The notes below the pieces were generated by a model, which was not told where the DNA came from, made no database searches, and was given only the letters and a program-made list of their open reading frames with translations. A stretch of 41,246 bases of DNA, from positions 1 through 41,246 of the forward strand of contig NZ_LXYE02000066.1 of assembly GCF_001659685.2 (NCBI RefSeq). The letters run 5' to 3'. The translations under genes and the position numbers were made by a program. Each line of letters starts with the position of its first letter. The first letter of the stretch is position 1. This document shows positions 1-41,246 of this stretch, piece after piece. This stretch comes from Labilibacter marinus. GTDB taxonomy: Bacteria; Bacteroidota; Bacteroidia; Bacteroidales; Marinilabiliaceae.

Positions 1-3000
1 TTTAATACTGCGGTTGGATTATTATTAACGGCAGGCACATCATCATTTTGTACTATTCCCTCCCCAATGTCATCAGTAATATTACCAAAACTAGGGTTTG
101 AGATTGTAACAGTAAAACTTTCATCATTTTCAATTGAAGTGTCACCACTAACACTAACTGATATTGTTTGAGAAGTTTCTCCTGCTAATATGGTAATTGT
201 ACCTGAACCCGTCGTGATATCAGAATTATCTGTAGGATTAACTGCTCCATGAGCTATTACGTAATCAACTGTTATATTTGAACCGTAAGCATTATCTAAA
301 CCTACTGTAAAATCAAAATTTGATGTCCCTGAGTTACCCTCTGCAGCACTAATATCATTTATAGATATATTTATAGAACATGGTCCTACACCATCGTTTA
401 AAACAATGTTATTATAATCATCAGTACATAATGTATTATCTCTTGCTATAATATTATAAGTTGAAGCCGGTAAATTTGAGAAAGTTGCAGATGACTGCCA
501 GTCCCCTCCATTTAATTGATATTCGTAACCGGTACCTGATCCCCCAGAAACTGAAGCAATTATTTCTCCATCTGAACCTCCCAAGCATGTTGGATCTGAA
601 GATGAACTTATACCTGCAGTTAATTCAGGATTTACGGTATAACTTGCACTGTTAGTATTAAGAGACTCACATGTTCCCGAAGATATTTTTTGCATCTTAA
701 CAGTAATCGTTTCATTACCTGTAAGCTGTTGCGTTTCTAATGTTATGTCAGAACCATTTGTTGTTGACATTACTGAAAACCCAATAGGACTTCCTGTTGA
801 AAGATCACCTTTCCATGGTGTATATACTACAAATCCTTCAGTATTCTCAACTGTTAGAGACCCCATTTCATTATAACAAATTTCCGAAGGTGTTGGGATA
901 ATCGTTAACGTATTAGTTGGAGCGTTACATGCAACTTCAACTATAGCTGATTGATCTGATTCACAGTTCGCTCCCGTAGTTGAGGATACACTCAATTCCG
1001 CATTTGCATATAATGGAAAATCCGTATGCAATGTAATACTCCATGCTCCTGAAGCTACCACATCGGTCGCAATTACCGACTGACTTGCATCGGTATAGGC
1101 ATAATATCCGTCTAAGTATAATGTTACTACATCCCCTTCAGTTCCGCTACCTGAAACAACCAAGTCGCCTTCGGTATATGAGCCAGTAACAACAGCTGTA
1201 TTCGCAGAAATTGTTCCAATGATTATTGAATTGGAAACATTACTTTGTGGTCGTGAACCATCTGTAGCAAAAGCAGTGATTATGTCTGCAGGGTTTAAAC
1301 CAAGTCCTGTTACAGTCCATGATCCTGTTTCAGAAATGGCTCCTGTTATTCCTGAACCCGTTCCATTTACATATATTTCTACATTTCCAGATATCTCTTC
1401 AACATATCCAGATATCTCTGTTATTGTTGTTGCAGTGCAATAATCGCCTGTTATTGTTGGCGTATTGGTTTGAGATACGACCGTTGATGTTAAAGATAAG
1501 TTGGAGGCACATAATCCAGTTTCAAAAGCTCTGGCATATACGCTTTGTCCCTCTGTAAAAGTAAGAGGTGAAGCAGTCCAACTTGTTCCCGTTGCTGTAA
1601 CTGACGTTACTATTTCATCATCAACAAAAATCTCAACGATAGCTCCTGATCCTGAAGTACCATTAAGTGTGGTTGTACTAGTTAATATTGGACTAGTTGT
1701 TATTGTGGGCGTAACAGATGCAGCTACACCTCCATAACACGCACTAGCTGGGTCTGATTCACATGCCCCTGTTTGTTGCTGTGTCATTTCATAATAGCCA
1801 TCAGCCAAACATGGAGAACCGCTACTACAAGACGAAGTTCCATTACAAGAAAATACCCAAAGATTATATCCTGGGTTTGCTGCATCCGGACCTAAATCAG
1901 TAAACAAGTTATTTGCATCCTGAACAATTTCCACTCCATTAAAATATGCCTTAAATATAGCTCCTGGAATATATCCTGTTCCACATACCCCTTTAGCATT
2001 TGTTGAAATACCAAACAAAGGTGAACTACATGCTGCACCAATCAATCCATAGTTACAATTGTTATATGATTCTCCATATTGCACTGAATCAGAATATGCT
2101 GTTGCATCTGCTAAAGCGCTTGCCACAATTGTATCTCCTAAAGACAAAGTAACTCCCTCCCAGGTTCCATTCCCCGTATTATCTAAAATCCAGCTTCCAA
2201 TCGCTTCATCCGCAGGAGCTGTTGTCCCCAATAAAGTTAAGGCTGCTCCCACTCTTTTGTAAACTTTAATTGTTGTTGGAGCCAGATATGTTTTTCTTAA
2301 ACCTGTAGTATAATTTAATTCTGGGTCATATGTCCCTGTTATTACTGTAGACTCAGCGCTGCCCACATAAGGGCAGTTGGTTCTTTGTTTTACCGGCAGG
2401 CCATTTCCTAAATCATCAATCGAAATTGGATCAAGCTTGCCGACTAACAAATCGAACATTCCATCATAATTGTAGGCATATTTATCATCATCAATACCCC
2501 CTAAATCCGATGCAGCACTATTTCCTATAACAGGATGAGGATTCATCGAAGTGGCAAATAAAAACCTTAATGGAGTACTTGGAGTTACATCTGGAAAGGC
2601 TGCTGTTATTTTTGAAAATGGAATAAAGAAATCATAAAAAACATCAATATCTCCATGTTCAGTAGTTAGTGCAACCGATTTTTGTGCATATTGATCGTAC
2701 GGCAAACCACCTGAAGCTATATCATCAGCCGGATCAATAACAGTAACAGGGTTAATTAAACCATCGATATCATATAATCCAACTCCAAAATTTGTTGCTA
2801 AGTCTATTTCTATCTCAAAACCAGGGTTACCATCTACGGCATTGGGATCTGCATTGGGTCCATCAAAACCAAATTTACCATCTGTATCAATTAGTAGGTT
2901 ATATGATTTTGAGTTTGGGGAAGATCCTCCTAAACGAAACCTAACCAGTAAATTATTACTAGCATCTAATCCCACAAAAACAGCATTATTAGGTTCATCT

Positions 3001-3290
3001 GGGTTATCTACAATATCGTTAAATGCATGATTCGGTCCCGGCCCAGGATCTGCATTGGGTTCCAACGATATCACCGGAACAGCAACATACGGCAACTCAC
3101 TTTCTGCTACATCGTCCGATATAAAACCATAAGCATTTACAGATACATACCCATCTTGATTAGGGTCTAACACTAATGCTCCAGCTCCCGTTGCTGGTTT
3201 ATAAATTAATCCCGGCGTTTGCGAAAATAAAGGCATCGCAAGCATGATCAATATTATCGTTACCCAAAGTTTACTCCTGTTTTGCTTCAT
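1..3290 (-). CDS. Large secreted multidomain surface protein (Ig-like, SprB-like and Calx-beta repeats), 3' end beyond window
   Basis: An uninterrupted minus-strand frame starts with ATG at 3288-3290 and stays open to the left edge (1,096 codons), so the C-terminus is missing. A signal peptide (MKQNRSKLW then a hydrophobic run ending near FSQ) is followed by a ~300-residue head with 'LDPNQDGYVS' and repeated 'DADPNA/GPGP' acidic turns. This head type is known in Bacteroidota proteins that often end in gliding-motility-associated C-terminal domains. About three Ig-like segments follow (roughly residues 520-800). A SprB-like repeat lies near residues 887-965 (TCLGGSDGEI, SGGSGTGYEY) and a Calx-beta domain near 973-1085 (AAEGNSGTSN, SVSGDTSIEND). 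Export by the type IX system is inference, supported by porW, porX and gldH elsewhere in the window. Its role is probably adhesion or matrix; the substrate is unknown. Confidence 0.9.
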   Translation of the reverse strand, partial: MKQNRSKLWVTIILIMLAMPLFSQTPGLIYKPATGAGALVLDPNQDGYVSVNAYGFISDDVAESELPYVAVPVISLEPNADPGPGPNHAFNDIVDNPDEPNNAVFVGLDASNNLLVRFRLGGSSPNSKSYNLLIDTDGKFGFDGPNADPNAVDGNPGFEIEIDLATNFGVGLYDIDGLINPVTVIDPADDIASGGLPYDQYAQKSVALTTEHGDIDVFYDFFIPFSKITAAFPDVTPSTPLRFLFATSMNPHPVIGNSAASDLGGIDDDKYAYNYDGMFDLLVGKLDPISIDDLGNGLPVKQRTNCPYVGSAESTVITGTYDPELNYTTGLRKTYLAPTTIKVYKRVGAALTLLGTTAPADEAIGSWILDNTGNGTWEGVTLSLGDTIVASALADATAYSDSVQYGESYNNCNYGLIGAACSSPLFGISTNAKGVCGTGYIPGAIFKAYFNGVEIVQDANNLFTDLGPDAANPGYNLWVFSCNGTSSCSSGSPCLADGYYEMTQQQTGACESDPASACYGGVAASVTPTITTSPILTSTTTLNGTSGSGAIVEIFVDDEIVTSVTATGTSWTASPLTFTEGQSVYARAFETGLCASNLSLTSTVVSQTNTPTITGDYCTATTITEISGYVEEISGNVEIYVNGTGSGITGAISETGSWTVTGLGLNPADIITAFATDGSRPQSNVSNSIIIGTISANTAVVTGSYTEGDLVVSGSGTEGDVVTLYLDGYYAYTDASQSVIATDVVASGAWSITLHTDFPLYANAELSVSSTTGANCESDQSAIVEVACNAPTNTLTIIPTPSEICYNEMGSLTVENTEGFVVYTPWKGDLSTGSPIGFSVMSTTNGSDITLETQQLTGNETITVKMQKISSGTCESLNTNSASYTVNPELTAGISSSSDPTCLGGSDGEIIASVSGGSGTGYEYQLNGGDWQSSATFSNLPASTYNIIARDNTLCTDDYNNIVLNDGVGPCSINISINDISAAEGNSGTSNFDFTVGLDNAYGSNITVDYVIAHGAVNPTDNSDITTGSGTITILAGETSQTISVSVSGDTSIENDESFTVTISNPSFGNITDDIGEGIVQNDDVPAVNNNPTAVL

Positions 3291-3502
3291 AAAAATTATA
3301 ATTATTCTTTCCTTATTTTTCTCCAAAAAAATCCAATAGCCATTGATACGCAACACTCCTTCTAGAGTTCTATTGTTTTTGCTTATTCTGATTAACAGTC
3401 GATATTACCTGACAAATTGGTATTAAAGTACTGCAATTCGATCTATAGTGGATAAATTCTGGCGAGTATACGCTGCTTACACATTGAAGTTTGTAACATT
3501 CA

Positions 3503-3520
3503 GTAAGCAAAAAGTAAACA
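3503..3520. repeat. 18-bp sequence shared with 10986-11003
   Basis: GTAAGCAAAAAGTAAACA occurs identically here and at 10986-11003. Both copies lie upstream of minus-strand genes (the adhesin starting at 3290 and the response regulator starting at 10905). Read on the minus strand, both are followed by TGAAT and then a TTACAA-containing tract, with a few bases of gap. It could be a shared regulatory site or a fragment of a dispersed repeat. Confidence 0.5.
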
Positions 3521-3980
3521 TTACATCTTATCATAGCTTTTTCGGGAGATAACTCTTCAGCTCAAGAAACAAGCATTTACCTACTACAAAGCAACTTAAG
3601 CCCTGTCATCATCTAGAACATTCCTCTTCATGTAGGATAACTATTTAGTGATTTTTCACTCTGAATCCTGAGTTTAATATGAAATCACATGCTTAGACCA
3701 CTTGTTAAATAGACTAGTGCCCAATTTTAAAAATAGTTCTGCTTTTCAACTCCCTTGAAGTTACACTGCGATGTAAAGACCGCCTCTATTGTTTACTACC
3801 ACCTTAGGATATTAAATAACTCCAGAGAGATTAACTACTAATAGAGTCTGGAATTCCAGAACAATTCTTACAATCCCTATTAAAGTGTTTTATCAGTCAG
3901 TTATATCATAAACATTAAGCCTCAAGGAAGATTCGTAATAACTGGCACACTGCTGCGCAATAAACATAGATATAAGTAAG

Positions 3981-4030
3981 ACTAAACTCAGACCAAACTC
4001 ACATAATTGTGAGTTTGGTCTGAGTTTAGT
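3981..4030. repeat. Perfect 23-bp inverted repeat with 4-nt loop
   Basis: The arms at 3981-4003 and 4008-4030 are exact reverse complements around the loop TAAT. No T-run follows on either side (ATGTGTTTC on the right), so it is not a standard intrinsic terminator. It ends about 95 bp before the DUF6266 start and could be a transcript hairpin, a protein-binding palindrome or a terminus of mobile DNA. Confidence 0.85.
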
Positions 4031-4125
4031 ATGTGTTTCATCAGGCTTGGCACAGAACTTGTTTCGACTCATACTAGGAATAGAACCCTATGTTTTGTAA
4101 CAACTAACCTTTAACTAATTCAAGC

Positions 4126-4752
4126 ATGGCACGATTAAAAACAAATATTCTGGATGGAGGCTCAGGAACCATTGGCAATGTTGTAATGTACCAATGGAGA
4201 GGAATATCCTGTATGAGGTCAAAACCTTCTTATTATTACGACAAAAAAAGCATTGCGCAACTACGCCAAAGGCAAAAGATGACTCTAGTACATAGTTTTT
4301 TACGATGCTTTGTTCCCTATTTAAATGATACTTTCTACGAAAACGGAATAGGACGATCTCCATACCAGTCTGCACAATCATATAATCTTAAATATGGTAT
4401 AAGTGGTAATTATCCCAATCAATATGTTGATTTAAGAAAGGCTTTGATCGCGAAAGGAGATCTTCCGCTGCCTAATAATTTACGTGCTGTAAAAAGTGCG
4501 GACCAATTAATAATTAGTTGGGATATCGATAACGAATTGAGTACTAACCTGCAGCATAATGGGCTTAGGCTTTATTGGAATAGAGCAGATGGCACTAGTC
4601 ATGCCAAATCAATAAATACAAAAGTCAAAAGGATAGAAGGCCAATATATTTTAGATTTAATACCTTTAAAATATGCCAATGAAATAAATATTTGGGCCGT
4701 ATTCTTCCATACTCAGAACAAAGAGATAAGTAATAGCCAACTATTATTGTAA
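4126..4752 (+). CDS. DUF6266 family protein
   Basis: This 208-residue protein has the N-terminal signature of the DUF6266 family of Bacteroidota: MARLKTNILDGGSGTIGNVV, then 'YQWRGISCMRSKP'. There is no signal peptide or membrane segment. The middle is helical and basic (KKSIAQLRQRQKM). The C-terminal ~80 residues (LIISWDIDNEL to NIWAVFFHTQ) read as an Ig/fibronectin-like beta fold. Proteins of this family have no established function that I know of; they are often found in multiple copies per genome. The ATG at 4126 begins the conserved motif, so the start is secure. The gene stands alone, with an 835-bp gap and a strong hairpin upstream. Confidence 0.75.
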   Translation: MARLKTNILDGGSGTIGNVVMYQWRGISCMRSKPSYYYDKKSIAQLRQRQKMTLVHSFLRCFVPYLNDTFYENGIGRSPYQSAQSYNLKYGISGNYPNQYVDLRKALIAKGDLPLPNNLRAVKSADQLIISWDIDNELSTNLQHNGLRLYWNRADGTSHAKSINTKVKRIEGQYILDLIPLKYANEINIWAVFFHTQNKEISNSQLLL

Positions 4753-4876
4753 ACAATAGGCTTACAAATATATTTTTGACACTCATAAATACACTTGCTT
4801 TTTTGAAAGTACTTGCTGCTTTGAATTGTTGCGAGAGTAGGAAGATTATTTTATCTTAAAGCAAAAATCTACTGCT

Positions 4877-5731
4877 ATGGAAGAAAATTCAAACATGCCT
4901 CCTATTTACATCGTTTCTGGAGGAAAAGGAGTTGCTGGAAATACCTTGGTTCAGTCTATGCTAATTCAATATCCTAAGCATAAAATACCGGTTATAATAG
5001 AACCTGAGGTGAGCACACAAGAGCAGATTGATAAAATAACAGATAAGGTGATTGAAAAAAATGGTGTAATTGCACACACCATGGTTGACCATGTAGCCCG
5101 AAGAAAACTGATTGACACCTGTGAAAAAAAGGAAATCAGGCATTTTGACCTAGTGGGTAACATGACGGATTACCTGGACACTGTGCTGGATATGAAACCC
5201 GTGGAACAGCCTGGTCTTTTCCGTTTACGCGATATGGAATATTACCGCAGGGTACGAGCCATTGAATTTACCATGCAGCACGATGATGGCCAGCATGTAG
5301 ATAAATTAGCTACCGCCGATATAGTACTAGCAGGAGTTTCCAGAACAGGAAAAACTCCTTTGAGTATTTATTTAGCTATGTTTGGTTGGAAGGTAGCTAA
5401 TGTGCCTATAGTACCTGGCACACCTGTACCAGAAACCTTATTCCAAATTGATCCTAAACGCGTTTTTGGTCTAACTATTTCTATGGCGTATTTAATTGCC
5501 CAACGTAGCAGTAGAGTAAACCGAATTCATATGGATCCTAACTCTGATTATATCGATCGTCGTAAGGTTAGAATGGAACTAGATTATGCAGCCAACCTAT
5601 ATAAAAAAGGAGGTTTTACGGTTTTAAATATCACCAATAAACCAGTTGAATTTACGGCAAATGAAATTCTAACGATCCTAACATCACGCTTTGGTAGCGA
5701 AAAATGGAAACTAGACGAAGATCAGCACTAA
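4877..5731 (+). CDS. ppsR: Pyruvate, water dikinase / PPDK regulatory protein (bifunctional kinase/pyrophosphorylase, DUF299)
   Basis: This 284-residue cytosolic protein matches the DUF299 family, which uses ADP to phosphorylate and inactivate PEP synthase or pyruvate phosphate dikinase, and Pi to reactivate it. Visible signatures are the N-terminal 'YIVSGGKGVAGNT' segment, the P-loop-like GVSRTGKTPLS at residues 153-163 followed by 'GWKVANVPIVPG', and 'FGLTISMAYLIAQR'. Length fits the family (about 270-285). It likely controls the PEP/pyruvate branch point; whether the target is PpsA or PPDK cannot be told here, though PPDK is common in this phylum. It is monocistronic: the stop codon abuts a palindromic element (5731-5892) and a terminator follows at 5909. 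Confidence 0.92.
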   Translation: MEENSNMPPIYIVSGGKGVAGNTLVQSMLIQYPKHKIPVIIEPEVSTQEQIDKITDKVIEKNGVIAHTMVDHVARRKLIDTCEKKEIRHFDLVGNMTDYLDTVLDMKPVEQPGLFRLRDMEYYRRVRAIEFTMQHDDGQHVDKLATADIVLAGVSRTGKTPLSIYLAMFGWKVANVPIVPGTPVPETLFQIDPKRVFGLTISMAYLIAQRSSRVNRIHMDPNSDYIDRRKVRMELDYAANLYKKGGFTVLNITNKPVEFTANEILTILTSRFGSEKWKLDEDQH

Positions 5732-5892
5732 TACCAATATCCCAATGATATTAGCGCTATAACTCCATTCTATTAAGTGTATTCTACGTTGTAAAACATC
5801 ACCATAGCTATGGCTATGACTCAATTTTACGCCTTGTATAAACTTAATATCTCTGAAATTATTTAACGCTAACCTCAAAGCTAAATTGATAT
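5731..5892. repeat. 162-bp imperfect palindromic element (MITE-like candidate)
   Basis: The outer ends ATACCAATAT (5731-5740) and, on the opposite strand, ATATCAATTT (5883-5892) match at 8 of 10 bases. The symmetry continues inward: TTAGCG at 5751 against CGCTAA at 5867-5872, ATTAAGT at 5772 against ACTTAAT at 5842-5848, and GTAAAA against TTTTAC. The centre is the exact palindrome CCATAGCTATGG at 5802-5813. It begins at the last base of the ppsR stop codon. The whole-element symmetry suggests a non-autonomous mobile element or a structured repeat. It encodes nothing. Confidence 0.55.
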
Positions 5893-6130
5893 AAGTGACT
5901 AGATAAAGAAGGATTGACAGTTGATCAATCCTTTTTTAATATATTTTTAACATACTCGACCCTCCAACACAAACTACTGATTTACAACAACCAAAACTCA
6001 TTCACCCTTCCTAAATATCATTATTGTTCACTATTTATGTAGTTTTACTTAAACAATATTTAAACTTCATCGTTCTTCTTACAAACAATAACTATTAAAA
6101 ACAGTTATTTATCTTGAAGGAAATGCATTT
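5893..6130. other. Spacer before the folE homolog
   Basis: With the palindromic element before it, this makes up the 399-bp gap between ppsR and folE. It contains the terminator at 5909-5937 and then an AT-rich stretch that probably carries the folE promoter. TTATTTATCTTG just before the AAGGA at 6117-6121 is only a poor match to the -7 consensus. No gene is visible. Confidence 0.5.
5909..5937 (+). terminator. Intrinsic terminator downstream of ppsR
   Basis: A 9-bp stem, AAGGATTGA (5909-5917) with TCAATCCTT (5925-5933), has a 7-nt loop, and a run of six T at 5932-5937 follows. It lies 178 bp past the ppsR stop, beyond the palindromic element, so the element should be part of the ppsR transcript. 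Confidence 0.75.
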
Positions 6131-7039
6131 ATGACAAAGCGAGTCAGTGCAATATCTTTATTAAGAATATGTGACAACAGAAAAGAAATATTAGATATGA
6201 AGGAAGTAATTGTAAAAACAGGAATAAGAAATACAAGGCCTCATCAAGTAGATAAGGTAAGTGGATTAAAGTCTGAAAGCAATGGACAATTCGATTACTT
6301 GAAAGATTTTGTTGCGAAAAGATTTGAACAGAAATACCCGTCGATGGATTTCTTGACGGCTTGGATTGAATATAACCATCTGCAGGATTTTAAGATATCA
6401 GATAACGTAGAATCGGTTGGCGGTATATCGGAACAAGCGCACTATATTATGCGAGTGATTACCGAATATCATATTGGGCAAGCCTTTAAGGCCATGAAGA
6501 TAGACATGAATGATCCTAATGTAGGTGGCGAGAAAGGTACGCCTTATCGGGTAGCTAAAATGTATTGTGGTGATGACCTAAATGATGATTCAGAATTATT
6601 ATCAGGACGTTGGTCGCACAGACCCCACATGGCTAGTTTCCCTAATGAGAGTGGACAAAAATATCCCATTACAAAACGTGTGGATATCGTTTCGGTATGC
6701 TCGCATCACACTGCTCCTTTTAGTACGCTTTTCAGAGATGGATCGTATGCCGTAATTAGCTATATTCCTGACGAAAAGGTTTTGGGCATCTCAAAATTAC
6801 AACGCATAGTTGATTGGGTAGCACGCAGAGGTCATTTGCAAGAGAACCTGACTAAGATGATTTACGACGAGGTTAGTAAAGCCGCAGAAACAAAATCGGT
6901 ATATGTAAAACTAAGTGGATTAGTACACACCTGCGAATCATTAAGAGGAACACAAAGTAACGAGGGTGCTTTTACCAGTGAATATTACGATGGCGGGTTT
7001 ACAAATTATGATTTACGAAGAGAAGTTTCTTCTCAGTAA
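6131..7039 (+). CDS. folE: GTP cyclohydrolase I-like protein
   Basis: The family opens GTP to 7,8-dihydroneopterin triphosphate, the entry to folate, biopterin and 7-deazaguanine pathways. The zinc ligands are visible: C190 and H193 in VCSHHTAPF (usual family form CEHHxxPF) and C268 in HTCESLRGT. TPYRVAKMY (137-145) matches the family's TPxRVAKMY, and ISKLQRIVDWVARRGHLQENLT (220-241) matches the C-terminal core. At 302 residues it is much longer than E. coli FolE (222), with inserts around 145-180 and a longer tail, so it is a divergent branch. The ATG at 6131 has AAGGA 10 nt upstream; ATG 6197 is an alternative. It sits 39 bp upstream of a QueD/PTPS-like gene, so the two probably act in sequence. 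Confidence 0.85.
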   Translation: MTKRVSAISLLRICDNRKEILDMKEVIVKTGIRNTRPHQVDKVSGLKSESNGQFDYLKDFVAKRFEQKYPSMDFLTAWIEYNHLQDFKISDNVESVGGISEQAHYIMRVITEYHIGQAFKAMKIDMNDPNVGGEKGTPYRVAKMYCGDDLNDDSELLSGRWSHRPHMASFPNESGQKYPITKRVDIVSVCSHHTAPFSTLFRDGSYAVISYIPDEKVLGISKLQRIVDWVARRGHLQENLTKMIYDEVSKAAETKSVYVKLSGLVHTCESLRGTQSNEGAFTSEYYDGGFTNYDLRREVSSQ

Positions 7040-7078
7040 ACAGAGAGCAATTAATCAGACAACAAATAAACAAACAAC

Positions 7079-7684
7079 ATGATCATTAGAAAGAAATTTA
7101 AGTTTGAGGGGGCGCATATTGTACGGGACTGCTCAAGCGATAGATGCAAAAAATCATTACATGGCCATAGTTATGTGGTAGAGGTATTCCTTACTTCTAC
7201 AAAACTTGATTTTGGCCAAATGATATACGACTTTGGCTTAACCAAAGGAACCATTAAAGATATTGTGGATAGCTTTGACCACGCCTATGCTATGTGGAGT
7301 AAGGAAAGCGATGAATTTAAAACCTTTATCAGAGGGAATAGCGATAGGGTAGTTGAAATGCCTGTATCACCATCGGCAGAGTGCTTTTCGTTAAGCTTAT
7401 TATTTATGATTGATAAGATACTTAAGGCAACAGAATTTAAAAATGGAGAAGGTGAAGTGAGTGTGAAATCGGTTAGAGTGCATGAAACTGAAACAGGTTA
7501 TGCAGAAGCTTTTCAGGAAGATTTGGAATGGTTTAATTTTTCTTTGGATGACATTGTTTTTAGCGATGCCATAAAAAGCGAATGGAATGACCCTAAAATG
7601 TATGATAAGTTAATTTCCTACCACAGTCAATCAACTACTTCAAAACCGTTTATCAACCCTATTGTTGAGCGAAAATTTGAATAG
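7079..7684 (+). CDS. queD: 6-pyruvoyl-tetrahydropterin / 6-carboxy-tetrahydropterin synthase family protein
   Basis: The family converts dihydroneopterin triphosphate to 6-carboxytetrahydropterin (QueD, queuosine route) or 6-pyruvoyltetrahydropterin (PTPS, biopterin route). The zinc triad is visible as H13 (FEGAH) and H28/H30 (LHGH). The candidate catalytic cysteine is C23 in CKKSLHGH, with D/H of 'SFDHAY' and the glutamate in 'VHETETGYAEA'. At 201 residues it is longer than typical QueD (about 120-140), with an extra C-terminal ~50 residues of unknown role. It directly follows the folE homolog. No queC or queE is visible here, so queuosine versus biopterin cannot be decided; the gene symbol is tentative. 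Confidence 0.82.
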   Translation: MIIRKKFKFEGAHIVRDCSSDRCKKSLHGHSYVVEVFLTSTKLDFGQMIYDFGLTKGTIKDIVDSFDHAYAMWSKESDEFKTFIRGNSDRVVEMPVSPSAECFSLSLLFMIDKILKATEFKNGEGEVSVKSVRVHETETGYAEAFQEDLEWFNFSLDDIVFSDAIKSEWNDPKMYDKLISYHSQSTTSKPFINPIVERKFE

Positions 7685-7694
7685 TTATATTGTA

Positions 7695-7730
7695 TAATCA
7701 GGATGAAATCAATATACTTCGTCCTGATTA
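7695..7730 (+). terminator. Strong hairpin after the folE-queD pair
   Basis: The arms TAATCAGGATGAA (7695-7707) and TTCGTCCTGATTA (7718-7730) pair over 13 positions with one G-U, around a 10-nt loop. It starts 10 bp after the stop. Only a weak T-rich tail (CATTACTCTT) follows, so it may act as terminator or as a 3'-end stabiliser. Confidence 0.55.
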
Positions 7731-7794
7731 CATTACTCTTCCGCAACTTTCTACTGATACAATTATAGATTCAGAGCAAATTTTAATAGTTTCG

Positions 7795-7811
7795 TTATAG
7801 CATTGCTATAA
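7795..7811. promoter_or_regulatory. Short palindrome just upstream of the sensor kinase
   Basis: TTATAGC (7795-7801) and GCTATAA (7805-7811) form a perfect 7-bp inverted repeat with a 3-bp centre, ending 16 bp before the kinase ATG at 7828. TAGTTTCG at 7787-7794, directly before it, is one mismatch from the -7 consensus TAnnTTTG. The palindrome could be an operator or a leader hairpin. Confidence 0.35.
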
Positions 7812-7827
7812 TCCTATTTCTGAAAAA

Positions 7828-10083
7828 ATGATTCGTATCTCCTTATCCCTATTGCTACTATTTTCTGTATGTTATACAAAATGTTATTCGAATAATATAC
7901 TGCAGAAAACACTTAAAAATTGTAGTGCAACCTTTGAAGGAGATGAGCTTGAAAAACAGATTTTTGAGATAGAAGGAGTGGCTAAGTTTATTCCACATCA
8001 GTTTATCGATAGTCCTCAAGAAATGAATACTCATTTAACTCAGGATATTTCCTTAATTCAAAGTTGGAACAATCAACCCGATTCTCTACATAAACTGCCA
8101 GCCTTTGGGTATGGAACTTACTATTTCAATATTACAATACCTGAAAAATATGTGGGTAGAAATTTTATTATTAGACCCAATCATTTTATAGCTTATGCTT
8201 CGCAAATAATGATTAATGGTCAGCAGGTATGCCACAACGGTTATGTGGGTGTTTCATCTTCCGACACTAACTATTTGCCTTACCGAAACACTATTGTCAA
8301 CTCATTTACAGCAGACCAAAGCCATTTACATGTTGTTATATGGGTTTCAAACTTCGATCACTTTAGAGGAGGTATCTTTAACCCTATTCAATTTGGTTTG
8401 GCCAAAAACATGATAATTGAACGAGAAAGAAACATCAGCAAAGATTTATGGGTCATCATATGCCTTGTCGTTATGTTCTTATATCACCTTATCATATTTT
8501 TTGTGAATACAAGAGAGAGAACTGCATTGTATTTTAGTTTGACTTGTTTAATATTCGCTGTGGATTTCTCCTTCCAGGATTCCATGTCTTTTTTTCTGTA
8601 TTTCCCTCAATCAAGTTTTAAACTAGGCTATATTCTGCACCACTCTATGCCTTATCTGCTGCCCTCTTCGTTTGTGTTTTTTCTGCATTCACTATTTCCC
8701 AACGAGGTTTCTATAAAAATAAGGAATATCACAGGTGTAATCACCATCGCATTAATTGCAGCCACTATAATCCTTGATAGTTCTTTAATTCAATATATTG
8801 CACGCCCTCATTATGCCTATGTATTAATGATTGTATTCTACGTTTACTACGTATCAATCAAAGCACTAAAAAATAAACGTGAAGAATCGAAGCTGTTTTT
8901 TATATCGTATTTGCTTTTTTCGCTGTTGGCGATAAATGACATTTTATATGTTTCAGAAATTATTCATACCGCAAGCCTTGTATCTACTGGGCTTATAGCC
9001 TTCGTTTTTCTTTTATCTATTATACAAGGAAGGCGCTTGGCAAATATGTACAACAAAAACCTACACTTATCAAACAACCTTAAAGAACTCAACGTGTCGT
9101 TAGAGAAAAAAGTGATTGATAGAACTCATAAGTTAAACGAGAACATTAATCAGATGAATAAGCTAACGCAGTTTAAAGAGGATATGACCAATATGGTTAT
9201 TCATGATTTAAAGGCTCCTATTAATAGCATTATTAATGCAGAAATTATTCCTGACCATAAGGATAGAAACCTGATGGTAAAACGATCGGGATATAACATG
9301 CTTAATATGGTAGAAAACATTTTAGATGTTTACAAAGCTGAAAATACAGAATTGACTCTTTTTAAGCAGGATTTTAAGTATTCCGAATTAATGGATCAAG
9401 TGATGGAAGAGATTGGTTACTCGCTTCAAGCACATTCTATCAATTTACAAGAAGTCAATCGATTAAACTACCTAATAAATGGGGATAAAAATATATTGCA
9501 ACGGGTTATTATCAACATCATTTCTAATGCAATTAAGTTTGCTCCTACAGGAAGTATCATACGAATGAAATCCATTTTAAATAATGGTGGTGTTTTAAAA
9601 ATAAGCATTTCGAATGATGGTCCTGCTATTCCTGCAAAAGAGCAAAAGACTATCTTCGATCGCTTTAAACAAACCAAACAAGGTATTCAAAAGTCCGGTT
9701 CAACAGGCATAGGGCTTACCTTTTGCAAATTAGCTGTGGAGACCCATGGTGGACAAATTGGTGTAATTTCAGAAAATAAAGGAGCCGAATTTTGGATAGA
9801 GATTCCTCATGTAAAAGAGGTCAATTATAATTACCTCTTAGAATCCGAAAATAAAACCAAGCTACGCTTAAGCGAGGCGAATAAAACATACCTCAAACCA
9901 TTTATCACTCAGCTAAAGCAACATAAAGCATTTGAAATTTGGGAAATCAATCAGATTATTAAAACAATTAATCGTACAGATGCCGGTATTGATAAGTGGT
10001 TAAAACTGCTGGAAGCGATTATTTATTCCGGAGACGATAAAGCTTTTCAGGATGCCTTAATTATGGGTTTAAAATTTAGCTAA
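7828..10083 (+). CDS. 7TMR-DISM-type sensor histidine kinase
   Basis: This is a 751-residue membrane sensor kinase. It has a signal peptide (1-22), an extracytoplasmic beta-rich domain (~30-195) of the 7TMR-DISMED2 type (GTYYFNITIPE, IMINGQQVCHNGYVG), and about seven hydrophobic helices (~205-400). A coiled coil follows (~405-450), then the phosphoacceptor H459 in MVIHDLKAPINS. The ATPase domain shows the N box around N567 (NIISNAIKFAP), the G1 box SNDGPAIP and the G2 box STGIGLTFCKLAVETHGG. About 85 residues follow the kinase domain as a helical tail of no recognised family. The extracytoplasmic domain suggests a carbohydrate-like ligand, but that is inference. It ends in a 15-bp convergent overlap with a response regulator, the likely partner. 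Confidence 0.9.
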   Translation: MIRISLSLLLLFSVCYTKCYSNNILQKTLKNCSATFEGDELEKQIFEIEGVAKFIPHQFIDSPQEMNTHLTQDISLIQSWNNQPDSLHKLPAFGYGTYYFNITIPEKYVGRNFIIRPNHFIAYASQIMINGQQVCHNGYVGVSSSDTNYLPYRNTIVNSFTADQSHLHVVIWVSNFDHFRGGIFNPIQFGLAKNMIIERERNISKDLWVIICLVVMFLYHLIIFFVNTRERTALYFSLTCLIFAVDFSFQDSMSFFLYFPQSSFKLGYILHHSMPYLLPSSFVFFLHSLFPNEVSIKIRNITGVITIALIAATIILDSSLIQYIARPHYAYVLMIVFYVYYVSIKALKNKREESKLFFISYLLFSLLAINDILYVSEIIHTASLVSTGLIAFVFLLSIIQGRRLANMYNKNLHLSNNLKELNVSLEKKVIDRTHKLNENINQMNKLTQFKEDMTNMVIHDLKAPINSIINAEIIPDHKDRNLMVKRSGYNMLNMVENILDVYKAENTELTLFKQDFKYSELMDQVMEEIGYSLQAHSINLQEVNRLNYLINGDKNILQRVIINIISNAIKFAPTGSIIRMKSILNNGGVLKISISNDGPAIPAKEQKTIFDRFKQTKQGIQKSGSTGIGLTFCKLAVETHGGQIGVISENKGAEFWIEIPHVKEVNYNYLLESENKTKLRLSEANKTYLKPFITQLKQHKAFEIWEINQIIKTINRTDAGIDKWLKLLEAIIYSGDDKAFQDALIMGLKFS

Positions 10084-10905
10084 ATGAACTTCTAAATTAT
10101 CGCCACTCGGTAGGTTTATTTTTTTTCGTAAACGATATCGGGAAACTTTAACGCTATCCGTTGTTTGATTCAGAACAGATGCAATCTCTTTATTCGTCAT
10201 TCCTAGTTTTATGAACGAGCATAATTTTAGCTCCCCAGGAGTTAGTTTAGGATACTTCTTTGTTAAGTTTTTTTCAAAATCAGCATGTACTTTCGAAAAG
10301 GATAAACTAAATCTATTCCATGACTCTTGACTGTTTTGTTGCTCTAACTCATTTTTTAAATGCAATAAGTCCTTTTTTGCCTTTTCGGGATGGGCATCAA
10401 TTTCAATACCTATATTATCGATAGTATTACCAATGCTTTTTAAAAACTGGCTACTCTTTACAATTGAAAGCGCATTTTCGGTAAGCTCCTTATCTTTTTG
10501 TTTTACGATCTGATTATAATAATCGTTCAGCAACACAGCCGATTTGGAACGAGCCACTAATTCTATTGGATCTAACGGTTTGCGAATATAATCAATCGCT
10601 CCCGCCTCTAATGCAATTTTTAAATGTTCGTTGGTAAGCATTACTCCTGTGGCTATAATTACAGGAATATCTTTTAAAGCCTCATCCTCTTTTATCTGTT
10701 TAATTAAATCAAGCCCCATTAACTTAGGCATTTCCCAGTCTGTAATTATTAAGTCGGGCTTTATCTGCAAAGCAATTTCCAATGCATTTTCTGAGTTACT
10801 ACATTGGTAAGTCTTATATGAGGGTAGATACTCCGCATACACCGACACCATAAGTTTTAGGTTGTCAACAGAGTCATCAACTATCAATATTTTGGGGCTA
10901 TTCAT
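10069..10905 (-). CDS. Response regulator: receiver, helical linker and LuxR-like HTH
   Basis: This is a 278-residue cytosolic regulator. The receiver shows the acidic pair D10/D11 (LIVDDS), the phosphoacceptor D56 in IITDWEMP, and the conserved lysine in YIRKPLDP. Residues ~125-215 form a charged helical linker. The C-terminal helix-turn-helix (~222-270) reads LTPGELKLCSFIKLGMTNKE, then IASVLNQTTDSVKVSRYRLR, as in LuxR/GerE-like domains of Bacteroidota. It is convergent with the 7TM histidine kinase and overlaps its 3' end by 15 bp, so it is the natural candidate for phosphotransfer from that kinase. An inverted repeat at 10939-10971 lies 34-66 bp upstream of its start and could be an autoregulatory operator. 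Confidence 0.88.
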   Translation of the reverse strand: MNSPKILIVDDSVDNLKLMVSVYAEYLPSYKTYQCSNSENALEIALQIKPDLIITDWEMPKLMGLDLIKQIKEDEALKDIPVIIATGVMLTNEHLKIALEAGAIDYIRKPLDPIELVARSKSAVLLNDYYNQIVKQKDKELTENALSIVKSSQFLKSIGNTIDNIGIEIDAHPEKAKKDLLHLKNELEQQNSQESWNRFSLSFSKVHADFEKNLTKKYPKLTPGELKLCSFIKLGMTNKEIASVLNQTTDSVKVSRYRLRKKINLPSGDNLEVHLAKF

Positions 10906-10938
10906 AAATCCAAATTGTTAACCTGAGCAAGTTCTTAA

Positions 10939-10971
10939 ATTACAATAAAGAAAATACTTCAAAATTGTAAT
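10939..10971. promoter_or_regulatory. Inverted repeat upstream of the response regulator
   Basis: ATTACAAT (10939-10946) and ATTGTAAT (10964-10971) are exact reverse complements separated by 17 bp, 34-66 bp upstream of the regulator's start. The position fits an operator overlapping a promoter. A second, wider pair, GAGCAAGTT (10924-10932) and AACTTGCTC (11017-11025), encloses it. Confidence 0.4.
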
Positions 10972-10985
10972 ATTGAATTCAGTTG

Positions 10986-11003
10986 GTAAGCAAAAAGTAA
11001 ACA
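10986..11003. repeat. Second copy of the 18-bp shared sequence
   Basis: Identical to 3503-3520 (GTAAGCAAAAAGTAAACA). It lies 81-98 bp upstream of the response-regulator start at 10905, next to the inverted repeat at 10939-10971. Confidence 0.5.
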
Positions 11004-11038
11004 CTTTATTAAAACTAACTTGCTCTAACACTCTGTTT

Positions 11039-11344
11039 TCAGCATACAATAACTATCATGCTTACTAAAGCAGCTAAAACAATTACGGTTACAATTGTGC
11101 CTATTCCAGAATAAAGCCACGCTTTACGCTGTTTCTGAATCGTTTTCTTTCTAATCTTAGCTTTAATTTTTTCCAGTTCTTCCTGACTAATATCCTTTTT
11201 ACGAAAATCGATATGATGTGTTTTTCGAATCTCTTCTTGGTAGGCATCTTTTATATCTCTCATTCTCTCCATACGCTTTCTTCTGATAGAATCGTTATAG
11301 CGAGAACGTTTGATCATATCTAATACATGTCCTGCTGAGCTCAT
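11039..11344 (-). CDS. Small tail-anchored membrane protein, conserved in Bacteroidota
   Basis: This 101-residue protein has a very basic, helical N-terminal two-thirds (KRSRYNDSIRRKRMERMRD) and one C-terminal membrane helix (about residues 73-101: GIGTIVTVIVLAALVSMIVI). That fits a tail anchor with the charged part in the cytoplasm. The opening MSSAGHVLDMI resembles a group of small Bacteroidota proteins of unknown function; I know of no assigned role. It is on the minus strand, upstream of the response regulator by 133 bp and after the terminator of the PspC operon, so it is probably its own unit. Confidence 0.7.
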   Translation of the reverse strand: MSSAGHVLDMIKRSRYNDSIRRKRMERMRDIKDAYQEEIRKTHHIDFRKKDISQEELEKIKAKIRKKTIQKQRKAWLYSGIGTIVTVIVLAALVSMIVIVC

Positions 11345-11442
11345 AGGGTTAGTTTTTGCTAGTTAATAACAATATAAAGATATATAAATATTGCCATTGG
11401 TCATTTACAAAAGTACTCCTAAAGCTATTTTGCTTACAAGAA

Positions 11443-11487
11443 AAGAGCCTGTCGCCACTCTATAACGAATGAAGCGGACAGGCTCTT
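11443..11487 (-). terminator. Terminator of the padR-pspC operon
   Basis: A perfect 11-bp stem, AAGAGCCTGTC (11443-11453) with GACAGGCTCTT (11477-11487), ends in TTTTCTTG on the minus strand. It lies 36 bp past the DUF4252 stop at 11523. Confidence 0.75.
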
Positions 11488-11522
11488 CCTTTTACTTTAT
11501 AAACTCCCTGTAACTCCCTACT

Positions 11523-12020
11523 CTACTTATAGTCTTCCATTTTATCTTTGAGTTTATCTACATCATCAATTTTAAAGTCACCAAAGAAGGACAACAACAC
11601 CCCGTTTTTTTCTCCCTGAAAAATCACGTGACACTCATACACTTTGCGGCCCTTACGATGCACCCAAACTTCTGAATCTTCATCGTTATCATCATCCTCC
11701 ACTAAGGAGTACTTTCCCTTTTTCATGTATTTACGAACCTGATCAACAAACTCAACATCAGGTGCTACTTCAGGCTTAAACAGCACTACCTTTACTTCGT
11801 GTAAATCACCAGTTACTTTATGTTCCTCTCCATCTTCATCGCTCTCCACATCAAAATCCACAAAGTTTAAAAGATTTTTAGATAGCGATAAATAAGTCAC
11901 CTCATCTCGACCTCTAAAATCATTAAACATCTTTTCTGCCACTTTCTGCTGTGCAAAAATGGATAAACTATTAATTCCTACTAACAGTATGACGATTGAT
12001 ATTCTTAAAACATTCTTCAT
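11523..12020 (-). CDS. DUF4252 domain-containing exported protein
   Basis: I chose the ATG at 12018-12020, giving 165 residues, because it opens a clean signal peptide (MKNVLRISIVILLVGINSLS, then IFAQ). An in-frame ATG at 12065 would put an unlikely extension in front. The mature part has the DUF4252 outline: an early helix (VAEKMFNDFRGRDEVTYLSL), acidic stretches (ESDEDGEEH, EDDDNDEDSE) and a C-terminal 'GVLLSFFGDFKIDDVDKL' segment. The family is periplasmic or surface-located, typical of Bacteroidota, and has no known biochemical role. It is last in the padR-pspC-pspC operon and is followed by a terminator, which ties it to that putative envelope-stress unit. Confidence 0.8.
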   Translation of the reverse strand: MKNVLRISIVILLVGINSLSIFAQQKVAEKMFNDFRGRDEVTYLSLSKNLLNFVDFDVESDEDGEEHKVTGDLHEVKVVLFKPEVAPDVEFVDQVRKYMKKGKYSLVEDDDNDEDSEVWVHRKGRKVYECHVIFQGEKNGVLLSFFGDFKIDDVDKLKDKMEDYK

Positions 12021-12128
12021 ATTTCTAATATTTAGTAAAACCAAAATAACCATTGCAAATTTCAATCATACTTTTATCTGCTCTGGCCACGCTAGCTTCA
12101 TTGTTAATTGGTTTAAGTTTAATACTTG

Positions 12129-13610
12129 TTAATCTAAATTATCATATACAACCCATTCCAGTTCATCGGCTACCTCAACTTTTACACCTTCAGGAACGGT
12201 AATCACCACAGTCAGTTTTTGATCTCTAATCTTACTGTTTTCTTGAATGGTAAATACAGGATCGATGCTAATTATACTATCTTTCTGCATCCAGAAGAAC
12301 TCAATATTATCACAATTTTGAAGTGCATTAGAAAGTGACCTTCCTCGTGCCATTTTCTTAATATCCATAGCAAACTCATCACCTCTAACCAACTCTATTC
12401 GTGGCCTACCTTGTATATGCACTTTTTCATCTGCCAAGTACACATCTAAACGGTTAACATCAAATAAGTGCTCTTGATATTCAGGAATATGTGTTTGTGT
12501 ATTTGCATTTAGGTAAATAGTGCTATCCTGCGGAATTGTTAATTGCTCCTTTTTATATTTGTCCTCGGTAACCGAGAATTCGCGAGCCACTCTAGCTGTT
12601 GTATACACCACCAATATTAGTCCTGCCAACCAAAGTACTAATGCCGAAATTCCTACCACTCTATTTCCTGATCTAAACCTAAATACAAGTCTAAACCCTA
12701 AGTAGAAAAGCAATAAAATTGGAATACACGTGACTAATACAATACCTATGGAGCCAATAATCATATCCGAACTCGCCAGAAAATATCCAGGTAAGGAGGT
12801 ATAATAATTTCCTAATCCTGAGAAATCGAAAAAGGTAAATCCAAAGGTGAAAGTTAAGATAAGCGAAACCAGTGCGGCCAAGGTTCCAACCATAATAGCC
12901 ACGCCTAATATCGACAACAGAATTCTTACTGTAGTTCGCAAAGCATTACCCATAGCGTCTGTTCCTTTTGAAAAAGAGCCAGAAAAATTTTGGTAGGTCT
13001 GCGACTGTTTAAACTTTTCCGAAACTTCCTGATATTCGTTTCTAATATTTTGCTCCCAAGCTTCGTAACTTGCAGGCCCCTTCATTTCAAGCTTTTGCGT
13101 AATGGTTAATGCTTTGGGCATCACAATCCACAATACAATATACACGGGTAACGATGCACCATAAAGAATAAAAGTGATTAAAAAGATGATTCTAAAAACC
13201 AGTGGGTCAATATCGAAATATGCACCCAAACCACCACAAACACCACCTAAATACCTGCTATCCGTATCTCGATATAATCGTTTTCTGTAAATAGGAGCTG
13301 CAGCCGATGAACTGGACGAATTAGAAGAGGATGCTTGCGGCTCTTCCTCGTCGGCAATATCCTGAGGCTCGCCCATGGTGGTTATTACTTCTTCCACCTC
13401 AGTTAAAGTAATTACCTCTTCTGCACTTCTTTTTTTACCGCTAAATAATTCGGCAATACGCGCTTCAATATCTGCTACAATCTCTTTAGCCTCATCCTTA
13501 TCCGAAAAGCTATTCTCTATTTTTTTAAGATATTGATTAAGCTTATCATACGCATCTTCATCAATATGAAAAGCGAATCCGTTTAGGTTTATATATAATG
13601 TTTTCTTCAT
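12129..13610 (-). CDS. PspC domain membrane protein, long form
   Basis: This is a 493-residue protein. Residues 1-90 form an N-terminal helical domain (MKKTLYINLNGFAFHIDEDA; IVADIEARIAELF) shared with the next gene. A serine-rich linker (SSSNSSSSSAAA) leads to a PspC domain (~110-180: RLYRDTDSRYLGGVCGGLGA, FDIDPLVFRI, VYIVLWIVMP). About three more membrane helices follow (~225-345). The C-terminal ~140 residues form a beta-rich domain (LNANTQTHIPEYQE to VEVADELEWVV) resembling a toastrack-type adhesin/sensor fold. PspC proteins act at the inner membrane in phage-shock/envelope stress. The pairing with padR suggests ligand-dependent expression. It is a paralogue of 13663-14637, 52 bp upstream. 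Confidence 0.85.
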   Translation of the reverse strand: MKKTLYINLNGFAFHIDEDAYDKLNQYLKKIENSFSDKDEAKEIVADIEARIAELFSGKKRSAEEVITLTEVEEVITTMGEPQDIADEEEPQASSSNSSSSSAAAPIYRKRLYRDTDSRYLGGVCGGLGAYFDIDPLVFRIIFLITFILYGASLPVYIVLWIVMPKALTITQKLEMKGPASYEAWEQNIRNEYQEVSEKFKQSQTYQNFSGSFSKGTDAMGNALRTTVRILLSILGVAIMVGTLAALVSLILTFTFGFTFFDFSGLGNYYTSLPGYFLASSDMIIGSIGIVLVTCIPILLLFYLGFRLVFRFRSGNRVVGISALVLWLAGLILVVYTTARVAREFSVTEDKYKKEQLTIPQDSTIYLNANTQTHIPEYQEHLFDVNRLDVYLADEKVHIQGRPRIELVRGDEFAMDIKKMARGRSLSNALQNCDNIEFFWMQKDSIISIDPVFTIQENSKIRDQKLTVVITVPEGVKVEVADELEWVVYDNLD

Positions 13611-13662
13611 TTTTTTTAGTATTTAGATATGAATCCCAGTTGATATCTAACGTTTACACTGC

Positions 13663-14637
13663 TTAGCAGAGCATAAATACACTGCCCATTAAAAAACCTA
13701 CCACTTTTAAACCTATAATGGCTAAAAACATAAATGCAATAAAGTAGATAATAATCTTAAACAGTGATTTAAATATTAATCCTATTATTAGGAGTACAAA
13801 AATGGTAACCAAAAAACCAGGAAAATGAAAGAATGGCATATGCCCTAGTTGAAAATTAACATGATGTACAAAATCCTGATGGTACCAATTTATATCAGCT
13901 AGGCCACCTAGAAAAAAAAAAGCTCCAACTATTGCTATGATGGAAATGATTGTTTTATCGCGTTTGGTAAACTTGCTCCACCAGGTTTCGCCTTTTCTGT
14001 AGGCATTGGTATTCCGTACCTTACTAAACCGTTGCTTTACGTCTTCGTATTCATTACGAATAGCTTTTTCAATATTACTAATAGTTACATTCTCGCCTCG
14101 CATTTCAAGCTTTTGAGCTGTTGTGATGGCAGCAGGAACCACAATCCAAAGAATAATATAAATAGGAATAGTCATACCTAAACCCAGAAAGATAAACAAC
14201 ACAAATAAAATACGTACCAGTACTGGATCGATATTTAAATAGGCAGCAATACCGCCACAAACACCACCAAGCACTCTGCTGTCAATATCTCTGAACAACC
14301 TCTTATTAGCCTTACCATAAGTATACTTCGCATATTCTTGCTTAGACTCCTTACGTTCCTTAAACTCTTCTCCTTCGTCATCAAACTCCTCAGGCTGTCC
14401 CATTTTGGCAATAATTTCATCCACCATATCCATGGTAACCACACCCGATTTTTCCGAAATTCTATCTCCCAACAATTCAGCAATTCGGCTTTCTATATCG
14501 TTAATAATCTCCTGGCCTTCGTCTTGCTTTTTGAAGTAACGCTCCAGTTTATCCAGGTATTCTCGTAAACGAGCAAAGGCATCATCATCGATGTAAAACA
14601 CTCTGCCGCTCAAATTAATGTTTAATGTTTTTTTCAT
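13663..14637 (-). CDS. PspC domain membrane protein, short form
   Basis: This 324-residue paralogue of the downstream gene has the same N-terminal domain (MKKTLNINLSGRVFYIDDDA; INDIESRIAELL, ~1-85) and a PspC domain (~110-180: RLFRDIDSRVLGGVCGGIAA, LNIDPVLVRI, IYIILWIVVP). A basic cytoplasmic segment follows, then about three hydrophobic helices to the C-terminus (ending VGFLMGSVFMLC). It lacks the long form's beta-rich C-terminal domain. It is 15 bp downstream of padR and clearly co-transcribed. The two paralogues may form a hetero-complex in the inner membrane; that is inference. Confidence 0.87.
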   Translation of the reverse strand: MKKTLNINLSGRVFYIDDDAFARLREYLDKLERYFKKQDEGQEIINDIESRIAELLGDRISEKSGVVTMDMVDEIIAKMGQPEEFDDEGEEFKERKESKQEYAKYTYGKANKRLFRDIDSRVLGGVCGGIAAYLNIDPVLVRILFVLFIFLGLGMTIPIYIILWIVVPAAITTAQKLEMRGENVTISNIEKAIRNEYEDVKQRFSKVRNTNAYRKGETWWSKFTKRDKTIISIIAIVGAFFFLGGLADINWYHQDFVHHVNFQLGHMPFFHFPGFLVTIFVLLIIGLIFKSLFKIIIYFIAFMFLAIIGLKVVGFLMGSVFMLC

Positions 14638-14652
14638 GACTATATGCTTTTA

Positions 14653-14979
14653 CTATTTGTTTTTCACAATATCTACTGCATCCACTAATTCATTCCACGA
14701 TGCATCTAATTCTGATAAAAATCCTCTACCTTTTTCGGTCAGTTCGTAATACTTACGTGGCGGTCCTTGTGTTGACTCTTCCCATCTATAAGTCAGCAGT
14801 TCTGCATTTTTTAAACGGGTTAGTAAAGGGTAAAGCGTACCCTCAACAACAATCATCTTTGCCTCCTTCAACTCACTAATTACATCAGAAGCATACTTAT
14901 CGCTACGTGAAAGGATAGCCAGAATACAATATTCTAATACTCCCTTTCTCATCTGCGCTTTTGTATTTTCTACCTTCAT
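14653..14979 (-). CDS. PadR family transcriptional regulator
   Basis: This 108-residue winged-helix protein shows the PadR hallmarks: MRKGVLEYCILAIL, then SDKYASDVISELKEA, the recognition/wing segment IVVEGTLYPLLTRLKNAELL, and 'STQGPPRKYYELTEKGRGFL'. PadR proteins of this short class repress adjacent genes and release DNA on binding a ligand. The gene precedes the pspC pair by 15 bp and follows a small exported-protein gene by 58 bp, so it very probably autoregulates the whole operon. It was named by family only. Confidence 0.92.
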   Translation of the reverse strand: MKVENTKAQMRKGVLEYCILAILSRSDKYASDVISELKEAKMIVVEGTLYPLLTRLKNAELLTYRWEESTQGPPRKYYELTEKGRGFLSELDASWNELVDAVDIVKNK

Positions 14980-15037
14980 ATCTAATTCCTCCTATTGACT
15001 TAGTAAACAGTATTGATTACCTCGTTCCTAAATTTTA

Positions 15038-15250
15038 TTACAATCTTATTGAGCGTTCCCTGCCTATTTTAAAGTCTACTGAAACTTCACTTGTATCAAA
15101 CACATCGTTAATATCAATGGCGTGTTGTTCTATAAACTCAACCTCGTTATTTAATAAGGTATGTTTTGCAGGTAGTACCGGAACAATCAGCGTTAATCCT
15201 AAGATTACAGCTGACAAAACTATCATTACTCTATTTCCGGATGTTTTCAT
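15038..15250 (-). CDS. Small exported or membrane protein heading the padR operon
   Basis: This 70-residue frame has an N-terminal hydrophobic segment (MKTSGNRVMIVLSAVILGLT, then LIVPVLP) followed by an acidic region and a short basic tail. I do not recognise a family. Coding status is supported by a good -7 box (TATATTTG, minus strand, 15299-15306) about 49 bp upstream of the ATG, by placement 58 bp before padR on the same strand, and by normal codon use. It may sense or be co-regulated with the PspC system. Confidence 0.5.
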   Translation of the reverse strand: MKTSGNRVMIVLSAVILGLTLIVPVLPAKHTLLNNEVEFIEQHAIDINDVFDTSEVSVDFKIGRERSIRL

Positions 15251-15298
15251 GTCTACTATATTTTTATAATACCTTCTATTACCCTGAATATTGTATTA

Positions 15299-15331
15299 CA
15301 AATATATGTCTTTTACTAGGTACTATGCAAT
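15299..15331 (-). promoter_or_regulatory. Bacteroidota-type promoter of the padR-pspC operon
   Basis: On the minus strand, TATATTTG (15299-15306) is an exact TAnnTTTG -7 box, with ATTG (15328-15331) 21 bp upstream as a three-of-four -33 box. The palindrome TTGTATTACAA overlaps the -7 box, and ATGCAATACAT (15325-15335, ATG-N5-CAT) overlaps the -33 box. Both are candidate PadR sites. Confidence 0.5.
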
Positions 15332-15480
15332 ACATATTACTGTATTTTTTCCATTTATTTTCACAACACACACCTTAATGCCTCATTTACTGCTAATTAA
15401 TGAATATATAAAATTTCATATTTATTTGGCTAATAATCATAATACCAAGGTGTTTTGACTAAATAACTTCAAAACAGAGC

Positions 15481-15512
15481 AAAAAAAAGAGCCAAGAATT
15501 ACATCCTGACTC
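15481..15512 (-). terminator. Terminator of the aldo/keto reductase gene
   Basis: On the minus strand, GAGTCAGG (15505-15512) pairs with CTTGGCTC (15489-15496), including two G-U pairs, and eight T follow (15481-15488). It lies 24 bp past the stop. Confidence 0.65.
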
Positions 15513-15535
15513 CATCTTTTTTCGAAAATTGATAT

Positions 15536-16558
15536 TTATCCTAAAGAATAATCTCTATCTTTTTTATAATACTCTACTTTTTTCAATAATGGATAATCAC
15601 TTATTTTCGCTAATAGGTTCTTTCGATATTCTTCATCTACCTGACTCATCCTTTTTACAAATTCTATCTTTTCCTCCAACATGCTAACATTATCCGTTCC
15701 TACAATTAAAGAACTAATTGGCATGGTCCAAGCAAATTGAATAGCTTCCTCAACAGAAATTACATCGGGGATTAAAGGCGTTTCTGTTTGCCATATTTCT
15801 CTTCCAAAACGAAGCTTCTTCTCAAAAAACCGACCATCTGCTAAGGATTTCATACCTAGAACAGCTATGTTTTGTTTGTTTAGCTGAGGCAACACATGAT
15901 TGATAAAACTAGGATCACTATAGGCATCAATTACATTAATGGGCATTTGAGCTGTTGAAAAGAGTCCACTCCCTTCAGCTTGCTCTAGCATACGCAACAT
16001 AGCACGCGGACTGTTGTGACAGGTGAAACCAGCATACCTAATCTTTTTTTCTTTTAGAGCTTCCTCAACTGCCTTTAACACACCATTATTAATTCTGCTA
16101 TCAACATCTTCAGGATTCTTTAGGCTATGCAGCTGCCATAAGTCTACTTGGTCTGTTTTCATTCTGCTTAAGGAACGTTCTAATTCCTCCTTGGCCGTTT
16201 TATAATCTTTAGCCCCAGACTTAGTCATAATAAAAACCTCATCTCTATATTTAGGCACTAAAAACTTACCATATCGTTTCTCCGACTCCCCTTTGTGATA
16301 ATCGTGTGCATTATCAAAAAAGCGAATTCCTTTCTCTATGGCTTTTTCTATCATAGCCTGCGCTTCCGCTTCGGAAGGCTGACCAATATGAAATCCTCCA
16401 AGCCCCAACATGGTTATTTTTTCGCCCGTATTACCCAATTTTCGATAAGGTAATATAGCGCCATACTTATCCTTTTGTGATAATATACTCGGCCATGGCA
16501 ACATCACTCCCGAAGTCAGCATGGCCATTTTCATTAAAAACTCTCTGCGTGATTGCAT
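15536..16558 (-). CDS. Aldo/keto reductase with twin-arginine signal
   Basis: A 340-residue NAD(P)-dependent oxidoreductase of the aldo/keto reductase fold. The Tat signal is at the N-terminus (SRREFLMK, then the hydrophobic run MAMLTSGVMLPWPSIL), implying folded export with cofactor. The catalytic tetrad is visible: D82 (FFDNA), Y87 (HDYH), K113 (MTKSG) and H144 (LHSL). The barrel ends with 'SSLIVGTDNVSMLEEKIEFV', the usual cofactor-binding region. The substrate is unknown; Tat-exported members in Bacteroidota are often linked to sugar or quinone metabolism, but nothing here fixes that. It stands as a single gene with its own terminator; trpS is upstream behind another terminator. Confidence 0.9.
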   Translation of the reverse strand: MQSRREFLMKMAMLTSGVMLPWPSILSQKDKYGAILPYRKLGNTGEKITMLGLGGFHIGQPSEAEAQAMIEKAIEKGIRFFDNAHDYHKGESEKRYGKFLVPKYRDEVFIMTKSGAKDYKTAKEELERSLSRMKTDQVDLWQLHSLKNPEDVDSRINNGVLKAVEEALKEKKIRYAGFTCHNSPRAMLRMLEQAEGSGLFSTAQMPINVIDAYSDPSFINHVLPQLNKQNIAVLGMKSLADGRFFEKKLRFGREIWQTETPLIPDVISVEEAIQFAWTMPISSLIVGTDNVSMLEEKIEFVKRMSQVDEEYRKNLLAKISDYPLLKKVEYYKKDRDYSLG

Positions 16559-16623
16559 AACTAATTTGTTTTAATCAGTTTAAGTTACGAATTGAAAATG
16601 GCTAAGTCAAAAAGGAATGGACA

Positions 16624-16653
16624 TAAAAAAGCCGTGAGAAAATTCCCACGGCT
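16624..16653 (-). terminator. Terminator of trpS
   Basis: GCCGTG (16631-16636) and CACGGC (16647-16652) form a stem, and on the minus strand six to seven T (16624-16630) follow. It lies 24 bp past the trpS stop. Confidence 0.8.
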
Positions 16654-16676
16654 CTTAACAGTACTATTATATGAGT

Positions 16677-17666
16677 TTAGAATCTTTTAATTCCAATTAT
16701 TTCTCTGAGTTCTTTAACGGTTTTTTCAGCACTAGCCTGGGCTTTTTCTCTACCCATTTTAACCACCTTGTTTAAATAATCACTATCCGCTTTTATATCT
16801 TCAATTCTTTCGCGTATTGGTGTAGTAAACTTGATGATATCCTCAGCTAATTGCTTTTTAAGATCGCCATAACGAATTTCGCAGCTAGCATATTTTTCTT
16901 GAAAAAACTGCAATGTATCTGATGTAGAAACTACATCCATCAAGGTAAATAGATTTTGAATCGGTTCTGAAACAGGTGAGTTAGGCTCTGTAGGACCACT
17001 ATCTGTAACCGCTCTCATCACCTTTTTTTGCAATGGCTTTGGCTCATCTGCCAGGTAAATTCCATTACCCTCCGATTTACCCATTTTACCCGACCCATCT
17101 AAACCTGGAATTTTAACTAATGCCTCACCATAGTTAAATGATTGAGGTATCTTAAAATAATCCTGTTTGTACATATGATTAAAACGCCCTGCAAACTTAC
17201 GTGTCATCTCCAGGTTTTGCTCCTGGTCTTTACCTACAGGTACTTTATCTGCCTTGTGAATTAAAATATCACAAGCCATTAAAACAGGATAAGTCAATAA
17301 GCCTGCATTTACATTCTCTGGTTGCTTACGAGCCTTGTCTTTAAACGAAGTGGTACGCTCCAATTCGCCCAAATATGCATTCATGCTCATTAATAAGGAC
17401 ATTTCTGCAATGGCCGGCACATCACTCTGAACATAGATAGTCGATTTTTCTGGATCCAATCCACAAGCTAAATATTCAGCTAAAACCTGGCGAACATTAT
17501 TATGCAAGTTTTCAGGCGTTGGATGGGTGGTTAATGAGTGATAATCTGCAATAAAAAAATAACAGTTATACTCATCTTGCATACGCAAAAAGTTTTTTAC
17601 CGCTCCAAAATAATTCCCTAAATGTAAGTTTCCGGTTGGCCGGATACCGCTTACTACCGTTTGCAT
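16677..17666 (-). CDS. trpS: Tryptophanyl-tRNA synthetase
   Basis: This class I aminoacyl-tRNA synthetase charges tRNA-Trp. The signatures are PTGNLHLGN at residues 10-18 (HIGH-type motif) and KMGKS at 194-198 (KMSKS-type motif). Other conserved blocks are IADYHSLTT, 'TYPVLMACDIL' and 'VPVGKDQEQNLEMTR'. The length of 329 is normal for bacterial TrpRS. It is flanked by a terminator downstream and is divergent from the cytochrome module at 17961. No leader or T-box-like element is evident upstream. Confidence 0.97.
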   Translation of the reverse strand: MQTVVSGIRPTGNLHLGNYFGAVKNFLRMQDEYNCYFFIADYHSLTTHPTPENLHNNVRQVLAEYLACGLDPEKSTIYVQSDVPAIAEMSLLMSMNAYLGELERTTSFKDKARKQPENVNAGLLTYPVLMACDILIHKADKVPVGKDQEQNLEMTRKFAGRFNHMYKQDYFKIPQSFNYGEALVKIPGLDGSGKMGKSEGNGIYLADEPKPLQKKVMRAVTDSGPTEPNSPVSEPIQNLFTLMDVVSTSDTLQFFQEKYASCEIRYGDLKKQLAEDIIKFTTPIRERIEDIKADSDYLNKVVKMGREKAQASAEKTVKELREIIGIKRF

Positions 17667-17911
17667 AATATATTACTTTAATTGATTCTTCTTAAATATT
17701 TTGACCGACAAAAATCGCAAAATTTTCTTAAAACATGACCATTGCAATGATTTATTTCAGGAAAAACCTAAGAATCTACATTTAGCTATATACAAAAAGA
17801 CTACCTCCTGAAAAAACACCTTAAAAAGACTAACAAAACCTTGTTGTAAAATAGCCCTACTAAATAAAAAGGATTAAAAACTCTTTTTTTATTTAAAAAT
17901 CTGTCAGGAAT

Positions 17912-17950
17912 TTTTCTGTGACCGACTATACCGGCAAACATCACAGAAAA
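17912..17950. promoter_or_regulatory. Inverted repeat before the cytochrome module
   Basis: TTTTCTGTGA (17912-17921) and TCACAGAAAA (17941-17950) are exact reverse complements, 19 bp apart, with CCG...CGG nested inside (17922-17924, 17932-17934). It ends 10 bp before the ATG at 17961, so it is either a leader hairpin near the ribosome site or a pair of regulator half-sites (TGTGA/TCACA). Confidence 0.55.
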
Positions 17951-17960
17951 CTCATGAATT

Positions 17961-18317
17961 ATGAAACATACACTCCTTACTTTTTTAACCATAGCTTTGC
18001 TTATATCGTCGTGCTCTAACGACAATCAGGAAGAATTTTATGATGCGTCAGAATGCGACACTTCAAATGTTACTTTCTCAGCCACTATAGATCCTATTAT
18101 TTCCCGCAACTGTAAATCATGCCATGGTGTGGGTAATGGAACAGGCATTACCCTGGTTAGCTATAGCGACATCAAAAAACATGTGGACAATGGTAAGCTG
18201 ATGGGCTCTATAAAACATTTACCTAGCTATAGTCCAATGCCACAAGGCGGAAAACTAGATGATTGTACCATCTCCAAATTAGATGCATGGATAGCCAATG
18301 GCGCATTGGATAATTAA
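17961..18317 (+). CDS. c-type cytochrome lipoprotein
   Basis: This 118-residue protein carries a lipoprotein signal (ALLISSC, C18) and one haem c site, CKSCH at residues 51-55. A plausible distal methionine is in 'SYSPMPQGG' (M93). The layout (TIDPIISRNCKSCHG, LVSYSDIKKHVDNG, SKLDAWIANGA) is the short monohaem cytochrome type frequent in Bacteroidota and Planctomycetes surface proteins. It would sit in the outer or inner membrane leaflet facing the periplasm and carry electrons. It leads a four-gene run with gaps of 29, 26 and 11 bp, preceded by an inverted repeat. Confidence 0.88.
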   Translation: MKHTLLTFLTIALLISSCSNDNQEEFYDASECDTSNVTFSATIDPIISRNCKSCHGVGNGTGITLVSYSDIKKHVDNGKLMGSIKHLPSYSPMPQGGKLDDCTISKLDAWIANGALDN

Positions 18318-18346
18318 ACAAGCCTTCAACTATAAAAACTTATTTT

Positions 18347-19210
18347 ATGAAATACATACTATCAATACTATACATTTTTGCCATCCCGTTTTTGCTTGTT
18401 GCACAAAGCGATGATGAATTAATAGACGATTTATTGGGCGAAGAAAGCTCTGTAGTAAGTAGCACTTTTAAAACTTCTAGGGTAATCAACGGTCATTCGG
18501 TAGAGCAGCCTGCCAAAGGAGAAATGGACTTTAGAATTTCGCACCGCTTTGGTCAGTTAAACACAGGTTCCTACGATTTATGGGGATTAGATCAGGCAAC
18601 CATTCACTTTAGCTTAGAATATAGTCCGCTAGATTATTTAACTATTGGGATTGGCCGAAGTAGCTACAGAAAAACCTATGATGGATATGCCAAGCTAGCC
18701 ATTTTAAAACAACAAGCAGGTATGCCTTTCTTTTTATCTTATGTAGCCACTACCGAAATAGTCACCCTAAAAAATGAAATTCCTGATTACGAGTTTAAGC
18801 ACCGTGTAGGATATGTACACCAATTATTGATAGCCCGTAAATTTTCCAAGAACTTTAGTTTACAGCTTTCCCCAACCTTAGTTCATAAAAACCTGGTACC
18901 TGAAGCGGGTATGAAAAACAACATTATGTCCTTGGGAATTGGAGCTCGATATAAACTAAGCAAACGCCTAAGTGTAAATGCCGAAACCTTTTTAACCGAT
19001 TTTGGTCCAATGCCAGAGGGTATTGAATATCACCAGCCCATTTCTTTAGGAATAGATTTAGAAACGGGCGGTCATGTTTTCCAGATCATGGTAACCAATA
19101 GTTTACCGATGCGCGAAGTAGGTTTTATTACCGAAACTGCAGGTGACTTTTTTAAAGGAGATATCCACTTAGGGTTCAACATATCGAGAACCTTCAATTT
19201 ACACAAATAA
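18347..19210 (+). CDS. DUF5777 family beta-barrel protein
   Basis: The protein has 287 residues, with a signal peptide (MKYILSILYIFAIPFLLVAQ) and a short acidic segment (DDELIDDLLGEE). It then consists of alternating hydrophobic/polar strands to the end (FRISHRFGQLN, YLTIGIGRSSYRK, FSLQLSPTLVHK, IGARYKLSKRLSVNAE, DIHLGFNISRTF), the pattern of an outer-membrane barrel of about 12 strands. 'MDFRISHRFG' and 'ATIHFSLEYSPLDYLTIGIG' match the DUF5777 type. The function is unknown; it commonly neighbours cytochrome and YceI genes, as it does here. It probably provides an outer-membrane site for this module. Confidence 0.8.
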   Translation: MKYILSILYIFAIPFLLVAQSDDELIDDLLGEESSVVSSTFKTSRVINGHSVEQPAKGEMDFRISHRFGQLNTGSYDLWGLDQATIHFSLEYSPLDYLTIGIGRSSYRKTYDGYAKLAILKQQAGMPFFLSYVATTEIVTLKNEIPDYEFKHRVGYVHQLLIARKFSKNFSLQLSPTLVHKNLVPEAGMKNNIMSLGIGARYKLSKRLSVNAETFLTDFGPMPEGIEYHQPISLGIDLETGGHVFQIMVTNSLPMREVGFITETAGDFFKGDIHLGFNISRTFNLHK

Positions 19211-19236
19211 AGTACTGATCACTTAAAACTATTACG

Positions 19237-19779
19237 ATGAAAATATACCTATTGATGTTACTTATGCTAGGATGCACTGCATTACAAGCTCAAAAATACA
19301 TGACCAAAACAGGCTACATAAAATTTTACTCGCACTCTCCTATTGAGGATATAGAGGCAGAAAACGAGGAAGTAGCAGCAATATTAAATGGTGAAACAGG
19401 CGCGTTAACGTTTGCTTTACTCATTAAATCATTTGAATTTGAGAAAGCCCTCATGCAAGAGCATTTCAACGAAAACTATTTAGAATCGGATGAATATCCC
19501 AAAGCTATATTTAAAGGACAAATCAAAGATTTTTCATCTAAACTAGTTAAAGAGGAAGGGGAGCATAAAGTAAATGTTACAGGTGAGCTTACCCTACATG
19601 GAGAAACCAACACCATTAATGCTTCAGCCACATTAACCGTGAGTAAAGATGGCGTATTAGGTGCTACACAATTCATTGTAAAACCTGAAGACTATCGTAT
19701 TAGAATACCCAATGCTGTGCGCAACAATATTGCCAAAGAGATTGAAGTAACCGTGCGCGTTGACTTACAAGAACGCTAA
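19237..19779 (+). CDS. YceI family periplasmic protein
   Basis: The protein has 180 residues with a signal peptide ending at LQAQ. The mature part has the YceI lipocalin-like outline: TKTGYIKFYSHSPIEDIEAE, 'KSFEFEKALMQEHFNENYLE', 'YPKAIFKGQI', 'TGELTLHGETNTI' and 'EVTVRVDL'. YceI proteins bind polyisoprenoid or other lipophilic molecules, and some are linked to quinone-type electron carriers. In this operon, between two haem proteins, binding of an isoprenoid quinone is an attractive but unproven idea. It overlaps nothing; the next gene begins 11 bp later. Confidence 0.88.
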   Translation: MKIYLLMLLMLGCTALQAQKYMTKTGYIKFYSHSPIEDIEAENEEVAAILNGETGALTFALLIKSFEFEKALMQEHFNENYLESDEYPKAIFKGQIKDFSSKLVKEEGEHKVNVTGELTLHGETNTINASATLTVSKDGVLGATQFIVKPEDYRIRIPNAVRNNIAKEIEVTVRVDLQER

Positions 19780-19790
19780 AAACAAATGCC

Positions 19791-20219
19791 ATGAATAAAA
19801 AGATAATCTTACTGTTTATAGGCGCCATTGCTATTTCTGCAGGAATTATTGCCTACCTGCAATACAATAAACCTCATATCAATTACGAAAAAGCTTCTGT
19901 TGATTTAACAACAACAGCTGATGCTTTATTACAGGCTTTTGAGCATAACGAAACAATTGCCAATCAGCAGTATTTAAACAGGGTGGTTGAGGTTAGTGGC
20001 AAACCTATTTCGGCTCATACAAATCCCAACGGATCGGTAACCATTGCATTGCTCGATGAGCTGCAAGGTGTTTCCTGCACATTTGATTCCGCTTACGTAA
20101 GCCAACACCTCAGTTCTTTTGCTCAGGTTAAAGAAGTAAGCTCACTTGTTATAAAAGGAAGGTGCGATGGCTTTTTAACGGATGTAAGACTATCCAAGTG
20201 CTCATTCACTCATAAATAA
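19791..20219 (+). CDS. Membrane-anchored OB-fold (tRNA_anti-like) protein
   Basis: This 142-residue protein has an N-terminal membrane anchor (residues 4-23, IILLFIGAIAISAGIIAYLQ). The C-terminal OB-like barrel (~55-142) includes 'YLNRVVEVSGKPISAHTNPN', 'SVTIALLDELQGVSCTF' and 'LVIKGRCDGFLTDVRLSKC'. This is the tRNA_anti-like family of Bacteroidota; despite the name there is no evidence that it binds RNA, and the domain faces the periplasm. It is the last of four tightly packed genes and may assist assembly of the module. Two cysteines in the last third could form a disulfide. Confidence 0.75.
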   Translation: MNKKIILLFIGAIAISAGIIAYLQYNKPHINYEKASVDLTTTADALLQAFEHNETIANQQYLNRVVEVSGKPISAHTNPNGSVTIALLDELQGVSCTFDSAYVSQHLSSFAQVKEVSSLVIKGRCDGFLTDVRLSKCSFTHK

Positions 20220-20241
20220 ACCAATGACTTTTTTATTAACC

Positions 20242-20306
20242 ATAGAATAGTTTAGCGCAACAGGACTTCAATGCACGCAAGTTTTAAGGCGCTCACGCTA
20301 TTCTAT
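20242..20306 (+). promoter_or_regulatory. Intercistronic hairpin before the cytochrome P460-like gene
   Basis: ATAGAATAG (20242-20250) and CTATTCTAT (20298-20306) are exact reverse complements, with AGCGC/GCGCT (20254-20258, 20289-20293) nested inside. It fills most of the 102-bp gap between the OB-fold gene and 20322 and has no T-run. It may be a processing or stability element, or the leader of the last gene. Confidence 0.5.
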
Positions 20307-20321
20307 AAAAACCATAATTAA

Positions 20322-20861
20322 ATGAAAGTAAATAATGTATTTAAGACAATGGCTATGTTATTAGCCGTAACTCTTTTTGTGAGTTGTTCAGATGACGATG
20401 ACAAAAAAGATGAAGGTCCTGATGAAATTATGATTACGCAAGCACAGTTGAATGCAGCCACCAACATGTTAGCAACAGAAACTGGAGGTACGTTTGCTCA
20501 TGGTGGTCCGGATGGTACAACAGGTAGTGAAACCGTGCGTAAAATATATTCATCCGTGACAGATCTCGACGGCACAATTGCTCCTGGTACTATCGTTACT
20601 AAAAAAACGTATGCTTTAGATGGCGAGGGTAATATGGGTAATTTATACGTTTCGTTTGCCATGGTAAAACGCGAGCCGGGTTATGATACAGCCAATAAAG
20701 ATTGGGAGTATATGAAAATTGGCTTTGATGCAGACAACGATTATGATGCCAATCCGTTTGGTATGTTACCTGCAGAAGGTAGTGCTGATCGTGGTAAGTT
20801 AGCAGGATGTATTGGTTGCCATACCGGAGCAGGAGGCGGCGACTTTTTGTTTGTGAACTAA
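20322..20861 (+). CDS. Cytochrome P460-like haem lipoprotein
   Basis: This 179-residue protein has a lipoprotein signal (TLFVSC, C22), an aspartate-rich linker (SDDDDKKDEG), then a cytochrome P460-type domain: 'LYVSFAMVKREPGYDTANKD', then WEYMKIGFD. The C-terminal haem c site is CIGCH at residues 163-167 (GKLAGCIGCHTGAGGGD). P460 proteins oxidise hydroxylamine or act on nitric oxide in nitrifiers and methanotrophs, through a lysine-haem crosslink. Whether this one keeps the crosslinking lysine cannot be settled by eye (K in AMVK is one candidate). It is followed by a terminator, and preceded by the four-gene cytochrome/DUF5777/YceI/OB run, probably the same transcript. Confidence 0.78.
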   Translation: MKVNNVFKTMAMLLAVTLFVSCSDDDDKKDEGPDEIMITQAQLNAATNMLATETGGTFAHGGPDGTTGSETVRKIYSSVTDLDGTIAPGTIVTKKTYALDGEGNMGNLYVSFAMVKREPGYDTANKDWEYMKIGFDADNDYDANPFGMLPAEGSADRGKLAGCIGCHTGAGGGDFLFVN

Positions 20862-20886
20862 TAGAAGTCAAAGGTTAATTTTTATT

Positions 20887-20922
20887 AAGGCTCATTGGAA
20901 TTTTCCGATGAGCCTTCTTTTT
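20887..20922 (+). terminator. Terminator of the cytochrome module
   Basis: AAGGCTCAT (20887-20895) pairs with ATGAGCCTT (20908-20916), GGAA pairs with TTCC inside, and CTTTTT follows. It starts 25 bp past the stop at 20861. Confidence 0.85.
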
Positions 20923-20943
20923 ATAGAATACTCTTGATATTAA

Positions 20944-21042
20944 CTAAACCGTTTGCAAATTGGTGAGGGTATTATTGTCTTTGCCATTGGAGCTTGGTTG
21001 CTAAAAAAAGAATTTGATAAATCCGATCCTATTAGCGAATAG
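20944..21042 (+). pseudogene. Short membrane-protein frame or remnant
   Basis: A 32-codon open stretch ending in TAG at 21040-21042 reads LNRLQIGEGIIVFAIGAWLL, then KKEFDKSDPISE: one membrane helix followed by a charged tail, with coding-like codon use. No ATG exists; TTG at 20953 could start a 29-residue peptide. It is either a tiny membrane protein or the 3' remnant of a lost gene. It lies between a terminator and the lipoprotein at 21111. Confidence 0.3.
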
Positions 21043-21110
21043 TCGTCATATTCAGTATTTATACGCAACCCATAGCTTTTTAAACTATCATAGCTACAAA
21101 CACTAAAACT

Positions 21111-21650
21111 ATGATACAAAAACACTTGAACTACGTACTCATTGTAATTCTATGCATATTCTCTTTAGGTTGCGAAAAAGATGCCACTAGTTCTGGTGGT
21201 AAAGTTGAATTATACCTAGTGGACACCTTTTCAACCATTGGAAACTCCTCTCAAATAGATGAAGCTACAATTAAAACTAAAACATTGCCTCTAATAGAGT
21301 ATTCCGACTTTTTATCATATAATCCAACATCTTACACCTTTGCTTTATCTGACAAAGCCAGAAGTGTAATAAAAGATATGGAGCTTTCTGTGCACGGGGT
21401 TCCTTTTGCTATTAAAGCGAACAATGCATTTATTTATTCAGGATATTTTTGGCCAAGTATTTCATCTACTAGTTGCGATTGGCTAGTGATAGACCCTTTA
21501 ATGACCTATTCAGAAAATGCAATTGAAGTTCGACTAGGTTACCCAGGACTTCTTTCTGGAATGGAGATTCCAGACAAAAGAAATGATAGCAGAATTATTA
21601 ATATATTTAAAGACGACAATAAACTAGCCAGTGGCTGGCACTTTAATTAA
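21111..21650 (+). CDS. Unknown lipoprotein
   Basis: This 179-residue protein has a lipoprotein signal (VILCIFSLGC, C21) and a linker (EKDATSSGG). The mature part contains 'EYSDFLSYNPTSYTFALSDK', 'VPFAIKANNAFIYSGYFWPS' and 'STSCDWLVIDPL'. I recall similar unassigned lipoproteins in Bacteroidota but no function. The segment ALSDKARSVI...VPFAIK reads as a small alpha/beta domain with exposed aromatic residues. It is a single gene with its own terminator (21705) and is not obviously part of the cytochrome module, which terminates at 20922. Confidence 0.7.
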   Translation: MIQKHLNYVLIVILCIFSLGCEKDATSSGGKVELYLVDTFSTIGNSSQIDEATIKTKTLPLIEYSDFLSYNPTSYTFALSDKARSVIKDMELSVHGVPFAIKANNAFIYSGYFWPSISSTSCDWLVIDPLMTYSENAIEVRLGYPGLLSGMEIPDKRNDSRIINIFKDDNKLASGWHFN

Positions 21651-21704
21651 GGCTATTGGTATTTATTATTTACTCATATAAAAAGATTACATATTAAAAC
21701 AACA

Positions 21705-21733
21705 AATCCCCTGCCGCACATCGACAGGGGATT
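21705..21733. terminator. Bidirectional terminator
   Basis: AATCCCCTG (21705-21713) pairs perfectly with CAGGGGATT (21725-21733). It lies between the convergent ends of the lipoprotein (21650, +) and the stress protein (21769, -), with T-rich sequence on the right and A-rich on the left. Confidence 0.8.
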
Positions 21734-21768
21734 ATTTATTCTTGATAAAAATTTATCCAGATCAATAC

Positions 21769-22914
21769 TTAAATTTTCAAACCCTTCCTTAAGTCCAACT
21801 CTATCTTTTTATCCCACAAGCGATTTAACACCTGTAAAGATTGTTTCTTATATTTTTCAGCTAATTCGTCCTCTCCTATCTTTTTATATAGTTTGCTTAA
21901 CTTATTTAAAGTAGGTAAGTGAATATCATTTATTTGCAAACAAATTTTAAGCTGATCGATTGCCTCTTGATAGTAACCTGTAGCTTCTAGTCTTTCGGCT
22001 TGCTGTAAATGAAGTTCCAGTTCAGAAATATCGTTATCAATTTTAAGCTCAATAATGTCCTCTGTTTTTGTTACTATTAAAGAACAATGTAGTTCCTTAA
22101 TGATTAATTCGGTAACACTACCTAGTACCATTCTTTGCAAATAAGATTTACCTGTAGCTCCCATAAAAATTAAATCAATACCATTTTGCTTGCTAAAGGA
22201 TAATATTTCGGAGTGAGGTTTTCCTTTTAATACAAACACCTCATAATCTACGTCAGTAAAGTCAAAATCTTTTAAAAATGCATCTAACTCTTCTTTATTT
22301 TCCTTCTTTAGCTTATCATTTTCCTCATCATAATCAATTTCAAGGCGGATGGATAAGCGCTCTTGCAATGGCTCAAAAACATTTACTACAAACAACTTCG
22401 ATCCAAAGGTTCTTGCTAATTTAATGGCATTATTTAAGGCTGTTGCTGAGGCCGTTGAAAAATCAACAGGACAAAGCACCTGTTTTACCTCATTAATGCT
22501 TTCAGAATCTACAAACAATACAGGCTTTAATGATCGCTGTAATATTTTCTCAGAATGTACATTAACCTTCTTATCTTCCTTAAAATACTCGGCACTTTTA
22601 GTTACCACAATTAAATTCACATCCTCTTTTTCCGAAAGATGAATAATTTGATCTAATGGATTTCCGTACTGAATGATGCTTCGGGCTTTAATACCTTTTG
22701 CCTGCAATTCATCAACAAACGCTTGCAGTTTGGGCTCGGCATAACGAAGCACTATTGAATTAATGGAATTTAGCTTTGCCTCCTTAGGCAGTACATGAAG
22801 TAACAATAATTCAGATTGCATTTTACTGGCCAATTTAGAGGCTGCAAAAATTTGCTTTGTAATAGCTGTATTTTCTAAATCTATTGGGACTAATATTTTT
22901 TCTAATAGTTTCAT
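21769..22914 (-). CDS. Tandem universal stress protein with C-terminal TPR segment
   Basis: I chose the ATG at 22912-22914 (381 residues), which opens the classical first strand MKLLEKILVPIDLENTAIT; an in-frame ATG at 22959 adds an unlikely hydrophobic extension. There are two UspA domains: ~1-145 ('LLLLHVLPKE', 'IIQYGNPLDQI') and ~146-285 (VKQVLCPVDFSTASATALNN). The second ends with the ATP-binding motif type GATGKSYLQRMVLGSVTE. The last ~90 residues are helical TPR-like units (LEATGYYQEAIDQLKICLQI; LSKLYKKIGEDELAEKYKKQ). Usp proteins bind ATP or AMP in stress and starvation. The TPR fusion suggests a protein partner. It is a single gene, divergent from 23172. Confidence 0.88.
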   Translation of the reverse strand: MKLLEKILVPIDLENTAITKQIFAASKLASKMQSELLLLHVLPKEAKLNSINSIVLRYAEPKLQAFVDELQAKGIKARSIIQYGNPLDQIIHLSEKEDVNLIVVTKSAEYFKEDKKVNVHSEKILQRSLKPVLFVDSESINEVKQVLCPVDFSTASATALNNAIKLARTFGSKLFVVNVFEPLQERLSIRLEIDYDEENDKLKKENKEELDAFLKDFDFTDVDYEVFVLKGKPHSEILSFSKQNGIDLIFMGATGKSYLQRMVLGSVTELIIKELHCSLIVTKTEDIIELKIDNDISELELHLQQAERLEATGYYQEAIDQLKICLQINDIHLPTLNKLSKLYKKIGEDELAEKYKKQSLQVLNRLWDKKIELDLRKGLKI

Positions 22915-23171
22915 TGGTATAATAATTTGTAAAACGCTTATAGCCAACGCAAAATACAATCACATTTCAATATGCTTGATTATTTGCTTTGGATATGTCT
23001 GTTTCGTCTTTTAAGTTTTCAACATTAAAACTAGTCATTATGTTCATGCTACGCAATTGGGCTCTATTATTTATAGATTAATAATACAATTTAAACCACA
23101 TTACACAAAACAAGCCACTAATATAAAAGAGTTCGCAGATTTTTATTATTTTGAAAACAAAAATCTATACT

Positions 23172-23537
23172 ATGTCAGAAAGAGTTAGTTTAATAGAACA
23201 CAAAGGAGCTAAAGTAGCTTATCTGAATTTCTCAGGATTAAAAACAATTGAAGAGGCTGAAAAAGCCATACAAGAGAGTAAAAACTATATTCGTATTCAG
23301 CCTGAAAACTCTGTATTAACCTTATCAAACATGGAAAATATGCATTTTAATAGTGATATTAAAAATGAGTTTTCCACTTTTATTGGAGGTAACAAACCCT
23401 ACGTAAAAGCAGGCGCTGTAATTGGTCTATCGGGCTTATTACGCATAATATATAACGGCGTAAATAAAATAACGGGCCGTAATATAAAGTCTTTTGATAC
23501 AAAAGAAGATGCACTTGACTGGCTAAGTATGCAATAG
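23172..23537 (+). CDS. STAS-like protein of unknown function
   Basis: I prefer ATG 23172 (121 residues, MSERVSLIEHKGAKVAYLNF) to the in-frame ATG 23151, because TTATTTTG just before 23151 looks like a -7 box and would place transcription start between the two. The protein has alternating short strands and helices (VAYLNFSGLK, IEEAEKAIQESKNYI, SVLTLSNMENMHFN) and ends with KSFDTKEDALDWLSMQ, a pattern common in STAS/SpoIIAA-like single-domain proteins. No catalytic site is visible. It lies between a universal stress protein and a hemerythrin-fold protein, which hints at a stress context. Single gene, followed by a perfect hairpin. Confidence 0.65.
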   Translation: MSERVSLIEHKGAKVAYLNFSGLKTIEEAEKAIQESKNYIRIQPENSVLTLSNMENMHFNSDIKNEFSTFIGGNKPYVKAGAVIGLSGLLRIIYNGVNKITGRNIKSFDTKEDALDWLSMQ

Positions 23538-23551
23538 TATATAAATGTTCA

Positions 23552-23578
23552 TTTCTCCAGATTAATGATCTGGAGAAA
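23552..23578. terminator. Perfect 11-bp hairpin between convergent genes
   Basis: TTTCTCCAGAT (23552-23562) pairs with ATCTGGAGAAA (23568-23578) around a 5-nt loop. It lies 15 bp past the STAS-like gene. There is no T-run beyond the stem, so termination is likely but not certain. Confidence 0.5.
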
Positions 23579-23633
23579 ATGCTACGCTATCATAGAAGCA
23601 TCGCTAGGACAATACTTAGAGACCTTATTTGCT

Positions 23634-24035
23634 TTAAGCAGTCTTATCGTATAGCTTATACAGAATATTTTCCTCTCTGCTTATTCTACCCGCTAGCGTG
23701 GATACTAATTTACCAAAGTTCTGAGCGTACTCCATAGGTGTAAACGCATCCTTTTCTATCTGATCGAAAAAGAACAGCACAAATTGGGTGATCTCATCCA
23801 TATCCTGAGCAAATATTTTGAGTTTCCTCTCACAATCCTCATCCGTTTCTCCCCGTTTTTTCAATGAAGGATATAATTCTTTATCTTCTTTATGTAGGTG
23901 GAGCAATAAAGCTCCTTTGGCTTGTATAAGTAGTTCCTTAGATTCTTCTGATGAAACACCTAAAGACTTTACTTTAGTCAGTATTTCAACTAAAGCAGCA
24001 TGCTCTTTTTTTAATTGTTCAATCAAGTTGCTCAT
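23634..24035 (-). CDS. Hemerythrin-fold (HHE) protein with incomplete metal site
   Basis: This 133-residue four-helix protein has the N-terminal H12 (KKEHAAL) and the helix-B pair H46/H48 with E50 and E53 (LLLHLHKEDKELYP), as in hemerythrin HHE proteins. The second half (MEYAQNFGKLVSTLAGRISR, EENILYKLYD) has the family's helical pattern but no histidine at all after residue 48. A canonical non-haem di-iron site needs further histidines there. It may therefore bind one metal or none, and act as a sensor or a relic. Single gene on the minus strand. Confidence 0.75.
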   Translation of the reverse strand: MSNLIEQLKKEHAALVEILTKVKSLGVSSEESKELLIQAKGALLLHLHKEDKELYPSLKKRGETDEDCERKLKIFAQDMDEITQFVLFFFDQIEKDAFTPMEYAQNFGKLVSTLAGRISREENILYKLYDKTA

Positions 24036-24165
24036 ACTCTTTTTTATTTCTGTTTATAAAACAATTATCCTATACCGTTATAAGATAGTATTTTAATACG
24101 AGTATGAATAATGATTAATCCTGAAATATTAAAAATGAACTAGATTAAACGTTGCGTTTAAAACG

Positions 24166-24199
24166 TCAAAAGCCACAATACTTGTATTGCAGCTTTTGA
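24166..24199 (-). terminator. Imperfect hairpin downstream of the 24223 lipoprotein
   Basis: TCAAAAGC/GCTTTTGA (24166-24173, 24192-24199) and CAATAC/GTATTG (24176-24181, 24184-24189) stack around a CA/CA internal loop. On the minus strand CGTTTTAAACG follows, a weak T-run. A further palindrome, TTAAACGTTGCGTTTAA, lies just beyond at 24144-24160. Confidence 0.45.
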
Positions 24200-24222
24200 T
24201 ATTTGCTTATGTAAGAGATACT

Positions 24223-24759
24223 CTATTCTAACCAAGAAAATGAGCTTATTCGAACCCCTTGATAACAGTCATCTTGACAACCATCTGGTACAAAACCACA
24301 TAAATTCATCAATCCATTACTTTCGGTTTCAAAATATAAAGTATTATCGCAAGGACAAGCCACTAAAAACTCGCTGGCACACGATTCGTATAATTCGTCA
24401 ATACTAACTGGCTTTGCTCCTTTTTCATGATCTCCAACCTCATCTCCTACTTCTTTATAGGATTCTAATTGAATTTCACCAGAAGCTCCTTCATCGGCAT
24501 TAAATTCGGTATAGGTACGCTCGGTAACTACGCCTTCTTCCACCTTAAATGTAGTTGTACTTCCAAATCCCGTCCACGAGGTAAATGTAGTTTCGTACTC
24601 ATACGAATTACCATTTTCCTTTTTCATGTCGTTCCAAAAGGACTTACTCTTGTTATAAGAAATTCCACTCTCACCTTTTATGTTATCAAAAGGATCTCCA
24701 TCTTCTTTTTTACATCCTGCTATCAGGATAAAAGCAAGTAATAATACAGCTAATCTCAT
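24223..24759 (-). CDS. Unknown lipoprotein with cysteine-rich C-terminus
   Basis: This 178-residue protein has a lipoprotein signal (LAFILIAGC, C16) and a charged linker (KKEDGDPFD). The middle is beta-rich (YEYETTFTSWTGFGSTTTFK). The C-terminal third holds seven cysteines (YESCASEFLVACPCDNTLYF, NLCGF, DGCQDDCYQG), suggesting several disulfides or a metal site. I recognise no family. It is last on the minus strand after tsaE, 60 bp downstream, and may be read from the porW-porX-tsaE transcript or have its own promoter. Confidence 0.7.
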   Translation of the reverse strand: MRLAVLLLAFILIAGCKKEDGDPFDNIKGESGISYNKSKSFWNDMKKENGNSYEYETTFTSWTGFGSTTTFKVEEGVVTERTYTEFNADEGASGEIQLESYKEVGDEVGDHEKGAKPVSIDELYESCASEFLVACPCDNTLYFETESNGLMNLCGFVPDGCQDDCYQGVRISSFSWLE

Positions 24760-24819
24760 AGTTTATTATTTTACCATATTGATGGTGATTATACAATAAG
24801 GTTGCTTCAATAGGTTTCA

Positions 24820-25251
24820 TTATTTAAGCACTTGGCTTACTACATTAATTTGTCTGGTCATATCTTCTAAAACAGTCACCGTTACATCATACCTTTTGGC
24901 AGGTAACAAAGAAGAAATCTTCTCAGGCCACTCTACAAAACAATAGCTATCCGAATAAAAGTAATCTTCATAGCCAAGGTCAAATGCTTCTTCTTCTTCC
25001 TTTAGACGATAAAAATCGAAATGATAAACCTTATCGTCCTTATCGGTATTATACTCGTTTACAATAGCAAACGAAGGACTATTCACTACATCTACCACTT
25101 TTAACTGCTCGCATAAAGCCTGTACAAAAGTTGTTTTTCCAGCGCCCATTGAACCGTAAAAACAAAATACTCCGGGTTGATTGTATGTATTGATAAAGTC
25201 TTTTGCTACTTGGTCAATGTTGTCTAATGAAGAAATTAAAAACGTACTCAT
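24820..25251 (-). CDS. tsaE: tRNA threonylcarbamoyladenosine biosynthesis ATPase TsaE
   Basis: TsaE is the ATPase that supports TsaBD in forming t6A37 in ANN-decoding tRNAs. Walker A is FYGSMGAGKTTF (GSMGAGKTT at residues 33-41). The family motifs 'VNSPSFAIVNEY', 'YHFDFYRL' and 'FVEWPEKI' are all present. At 143 residues it is the usual size. It follows porX by 29 bp on the minus strand and is probably in the same transcript. Confidence 0.95.
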   Translation of the reverse strand: MSTFLISSLDNIDQVAKDFINTYNQPGVFCFYGSMGAGKTTFVQALCEQLKVVDVVNSPSFAIVNEYNTDKDDKVYHFDFYRLKEEEEAFDLGYEDYFYSDSYCFVEWPEKISSLLPAKRYDVTVTVLEDMTRQINVVSQVLK

Positions 25252-25280
25252 TCTTTTAATTGTTTGCCCAGCTAAGCTGG

Positions 25281-26846
25281 TTAATTATTCTTTGGTGATA
25301 AAACGATATATGGAATTAACATTTCTTCCATAGAAATACCTCCGTGTTGGAAAGTATCTTTATAATAACTCACATAATGGTTATAATTATTAGGATAGGC
25401 TAAAAAATCGTCGTTGGCTGCAAATATATAACTTGTTGAAACATTTACCTTAGGTAATTGAATCTCTTCTGGCTTAGTTACTGCAAAAACTTCCTTCTCA
25501 TTATAATTCAAATTTTTGCCTTGCTTATAACGAAGGTTAGTGGTTGTATTTTTGTCGCCCACTACCTTTAAAGGATTTTTTACCCGTATTGTTCCGTGGT
25601 CGGTAGTGATAATTACTTTCACGTTCTCATTCTCCAACTTGCTCATTAAATCATTCATCACAGAATGCAAAAACCACGATTTACTTAATGATCGATAAGC
25701 CGACTCATCATAAGCCAGTTCTTTAATCATCTTGCTCTCGGTGCGCGAATGTGATAACATATCCACAAAATTAAATACTACGGCAGAAAGGTCAGCATCT
25801 AATAATTGAGAATAATTATCCATTAACTCCTTGCCCGATTCCATATTACTCACCTTTTGATACGAGTGTGTATACTTGGTTCTGAATCTTTCAAGAAAAG
25901 TTCCAATCAGCTCGTCTTCAAATTGATTTTTGCTACCTTCCTCATGCTCATCGAGCCAATACTGAGGATATAACTTTTTAATTTGCGCAGGCATTAATCC
26001 CGAAAACAGACTATTACGAGCATATTGGGTAGCCGTAGGTAAAATACTGCTATAAATCTCTTCCTTCTCCAGGCGATAACCTTTGAGTACATCTTGCTTA
26101 ATCATTAACCATTGATCAAACCTGAAGTTATCAATCACCAGCATCACTACCTTTTCTCCACTCTCTAATAAAGGCAATGTAACGTCCTTCATAAACTGAT
26201 GGGACATTAAGGGTGCATCATCATCCACTCCTTCAATCCAATCGATATAATTACGTTTTATAAACTTGGTAAAAGCATGGTTGGCATCTGTTTTTTGCAT
26301 TTTAAGTACCTCGTCCATCTCACCTTTGGTTTCCTCCAGCTCAATTTCCCAATAATTAAGTTGCTTATATACTTCAGCCCATTCCTTAAATGTATATGAG
26401 TCGTTTATTTTAAGACCTATCCTACCAAATTCTGTTTGATAACTGCTCGTTGTTCTTTCTGCGACCAAGCGATGCTGATCCACATGCTTTTTAATCGTTA
26501 GCAATATTTGGTTCGGATTAACAGGTTTAATTAGGTAATCGGATATTTTGCTGCCAATGGCCTGGTCCATGATATTTTCCTCTTCACTCTTGGTAATCAT
26601 GACCACAGGTATTTCAGGCATCATATTTTTCAGTTTACTTAATACCTCTAAACCACTTAAACCAGGCATGTTTTCATCTAAAAAAATCAAATCAAAACGC
26701 TCCTCTTCAACCATAACCAAAGCGTCGTGACCATTGTTGGCCGTTTTGACCTCAAAACCCTTTTCCTGCAAATAAAGTATATGAGCTTTTAAAAGATCTA
26801 TTTCGTCATCAACCCATAGAATATTTACTTTTTTTGCATCTACCAT
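25281..26846 (-). CDS. porX: T9SS regulator PorX: receiver plus PglZ phosphodiesterase domain
   Basis: This 521-residue response regulator controls the type IX secretion system in Porphyromonas and relatives. The receiver (1-125) has acidic D14/D15 (WVDDEI), the phosphoacceptor D57 (LIFLDENMPG) and lysine 107 (YLIKPVN). A helical linker leads to a PglZ domain of the alkaline-phosphatase superfamily (~210-521). Likely metal and nucleophile positions are D239 (LVIDNF), T271 (SILPTATQYAR), D362/H366 (FVDMLSH), D416/H417 (TTDHGT) and H501 (TFQHGG). The order and length match known PorX (about 518 residues), which has no DNA-binding domain. It is 10 bp downstream of porW, so the two are co-transcribed. 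No porY or sigP is in this window. Confidence 0.95.
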   Translation of the reverse strand: MVDAKKVNILWVDDEIDLLKAHILYLQEKGFEVKTANNGHDALVMVEEERFDLIFLDENMPGLSGLEVLSKLKNMMPEIPVVMITKSEEENIMDQAIGSKISDYLIKPVNPNQILLTIKKHVDQHRLVAERTTSSYQTEFGRIGLKINDSYTFKEWAEVYKQLNYWEIELEETKGEMDEVLKMQKTDANHAFTKFIKRNYIDWIEGVDDDAPLMSHQFMKDVTLPLLESGEKVVMLVIDNFRFDQWLMIKQDVLKGYRLEKEEIYSSILPTATQYARNSLFSGLMPAQIKKLYPQYWLDEHEEGSKNQFEDELIGTFLERFRTKYTHSYQKVSNMESGKELMDNYSQLLDADLSAVVFNFVDMLSHSRTESKMIKELAYDESAYRSLSKSWFLHSVMNDLMSKLENENVKVIITTDHGTIRVKNPLKVVGDKNTTTNLRYKQGKNLNYNEKEVFAVTKPEEIQLPKVNVSTSYIFAANDDFLAYPNNYNHYVSYYKDTFQHGGISMEEMLIPYIVLSPKNN

Positions 26847-26856
26847 CCTCTGTTAT

Positions 26857-29800
26857 TTAGTAATTAGATTTATAAAATGTATCGTATGCTGTAAAAGATT
26901 CCTCATCCGTTAATCTGGATAAGTTATTATCCGTTATGGCCCATAAATAATGTTTCGCCCTAGAGATTTCACGCATCAAAAAGCTATTTAGTTTTACCTT
27001 ATTCAGATAATCCTGCACTTCTTTAGCTGTCGCAAATCCTTTTACAGTAATGTTAAAGTAATCACTTCCCTTTTTATCCGATTCAACTTGATATTTAGTA
27101 CCGTAATTACTCTTGGTATAGTTTTTAAAGATGAGTCCCGTTCTGTCGGTATTGATTTTCCCTTTTTTAAATAGGATAACAGCGATATGTTCGCCTTCCT
27201 CTTTTACAAAGTTAACCGATGGTTTCTCAATAATACTTTCTTCAACCACAGGTTCTTCCACAACTGCTGACTCTTCTTTTGCAGTTTCTACAACAGGCTC
27301 TTCTTCTTTAGTCGCTGTTTCTACTTGGCTTTCGGGTATAGTTGGAGCTTCTAGCTCTTTGGTCACAACCTCCTCTTTTTGCTCGGGTTCATTTGTAACA
27401 GGTGTTACAGGTTCCTTTTTCTCTACTATAGGTTCTGCTACCTTTTCTTCTACCACCGGTTTTTGAGCTTCCGCAGCTGCTTTCTTTTCTTCAGCTTGTT
27501 TTCGCAAGATTTCTTCCTGTGCTTCCTTTTCCGCTTCAATTACTGCACGTTCTGCTGCAATTCTTTCCTCTTTTAAATTTTTAAAGGCATCCGCAGATAA
27601 ATAATTCTCATTGAAAAACTCGTCATATCCCATCTTATCTCCCGACGAAAGCAAGTATTCAATATTTTTATCGTGAATTACATACAGCTGCTTTTGTTTT
27701 AAATTTTCTACCTCAAAAATATCATCACGCTCTCTTATCGAATAAAAATAATCCAGTGCTTCTAATCTGTTTTGAAAGCCTTTAACGGCAAACAAAGGTG
27801 TTCCATCAGGTAAAGTAGCCGAGGTCATTTCATAATCATTCAGCAAAAATTTAGAAAAGTTATAATCGGCAATATTAAACTTCAGTCTGTTTAAATCAGC
27901 CTCCTCGTTAACCATTAAAATAAGTGCATGTGTAGATTTATGGTCGATAACATAAGAACTGGCTATATCTTTAAGAACATCTTCGTTACCCAATTCTACT
28001 TGTTCCTTTTTAAACTCCTCTTTACGCGTTGCTACTAAATTGGAGTTTACAGGACCTTTCACAGGCGTTCTCCCACTCTCGAATTGCGCAAGCATTTCAG
28101 CTGCTAAAGGAGCTACTTCGCTATCCGAATAATTATCCTTTACATCGGTTAATAGGCTTTTAAACTGTGATAAATCTCCCACCTTGGCATGACTTAAACC
28201 AGCAATAAATTTAAACTTCGGTATCAATGGGTTTTCTTCATCAATATTGATAGCACGATCAAGGTTAGCCACTGGCACATTAAATTCGTTGAATAAATAA
28301 CTGCCATAAGTATCTTGATACAATTTCTCCATTTCCTTTTCACGCGCCTCTCTTTTCTCAAAGTAATCAGGATCGTTTAGGAAGGCCGTAAATTCTCCAT
28401 CCGGAAATTCACGCACCAACTGATTTTTAACTCTATCCATGCCACTAGCATCATCTTGCTTATCGTAGCATATGTATAAATTCATTAACGCATCCTCTTT
28501 ATAATGAGAATTTGGATATCGAGTTGCCAGCTCATCAAATGCTTTAATGGCAAATGGAATATTAGCTAACTCATCTTTATAAATTAAGCCTTGATTTAAT
28601 AAGCCCTCTTGAATTTTTAAATGCGCTTGCTCCAACTTCTCTGGGCTCGAAGGCAAATCTTTTAAATAAGCCTCTCTGCTCAATGGACTTGAAGCCTGCT
28701 GTTTATCTGCCACATCTTTTAATACCTCATTCGCTGTTGAATCTTGCGAATCAGGCAAATCTCCGAATGGAGCATCAGGCAGTCCAATATCATTAACATC
28801 CTCTACTACTACTTCCTTATTTATTCTACGCCAGTTATCCTCATTTTTTCTTCTTCCCCATCTCTTCTCAAACTCCAACTTACCCATACCAACAGAGGTT
28901 TGGTTATAAAAATACCATTTACCTCCTTGCGAATTCTGGTTCATTCCCTGGCTCATCATAGGGTCGTAGAACAATCCTGCATCATTACCTTGAGCCAACA
29001 AGGCTTTTTCCTCTTCTTGTTTTTTCTTTTCCTGAGCAATTATATCATCTATTAAAGCTAAGCGAGCTTGCTCAGGCATCTCCATCAATGCGATTAAACT
29101 ATCTTCACGTTCAACCACCTCAATATTAGAAACCAAATTGCCTAAACTTTTATGGCGCTCCTCAATGATTTCTATTCCTGGGTAATTTTCATTTAAGTTA
29201 ATCACCGCAGAATCTAAGTTGTAATAGGCTGGTTTGTATTCAGGCCTATCGTAATAAATCTCTGACAATTCAAAAAAGGACATCCCTTTTTGATGCATAT
29301 TATCCGTACTCTTTTTAATGGATAACAAGAAATTATCCATAGCCAGGTCTTCTTGTTCCTCGGCTTTGTATGCCATGGCTAAAGCGTAATAAATCTGATC
29401 TTCATAGTCTATGTTACGCTTATCTCTGAGTAGTTTTTTAATCTCTTTTTTAACTGACACCAAACCACCTTCCTCAAATAAAACACCCGCTCTATTTACC
29501 TTGGCATTAAAGGCCATTTCGTATGGAGGGTTAGATTTGATAACCGCCTCGTAGGCTTTACTTGCTTTGGCATATTGCTTTTGTTTTTGATAAACCTGCG
29601 CCAAAATAAAGTTAAGTCGTCTATGATAATACTTGGACCATGCACCTGCAACTGCTTCCTCTAAAAATGGGATGGCCTCTTCGTATTTTCCTTGTCGTAA
29701 ATAAAAGTCGGCATAGGATGCAGCATAAAAACCAAATAATGCAGAAGGTGCCTTTCCTTCTATATCATATGCTTCCAATAAAATTTTAGCTTGTGTAAAA

Positions 29801-30351
29801 TCATTTTGCTCAATAGCCGATCGTGCATTCCAAATTTCTGCTTCGCACCATTCTGGTCCATCCTGAAACTCACGAAACATATAGGCAAAACTCTGTTGCG
29901 CTTGGTAGTACTCATGTTTGTAAAACTGAGATTTACCAATCATTAAATAAGCATTATCAACCCATTTATTAAATTCGTTCTGGCTAAGAAACTTTTTATA
30001 CTTTACCGATTGGTCATCTCTTTTATTTTTGGGCTTTTTACGAATAGAATGCTTTTTTATAAGCTTGGTTCCTTTTTCAATGGCTCTATCCATTTGGCTA
30101 CTGGCTACTTGTTCGCTTCCTGTTTTAGATTCAGGAAAAACCATTAACACCTGCGTATAATCATCCTCATTGGCCTCCTCTATAGACTTTACTCCATCTT
30201 TAAAACTTTCGTTTCCATTAAAGTAAACATTATAATGAGCGGTTAAGTTATGATAGCCCCTGCTTAATGAAGTATTCTTTTTGGTGGAACACCCCCACAA
30301 AATAACAAGCAGAAGTAGAAAATATATCTTTTTATAGGTCATTCGTTTCAT
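26857..30351 (-). CDS. porW: T9SS/gliding TPR lipoprotein PorW (SprE)
   Basis: A very large TPR lipoprotein of the type IX secretion/gliding machinery. I chose ATG 30349-30351 because it puts the lipobox (LLLLVILWGC) at C22; the in-frame ATG at 30381 lengthens it by 10 residues. The conserved SprE opening is visible: 'RGYHNLTAHYNVYFNGNESF'. TPR units follow through ~1-560 (YYQAQQSFAYMFREF; YEEAIPFLEEAVAGAW; YAKASKAYEAVIKSNPPYEM) and again in the middle. A long Glu/Val/Pro-rich region precedes the C-terminal domain, which ends ESFTAYDTFYKSNY. PorW helps join the PorK/N ring to the secretion pore. It heads a porW-porX-tsaE run. Confidence 0.93.
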   Translation of the reverse strand: MKRMTYKKIYFLLLLVILWGCSTKKNTSLSRGYHNLTAHYNVYFNGNESFKDGVKSIEEANEDDYTQVLMVFPESKTGSEQVASSQMDRAIEKGTKLIKKHSIRKKPKNKRDDQSVKYKKFLSQNEFNKWVDNAYLMIGKSQFYKHEYYQAQQSFAYMFREFQDGPEWCEAEIWNARSAIEQNDFTQAKILLEAYDIEGKAPSALFGFYAASYADFYLRQGKYEEAIPFLEEAVAGAWSKYYHRRLNFILAQVYQKQKQYAKASKAYEAVIKSNPPYEMAFNAKVNRAGVLFEEGGLVSVKKEIKKLLRDKRNIDYEDQIYYALAMAYKAEEQEDLAMDNFLLSIKKSTDNMHQKGMSFFELSEIYYDRPEYKPAYYNLDSAVINLNENYPGIEIIEERHKSLGNLVSNIEVVEREDSLIALMEMPEQARLALIDDIIAQEKKKQEEEKALLAQGNDAGLFYDPMMSQGMNQNSQGGKWYFYNQTSVGMGKLEFEKRWGRRKNEDNWRRINKEVVVEDVNDIGLPDAPFGDLPDSQDSTANEVLKDVADKQQASSPLSREAYLKDLPSSPEKLEQAHLKIQEGLLNQGLIYKDELANIPFAIKAFDELATRYPNSHYKEDALMNLYICYDKQDDASGMDRVKNQLVREFPDGEFTAFLNDPDYFEKREAREKEMEKLYQDTYGSYLFNEFNVPVANLDRAINIDEENPLIPKFKFIAGLSHAKVGDLSQFKSLLTDVKDNYSDSEVAPLAAEMLAQFESGRTPVKGPVNSNLVATRKEEFKKEQVELGNEDVLKDIASSYVIDHKSTHALILMVNEEADLNRLKFNIADYNFSKFLLNDYEMTSATLPDGTPLFAVKGFQNRLEALDYFYSIRERDDIFEVENLKQKQLYVIHDKNIEYLLSSGDKMGYDEFFNENYLSADAFKNLKEERIAAERAVIEAEKEAQEEILRKQAEEKKAAAEAQKPVVEEKVAEPIVEKKEPVTPVTNEPEQKEEVVTKELEAPTIPESQVETATKEEEPVVETAKEESAVVEEPVVEESIIEKPSVNFVKEEGEHIAVILFKKGKINTDRTGLIFKNYTKSNYGTKYQVESDKKGSDYFNITVKGFATAKEVQDYLNKVKLNSFLMREISRAKHYLWAITDNNLSRLTDEESFTAYDTFYKSNY

Positions 30352-30398
30352 TACGCGATTTTTAGGCAGCTTCCATCTCAATTAAAACTGCCTTTATA

Positions 30399-30406
30399 CA
30401 AAAATA
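30399..30406 (-). promoter_or_regulatory. Candidate -7 box of porW
   Basis: On the minus strand this reads TATTTTTG, an exact TAnnTTTG, about 48 bp upstream of the chosen porW start at 30351. The -33 region is only T-rich. Confidence 0.4.
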
Positions 30407-30491
30407 TTATATCAAAAAATTAAAAACTCACCTCAGCCATAAACAATTTTAATATATTGTACCTTGTTTTTAGAAGGCGGTGAATTCCTCT

Positions 30492-30520
30492 TTTGGATTA
30501 ATAAAAAACAAATATATTTG
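30492..30520 (+). promoter_or_regulatory. Bacteroidota-type promoter of the sigma-54 activator
   Basis: TTTG (30492-30495) and TATATTTG (30513-30520) match the -33 and -7 elements with 17-bp spacing, slightly short of the usual 19-21. The ATG is 25 bp further on. The gene for a sigma-54 activator is thus itself read by the housekeeping sigma factor. Confidence 0.6.
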
Positions 30521-30545
30521 AATTATCACAAAAAGTTAGCTATTA

Positions 30546-31904
30546 ATGAAAATTCATGTAGTAGAAGACGATAGGGTTTTTAATAAATTGATTGAGCATT
30601 CATTGTCGTTAAATCCAGATTTTGAGATTGACACGTTTTTTGATGGTGCTTCTTTTTTCAAACATTTGCCAGATAACCCTGATGTGGTAACTTTAGATTT
30701 AGGGCTGCCTGACTTTACAGGTGACGAAATTCTCAAAAAAATAAAAAAGTACAATCCTGACATTGAAGTCATTATGATTTCAGGACAGGATAGTATTACT
30801 ACTGCAGTAAACCTACTGAAGGAAGGTGCCTACGATTATATTGCTAAAGATGAAAATATAAAAGACCGCCTTTTAAACAGCGTTAACAACATTCGAAACA
30901 AAAAGAAATTACTGGATGAAATTTCGCAATTAAAAAGTGAGATTGCCACCAAATATAATTTTGGGAATGCCATTATAGGTGACAGCCCCGTAATGAAAGA
31001 AGTTTTTGCCTTGCTTGAGAAAGCGGTAAAAGTCCCTAACATCAATGTTTCGGTATATGGGGACACAGGGACAGGTAAGGAACTAGTTGCTAAAACCATC
31101 CATTATAACTCAGTCAGAAAATCAAAGCCTTTTATAGCTGTTAACATGGGAGCAATTCCTCGTGACTTAATAGAAAGCGAACTCTTTGGGCACGAGAAAG
31201 GAGCTTTTACAGGCGCTATCATGACCAAAAAAGGTAAATTTGAAGAAGCTGAAGGAGGAACTATATTTCTAGATGAAATTGGAGAAATGGACATTAACCT
31301 TCAGGTGAAATTACTGCGCGTACTTCAAGAACGTGAGATTACGCGTGTTGGTGGTAACGAGGTTATTAAAGTAAATACCCGAATTGTTACTGCTACCAAC
31401 AAAGACTTGATGGACGAAGTGAAAAAAGGAAACTTCAGGGAAGATTTATATTATCGTCTTCTAGGTTTACCTATTCACCTACCTCCTTTAAAGGATAGAC
31501 AAAATGACATCATCACATTAAGTCAGTTTTTCTTGAATAGCTTTTGTGAAGACAACAAACTTGAGCCGATGGCATTTACTTCCAGAGCTAAAAAGAAGTT
31601 ATTGGGATATGCATTTCCTGGAAATGTTCGTGAGCTAAAAGCCATCATTGAGTTAAGCGCCGTGATGGCTAGTTCTCAACAAATTGACGAAGAAAATATT
31701 CTTTTTAACTCCAACAATACAGAGTTAGATATTTTGGCGGAAGAGATGAGCCTAAAGGAATATACTGAAAGAATCATTCGTCATTACCTAAGACAATACG
31801 ATAACAATGTACTTAAGGTGGCCAAAAAACTGGACATCGGAAAATCCACTATCTACAACATGATAAAACGCGAAAAAGATAGTGAAGTGGAGAAATTGGA
31901 GTAA
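30546..31904 (+). CDS. NtrC-type sigma-54-dependent response regulator
   Basis: This 452-residue activator has a receiver (1-125) with acidic D8/D9 (VVEDDR) and the phosphoacceptor D51 ([12 protein letters not shown]). The AAA+ domain (~140-375) has Walker A GDTGTGKE at 172-179, the sigma-54 contact motif GAFTGA at 219-224, and Walker [13 protein letters not shown] at 237-248. A Fis-type helix-turn-helix is at the end ([20 protein letters not shown]). All sigma-54 activator motifs are intact, so it should open RpoN promoters once phosphorylated. No partner kinase is adjacent. It is divergent from porW (about 195 bp between starts), which makes co-regulation of the T9SS genes possible but unproven. 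Confidence 0.93.
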
Positions 31905-31905
31905 T

Positions 31906-31937
31906 GACCATTGAATTAAATCTTCAACGGTCGTTTT
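31906..31937 (+). terminator. Terminator of the sigma-54 activator gene
   Basis: GACC (31906-31909) and TTGAA (31911-31915) pair with TTCAA (31923-31927) and GGTC (31929-31932), with one A-C mismatch, and TTTT follows at 31934-31937. It begins 2 bp after the stop. Confidence 0.7.
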
Positions 31938-31951
31938 AAATTTTTCAAGGA

Positions 31952-32188
31952 TTATAGCTTATTATGGGTTCCATCGCACATTGGTTTATTTCCTGTCTTT
32001 TTACAACCACATAAATAATGTTTTCCCGATTTTTCTGGAACATATTCTACCGGAGAAAATTCTGTGCCTTGGTGAGAACCGTCACAAAACGGTTGATTAG
32101 CACTCTGGCCGCAAGCGCACCAATAAACTGATAAACCTTCTTTTAAATCAACTTCGAACGGACTCTTTTGAGCAATCTTGGGTTCCAT
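31952..32188 (-). CDS. CDGSH iron-sulfur protein with two motifs
   Basis: This 78-residue cytosolic protein has two CDGSH [2Fe-2S] motifs. The first is CACGQSANQPFCDGSH (C24, C26, C35, H39). The second is CGCKKTGNKPMCDGTH (C60, C62, C71, H75). All eight ligands are present, so both clusters can form (three Cys, one His each). Such proteins are redox or Fe-S transfer factors, as in the mitoNEET/Miner2-type families. The gene is monocistronic, with an HAD phosphatase gene downstream on the same strand after a 99-bp gap. Confidence 0.93.
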   Translation of the reverse strand: MEPKIAQKSPFEVDLKEGLSVYWCACGQSANQPFCDGSHQGTEFSPVEYVPEKSGKHYLCGCKKTGNKPMCDGTHNKL

Positions 32189-32287
32189 AATATGTAGCTT
32201 TAATTAAAATCAGAAACTCAAGTTACAACATCTACTTCAGAATGTAAATGTTACTTATAATATTCTGGGTTTGTTTTTAAGTGATAC

Positions 32288-32986
32288 TTACAACCCTAAT
32301 GCAATCATCAACTCAGAAGCTTTATCTAACTCCCAAAAGTTTTCTAACTCCTCTGAATGTTCAACATGCTCATGAATCCAAGTGGTATGAAAAGGAATAT
32401 GTACTGCAGAACCACCCAATTTTAGTACTGGAAAAATATCTGACTTTAAGGAGTTCCCAATCATTAAAAAATCCTTTGCTTCAATTTCAAGATGGGCCAA
32501 TAGCTTTTTATAATTATCCTCTTGCTTATCACTCATCACCTCAATATGATGGAAGTATTTCTCTAGGTTTGAACGACGTAATTTTCGTTCCTGATCGAGT
32601 AGATCGCCCTTAGTAGCCACAATAAGTTTATAACCTTTTTCTGTTAGCTCTTTTAATACTCCCTCAATACCATCAATAAGAACCACTGGTTTATTGAGCA
32701 ATTCCTTTCCTAAAGCAATAAGTTTAACAATCACCCCATTAGAAACCTTTCCTTTACTCAGTTCATTGGCTGCTTCTAACAAAGACAATATAAAACCTTT
32801 AATGCCATAGCCATAATCCTTTAGATTTGTAATTTCGGTATCGTACAAAGCTTTCATAGCCGTTTCTCTATCGGCAAAATCACTAATTAGCTCACAAAAC
32901 ACCTCCTCTGTTTCACGAAAAAAAGTTTCGTTCTCCCATAGGGTATCGTCCGCATCAAAACCAATATATTTGAATTGTTTATTCAT
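32288..32986 (-). CDS. HAD family hydrolase
   Basis: I chose ATG 32984-32986 (232 residues), which opens MNKQFKYIGFDADDTLWENE with the catalytic DxDxT motif (FDADDTLW). An in-frame ATG at 33064 adds a charged extension with no family pattern. A helical cap follows ('REDTEEV...LKDYGYGIKGF' in outline), then the second motif 'LIVATKGDL', a lysine in 'LRRSNLEKYF', and the acidic motif 'FLMIGNSLKSDIFPVLKLGG'. The length and cap resemble haloacid dehalogenase-type phosphatases. The substrate is unknown. It follows nfu by 80 bp and may share its transcript. Confidence 0.85.
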   Translation of the reverse strand: MNKQFKYIGFDADDTLWENETFFRETEEVFCELISDFADRETAMKALYDTEITNLKDYGYGIKGFILSLLEAANELSKGKVSNGVIVKLIALGKELLNKPVVLIDGIEGVLKELTEKGYKLIVATKGDLLDQERKLRRSNLEKYFHHIEVMSDKQEDNYKKLLAHLEIEAKDFLMIGNSLKSDIFPVLKLGGSAVHIPFHTTWIHEHVEHSEELENFWELDKASELMIALGL

Positions 32987-33066
32987 TCTTTTTATTAATC
33001 GTGTATAAACAACAAAAGTCGATATTAATCGACCTCTGTTTTTATTTTTTTGTAATGATATCAAGC

Positions 33067-33306
33067 TTAATCTACAGCCAATACCTCTTTTACATTAGGC
33101 ATGGCTTTTTTTACCACTTGCTCAATTCCGTTTTTCATGGTTTGGTAACTCATAGGGCAATCTACACAAGCCCCTAATAGCTTAACCTTAACCACTAAAT
33201 CTTCCGAAACATCTACCAAAGAAATATCACCCCCATCTGCCTTTAAATAAGGTCTTATTTCTTCTAGAGCATCCTCAATTATCTTAAAGCGATTATTATT
33301 TTCCAT
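33067..33306 (-). CDS. NifU C-terminal-type Fe-S scaffold (Nfu)
   Basis: This 79-residue protein is a single Nfu domain: 'RPYLKADGGDISLVDVSED', then CVDCP (C47, C50) in 'LLGACVDCPMSYQTMKNGIE'. The two cysteines of a dimer hold a [4Fe-4S] cluster for transfer to target enzymes. The gene is 2 bp downstream of mrp, so the pair is one transcription unit: carrier ATPase plus scaffold. Confidence 0.93.
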   Translation of the reverse strand: MENNNRFKIIEDALEEIRPYLKADGGDISLVDVSEDLVVKVKLLGACVDCPMSYQTMKNGIEQVVKKAMPNVKEVLAVD

Positions 33307-33308
33307 AA

Positions 33309-34418
33309 TTATTGCGTTTTAATTTCAACAATTTTAGTAGGAGGAAATTGATTATTGCGCTCCTCCATGGCATCTATTACTTTTTTAGCCACATCAGCAA
33401 AAGCAATACCTGTAGCACTCTCTTCATTTAAGGCAACCGGCTCTCCACCATCGCCACCTTCGCGAATACTTTGCACAATAGGAATTTGACCAAGCAATGG
33501 CACTTTTAATTCCTCAGCTAGCTTTTTACCACCATCTTTACCAAAGATATAGTATTTATTATCTGGCAATTCAGCAGGTGTAAACCAAGCCATATTCTCT
33601 ACCAAACCTAAAATAGGAACATTGATATTCTTACTTTTAAACATGCTCACCCCCTTAATAGCATCAGCTAAAGCAACATCTTGAGGTGTCGTTACTATTA
33701 CAGCACCATTAATTGATAAGGTTTGAACTAGCGTTAAATGTATATCGCTGGTTCCAGGCGGAAGGTCTAATAATAAATAATCTAAAGCTCCCCATTTTCC
33801 TTCCGATATTAACTGCTTCATCGCATTGGTAGCCATAGCACCACGCCAAATAGTAGCATCCTGAGGATTCACAAAGTATCCTATGGACAGCATTTTAACC
33901 CCATATTTTTCTACTGGAATAATACGGTCTTTTCCATCAATTTTATCCAAAAGAGGTTTCTCGTCCTCAGTTTTAAACATCTTAGGAACCGAAGGCCCAA
34001 AGATATCAGCATCTAATAAACCGACTTTATAACCTGCTTTAGCTAAGGCAACGGCTAAATTTGAAGTAACAGTTGATTTTCCAACACCTCCTTTACCCGA
34101 AGCTACAGCAATAATGTTTTTTACATCAGGCAATAGTTTAACTGGCTCGGCTTTAGCTCTAGGTTTAATCTTTATATAGATATTTCCTTCAATCTCAGCA
34201 TCCTCACCTACGTAAGTTTTTACCGCTTGCACACATGCCTTCTTTAACGAAGGAATCATGGGGTCGTTAGGACGATCAAACAATAAACTAAAACTGATTT
34301 TTTTTCCATCAATCTTTACATCATCTTCCAGCATTTCAAGAGAAACAATATCCTTTCCTTTTCCAGGATGACGAACATGTTTTAGTGCATCTATAACCAA
34401 CTGAGGATAAAAACTCAT
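33309..34418 (-). CDS. mrp: Mrp/NBP35-family Fe-S carrier ATPase
   Basis: A 369-residue P-loop ATPase of the Mrp/ApbC family that carries Fe-S clusters. An N-terminal MIP18/DUF59 domain (~1-85) precedes the deviant Walker A ASGKGGVGKST (residues 106-116). Other motifs are 'GLLDADIFGPSVPKMF' and 'LDLPPGTSDIHLT'. The CxxC pair that bridges the cluster in many Mrp proteins is absent: the segment NMAWFTPAELPDNKYYIFG has no cysteine, as in other Bacteroidota members I recall. It is followed 2 bp later by nfu. Confidence 0.93.
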   Translation of the reverse strand: MSFYPQLVIDALKHVRHPGKGKDIVSLEMLEDDVKIDGKKISFSLLFDRPNDPMIPSLKKACVQAVKTYVGEDAEIEGNIYIKIKPRAKAEPVKLLPDVKNIIAVASGKGGVGKSTVTSNLAVALAKAGYKVGLLDADIFGPSVPKMFKTEDEKPLLDKIDGKDRIIPVEKYGVKMLSIGYFVNPQDATIWRGAMATNAMKQLISEGKWGALDYLLLDLPPGTSDIHLTLVQTLSINGAVIVTTPQDVALADAIKGVSMFKSKNINVPILGLVENMAWFTPAELPDNKYYIFGKDGGKKLAEELKVPLLGQIPIVQSIREGGDGGEPVALNEESATGIAFADVAKKVIDAMEERNNQFPPTKIVEIKTQ

Positions 34419-34571
34419 ATTCTAAAATTTTAGTTATTATTTAATCACATACGATTTATCTAAAACCTTATGCTTATTTAATTTTATTAAAAATAAGGAC
34501 AAATATACAATAGATTCAAATAACATGTATAACTGCCATTAAATATTTGTTAGAAACATGTAAAAAACGGA

Positions 34572-34910
34572 TTAGATAATTTCCTTATCTAGCTCAAATG
34601 GGTCCCAGAAAACCTTCTCAAAGTCTACCACTTGGTCATCTTTCACTTTTATCCCTTCACTTTCAAGTAGCTCTTGCATTACTTTTTCACCTGCAAAAGC
34701 CGCTTTACCTGTCAGTAAACCTTTTCTGTTTAAAACTCGATGGGCTGGAATATTTTCACCACTTGAACCACATTTATTTAAAGCCCAACCAACCATTCTA
34801 CTGGCTCTGGCTGTACCTAAATATTTAGCAATAGCACCATAAGAGGTCACTCTTCCGTACGGAATTAGCTTAACTACTTGATAAACTTGCTGAGAGAAAT
34901 CTGCTTCCAC
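34572..34910 (-). CDS. Alkyltransferase-like (ATL) DNA repair protein
   Basis: This 112-residue protein has the O6-alkylguanine-DNA methyltransferase C-terminal fold: 'VVKLIPYGRVTSYGAIAKYL', 'ASRMVGWALNKC', then 'NIPAHRVLNRKG'. The active-site PCHR is PAHR here (A56 for the methyl-accepting cysteine), so it cannot repair by transfer. As an ATL protein it should bind O6-alkylguanine and flag it for nucleotide excision repair. It is 11 bp downstream of trmB on the minus strand. Confidence 0.9.
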   Translation of the reverse strand: MEADFSQQVYQVVKLIPYGRVTSYGAIAKYLGTARASRMVGWALNKCGSSGENIPAHRVLNRKGLLTGKAAFAGEKVMQELLESEGIKVKDDQVVDFEKVFWDPFELDKEII

Positions 34911-34921
34911 AATAGTAAAAT

Positions 34922-35689
34922 CTAATGCTTACTAGTTTTAGATTCTTCGGGCATTTTGGAGCCTCTATTATAGCTTCTGTACTCATCAAACTCAATTTCA
35001 ATATCAGGTTCAATTAGTTCTTGCCCTTGAGGAATTTGAAATTTAATGTATTTGATTGGAATACCTTGCTCATAAAACTGCGATTCGTAAAACGTTTTTA
35101 TAGATAATACTTTATCCACAATATCACTATTGTATAAATCTGTTTCATTAATCTCAGCAGGTAGCTTATTTTCTTTTACAACCGCATCTGTGTAGGTATA
35201 CAAAAAGTTGCTATCTGTTTTAAGGTGAAGTAAACCCTGAGGTTTCAATATTTCACGATAGAAATTTAAGAACTTGGTTGAAGTTAAACGTTTGCGTGTT
35301 TTCTTCATTTGCGGATCAGGAAAAGTAATCCATATTTCATCCACTTCACCGGGTGCAAAAAAGGACGTGATCAACTCAATTTTAGCACGTATAAAAGCCA
35401 CATTGGTCATTTCCTTCTGTAAAGCTTGGGTTGCCCCTGTATAAATGCGAGCTCCTTTAATATCCATCCCAATAAAATTCTTTTCAGGATACAGCTCACC
35501 TAAACCTACAGTATACTCGCCTTTACCACAACCTAACTCTAATACTAAAGGATGATCATTTTTAAAAAAAGATTCTTTCCATTTTCCTTTCATATGGAAA
35601 TCTTCTCTGTTCGGCTCGTCAAACGAAGCCTGAAACACATGAGGATAAGTTTCCAACTTGGCAAACTTAAATAATTTATTCTTACCCAC
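34922..35689 (-). CDS. trmB: tRNA (guanine-N7-)-methyltransferase
   Basis: A 255-residue SAM-dependent enzyme that makes m7G46 in tRNA. The SAM site is [20 protein letters not shown], and the next strand ends '[11 protein letters not shown]'. The family block '[20 protein letters not shown]' contains the catalytic aspartate. The last ~20 residues ([19 protein letters not shown]) are a charged tail. It precedes the ATL gene by 11 bp. The holB-ricT-gldH genes lie upstream, with a repeat-bearing 93-bp gap. Confidence 0.95.
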
Positions 35690-35747
35690 TTTACACTTAG
35701 TCTGCAGTTTCCAGCCTACAATTAGCAGTCATCAAATGCAGCCATTA

Positions 35748-35782
35748 AATACTGCGGACTGAGAACTGTGTACTGAATACTA
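35748..35782. repeat. Degenerate 7-bp tandem repeat next to gldH
   Basis: Five 7-bp units on the plus strand: AATACTG, CGGACTG, AGAACTG, TGTACTG, AATACTA; four end in ACTG exactly. The last base abuts the gldH stop codon at 35783. Related ACTG-like fragments continue leftward to about 35709. It lies in the 93-bp gap between gldH and trmB. Confidence 0.7.
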
Positions 35783-36262
35783 TTATTCTACTTCTATTAT
35801 TTTAATACCCACCTCTGAAATGCCTGATAACACAGTATCTCGCATTCCTTGTATGAGATAATATTTATACAACCCTTCCTCGGGAAATTTGATATTAAGT
35901 TTATAAGGGTGAATACTTTTAAACTGATCACCACTCATATTACTCTTCCCAAACCAATCACCCGCATCGTTGGCTAATGTACATTCAATAGTATCTCTCT
36001 GTACATTTCCTGACGGAAACACAGCATCTACAAAAAGCCAAATATTACTGTAAGCGTATGACTTGCTATTATTGACTTGCAACAACAAATGACATGATTC
36101 GTTGAGGCTCGTAATTTCGCTTTTAAAAACCGCTACTGTATCTTTATGCCAGCCATCCTGAGGTACCTGAACCGTGCTATCGAACACCACACTTGGCCCA
36201 CAAGAAAAAAGTGCCATAAGCAAGCTTATGGCACTCAAGATTACCATCTTATTTTTTATCAT
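35783..36262 (-). CDS. gldH: Gliding motility lipoprotein GldH
   Basis: This 159-residue protein has a lipoprotein signal (SLLMALFSC, C21). Its beta-sandwich carries the GldH blocks 'WHKDTVAVFKSEI', 'YSNIWLFVDAVFPSG', 'RDTIECTLANDAGDWFGK' and 'GLYKYYLIQGMRDTVLSGIS'. GldH is required for gliding and for assembly of the type IX secretion motor in Flavobacterium, and is widespread in the phylum. Its start overlaps the ricT 3' end by 14 bp, implying translational coupling; an ATG five codons further in is possible. Confidence 0.92.
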   Translation of the reverse strand: MIKNKMVILSAISLLMALFSCGPSVVFDSTVQVPQDGWHKDTVAVFKSEITSLNESCHLLLQVNNSKSYAYSNIWLFVDAVFPSGNVQRDTIECTLANDAGDWFGKSNMSGDQFKSIHPYKLNIKFPEEGLYKYYLIQGMRDTVLSGISEVGIKIIEVE

Positions 36263-37388
36263 TTCTTCCCGAATTATTCTTATTCATCGGTTTTCTTCTT
36301 CTTTTTTTGCGATTCCTACTATTGTTTGATTTTTTAGGATCATCAAATCTAGAAATACTATCTTCTCCCACCACATTTTGATAATCTAGTGGCTTGACTT
36401 CTTTTTTGGTAAGTACCTTTTCATCCACCAAGTTATCCACTTTTTTCCCTTTACGGTTAGTACGAATAACTTCTTTCACTCTATCTACAGGCATCTCAAC
36501 TAGGTTGGCTGGAATATATTTATCCGTAGAATACCACATTGCACGTTTAAAAATATCCGTTTTAAAGTGATAATATGTACCATCCTGTGTTTCTAATGGA
36601 ATATTCGTTCTCGGAAAATCCTTTTGTGCATCGATATAAGCATCCAGTTCAAAGTTTAAGCAACACTTAAGCTTTCCACATTGTCCTGCTAATTTCTGAG
36701 GATTTAAAGAAATCTCCTGATAACGAGCAGCATTCGTGGTTACTGAAACAAAATTTGTTATCCAAGATGAACAGCACAACTCTCGTCCACAAGGACCAAT
36801 ACCGCCAATACGTCCAGCTTCCTGACGAGCACCAATTTGGCGCATTTCAATTCGCACTTTAAACCTATCTGCCAATACCTTAATAAGTTGACGAAAATCT
36901 ACCCTTTCATCAGCAATATAATAGAAAATAGCTTTGGTTTTATCTCCCTGGTATTCTACATCACCAATTTTCATATTTAAATTGAGGTCAAGGGAAATTT
37001 TACGACTCTCAATCATGGTTTCGTGCTCCAGCTTTTTAGACTCTTCCCACTTTTCAAAATCAACAGGTTTTGCATGTCTATACACACGCTTAAAATCGTA
37101 ATCTTTAATATTCATACGATTTTTCTTCATCTGCATCACGGCAATTTCTCCTGTACATGATACCGTTCCAATATCATGACCTGGAGAAGCTTCTACGGCA
37201 ACTACATCTCCTTTGCCCAGCTTTAATCCATTGGTATTTTTAAAATATGATTTTCGGGTATTTTTAAATTGAATTTCAACTATATCTGATACATTGCAAC
37301 TTTCAGGTACATCGGCCAACCAATCAAAAACATCAAGTTTACCGCACCTGTCAGAGCAACTACTACACTTTGACTGTACTTCTTCCAT
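36249..37388 (-). CDS. ricT: PSP1 domain protein (RicT/YaaT-like)
   Basis: This 379-residue protein has an N-terminal Cys cluster (CSSCSDRCGK). The PSP1 domain (~40-250) is marked by 'VDFRQLIKVLADRFKVRIEM', 'GARQEAGRIGGIGPCGRELC' and 'GQCGKLKCCLNFE'. The basic tail is RNRKKRRRKPMNKNNSG. In Bacillus the family (RicT) helps control RNase Y and carries an Fe-S cluster; the cysteines here fit that. The basic tail suggests RNA or ribosome contact. It precedes gldH with a 14-bp overlap and follows holB by 104 bp. Confidence 0.88.
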   Translation of the reverse strand: MEEVQSKCSSCSDRCGKLDVFDWLADVPESCNVSDIVEIQFKNTRKSYFKNTNGLKLGKGDVVAVEASPGHDIGTVSCTGEIAVMQMKKNRMNIKDYDFKRVYRHAKPVDFEKWEESKKLEHETMIESRKISLDLNLNMKIGDVEYQGDKTKAIFYYIADERVDFRQLIKVLADRFKVRIEMRQIGARQEAGRIGGIGPCGRELCCSSWITNFVSVTTNAARYQEISLNPQKLAGQCGKLKCCLNFELDAYIDAQKDFPRTNIPLETQDGTYYHFKTDIFKRAMWYSTDKYIPANLVEMPVDRVKEVIRTNRKGKKVDNLVDEKVLTKKEVKPLDYQNVVGEDSISRFDDPKKSNNSRNRKKRRRKPMNKNNSGRNDKK

Positions 37389-37401
37389 TCTTTAATTTTT
37401 A

Positions 37402-37421
37402 TAAGATAAGCTTCCTTATCT
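37402..37421 (-). promoter_or_regulatory. Small hairpin between holB and ricT
   Basis: AAGATAAG (37402-37409) and CTTATCTT (37414-37421) form a perfect 8-bp stem with a 4-nt loop, 14 bp upstream of the ricT start. On the minus strand there is no T-run, so it is more likely a leader hairpin than a terminator. Confidence 0.4.
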
Positions 37422-37492
37422 TGAATATATATTAATTGCCTTTCGCATCTTTCCGTAATGGATCAATTACTTTAGGCTTTCTGTGCTCTACA

Positions 37493-38629
37493 TTAATTCC
37501 CCTCTTTTATCGAAATAATCAGTTTTAATCCTAAATCGAATAAAACTACTTTACTATTTCCATTTTGTCCAATATGCGAATCGGCCAAAGCAAAATCATC
37601 GGCAATAGTTAATGCATTTTTATCATTAATAAATGGTGAAAACTTTTTTGACCATTCCATTTGCTGTGGGGTGAGATAAACAATATCAGGCTGCTTAAAG
37701 TTCATGATATAATTTTCTCGAATCATATTAATGGCGTAATTTAAAAAATTACGTTGCAATTCCCTTGGCTGTCGGCTCATTTCTTCCACCCAAGTTAACA
37801 AATCTCCTACTTTACGTCCATAGCTGTGGCGCATCATTTGAATAAACTTATCGAAGAAGAATTGATTCTCCTCACTCATTAGAACTTGCTCTTCTCCATA
37901 AACTAGGTTGCCGTTGGCCACTTTTGCTGCACCTTCGGCTTCATCTTCTGAAATCTGGTATTTATCCTGTAAATATCCTTGAATTTCAGATTGAGATAAC
38001 GCTGGTATTTTTAGTTGCTGTGTACGAGATAGGATGGTGGATATCATCTCATCTGGCTTGTTAGAAACCAGAATAAAGACTGTACTCTGTGATGGTTCTT
38101 CCAGAATTTTCAGCAACTTATTTGAAGTTGCCTCGTTCATCTTTTCTGGCATCCATATAATCATGATTTTATGTTTACCTTCAAAGGTTTTTAAGCTCAG
38201 TTTTTTAATAATTTCTGAGCTTTCTGAAGTAAAAATAGCACCTTGTTTATTATCTCCTTCCTTACGAATTTGACTTAACCATTTGGTTAAACTAAAATAA
38301 GGTGTCTCATTCACAAGCGCTCTCCATTCGCTAATAAAAGTATCACTCACAGGATTACTGGCCGAATTACTTTTTATAACAGGAAAAACAAAGTGTAAAT
38401 CGGGATGAACTAACTTGGCAAACTTTTTACACGAAGAACATGTTCCACACGAATCATTTTCTGTTGGATTTAAACAGTTTAAATACTGCGCAAAAGCAAT
38501 AGCCATAGCTAACTTTCCATTACCCTCTGGACCTGTAAAAAGCAACGAATGACTCACACGGTTATCCTTTACCATGCGCACCAATCTTGACTTTACATCC
38601 TCCTGACCTACTACTTCTTGAAACAACAT
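37493..38629 (-). CDS. holB: DNA polymerase III delta' subunit
   Basis: This is a 378-residue clamp-loader subunit. The P-loop is GPEGNGKL (33-40) and the zinc module is C52/C61/C64/C67 (NCLNPTENDSCGTCSSCKKF). Sensor-type blocks are 'KIMIIWMPEKMNEATSNKLL', 'KILEEPSQSTVFILVSNK' and 'ISTILSRTQQLKIPALSQ'. It holds the clamp loader together in the replisome. It heads a holB-ricT-gldH order that I know from other Bacteroidota. Confidence 0.94.
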   Translation of the reverse strand: MLFQEVVGQEDVKSRLVRMVKDNRVSHSLLFTGPEGNGKLAMAIAFAQYLNCLNPTENDSCGTCSSCKKFAKLVHPDLHFVFPVIKSNSASNPVSDTFISEWRALVNETPYFSLTKWLSQIRKEGDNKQGAIFTSESSEIIKKLSLKTFEGKHKIMIIWMPEKMNEATSNKLLKILEEPSQSTVFILVSNKPDEMISTILSRTQQLKIPALSQSEIQGYLQDKYQISEDEAEGAAKVANGNLVYGEEQVLMSEENQFFFDKFIQMMRHSYGRKVGDLLTWVEEMSRQPRELQRNFLNYAINMIRENYIMNFKQPDIVYLTPQQMEWSKKFSPFINDKNALTIADDFALADSHIGQNGNSKVVLFDLGLKLIISIKEGN

Positions 38630-38729
38630 TAATTTGTGCGTTAATTTTGGAATCTGCCAAAGATAACAAAATCGTCATATAATTTAGCGATACCTTCATC
38701 TGGAATCAAGGTGATTTTAATTTTTCGAG

Positions 38730-38737
38730 TACATTTG
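38730..38737 (+). promoter_or_regulatory. -7 box of the radical SAM gene
   Basis: TACATTTG is an exact TAnnTTTG. Transcription would start near 38744, leaving almost no leader for ATG 38748 but about 19 nt for ATG 38763, which supports the latter as the start. Confidence 0.5.
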
Positions 38738-38762
38738 CAAACAATACATGAAAATAATAAAA

Positions 38763-39542
38763 ATGGGAACTTTTCTTTTCGATAAAATTATATTTGGACC
38801 AGTTCAAAGTAGGAGACTTGGTGTTTCATTGGGTATTAATCTACTACCGGTAAATAAAAAGATTTGCACCTTCGATTGCATTTATTGCGAATGTGGCTTT
38901 AATGGAGAGCAGGCTGGCATAATTACAAAAATGCCCACACGAGAAGAAGTTAAAACTGAACTTAAACAAGTGTTGACAAAAATGCAGGATGACAAGCAAG
39001 AACCCAATGTAATTACCTTTGCGGGAAATGGAGAACCTACCATGCATAAAGATTTTGAAAGCATCATTGATGACACCATTGAGTTAAGAAATTCCTTTTT
39101 TCCTGAAGCTAGGATTGCTGTTCTTTCAAATGCTACGTTAATACATAAAGAATCAGTAGTTAACGCGCTTAAAAGGATTGACGACAATATTTTAAAACTA
39201 GATTCAGGCCTTGAAGAAACGATTAAGACACTAGACCAACCCAACCCAGGGTTTACCTTACCCAATCTAACAAATAATCTAATCCAATTTAAAGGCCAGC
39301 TTACCATACAAACCATGTTTGTAACTGGCGAATACAATGGTGTAAAGATTGACAACACATCTTCAGAAGATGTTAGCGCTTGGCTGAAAATTATCACTGA
39401 GGTAAAGCCCAAAAGCGTAATGATTTATACCATTGAAAGAGATACTCCTGTAAAAGGCTTAACCAAAGTAGCATTAGAAAAACTTAAAGAAATTGCTTCC
39501 GAAGTAGAACAACTAGGAATCCCAACTCAAGTATCTGGCTAA
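38763..39542 (+). CDS. Radical SAM protein of unknown substrate
   Basis: I chose ATG 38763 (259 residues, MGTFLFDKIIFGPVQSRRLG) over ATG 38748, because of the promoter position and because this opening is typical of the family. The [4Fe-4S] motif CTFDCIYC (C35, C39, C42) binds SAM. 'VITFAGNGEPTMHKDFESI' is the SAM-binding glycine-rich strand and 'LSNATLIHKE' the next motif. Members are often annotated as wyosine-like or molybdenum-cofactor-like Fe-S oxidoreductases; substrate unknown. It is 2 bp from the next gene, so they form one operon. Confidence 0.85.
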   Translation: MGTFLFDKIIFGPVQSRRLGVSLGINLLPVNKKICTFDCIYCECGFNGEQAGIITKMPTREEVKTELKQVLTKMQDDKQEPNVITFAGNGEPTMHKDFESIIDDTIELRNSFFPEARIAVLSNATLIHKESVVNALKRIDDNILKLDSGLEETIKTLDQPNPGFTLPNLTNNLIQFKGQLTIQTMFVTGEYNGVKIDNTSSEDVSAWLKIITEVKPKSVMIYTIERDTPVKGLTKVALEKLKEIASEVEQLGIPTQVSG

Positions 39543-39544
39543 TT

Positions 39545-40549
39545 TTGGATAAAAAACTAACATATCTGGTTTGCCCTTTAAATTGGGGACTTGGTCATGC
39601 ATCTCGTATGATTCCTATAGTTTATGACTTATTAGAGAAAGGTTATGAAGTAATTTTAGGAGGCGATGGCGATGCGCTAAAATTAATATCTCAAGAGTTC
39701 CCAACTTTAAAACAAATTAAAATTCCTGATATTAAAGTAAGTTTTAAATATCGTTGGATGACCTTAAACCTGCTATTACTCATCCCTAAAATCATTTTCT
39801 CTGCAGTAAGGGAGCATAAACTTATTAAGAAAATACAGAAGGTTAATTCAATAAATGTTATTATATCAGATAATAGGTATGGACTTTGGAATAAAGATGT
39901 CAAGTCAATATTTGTCTCACATCAAATCATGATTAAGCTTCCAAAGCCATTTAAGTCATTCGAATACTTTACTCACTTCATTATCAAAAAAGCCATCCTG
40001 CAGTTTAATGAATGCTGGATTCCTGATTATGAAAATCCCAACAAGTCAATAAGTGGAGATTTAAGTCATAAATATACACCTCCTTCCAATTCGAAATATA
40101 TTGGCCCTCTAAGTAGGTACACAAACGTAGAAGCTAGCACAATCGACAAATCTTACGATATCGTTGCATTGTTATCTGGCCCTGAACCTCAGCGAACACA
40201 ATTGGAACGAAAGCTTATTAAACTCATACAAAGCACTAAGTATAGAGCTATGGTTATCCAAGGAAAACCCAGCTCTAACAACAAGTCGATTCTCATCAAC
40301 AATATAGAGGTTACTCCACACCTGCCTGCTGGTGTAATAAAATCGCTCATCCAGCAAAGCAAATTTGTGCTATGTCGGTCAGGATACACTAGCATTATGG
40401 ATATTACACTGCTTAATTCCAAAGCATTAATCATACCCACTCCAAAACAAACAGAACAAGAATATCTTGCGAAGCACCTTAATTCTTCCTTCCATTCAAT
40501 ATCTCAAAAAAAGATAAATCTAGAAACGCTTAAGGCATTTGACTTATAG
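39545..40549 (+). CDS. GT-B type glycosyltransferase, TTG start
   Basis: This 334-residue protein has the GT-B pattern of MurG-like enzymes: 'CPLNWGLGHASRMIPIVYDL' at the N-terminus, and 'VLCRSGYTSIMDITLLNSKA', then LIIPTPKQTEQEYLAKHL, as the nucleotide-sugar site. The first codon is TTG at 39545-39547; the next in-frame ATG (39608) lies inside the conserved motif, so TTG is the likely start. It comes 2 bp after the radical SAM stop, probably translationally coupled. Acceptor and sugar are unknown; an envelope or glycolipid role is inference. Confidence 0.82.
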   Translation: MDKKLTYLVCPLNWGLGHASRMIPIVYDLLEKGYEVILGGDGDALKLISQEFPTLKQIKIPDIKVSFKYRWMTLNLLLLIPKIIFSAVREHKLIKKIQKVNSINVIISDNRYGLWNKDVKSIFVSHQIMIKLPKPFKSFEYFTHFIIKKAILQFNECWIPDYENPNKSISGDLSHKYTPPSNSKYIGPLSRYTNVEASTIDKSYDIVALLSGPEPQRTQLERKLIKLIQSTKYRAMVIQGKPSSNNKSILINNIEVTPHLPAGVIKSLIQQSKFVLCRSGYTSIMDITLLNSKALIIPTPKQTEQEYLAKHLNSSFHSISQKKINLETLKAFDL

Positions 40550-40726
40550 ACACTAATGCTCAATTAATAATTGTTAAATAATTCTTATCTGTAACTTTTC
40601 GCCCGTTTGTTTCGTTTCAAAATATGTTCGTCAATTAATAATAACATTTTACCACGAAGAAGGTACAAAAAGGCAGTTGACAAGAGTAAATGATTTTATT
40701 GGTAAACGATTTCAAAAGTTAGAGAG

Positions 40727-41194
40727 ATGATGTATGTATTAATAGCGATTTTAGCAGTGACACTTGTCACTTTAGCAATAACCCATAAATCGATTATGAG
40801 ATTTATTGCAGAAAAAAGAGCATTACCAATTGTTGAAGACATTCTATTTTCAGAAAATAACAATAATAAAGAGGAAATATTACGCGAAATTCAGGAACTA
40901 ACTAATTATCGTTTAAACGATGATTTAGTTATGGATTATTTTTACAAAATAAAAGGTTTGCAGGTGGTAAATATTAATCAACCTACTAATTTTTGGGTAA
41001 AGATGTACTTAACCAGTCCAACTAAAATAAAGCTTAACTATTTTGAACAAGTGAAATTTTACGAGAACTTTTTAAATTACGCTAGTAGTCAAAAAACACA
41101 AAAAGAATCAAAACTCAATAAAACCGCAAGTTCTTTTGAACGCAAAGTAAAAGCACAACTGTTGGGTAACCTTATCCCACAAAAATTGGCATAG
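40727..41194 (+). CDS. Unknown membrane-anchored protein
   Basis: This 155-residue protein has one N-terminal membrane helix (MMYVLIAILAVTLVTLAI, residues 1-18). A cytoplasmic or periplasmic helical domain follows (PIVEDILFSENNNNKEEILR; ELTNYRLNDDLVMDYFYKIK; YFEQVKFYENFLNYA). The tail is basic (KESKLNKTASSFERKVKAQL). It has AGAGAG just before the ATG, a fair ribosome site. I recognise no family. Its 177-bp upstream gap suggests its own promoter. Confidence 0.6.
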   Translation: MMYVLIAILAVTLVTLAITHKSIMRFIAEKRALPIVEDILFSENNNNKEEILREIQELTNYRLNDDLVMDYFYKIKGLQVVNINQPTNFWVKMYLTSPTKIKLNYFEQVKFYENFLNYASSQKTQKESKLNKTASSFERKVKAQLLGNLIPQKLA

Positions 41195-41222
41195 ATTACA
41201 TTCTACAACTAACACCATACAC

Positions 41223-41246
41223 ATGAAAAAAACCAGTTCGAAACTC
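41223..41246 (+). CDS. Start of a further gene, cut by the window edge
   Basis: ATG at 41223 opens eight codons, MKKTSSKL, to the right edge. The lysine-rich start and the 28-bp spacing from the previous stop fit a downstream gene in the same direction. Nothing more can be said. Confidence 0.35.

Follow-up and report, generated by a model that had tools for sequence, protein, structure and literature searches.

A recurrent four-gene DUF5777 operon of Bacteroidota and a rare P460-like addition in Labilibacter marinus

Do five neighbouring genes of Labilibacter marinus, encoding an outer-membrane barrel, a YceI-family lipocalin, an OB-fold protein, and two haem lipoproteins, belong to one functional unit, and what would such a unit do? 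The genes lie in the window, i.e. the whole 41,246-nt stretch that was analysed (contig NZ_LXYE02000066.1). An earlier note had described them as one haem module, possibly serving either as an electron route to the cell surface or in nitrogen-oxide detoxification. All five ORFs are found on the + strand at the positions claimed there, with the claimed intergenic gaps of 29, 26, 11, and 102 bp.

Features of the locus

17961..18317, + strand: c-type cytochrome lipoprotein, 118 aa; lipobox Cys18; CKSCH haem motif at residues 51-55 (18111-18125)
18347..19210, + strand: DUF5777 outer-membrane beta-barrel, 287 aa, 12 predicted strands (Pfam)
19237..19779, + strand: YceI-family lipocalin, 180 aa, signal peptide by eye (Pfam and family profile)
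19791..20219, + strand: OB-fold protein (tRNA_anti-like), 142 aa, N-terminal hydrophobic anchor, probably periplasmic (Pfam and profile)
20220..20321, + strand: 102-bp gap with a strong hairpin at the junction of core and P460-like gene (folding, copy count)
20322..20861, + strand: P460/c'-beta superfamily lipoprotein, 179 aa; lipobox Cys22 followed by SDDDD; CIGCH at residues 163-167 (20808-20822)
20601..20603 and 20655..20657, + strand: Lys94 and Phe112 of the P460-like protein (family alignment)
20887..20916, + strand: terminator-like hairpin followed by a T-rich tail (hairpin scan)

In the 102-bp gap upstream of the P460-like gene, the predicted fold has -22.2 kcal/mol (z -4.2), and none of 200 shuffles was as good. 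The gap has a single copy in the genome, which rules it out as a genomic repeat. The hairpin at 20887-20916 is only suggestive of a terminator, because nine terminator-like sites were found in 5.5 kb against 3.9 expected. Neither the sigma-70 promoter scan (16 found versus 20.4 expected) nor the motif TAnnTTTG, which we take to be the Bacteroidota -7 element (58 versus 60.2), did better than chance, and no Rfam element reached its gathering score in the window.

Recurrence across Bacteroidota

By sequence comparison, 17961-20219 holds one copy of an operon that is widespread in Bacteroidota and hitherto uncharacterised, and the locus as a whole is a recurrent four-gene core with one rare local add-on, the P460-like gene. 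DUF5777 is present in 82 of 198 sampled genomes of the phylum. Cultivated carriers of the operon include Salibacter halophilus, Aquimarina litoralis, and a Pontibacter strain (loci L200, L250, and L270). COX1, present in 189 of the 198, hardly discriminates, and aerobiosis was set aside as a correlate of DUF5777. We inspected 135 loci whose DUF5777 gene scores above 60 bits and has a called frame. The phylum sample contributes 100 of them, including the window and a locus on a truncated contig (L008), and the order sample 35. The latter derive from 36 of 93 matches, all within the 40 highest-scoring, one of them (L195) having no called frame. Outside the set are partial or weak matches of the phylum sample (G119:C180, G082, G047, G159, and G074), two loci with no called DUF5777 frame (L033 and L068), and one scoring below 60 bits (L103). 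Because high-scoring matches were taken and weak or partial ones left out, the 135 loci lean to typical members. Another 83 genes, from named genomes, were drawn from the top 80 among at least 590 matches; four of these are identical to genes in the unnamed set and are counted twice in the total of 218.

The same-strand runs of the 135 loci, window included, contain the cytochrome at 104, YceI at 102, the OB-fold protein at 43, and the P460-like protein at three; the runs in named genomes give 67, 65, 56, and 0 of 83, respectively. This clustering is above chance, since 20 control loci anchored on the P460-like genes of other genomes and searched with the same profiles contain the cytochrome at none and YceI at two. 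The core genes lie close together, overlapping or separated by a few bases, the median gap being 3 bp between YceI and DUF5777 (115 pairs) and 12 bp between cytochrome and DUF5777 (63 pairs). The barrel and redox lipoproteins pointed out earlier hence form a conserved set in Bacteroidota loci, and the gene order, whose recurrence had been put forward as the mark of a system, does recur for the four-gene core.

The P460-like counts speak against all five genes being one module. As for the five-gene neighbourhood in relatives, the exact order exists in one other genome (L157, with the order in common but a different family label) and a permuted order, P460-cytochrome-DUF5777-YceI, at one locus (L186), while the P460-like gene is mostly absent. 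Only three of 32 P460-like genes examined adjoin the module. The junction between OB and P460-like genes measures 26 bp in L157 versus 102 bp in the window, and a genome of the same genus (G608, locus L375) has the four-gene core without P460. Extra redox neighbours occur at some loci, namely EB_dh, a diheme cytochrome, and Fer4/NrfD clusters. No constant enzyme partner emerged: among the 96 of 140 unlabelled run neighbours scanned, with 25 of 128 families listed, no Pfam family had more than four matches.

The barrel and its partners

The barrel protein matches DUF5777 (PF19089) at 3.5e-87, with 292.2 bits versus a cut-off of 23.1, and is predicted to be a 12-strand barrel (pLDDT 88). The model resembles generic 12-strand and similar barrels, the listed matches including no family close to DUF5777 that suggests a function. 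The DUF5777 profile retrieved no relative among solved structures at E 0.1, and our literature search found no paper naming DUF5777 or PF19089. With just 12 modelled strands the barrel is narrow, and a cytochrome with one haem would not be expected to bridge it; for this reason conduction across the membrane is only putative. The YceI protein is above the Pfam cut-off (2.4e-14), and its family profile finds YceI proteins of solved structure, with 5ixg as the top match (1.7e-9). Lipocalin function in bacteria is called unclear in one account (PMC9113575). The OB-fold protein is likewise above the cut-off for tRNA_anti-like (7.3e-16), its family profile matches 3f1z (1.9e-5), and its N-terminus appears by eye to be a membrane anchor, not a cleavable signal.

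The window cytochrome is under the 27-bit cut-off of Pfam Cytochrome_CBB3 (2.6e-4, 21.7 bits), its identification resting on the CxxCH motif and the lipoprotein signal. The haem motif of its family is CX2CH in 97 of 133 members and CX4CH in the other 36. A Rieske lipoprotein is present in eight of the 135 runs, seven of which have no cytochrome, and is confirmed by Pfam at L129, L086, and L109. A cupredoxin occupies the cytochrome slot in L058. Our cupredoxin counts are upper limits, because the local label "plasto" also catches proteins by their secretion tail; Pfam confirms it at L110 and L058 only, and the label "DOMON" suffers from this too. In L101, a single-contig genome, the cytochrome (44-140) is fused to DUF5777 (161-409). 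No other of the 218 DUF5777 genes shows such a fusion, the copy in the related G601 being cut by a contig end. Runs lacking cytochrome, YceI, OB, Rieske, and cupredoxin number nine of 135, among them two on short contigs (L008 and L094) and the L101 fusion itself. Haem c, Rieske, and cupredoxin proteins share one-electron transfer, not gas binding. The replacement of the cytochrome by Rieske or cupredoxin proteins, together with the L101 fusion, thus points to an outer-membrane role in one-electron transfer.

The P460-like protein

The protein encoded at 20322-20861 is under the 27-bit cut-off of Pfam Cytochrome_P460 (3.7e-4, 21.3 bits). Searched alone against solved structures it found no P460, and a PF16694 search of the host genome at E 0.001 gave no match. 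Its family profile has cytochromes P460 as best solved matches (6e0y, 8.1e-4). Judged by profile, CxxCH motif, and lipoprotein signal, it is a member of the P460/c'-beta superfamily. The structural model is weak (pLDDT 55.5); a search with it placed the c'-beta protein 6hih at rank 2 (E 0.27, prob 0.82), a match on which we do not lean. Lys94 aligns with the lysine of GTVIVK in 6e0y, which becomes Lys106 after a shift of 27 to 6amg numbering, the number that the crosslinking lysine of NsP460 bears in PMC11928373. We compared 32 P460-like sequences. Of the loci behind them, L157-L161, L306-L325, and L368-L373 were chosen because of P460; one of the six P460-anchored order loci (L370) has no called P460 frame and is outside the 32, whereas L158 is within them despite having no CxxCH and looking truncated or chimeric. 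Lower-scoring matches, many spanning the signal peptide region only, were left out.

All 32 sequences have lysine where the haem-crosslinking lysine aligns. The aligned carboxylate position, Phe112 in the window, is Tyr in 15, Phe in six, Thr in six, Leu in three, and Val in two, and acidic in none. According to PMC11928373, the distal carboxylate is Glu96 in NeP460 and Asp102 in McP460, and the "halfway house" NsP460, with Ala131 there, does not oxidise hydroxylamine. The lack of an acidic residue at this aligned position makes hydroxylamine oxidation by the P460-like protein unlikely; a gas-binding or peroxidase-type haem protein is more likely. The sequence after the lipidated cysteine, SDDDD, is polar and then acidic, like the export signal of Bacteroidota surface lipoproteins, for which SDDDD is hypothesised in Bacteroides fragilis (PMC5080379); by this signal the P460-like protein is predicted to be surface-exposed.

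Proposed role and alternatives

The most likely role of the operon at 17961-20219, in a judgement that we hold at a little short of an even chance, is single-electron transfer at the outer membrane. The cytochrome would dock at the DUF5777 barrel, as the two being one polypeptide in L101 suggests. YceI would carry an isoprenoid quinone or another hydrophobic redox ligand in the periplasm, and the OB-fold protein may help in assembly or docking at the inner membrane. Precedents for pairing YceI with cytochromes are BcnA, with cytochrome b561 (PMC9113575), and Cbp2D, in which a YceI-like domain and cytochrome c domains form one protein (PMC8981238). Electrons, flowing one way or the other, would link the quinone pool with the barrel's redox lipoprotein, and the latter with surface partners that differ among lineages, such as second cytochromes, EB_dh haem proteins, cupredoxins, or Lipoprotein_15 repeats; in the window, the P460-like protein may serve. 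A bolder version, which we regard as doubtful, is an unnamed class of outer-membrane electron routes. Here a small 12-strand DUF5777 barrel would bear an interchangeable haem c, Rieske, or copper lipoprotein at its mouth, a quinone-carrying YceI would feed or drain it, lipid-borne electrons would reach or leave the surface without a multihaem conduit, and the window's P460-type surface haem protein would be an acquired terminal partner. If electron handling by DUF5777 at the outer membrane is borne out, a large environmental phylum meets its surroundings through a redox interface that has gone unrecognised, and YceI lipocalins gain a possible setting that is directly testable.

An envelope antioxidant unit, a Bacteroidota counterpart of BcnA-LcoA, is unlikely as an explanation, although YceI is a core member of the runs. 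YceI-bound quinol would quench lipid peroxyl radicals of the outer membrane, with the redox lipoprotein recycling the quinol. Mutants of bcnA (YceI family) and lcoA are described as having raised lipid peroxidation (PMC9113575). All nine sampled genomes without COX1 are also without DUF5777, but eight of the nine belong to family f17, where DUF5777 is found in 0 of 43. No cytochrome b561 is among the ten window proteins scanned, and the conserved barrel and the surface-type P460-like lipoprotein would be left unexplained. Less probable still is reductive metal handling, in which ferric or cupric ions would be reduced at the surface for uptake or detoxification. An ECF-type sigma factor gene (sig) is contained in 11 of the 135 runs, tonB in five, and fecR in three, upstream with one exception; an HlyD/CusB-like gene is near the module in L036, and a table of RNA-seq under iron limitation in Riemerella lists a YceI-like gene (PMC5429918). 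Few loci have neighbours of these kinds, however, and neither the five genes of the window nor their scanned neighbours include one.

It is very improbable that the P460-like protein is the centre of a unit for nitrogen-oxide detoxification. Its superfamily membership, the NO binding ascribed to c'-beta proteins (PMC11928373), and the presence of nrfA in the host agree with such a unit, but the host has no nosZ match. Co-occurrence was computed with 77 DUF5777 genomes (82 minus five weak) and with 31 full-length nrfA matches out of 59 genomes listed. The association of DUF5777 with nosZ (p 0.011) vanishes without f17 (p 0.87) and in the class (p 0.75), and that with nrfA (p 0.43) or PF16694 (p 0.79) is likewise not robust. 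As the P460-like gene is a rare local add-on, in three of 135 runs, and 0 of 32 sequences are acidic at the carboxylate position, the detoxification idea of the earlier note finds weak support, and we give little weight to a five-gene unit of this kind. Electron supply to secreted oxidative enzymes, e.g. polysaccharide mono-oxygenases, is hardly to be expected either. It was suggested for Cbp2D and Cbp2E; Cbp2D combines a YceI-like domain with two cytochrome c domains, of which CjX183 gives electrons to LPMOs in vitro (PMC8981238), but no such enzyme family is prominent among the 96 neighbours scanned (25 of 128 families listed).

Comparison with known systems

MtrCAB-type complexes likewise have a barrel and cytochromes at the outer membrane, but theirs is a 26-strand barrel with decahaem cytochromes (PMC8406198), whereas the window has 12 strands and one CxxCH in each of its two haem proteins. 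Cytochromes P460 and c'-beta share with the window protein the profile match, the C-terminal CxxCH, and the lysine aligned with NsP460 Lys106. The window protein differs from them as a lipoprotein with an export-type signal; having no acidic residue at the Glu96/Asp102 position, it resembles NsP460 with its Ala131 (PMC11928373). Cbp2D and Cbp2E of Cellvibrio have a YceI-like domain, to which Cbp2D adds the c-type cytochrome domains, but are described as multidomain proteins with a carbohydrate-binding module, with no barrel mentioned in that part of the account (PMC8981238). In BcnA-LcoA, too, a YceI lipocalin is genetically linked to a cytochrome, LcoA being described as a membrane b561 (PMC9113575), whereas the partner in the DUF5777 operon is a c-type lipoprotein together with a barrel. 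In Cyc2 of iron oxidisers, too, a c-type domain with one haem adjoins a barrel of the outer membrane, and the L101 cytochrome is fused at the barrel N-terminus as in Cyc2. The Cyc2 barrel is predicted to be 16-stranded (PMC8406198), whereas DUF5777 models with 12; and while Cyc2 is a fusion, DUF5777 usually goes with a separate lipoprotein cytochrome, encoded in the window by its own gene, and mostly with YceI.

Layout of the operon

The five reading frames described in the earlier note are present on the + strand exactly as it gave them, with a terminator-like hairpin 3' of the set. The 5' neighbour lies on the opposite strand, which places the operon start just upstream of 17961.

Features of the operon and its surroundings

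16677-17666, opposite strand to the operon: tRNA-synt_1b gene (class I synthetase, W or Y)
17961-20219, + strand: core genes for the c-type cytochrome lipoprotein (118 aa, lipobox cysteine at residue 18, CKSCH at residues 51-55), DUF5777 barrel, YceI and OB-fold protein
20220-20321: gap holding a single-copy hairpin (z -4.2) without a T-run
20322-20861, + strand: P460-like lipoprotein (mature end C-SDDDD, CIGCH C-terminal)
21769-22959: universal stress protein gene
23634-24035: frame resembling a hemerythrin-type HHE protein (by eye), outside the operon and not far from the preceding gene

The DUF5777 protein exceeds the Pfam cut-off by a wide margin. Judged by eye, YceI carries a signal peptide, and a hydrophobic N-terminal anchor is present in the OB-fold protein.

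A core of constant membership and shuffled order

Family searches found DUF5777 (PF19089) in 82 of 198 genomes of the phylum and in 61 of 149 genomes of the order. Up to 16 kb was fetched around DUF5777 genes where contigs allowed, neighbours were labelled by profiles grown from window proteins and recurrent neighbours, and runs were defined as same-strand genes with gaps up to 200 bp. The 135 runs from both samples, which include the window and lean to typical members, variously contain the cytochrome family (104 runs), YceI (102), OB (43), Rieske (8), EB_dh (5), and the P460-like family (3). Cytochrome, YceI, OB, and P460 occur in 67, 65, 56, and 0, respectively, of 83 runs from named genomes, which come from the best 80 of at least 590 matches. 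Hosts among the matches listed include Salibacter, Aquimarina, Tenacibaculum, Polaribacter, Fulvivirga, Pontibacter, Rufibacter, Flammeovirga, Prolixibacteraceae, and Saprospiraceae; two Flammeovirga loci pair YceI with an unassigned lipoprotein, without a recognised cytochrome. Control runs around 20 P460-like genes contain no module-family cytochrome, no DUF5777, and YceI twice.

Module genes often overlap or lie within a few bases of each other. Their order is cytochrome-YceI-DUF5777 in 39 loci, cytochrome-OB-YceI-DUF5777 in 19, and cytochrome-DUF5777-YceI-OB in 9, and additional versions include a second cytochrome. Core membership is thus constant while the order is shuffled between lineages, the trace that selection for joint function would leave.

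The fifth gene as a probable local partner

The five-gene order of the window was found once more, at L157 (genome G315), where the P460-like proteins are 51% identical; L186 has a permuted arrangement with a P460-like gene. As only 3 of the 32 P460-like genes examined, window counted, adjoin the module, the remainder lying elsewhere, and G608, of the same genus as the host, has EB_dh-cytochrome-DUF5777-YceI-OB without P460 (L375), P460 looks like a local partner of a four-gene core rather than part of a five-gene module. Its role looks comparable to those of the extra partners in other lineages, namely EB_dh haem proteins, second cytochromes, cupredoxins, and Lipoprotein_15 repeats. The last lie directly upstream of the module cytochrome in Tenacibaculum, Fulvivirga, and Aquimarina (Pfam-confirmed in L232 and L250, by eye in L225 and L254).

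As a single sequence, the P460-like protein matched no P460 structure, and its AlphaFold2 model was weak and unfit for use. A six-member family profile gave cytochromes P460 as best solved matches (6e0y, E 8e-4), aligning Lys94 with the lysine of GTVIVK. By its position in the printed alignment, shifted by +27 to 6amg numbering, this lysine is residue 106, through which NsP460 is cross-linked according to PMC11928373. Numbering done in this way also gives 131 for the residue mutated in 6e0x and 6e0y, as expected. The lysine, His60, and the CxxCH histidine are kept in all 32 family members, and both CxxCH cysteines in 31. At the position aligned with residue 131, active P460s have Glu or Asp, whereas the window protein has Phe and its family Tyr, Phe, Thr, Leu, or Val. 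The most fitting description of the protein is a superfamily member with the lysine but no carboxylate; we do not claim the cross-link itself. NsP460 is described as having a hydrophobic pocket, being unable to oxidise hydroxylamine, and having an undetermined function (PMC11928373).

Proposed function of the core

We tentatively propose outer-membrane electron transfer, at slightly below an even chance. In some loci the cytochrome slot is filled by a Rieske iron-sulphur lipoprotein or a cupredoxin, and redox behaviour is the only trait common to the three. YceI lipocalins are reported to bind isoprenoids including ubiquinone-8 and to be linked to cytochrome b561 (PMC9113575), and YceI joined to cytochrome c domains is also described (PMC8981238). 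One-electron transfer is suggested by these swaps and precedents together with a cytochrome-DUF5777 fusion. The redox lipoprotein would dock at the barrel and be fed or drained by a lipid redox carrier such as a quinone. YceI is explained equally well if its bound quinol quenches lipid peroxyl radicals and is recycled by the redox lipoprotein, like BcnA-LcoA. Nitrogen-oxide detoxification, also suggested earlier, is disfavoured by the rarity of P460 in DUF5777 runs and by co-occurrence over the same 198 genomes (77 clear DUF5777 genomes used), in which neither nrfA (p 0.43) nor PF16694 (p 0.79) is associated with DUF5777. An apparent nosZ link (p 0.011) was due to family f17 alone (43 genomes, none with DUF5777), disappearing without it (p 0.87) and in the window's class (p 0.75). 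The host genome has nrfA and a haem-copper oxidase, and gave no nosZ match.

In many short cytochromes, L180:26-400 for example, the lipidated cysteine begins a recurrent tail, approximately C-Y-Y-D-N-E-E-E-L-Y-P, of which the window cytochrome has a divergent form. Among 153 short lipobox cytochromes, any given position retains its residue in about three to six sequences out of ten (Y in 68 and 69, D in 88, E in 83 and 78, L in 69, and P in 65). The usual lipoprotein linker is variable. The tail could be a docking motif. CX4CH replaces CX2CH in 36 of 133 module cytochromes (e.g. L034, L042-L046, L051, L121). A DUF5777 subtype clusters with Fer4 proteins, NrfD, and an additional c-type cytochrome at seven loci (L064, L067, L069, L070, L074, L080, and L376, the Fer4 and NrfD genes of the last judged by size and look); EB_dh is present in four and YceI in view in none. 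These clusters perhaps encode a larger respiratory complex with the same barrel.

Comparison with known systems

The component families are known, and their recurrent combination appears unnamed: in the open-access literature, we found no paper with DUF5777 or PF19089, and none uniting YceI, extracellular electron transfer, and Bacteroidota. Fold matches of the DUF5777 barrel are generic. The fusion, seen once (L101:7575-8807, genome G030), is one 411-residue frame with a cytochrome domain (CX4CH) followed by the barrel; in G601, the copy is truncated where the contig stops. Right beside the fusion frame lies a second cytochrome-like match. In a barrel with an even number of strands, the N-terminus is expected to face the periplasm, which would place the haem at the inner mouth of the modelled barrel; a single haem crossing the membrane is not expected. 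The fusion is arranged like the iron oxidase Cyc2, for which a 16-strand barrel is predicted (PMC8406198), whereas that of DUF5777 is modelled with 12.
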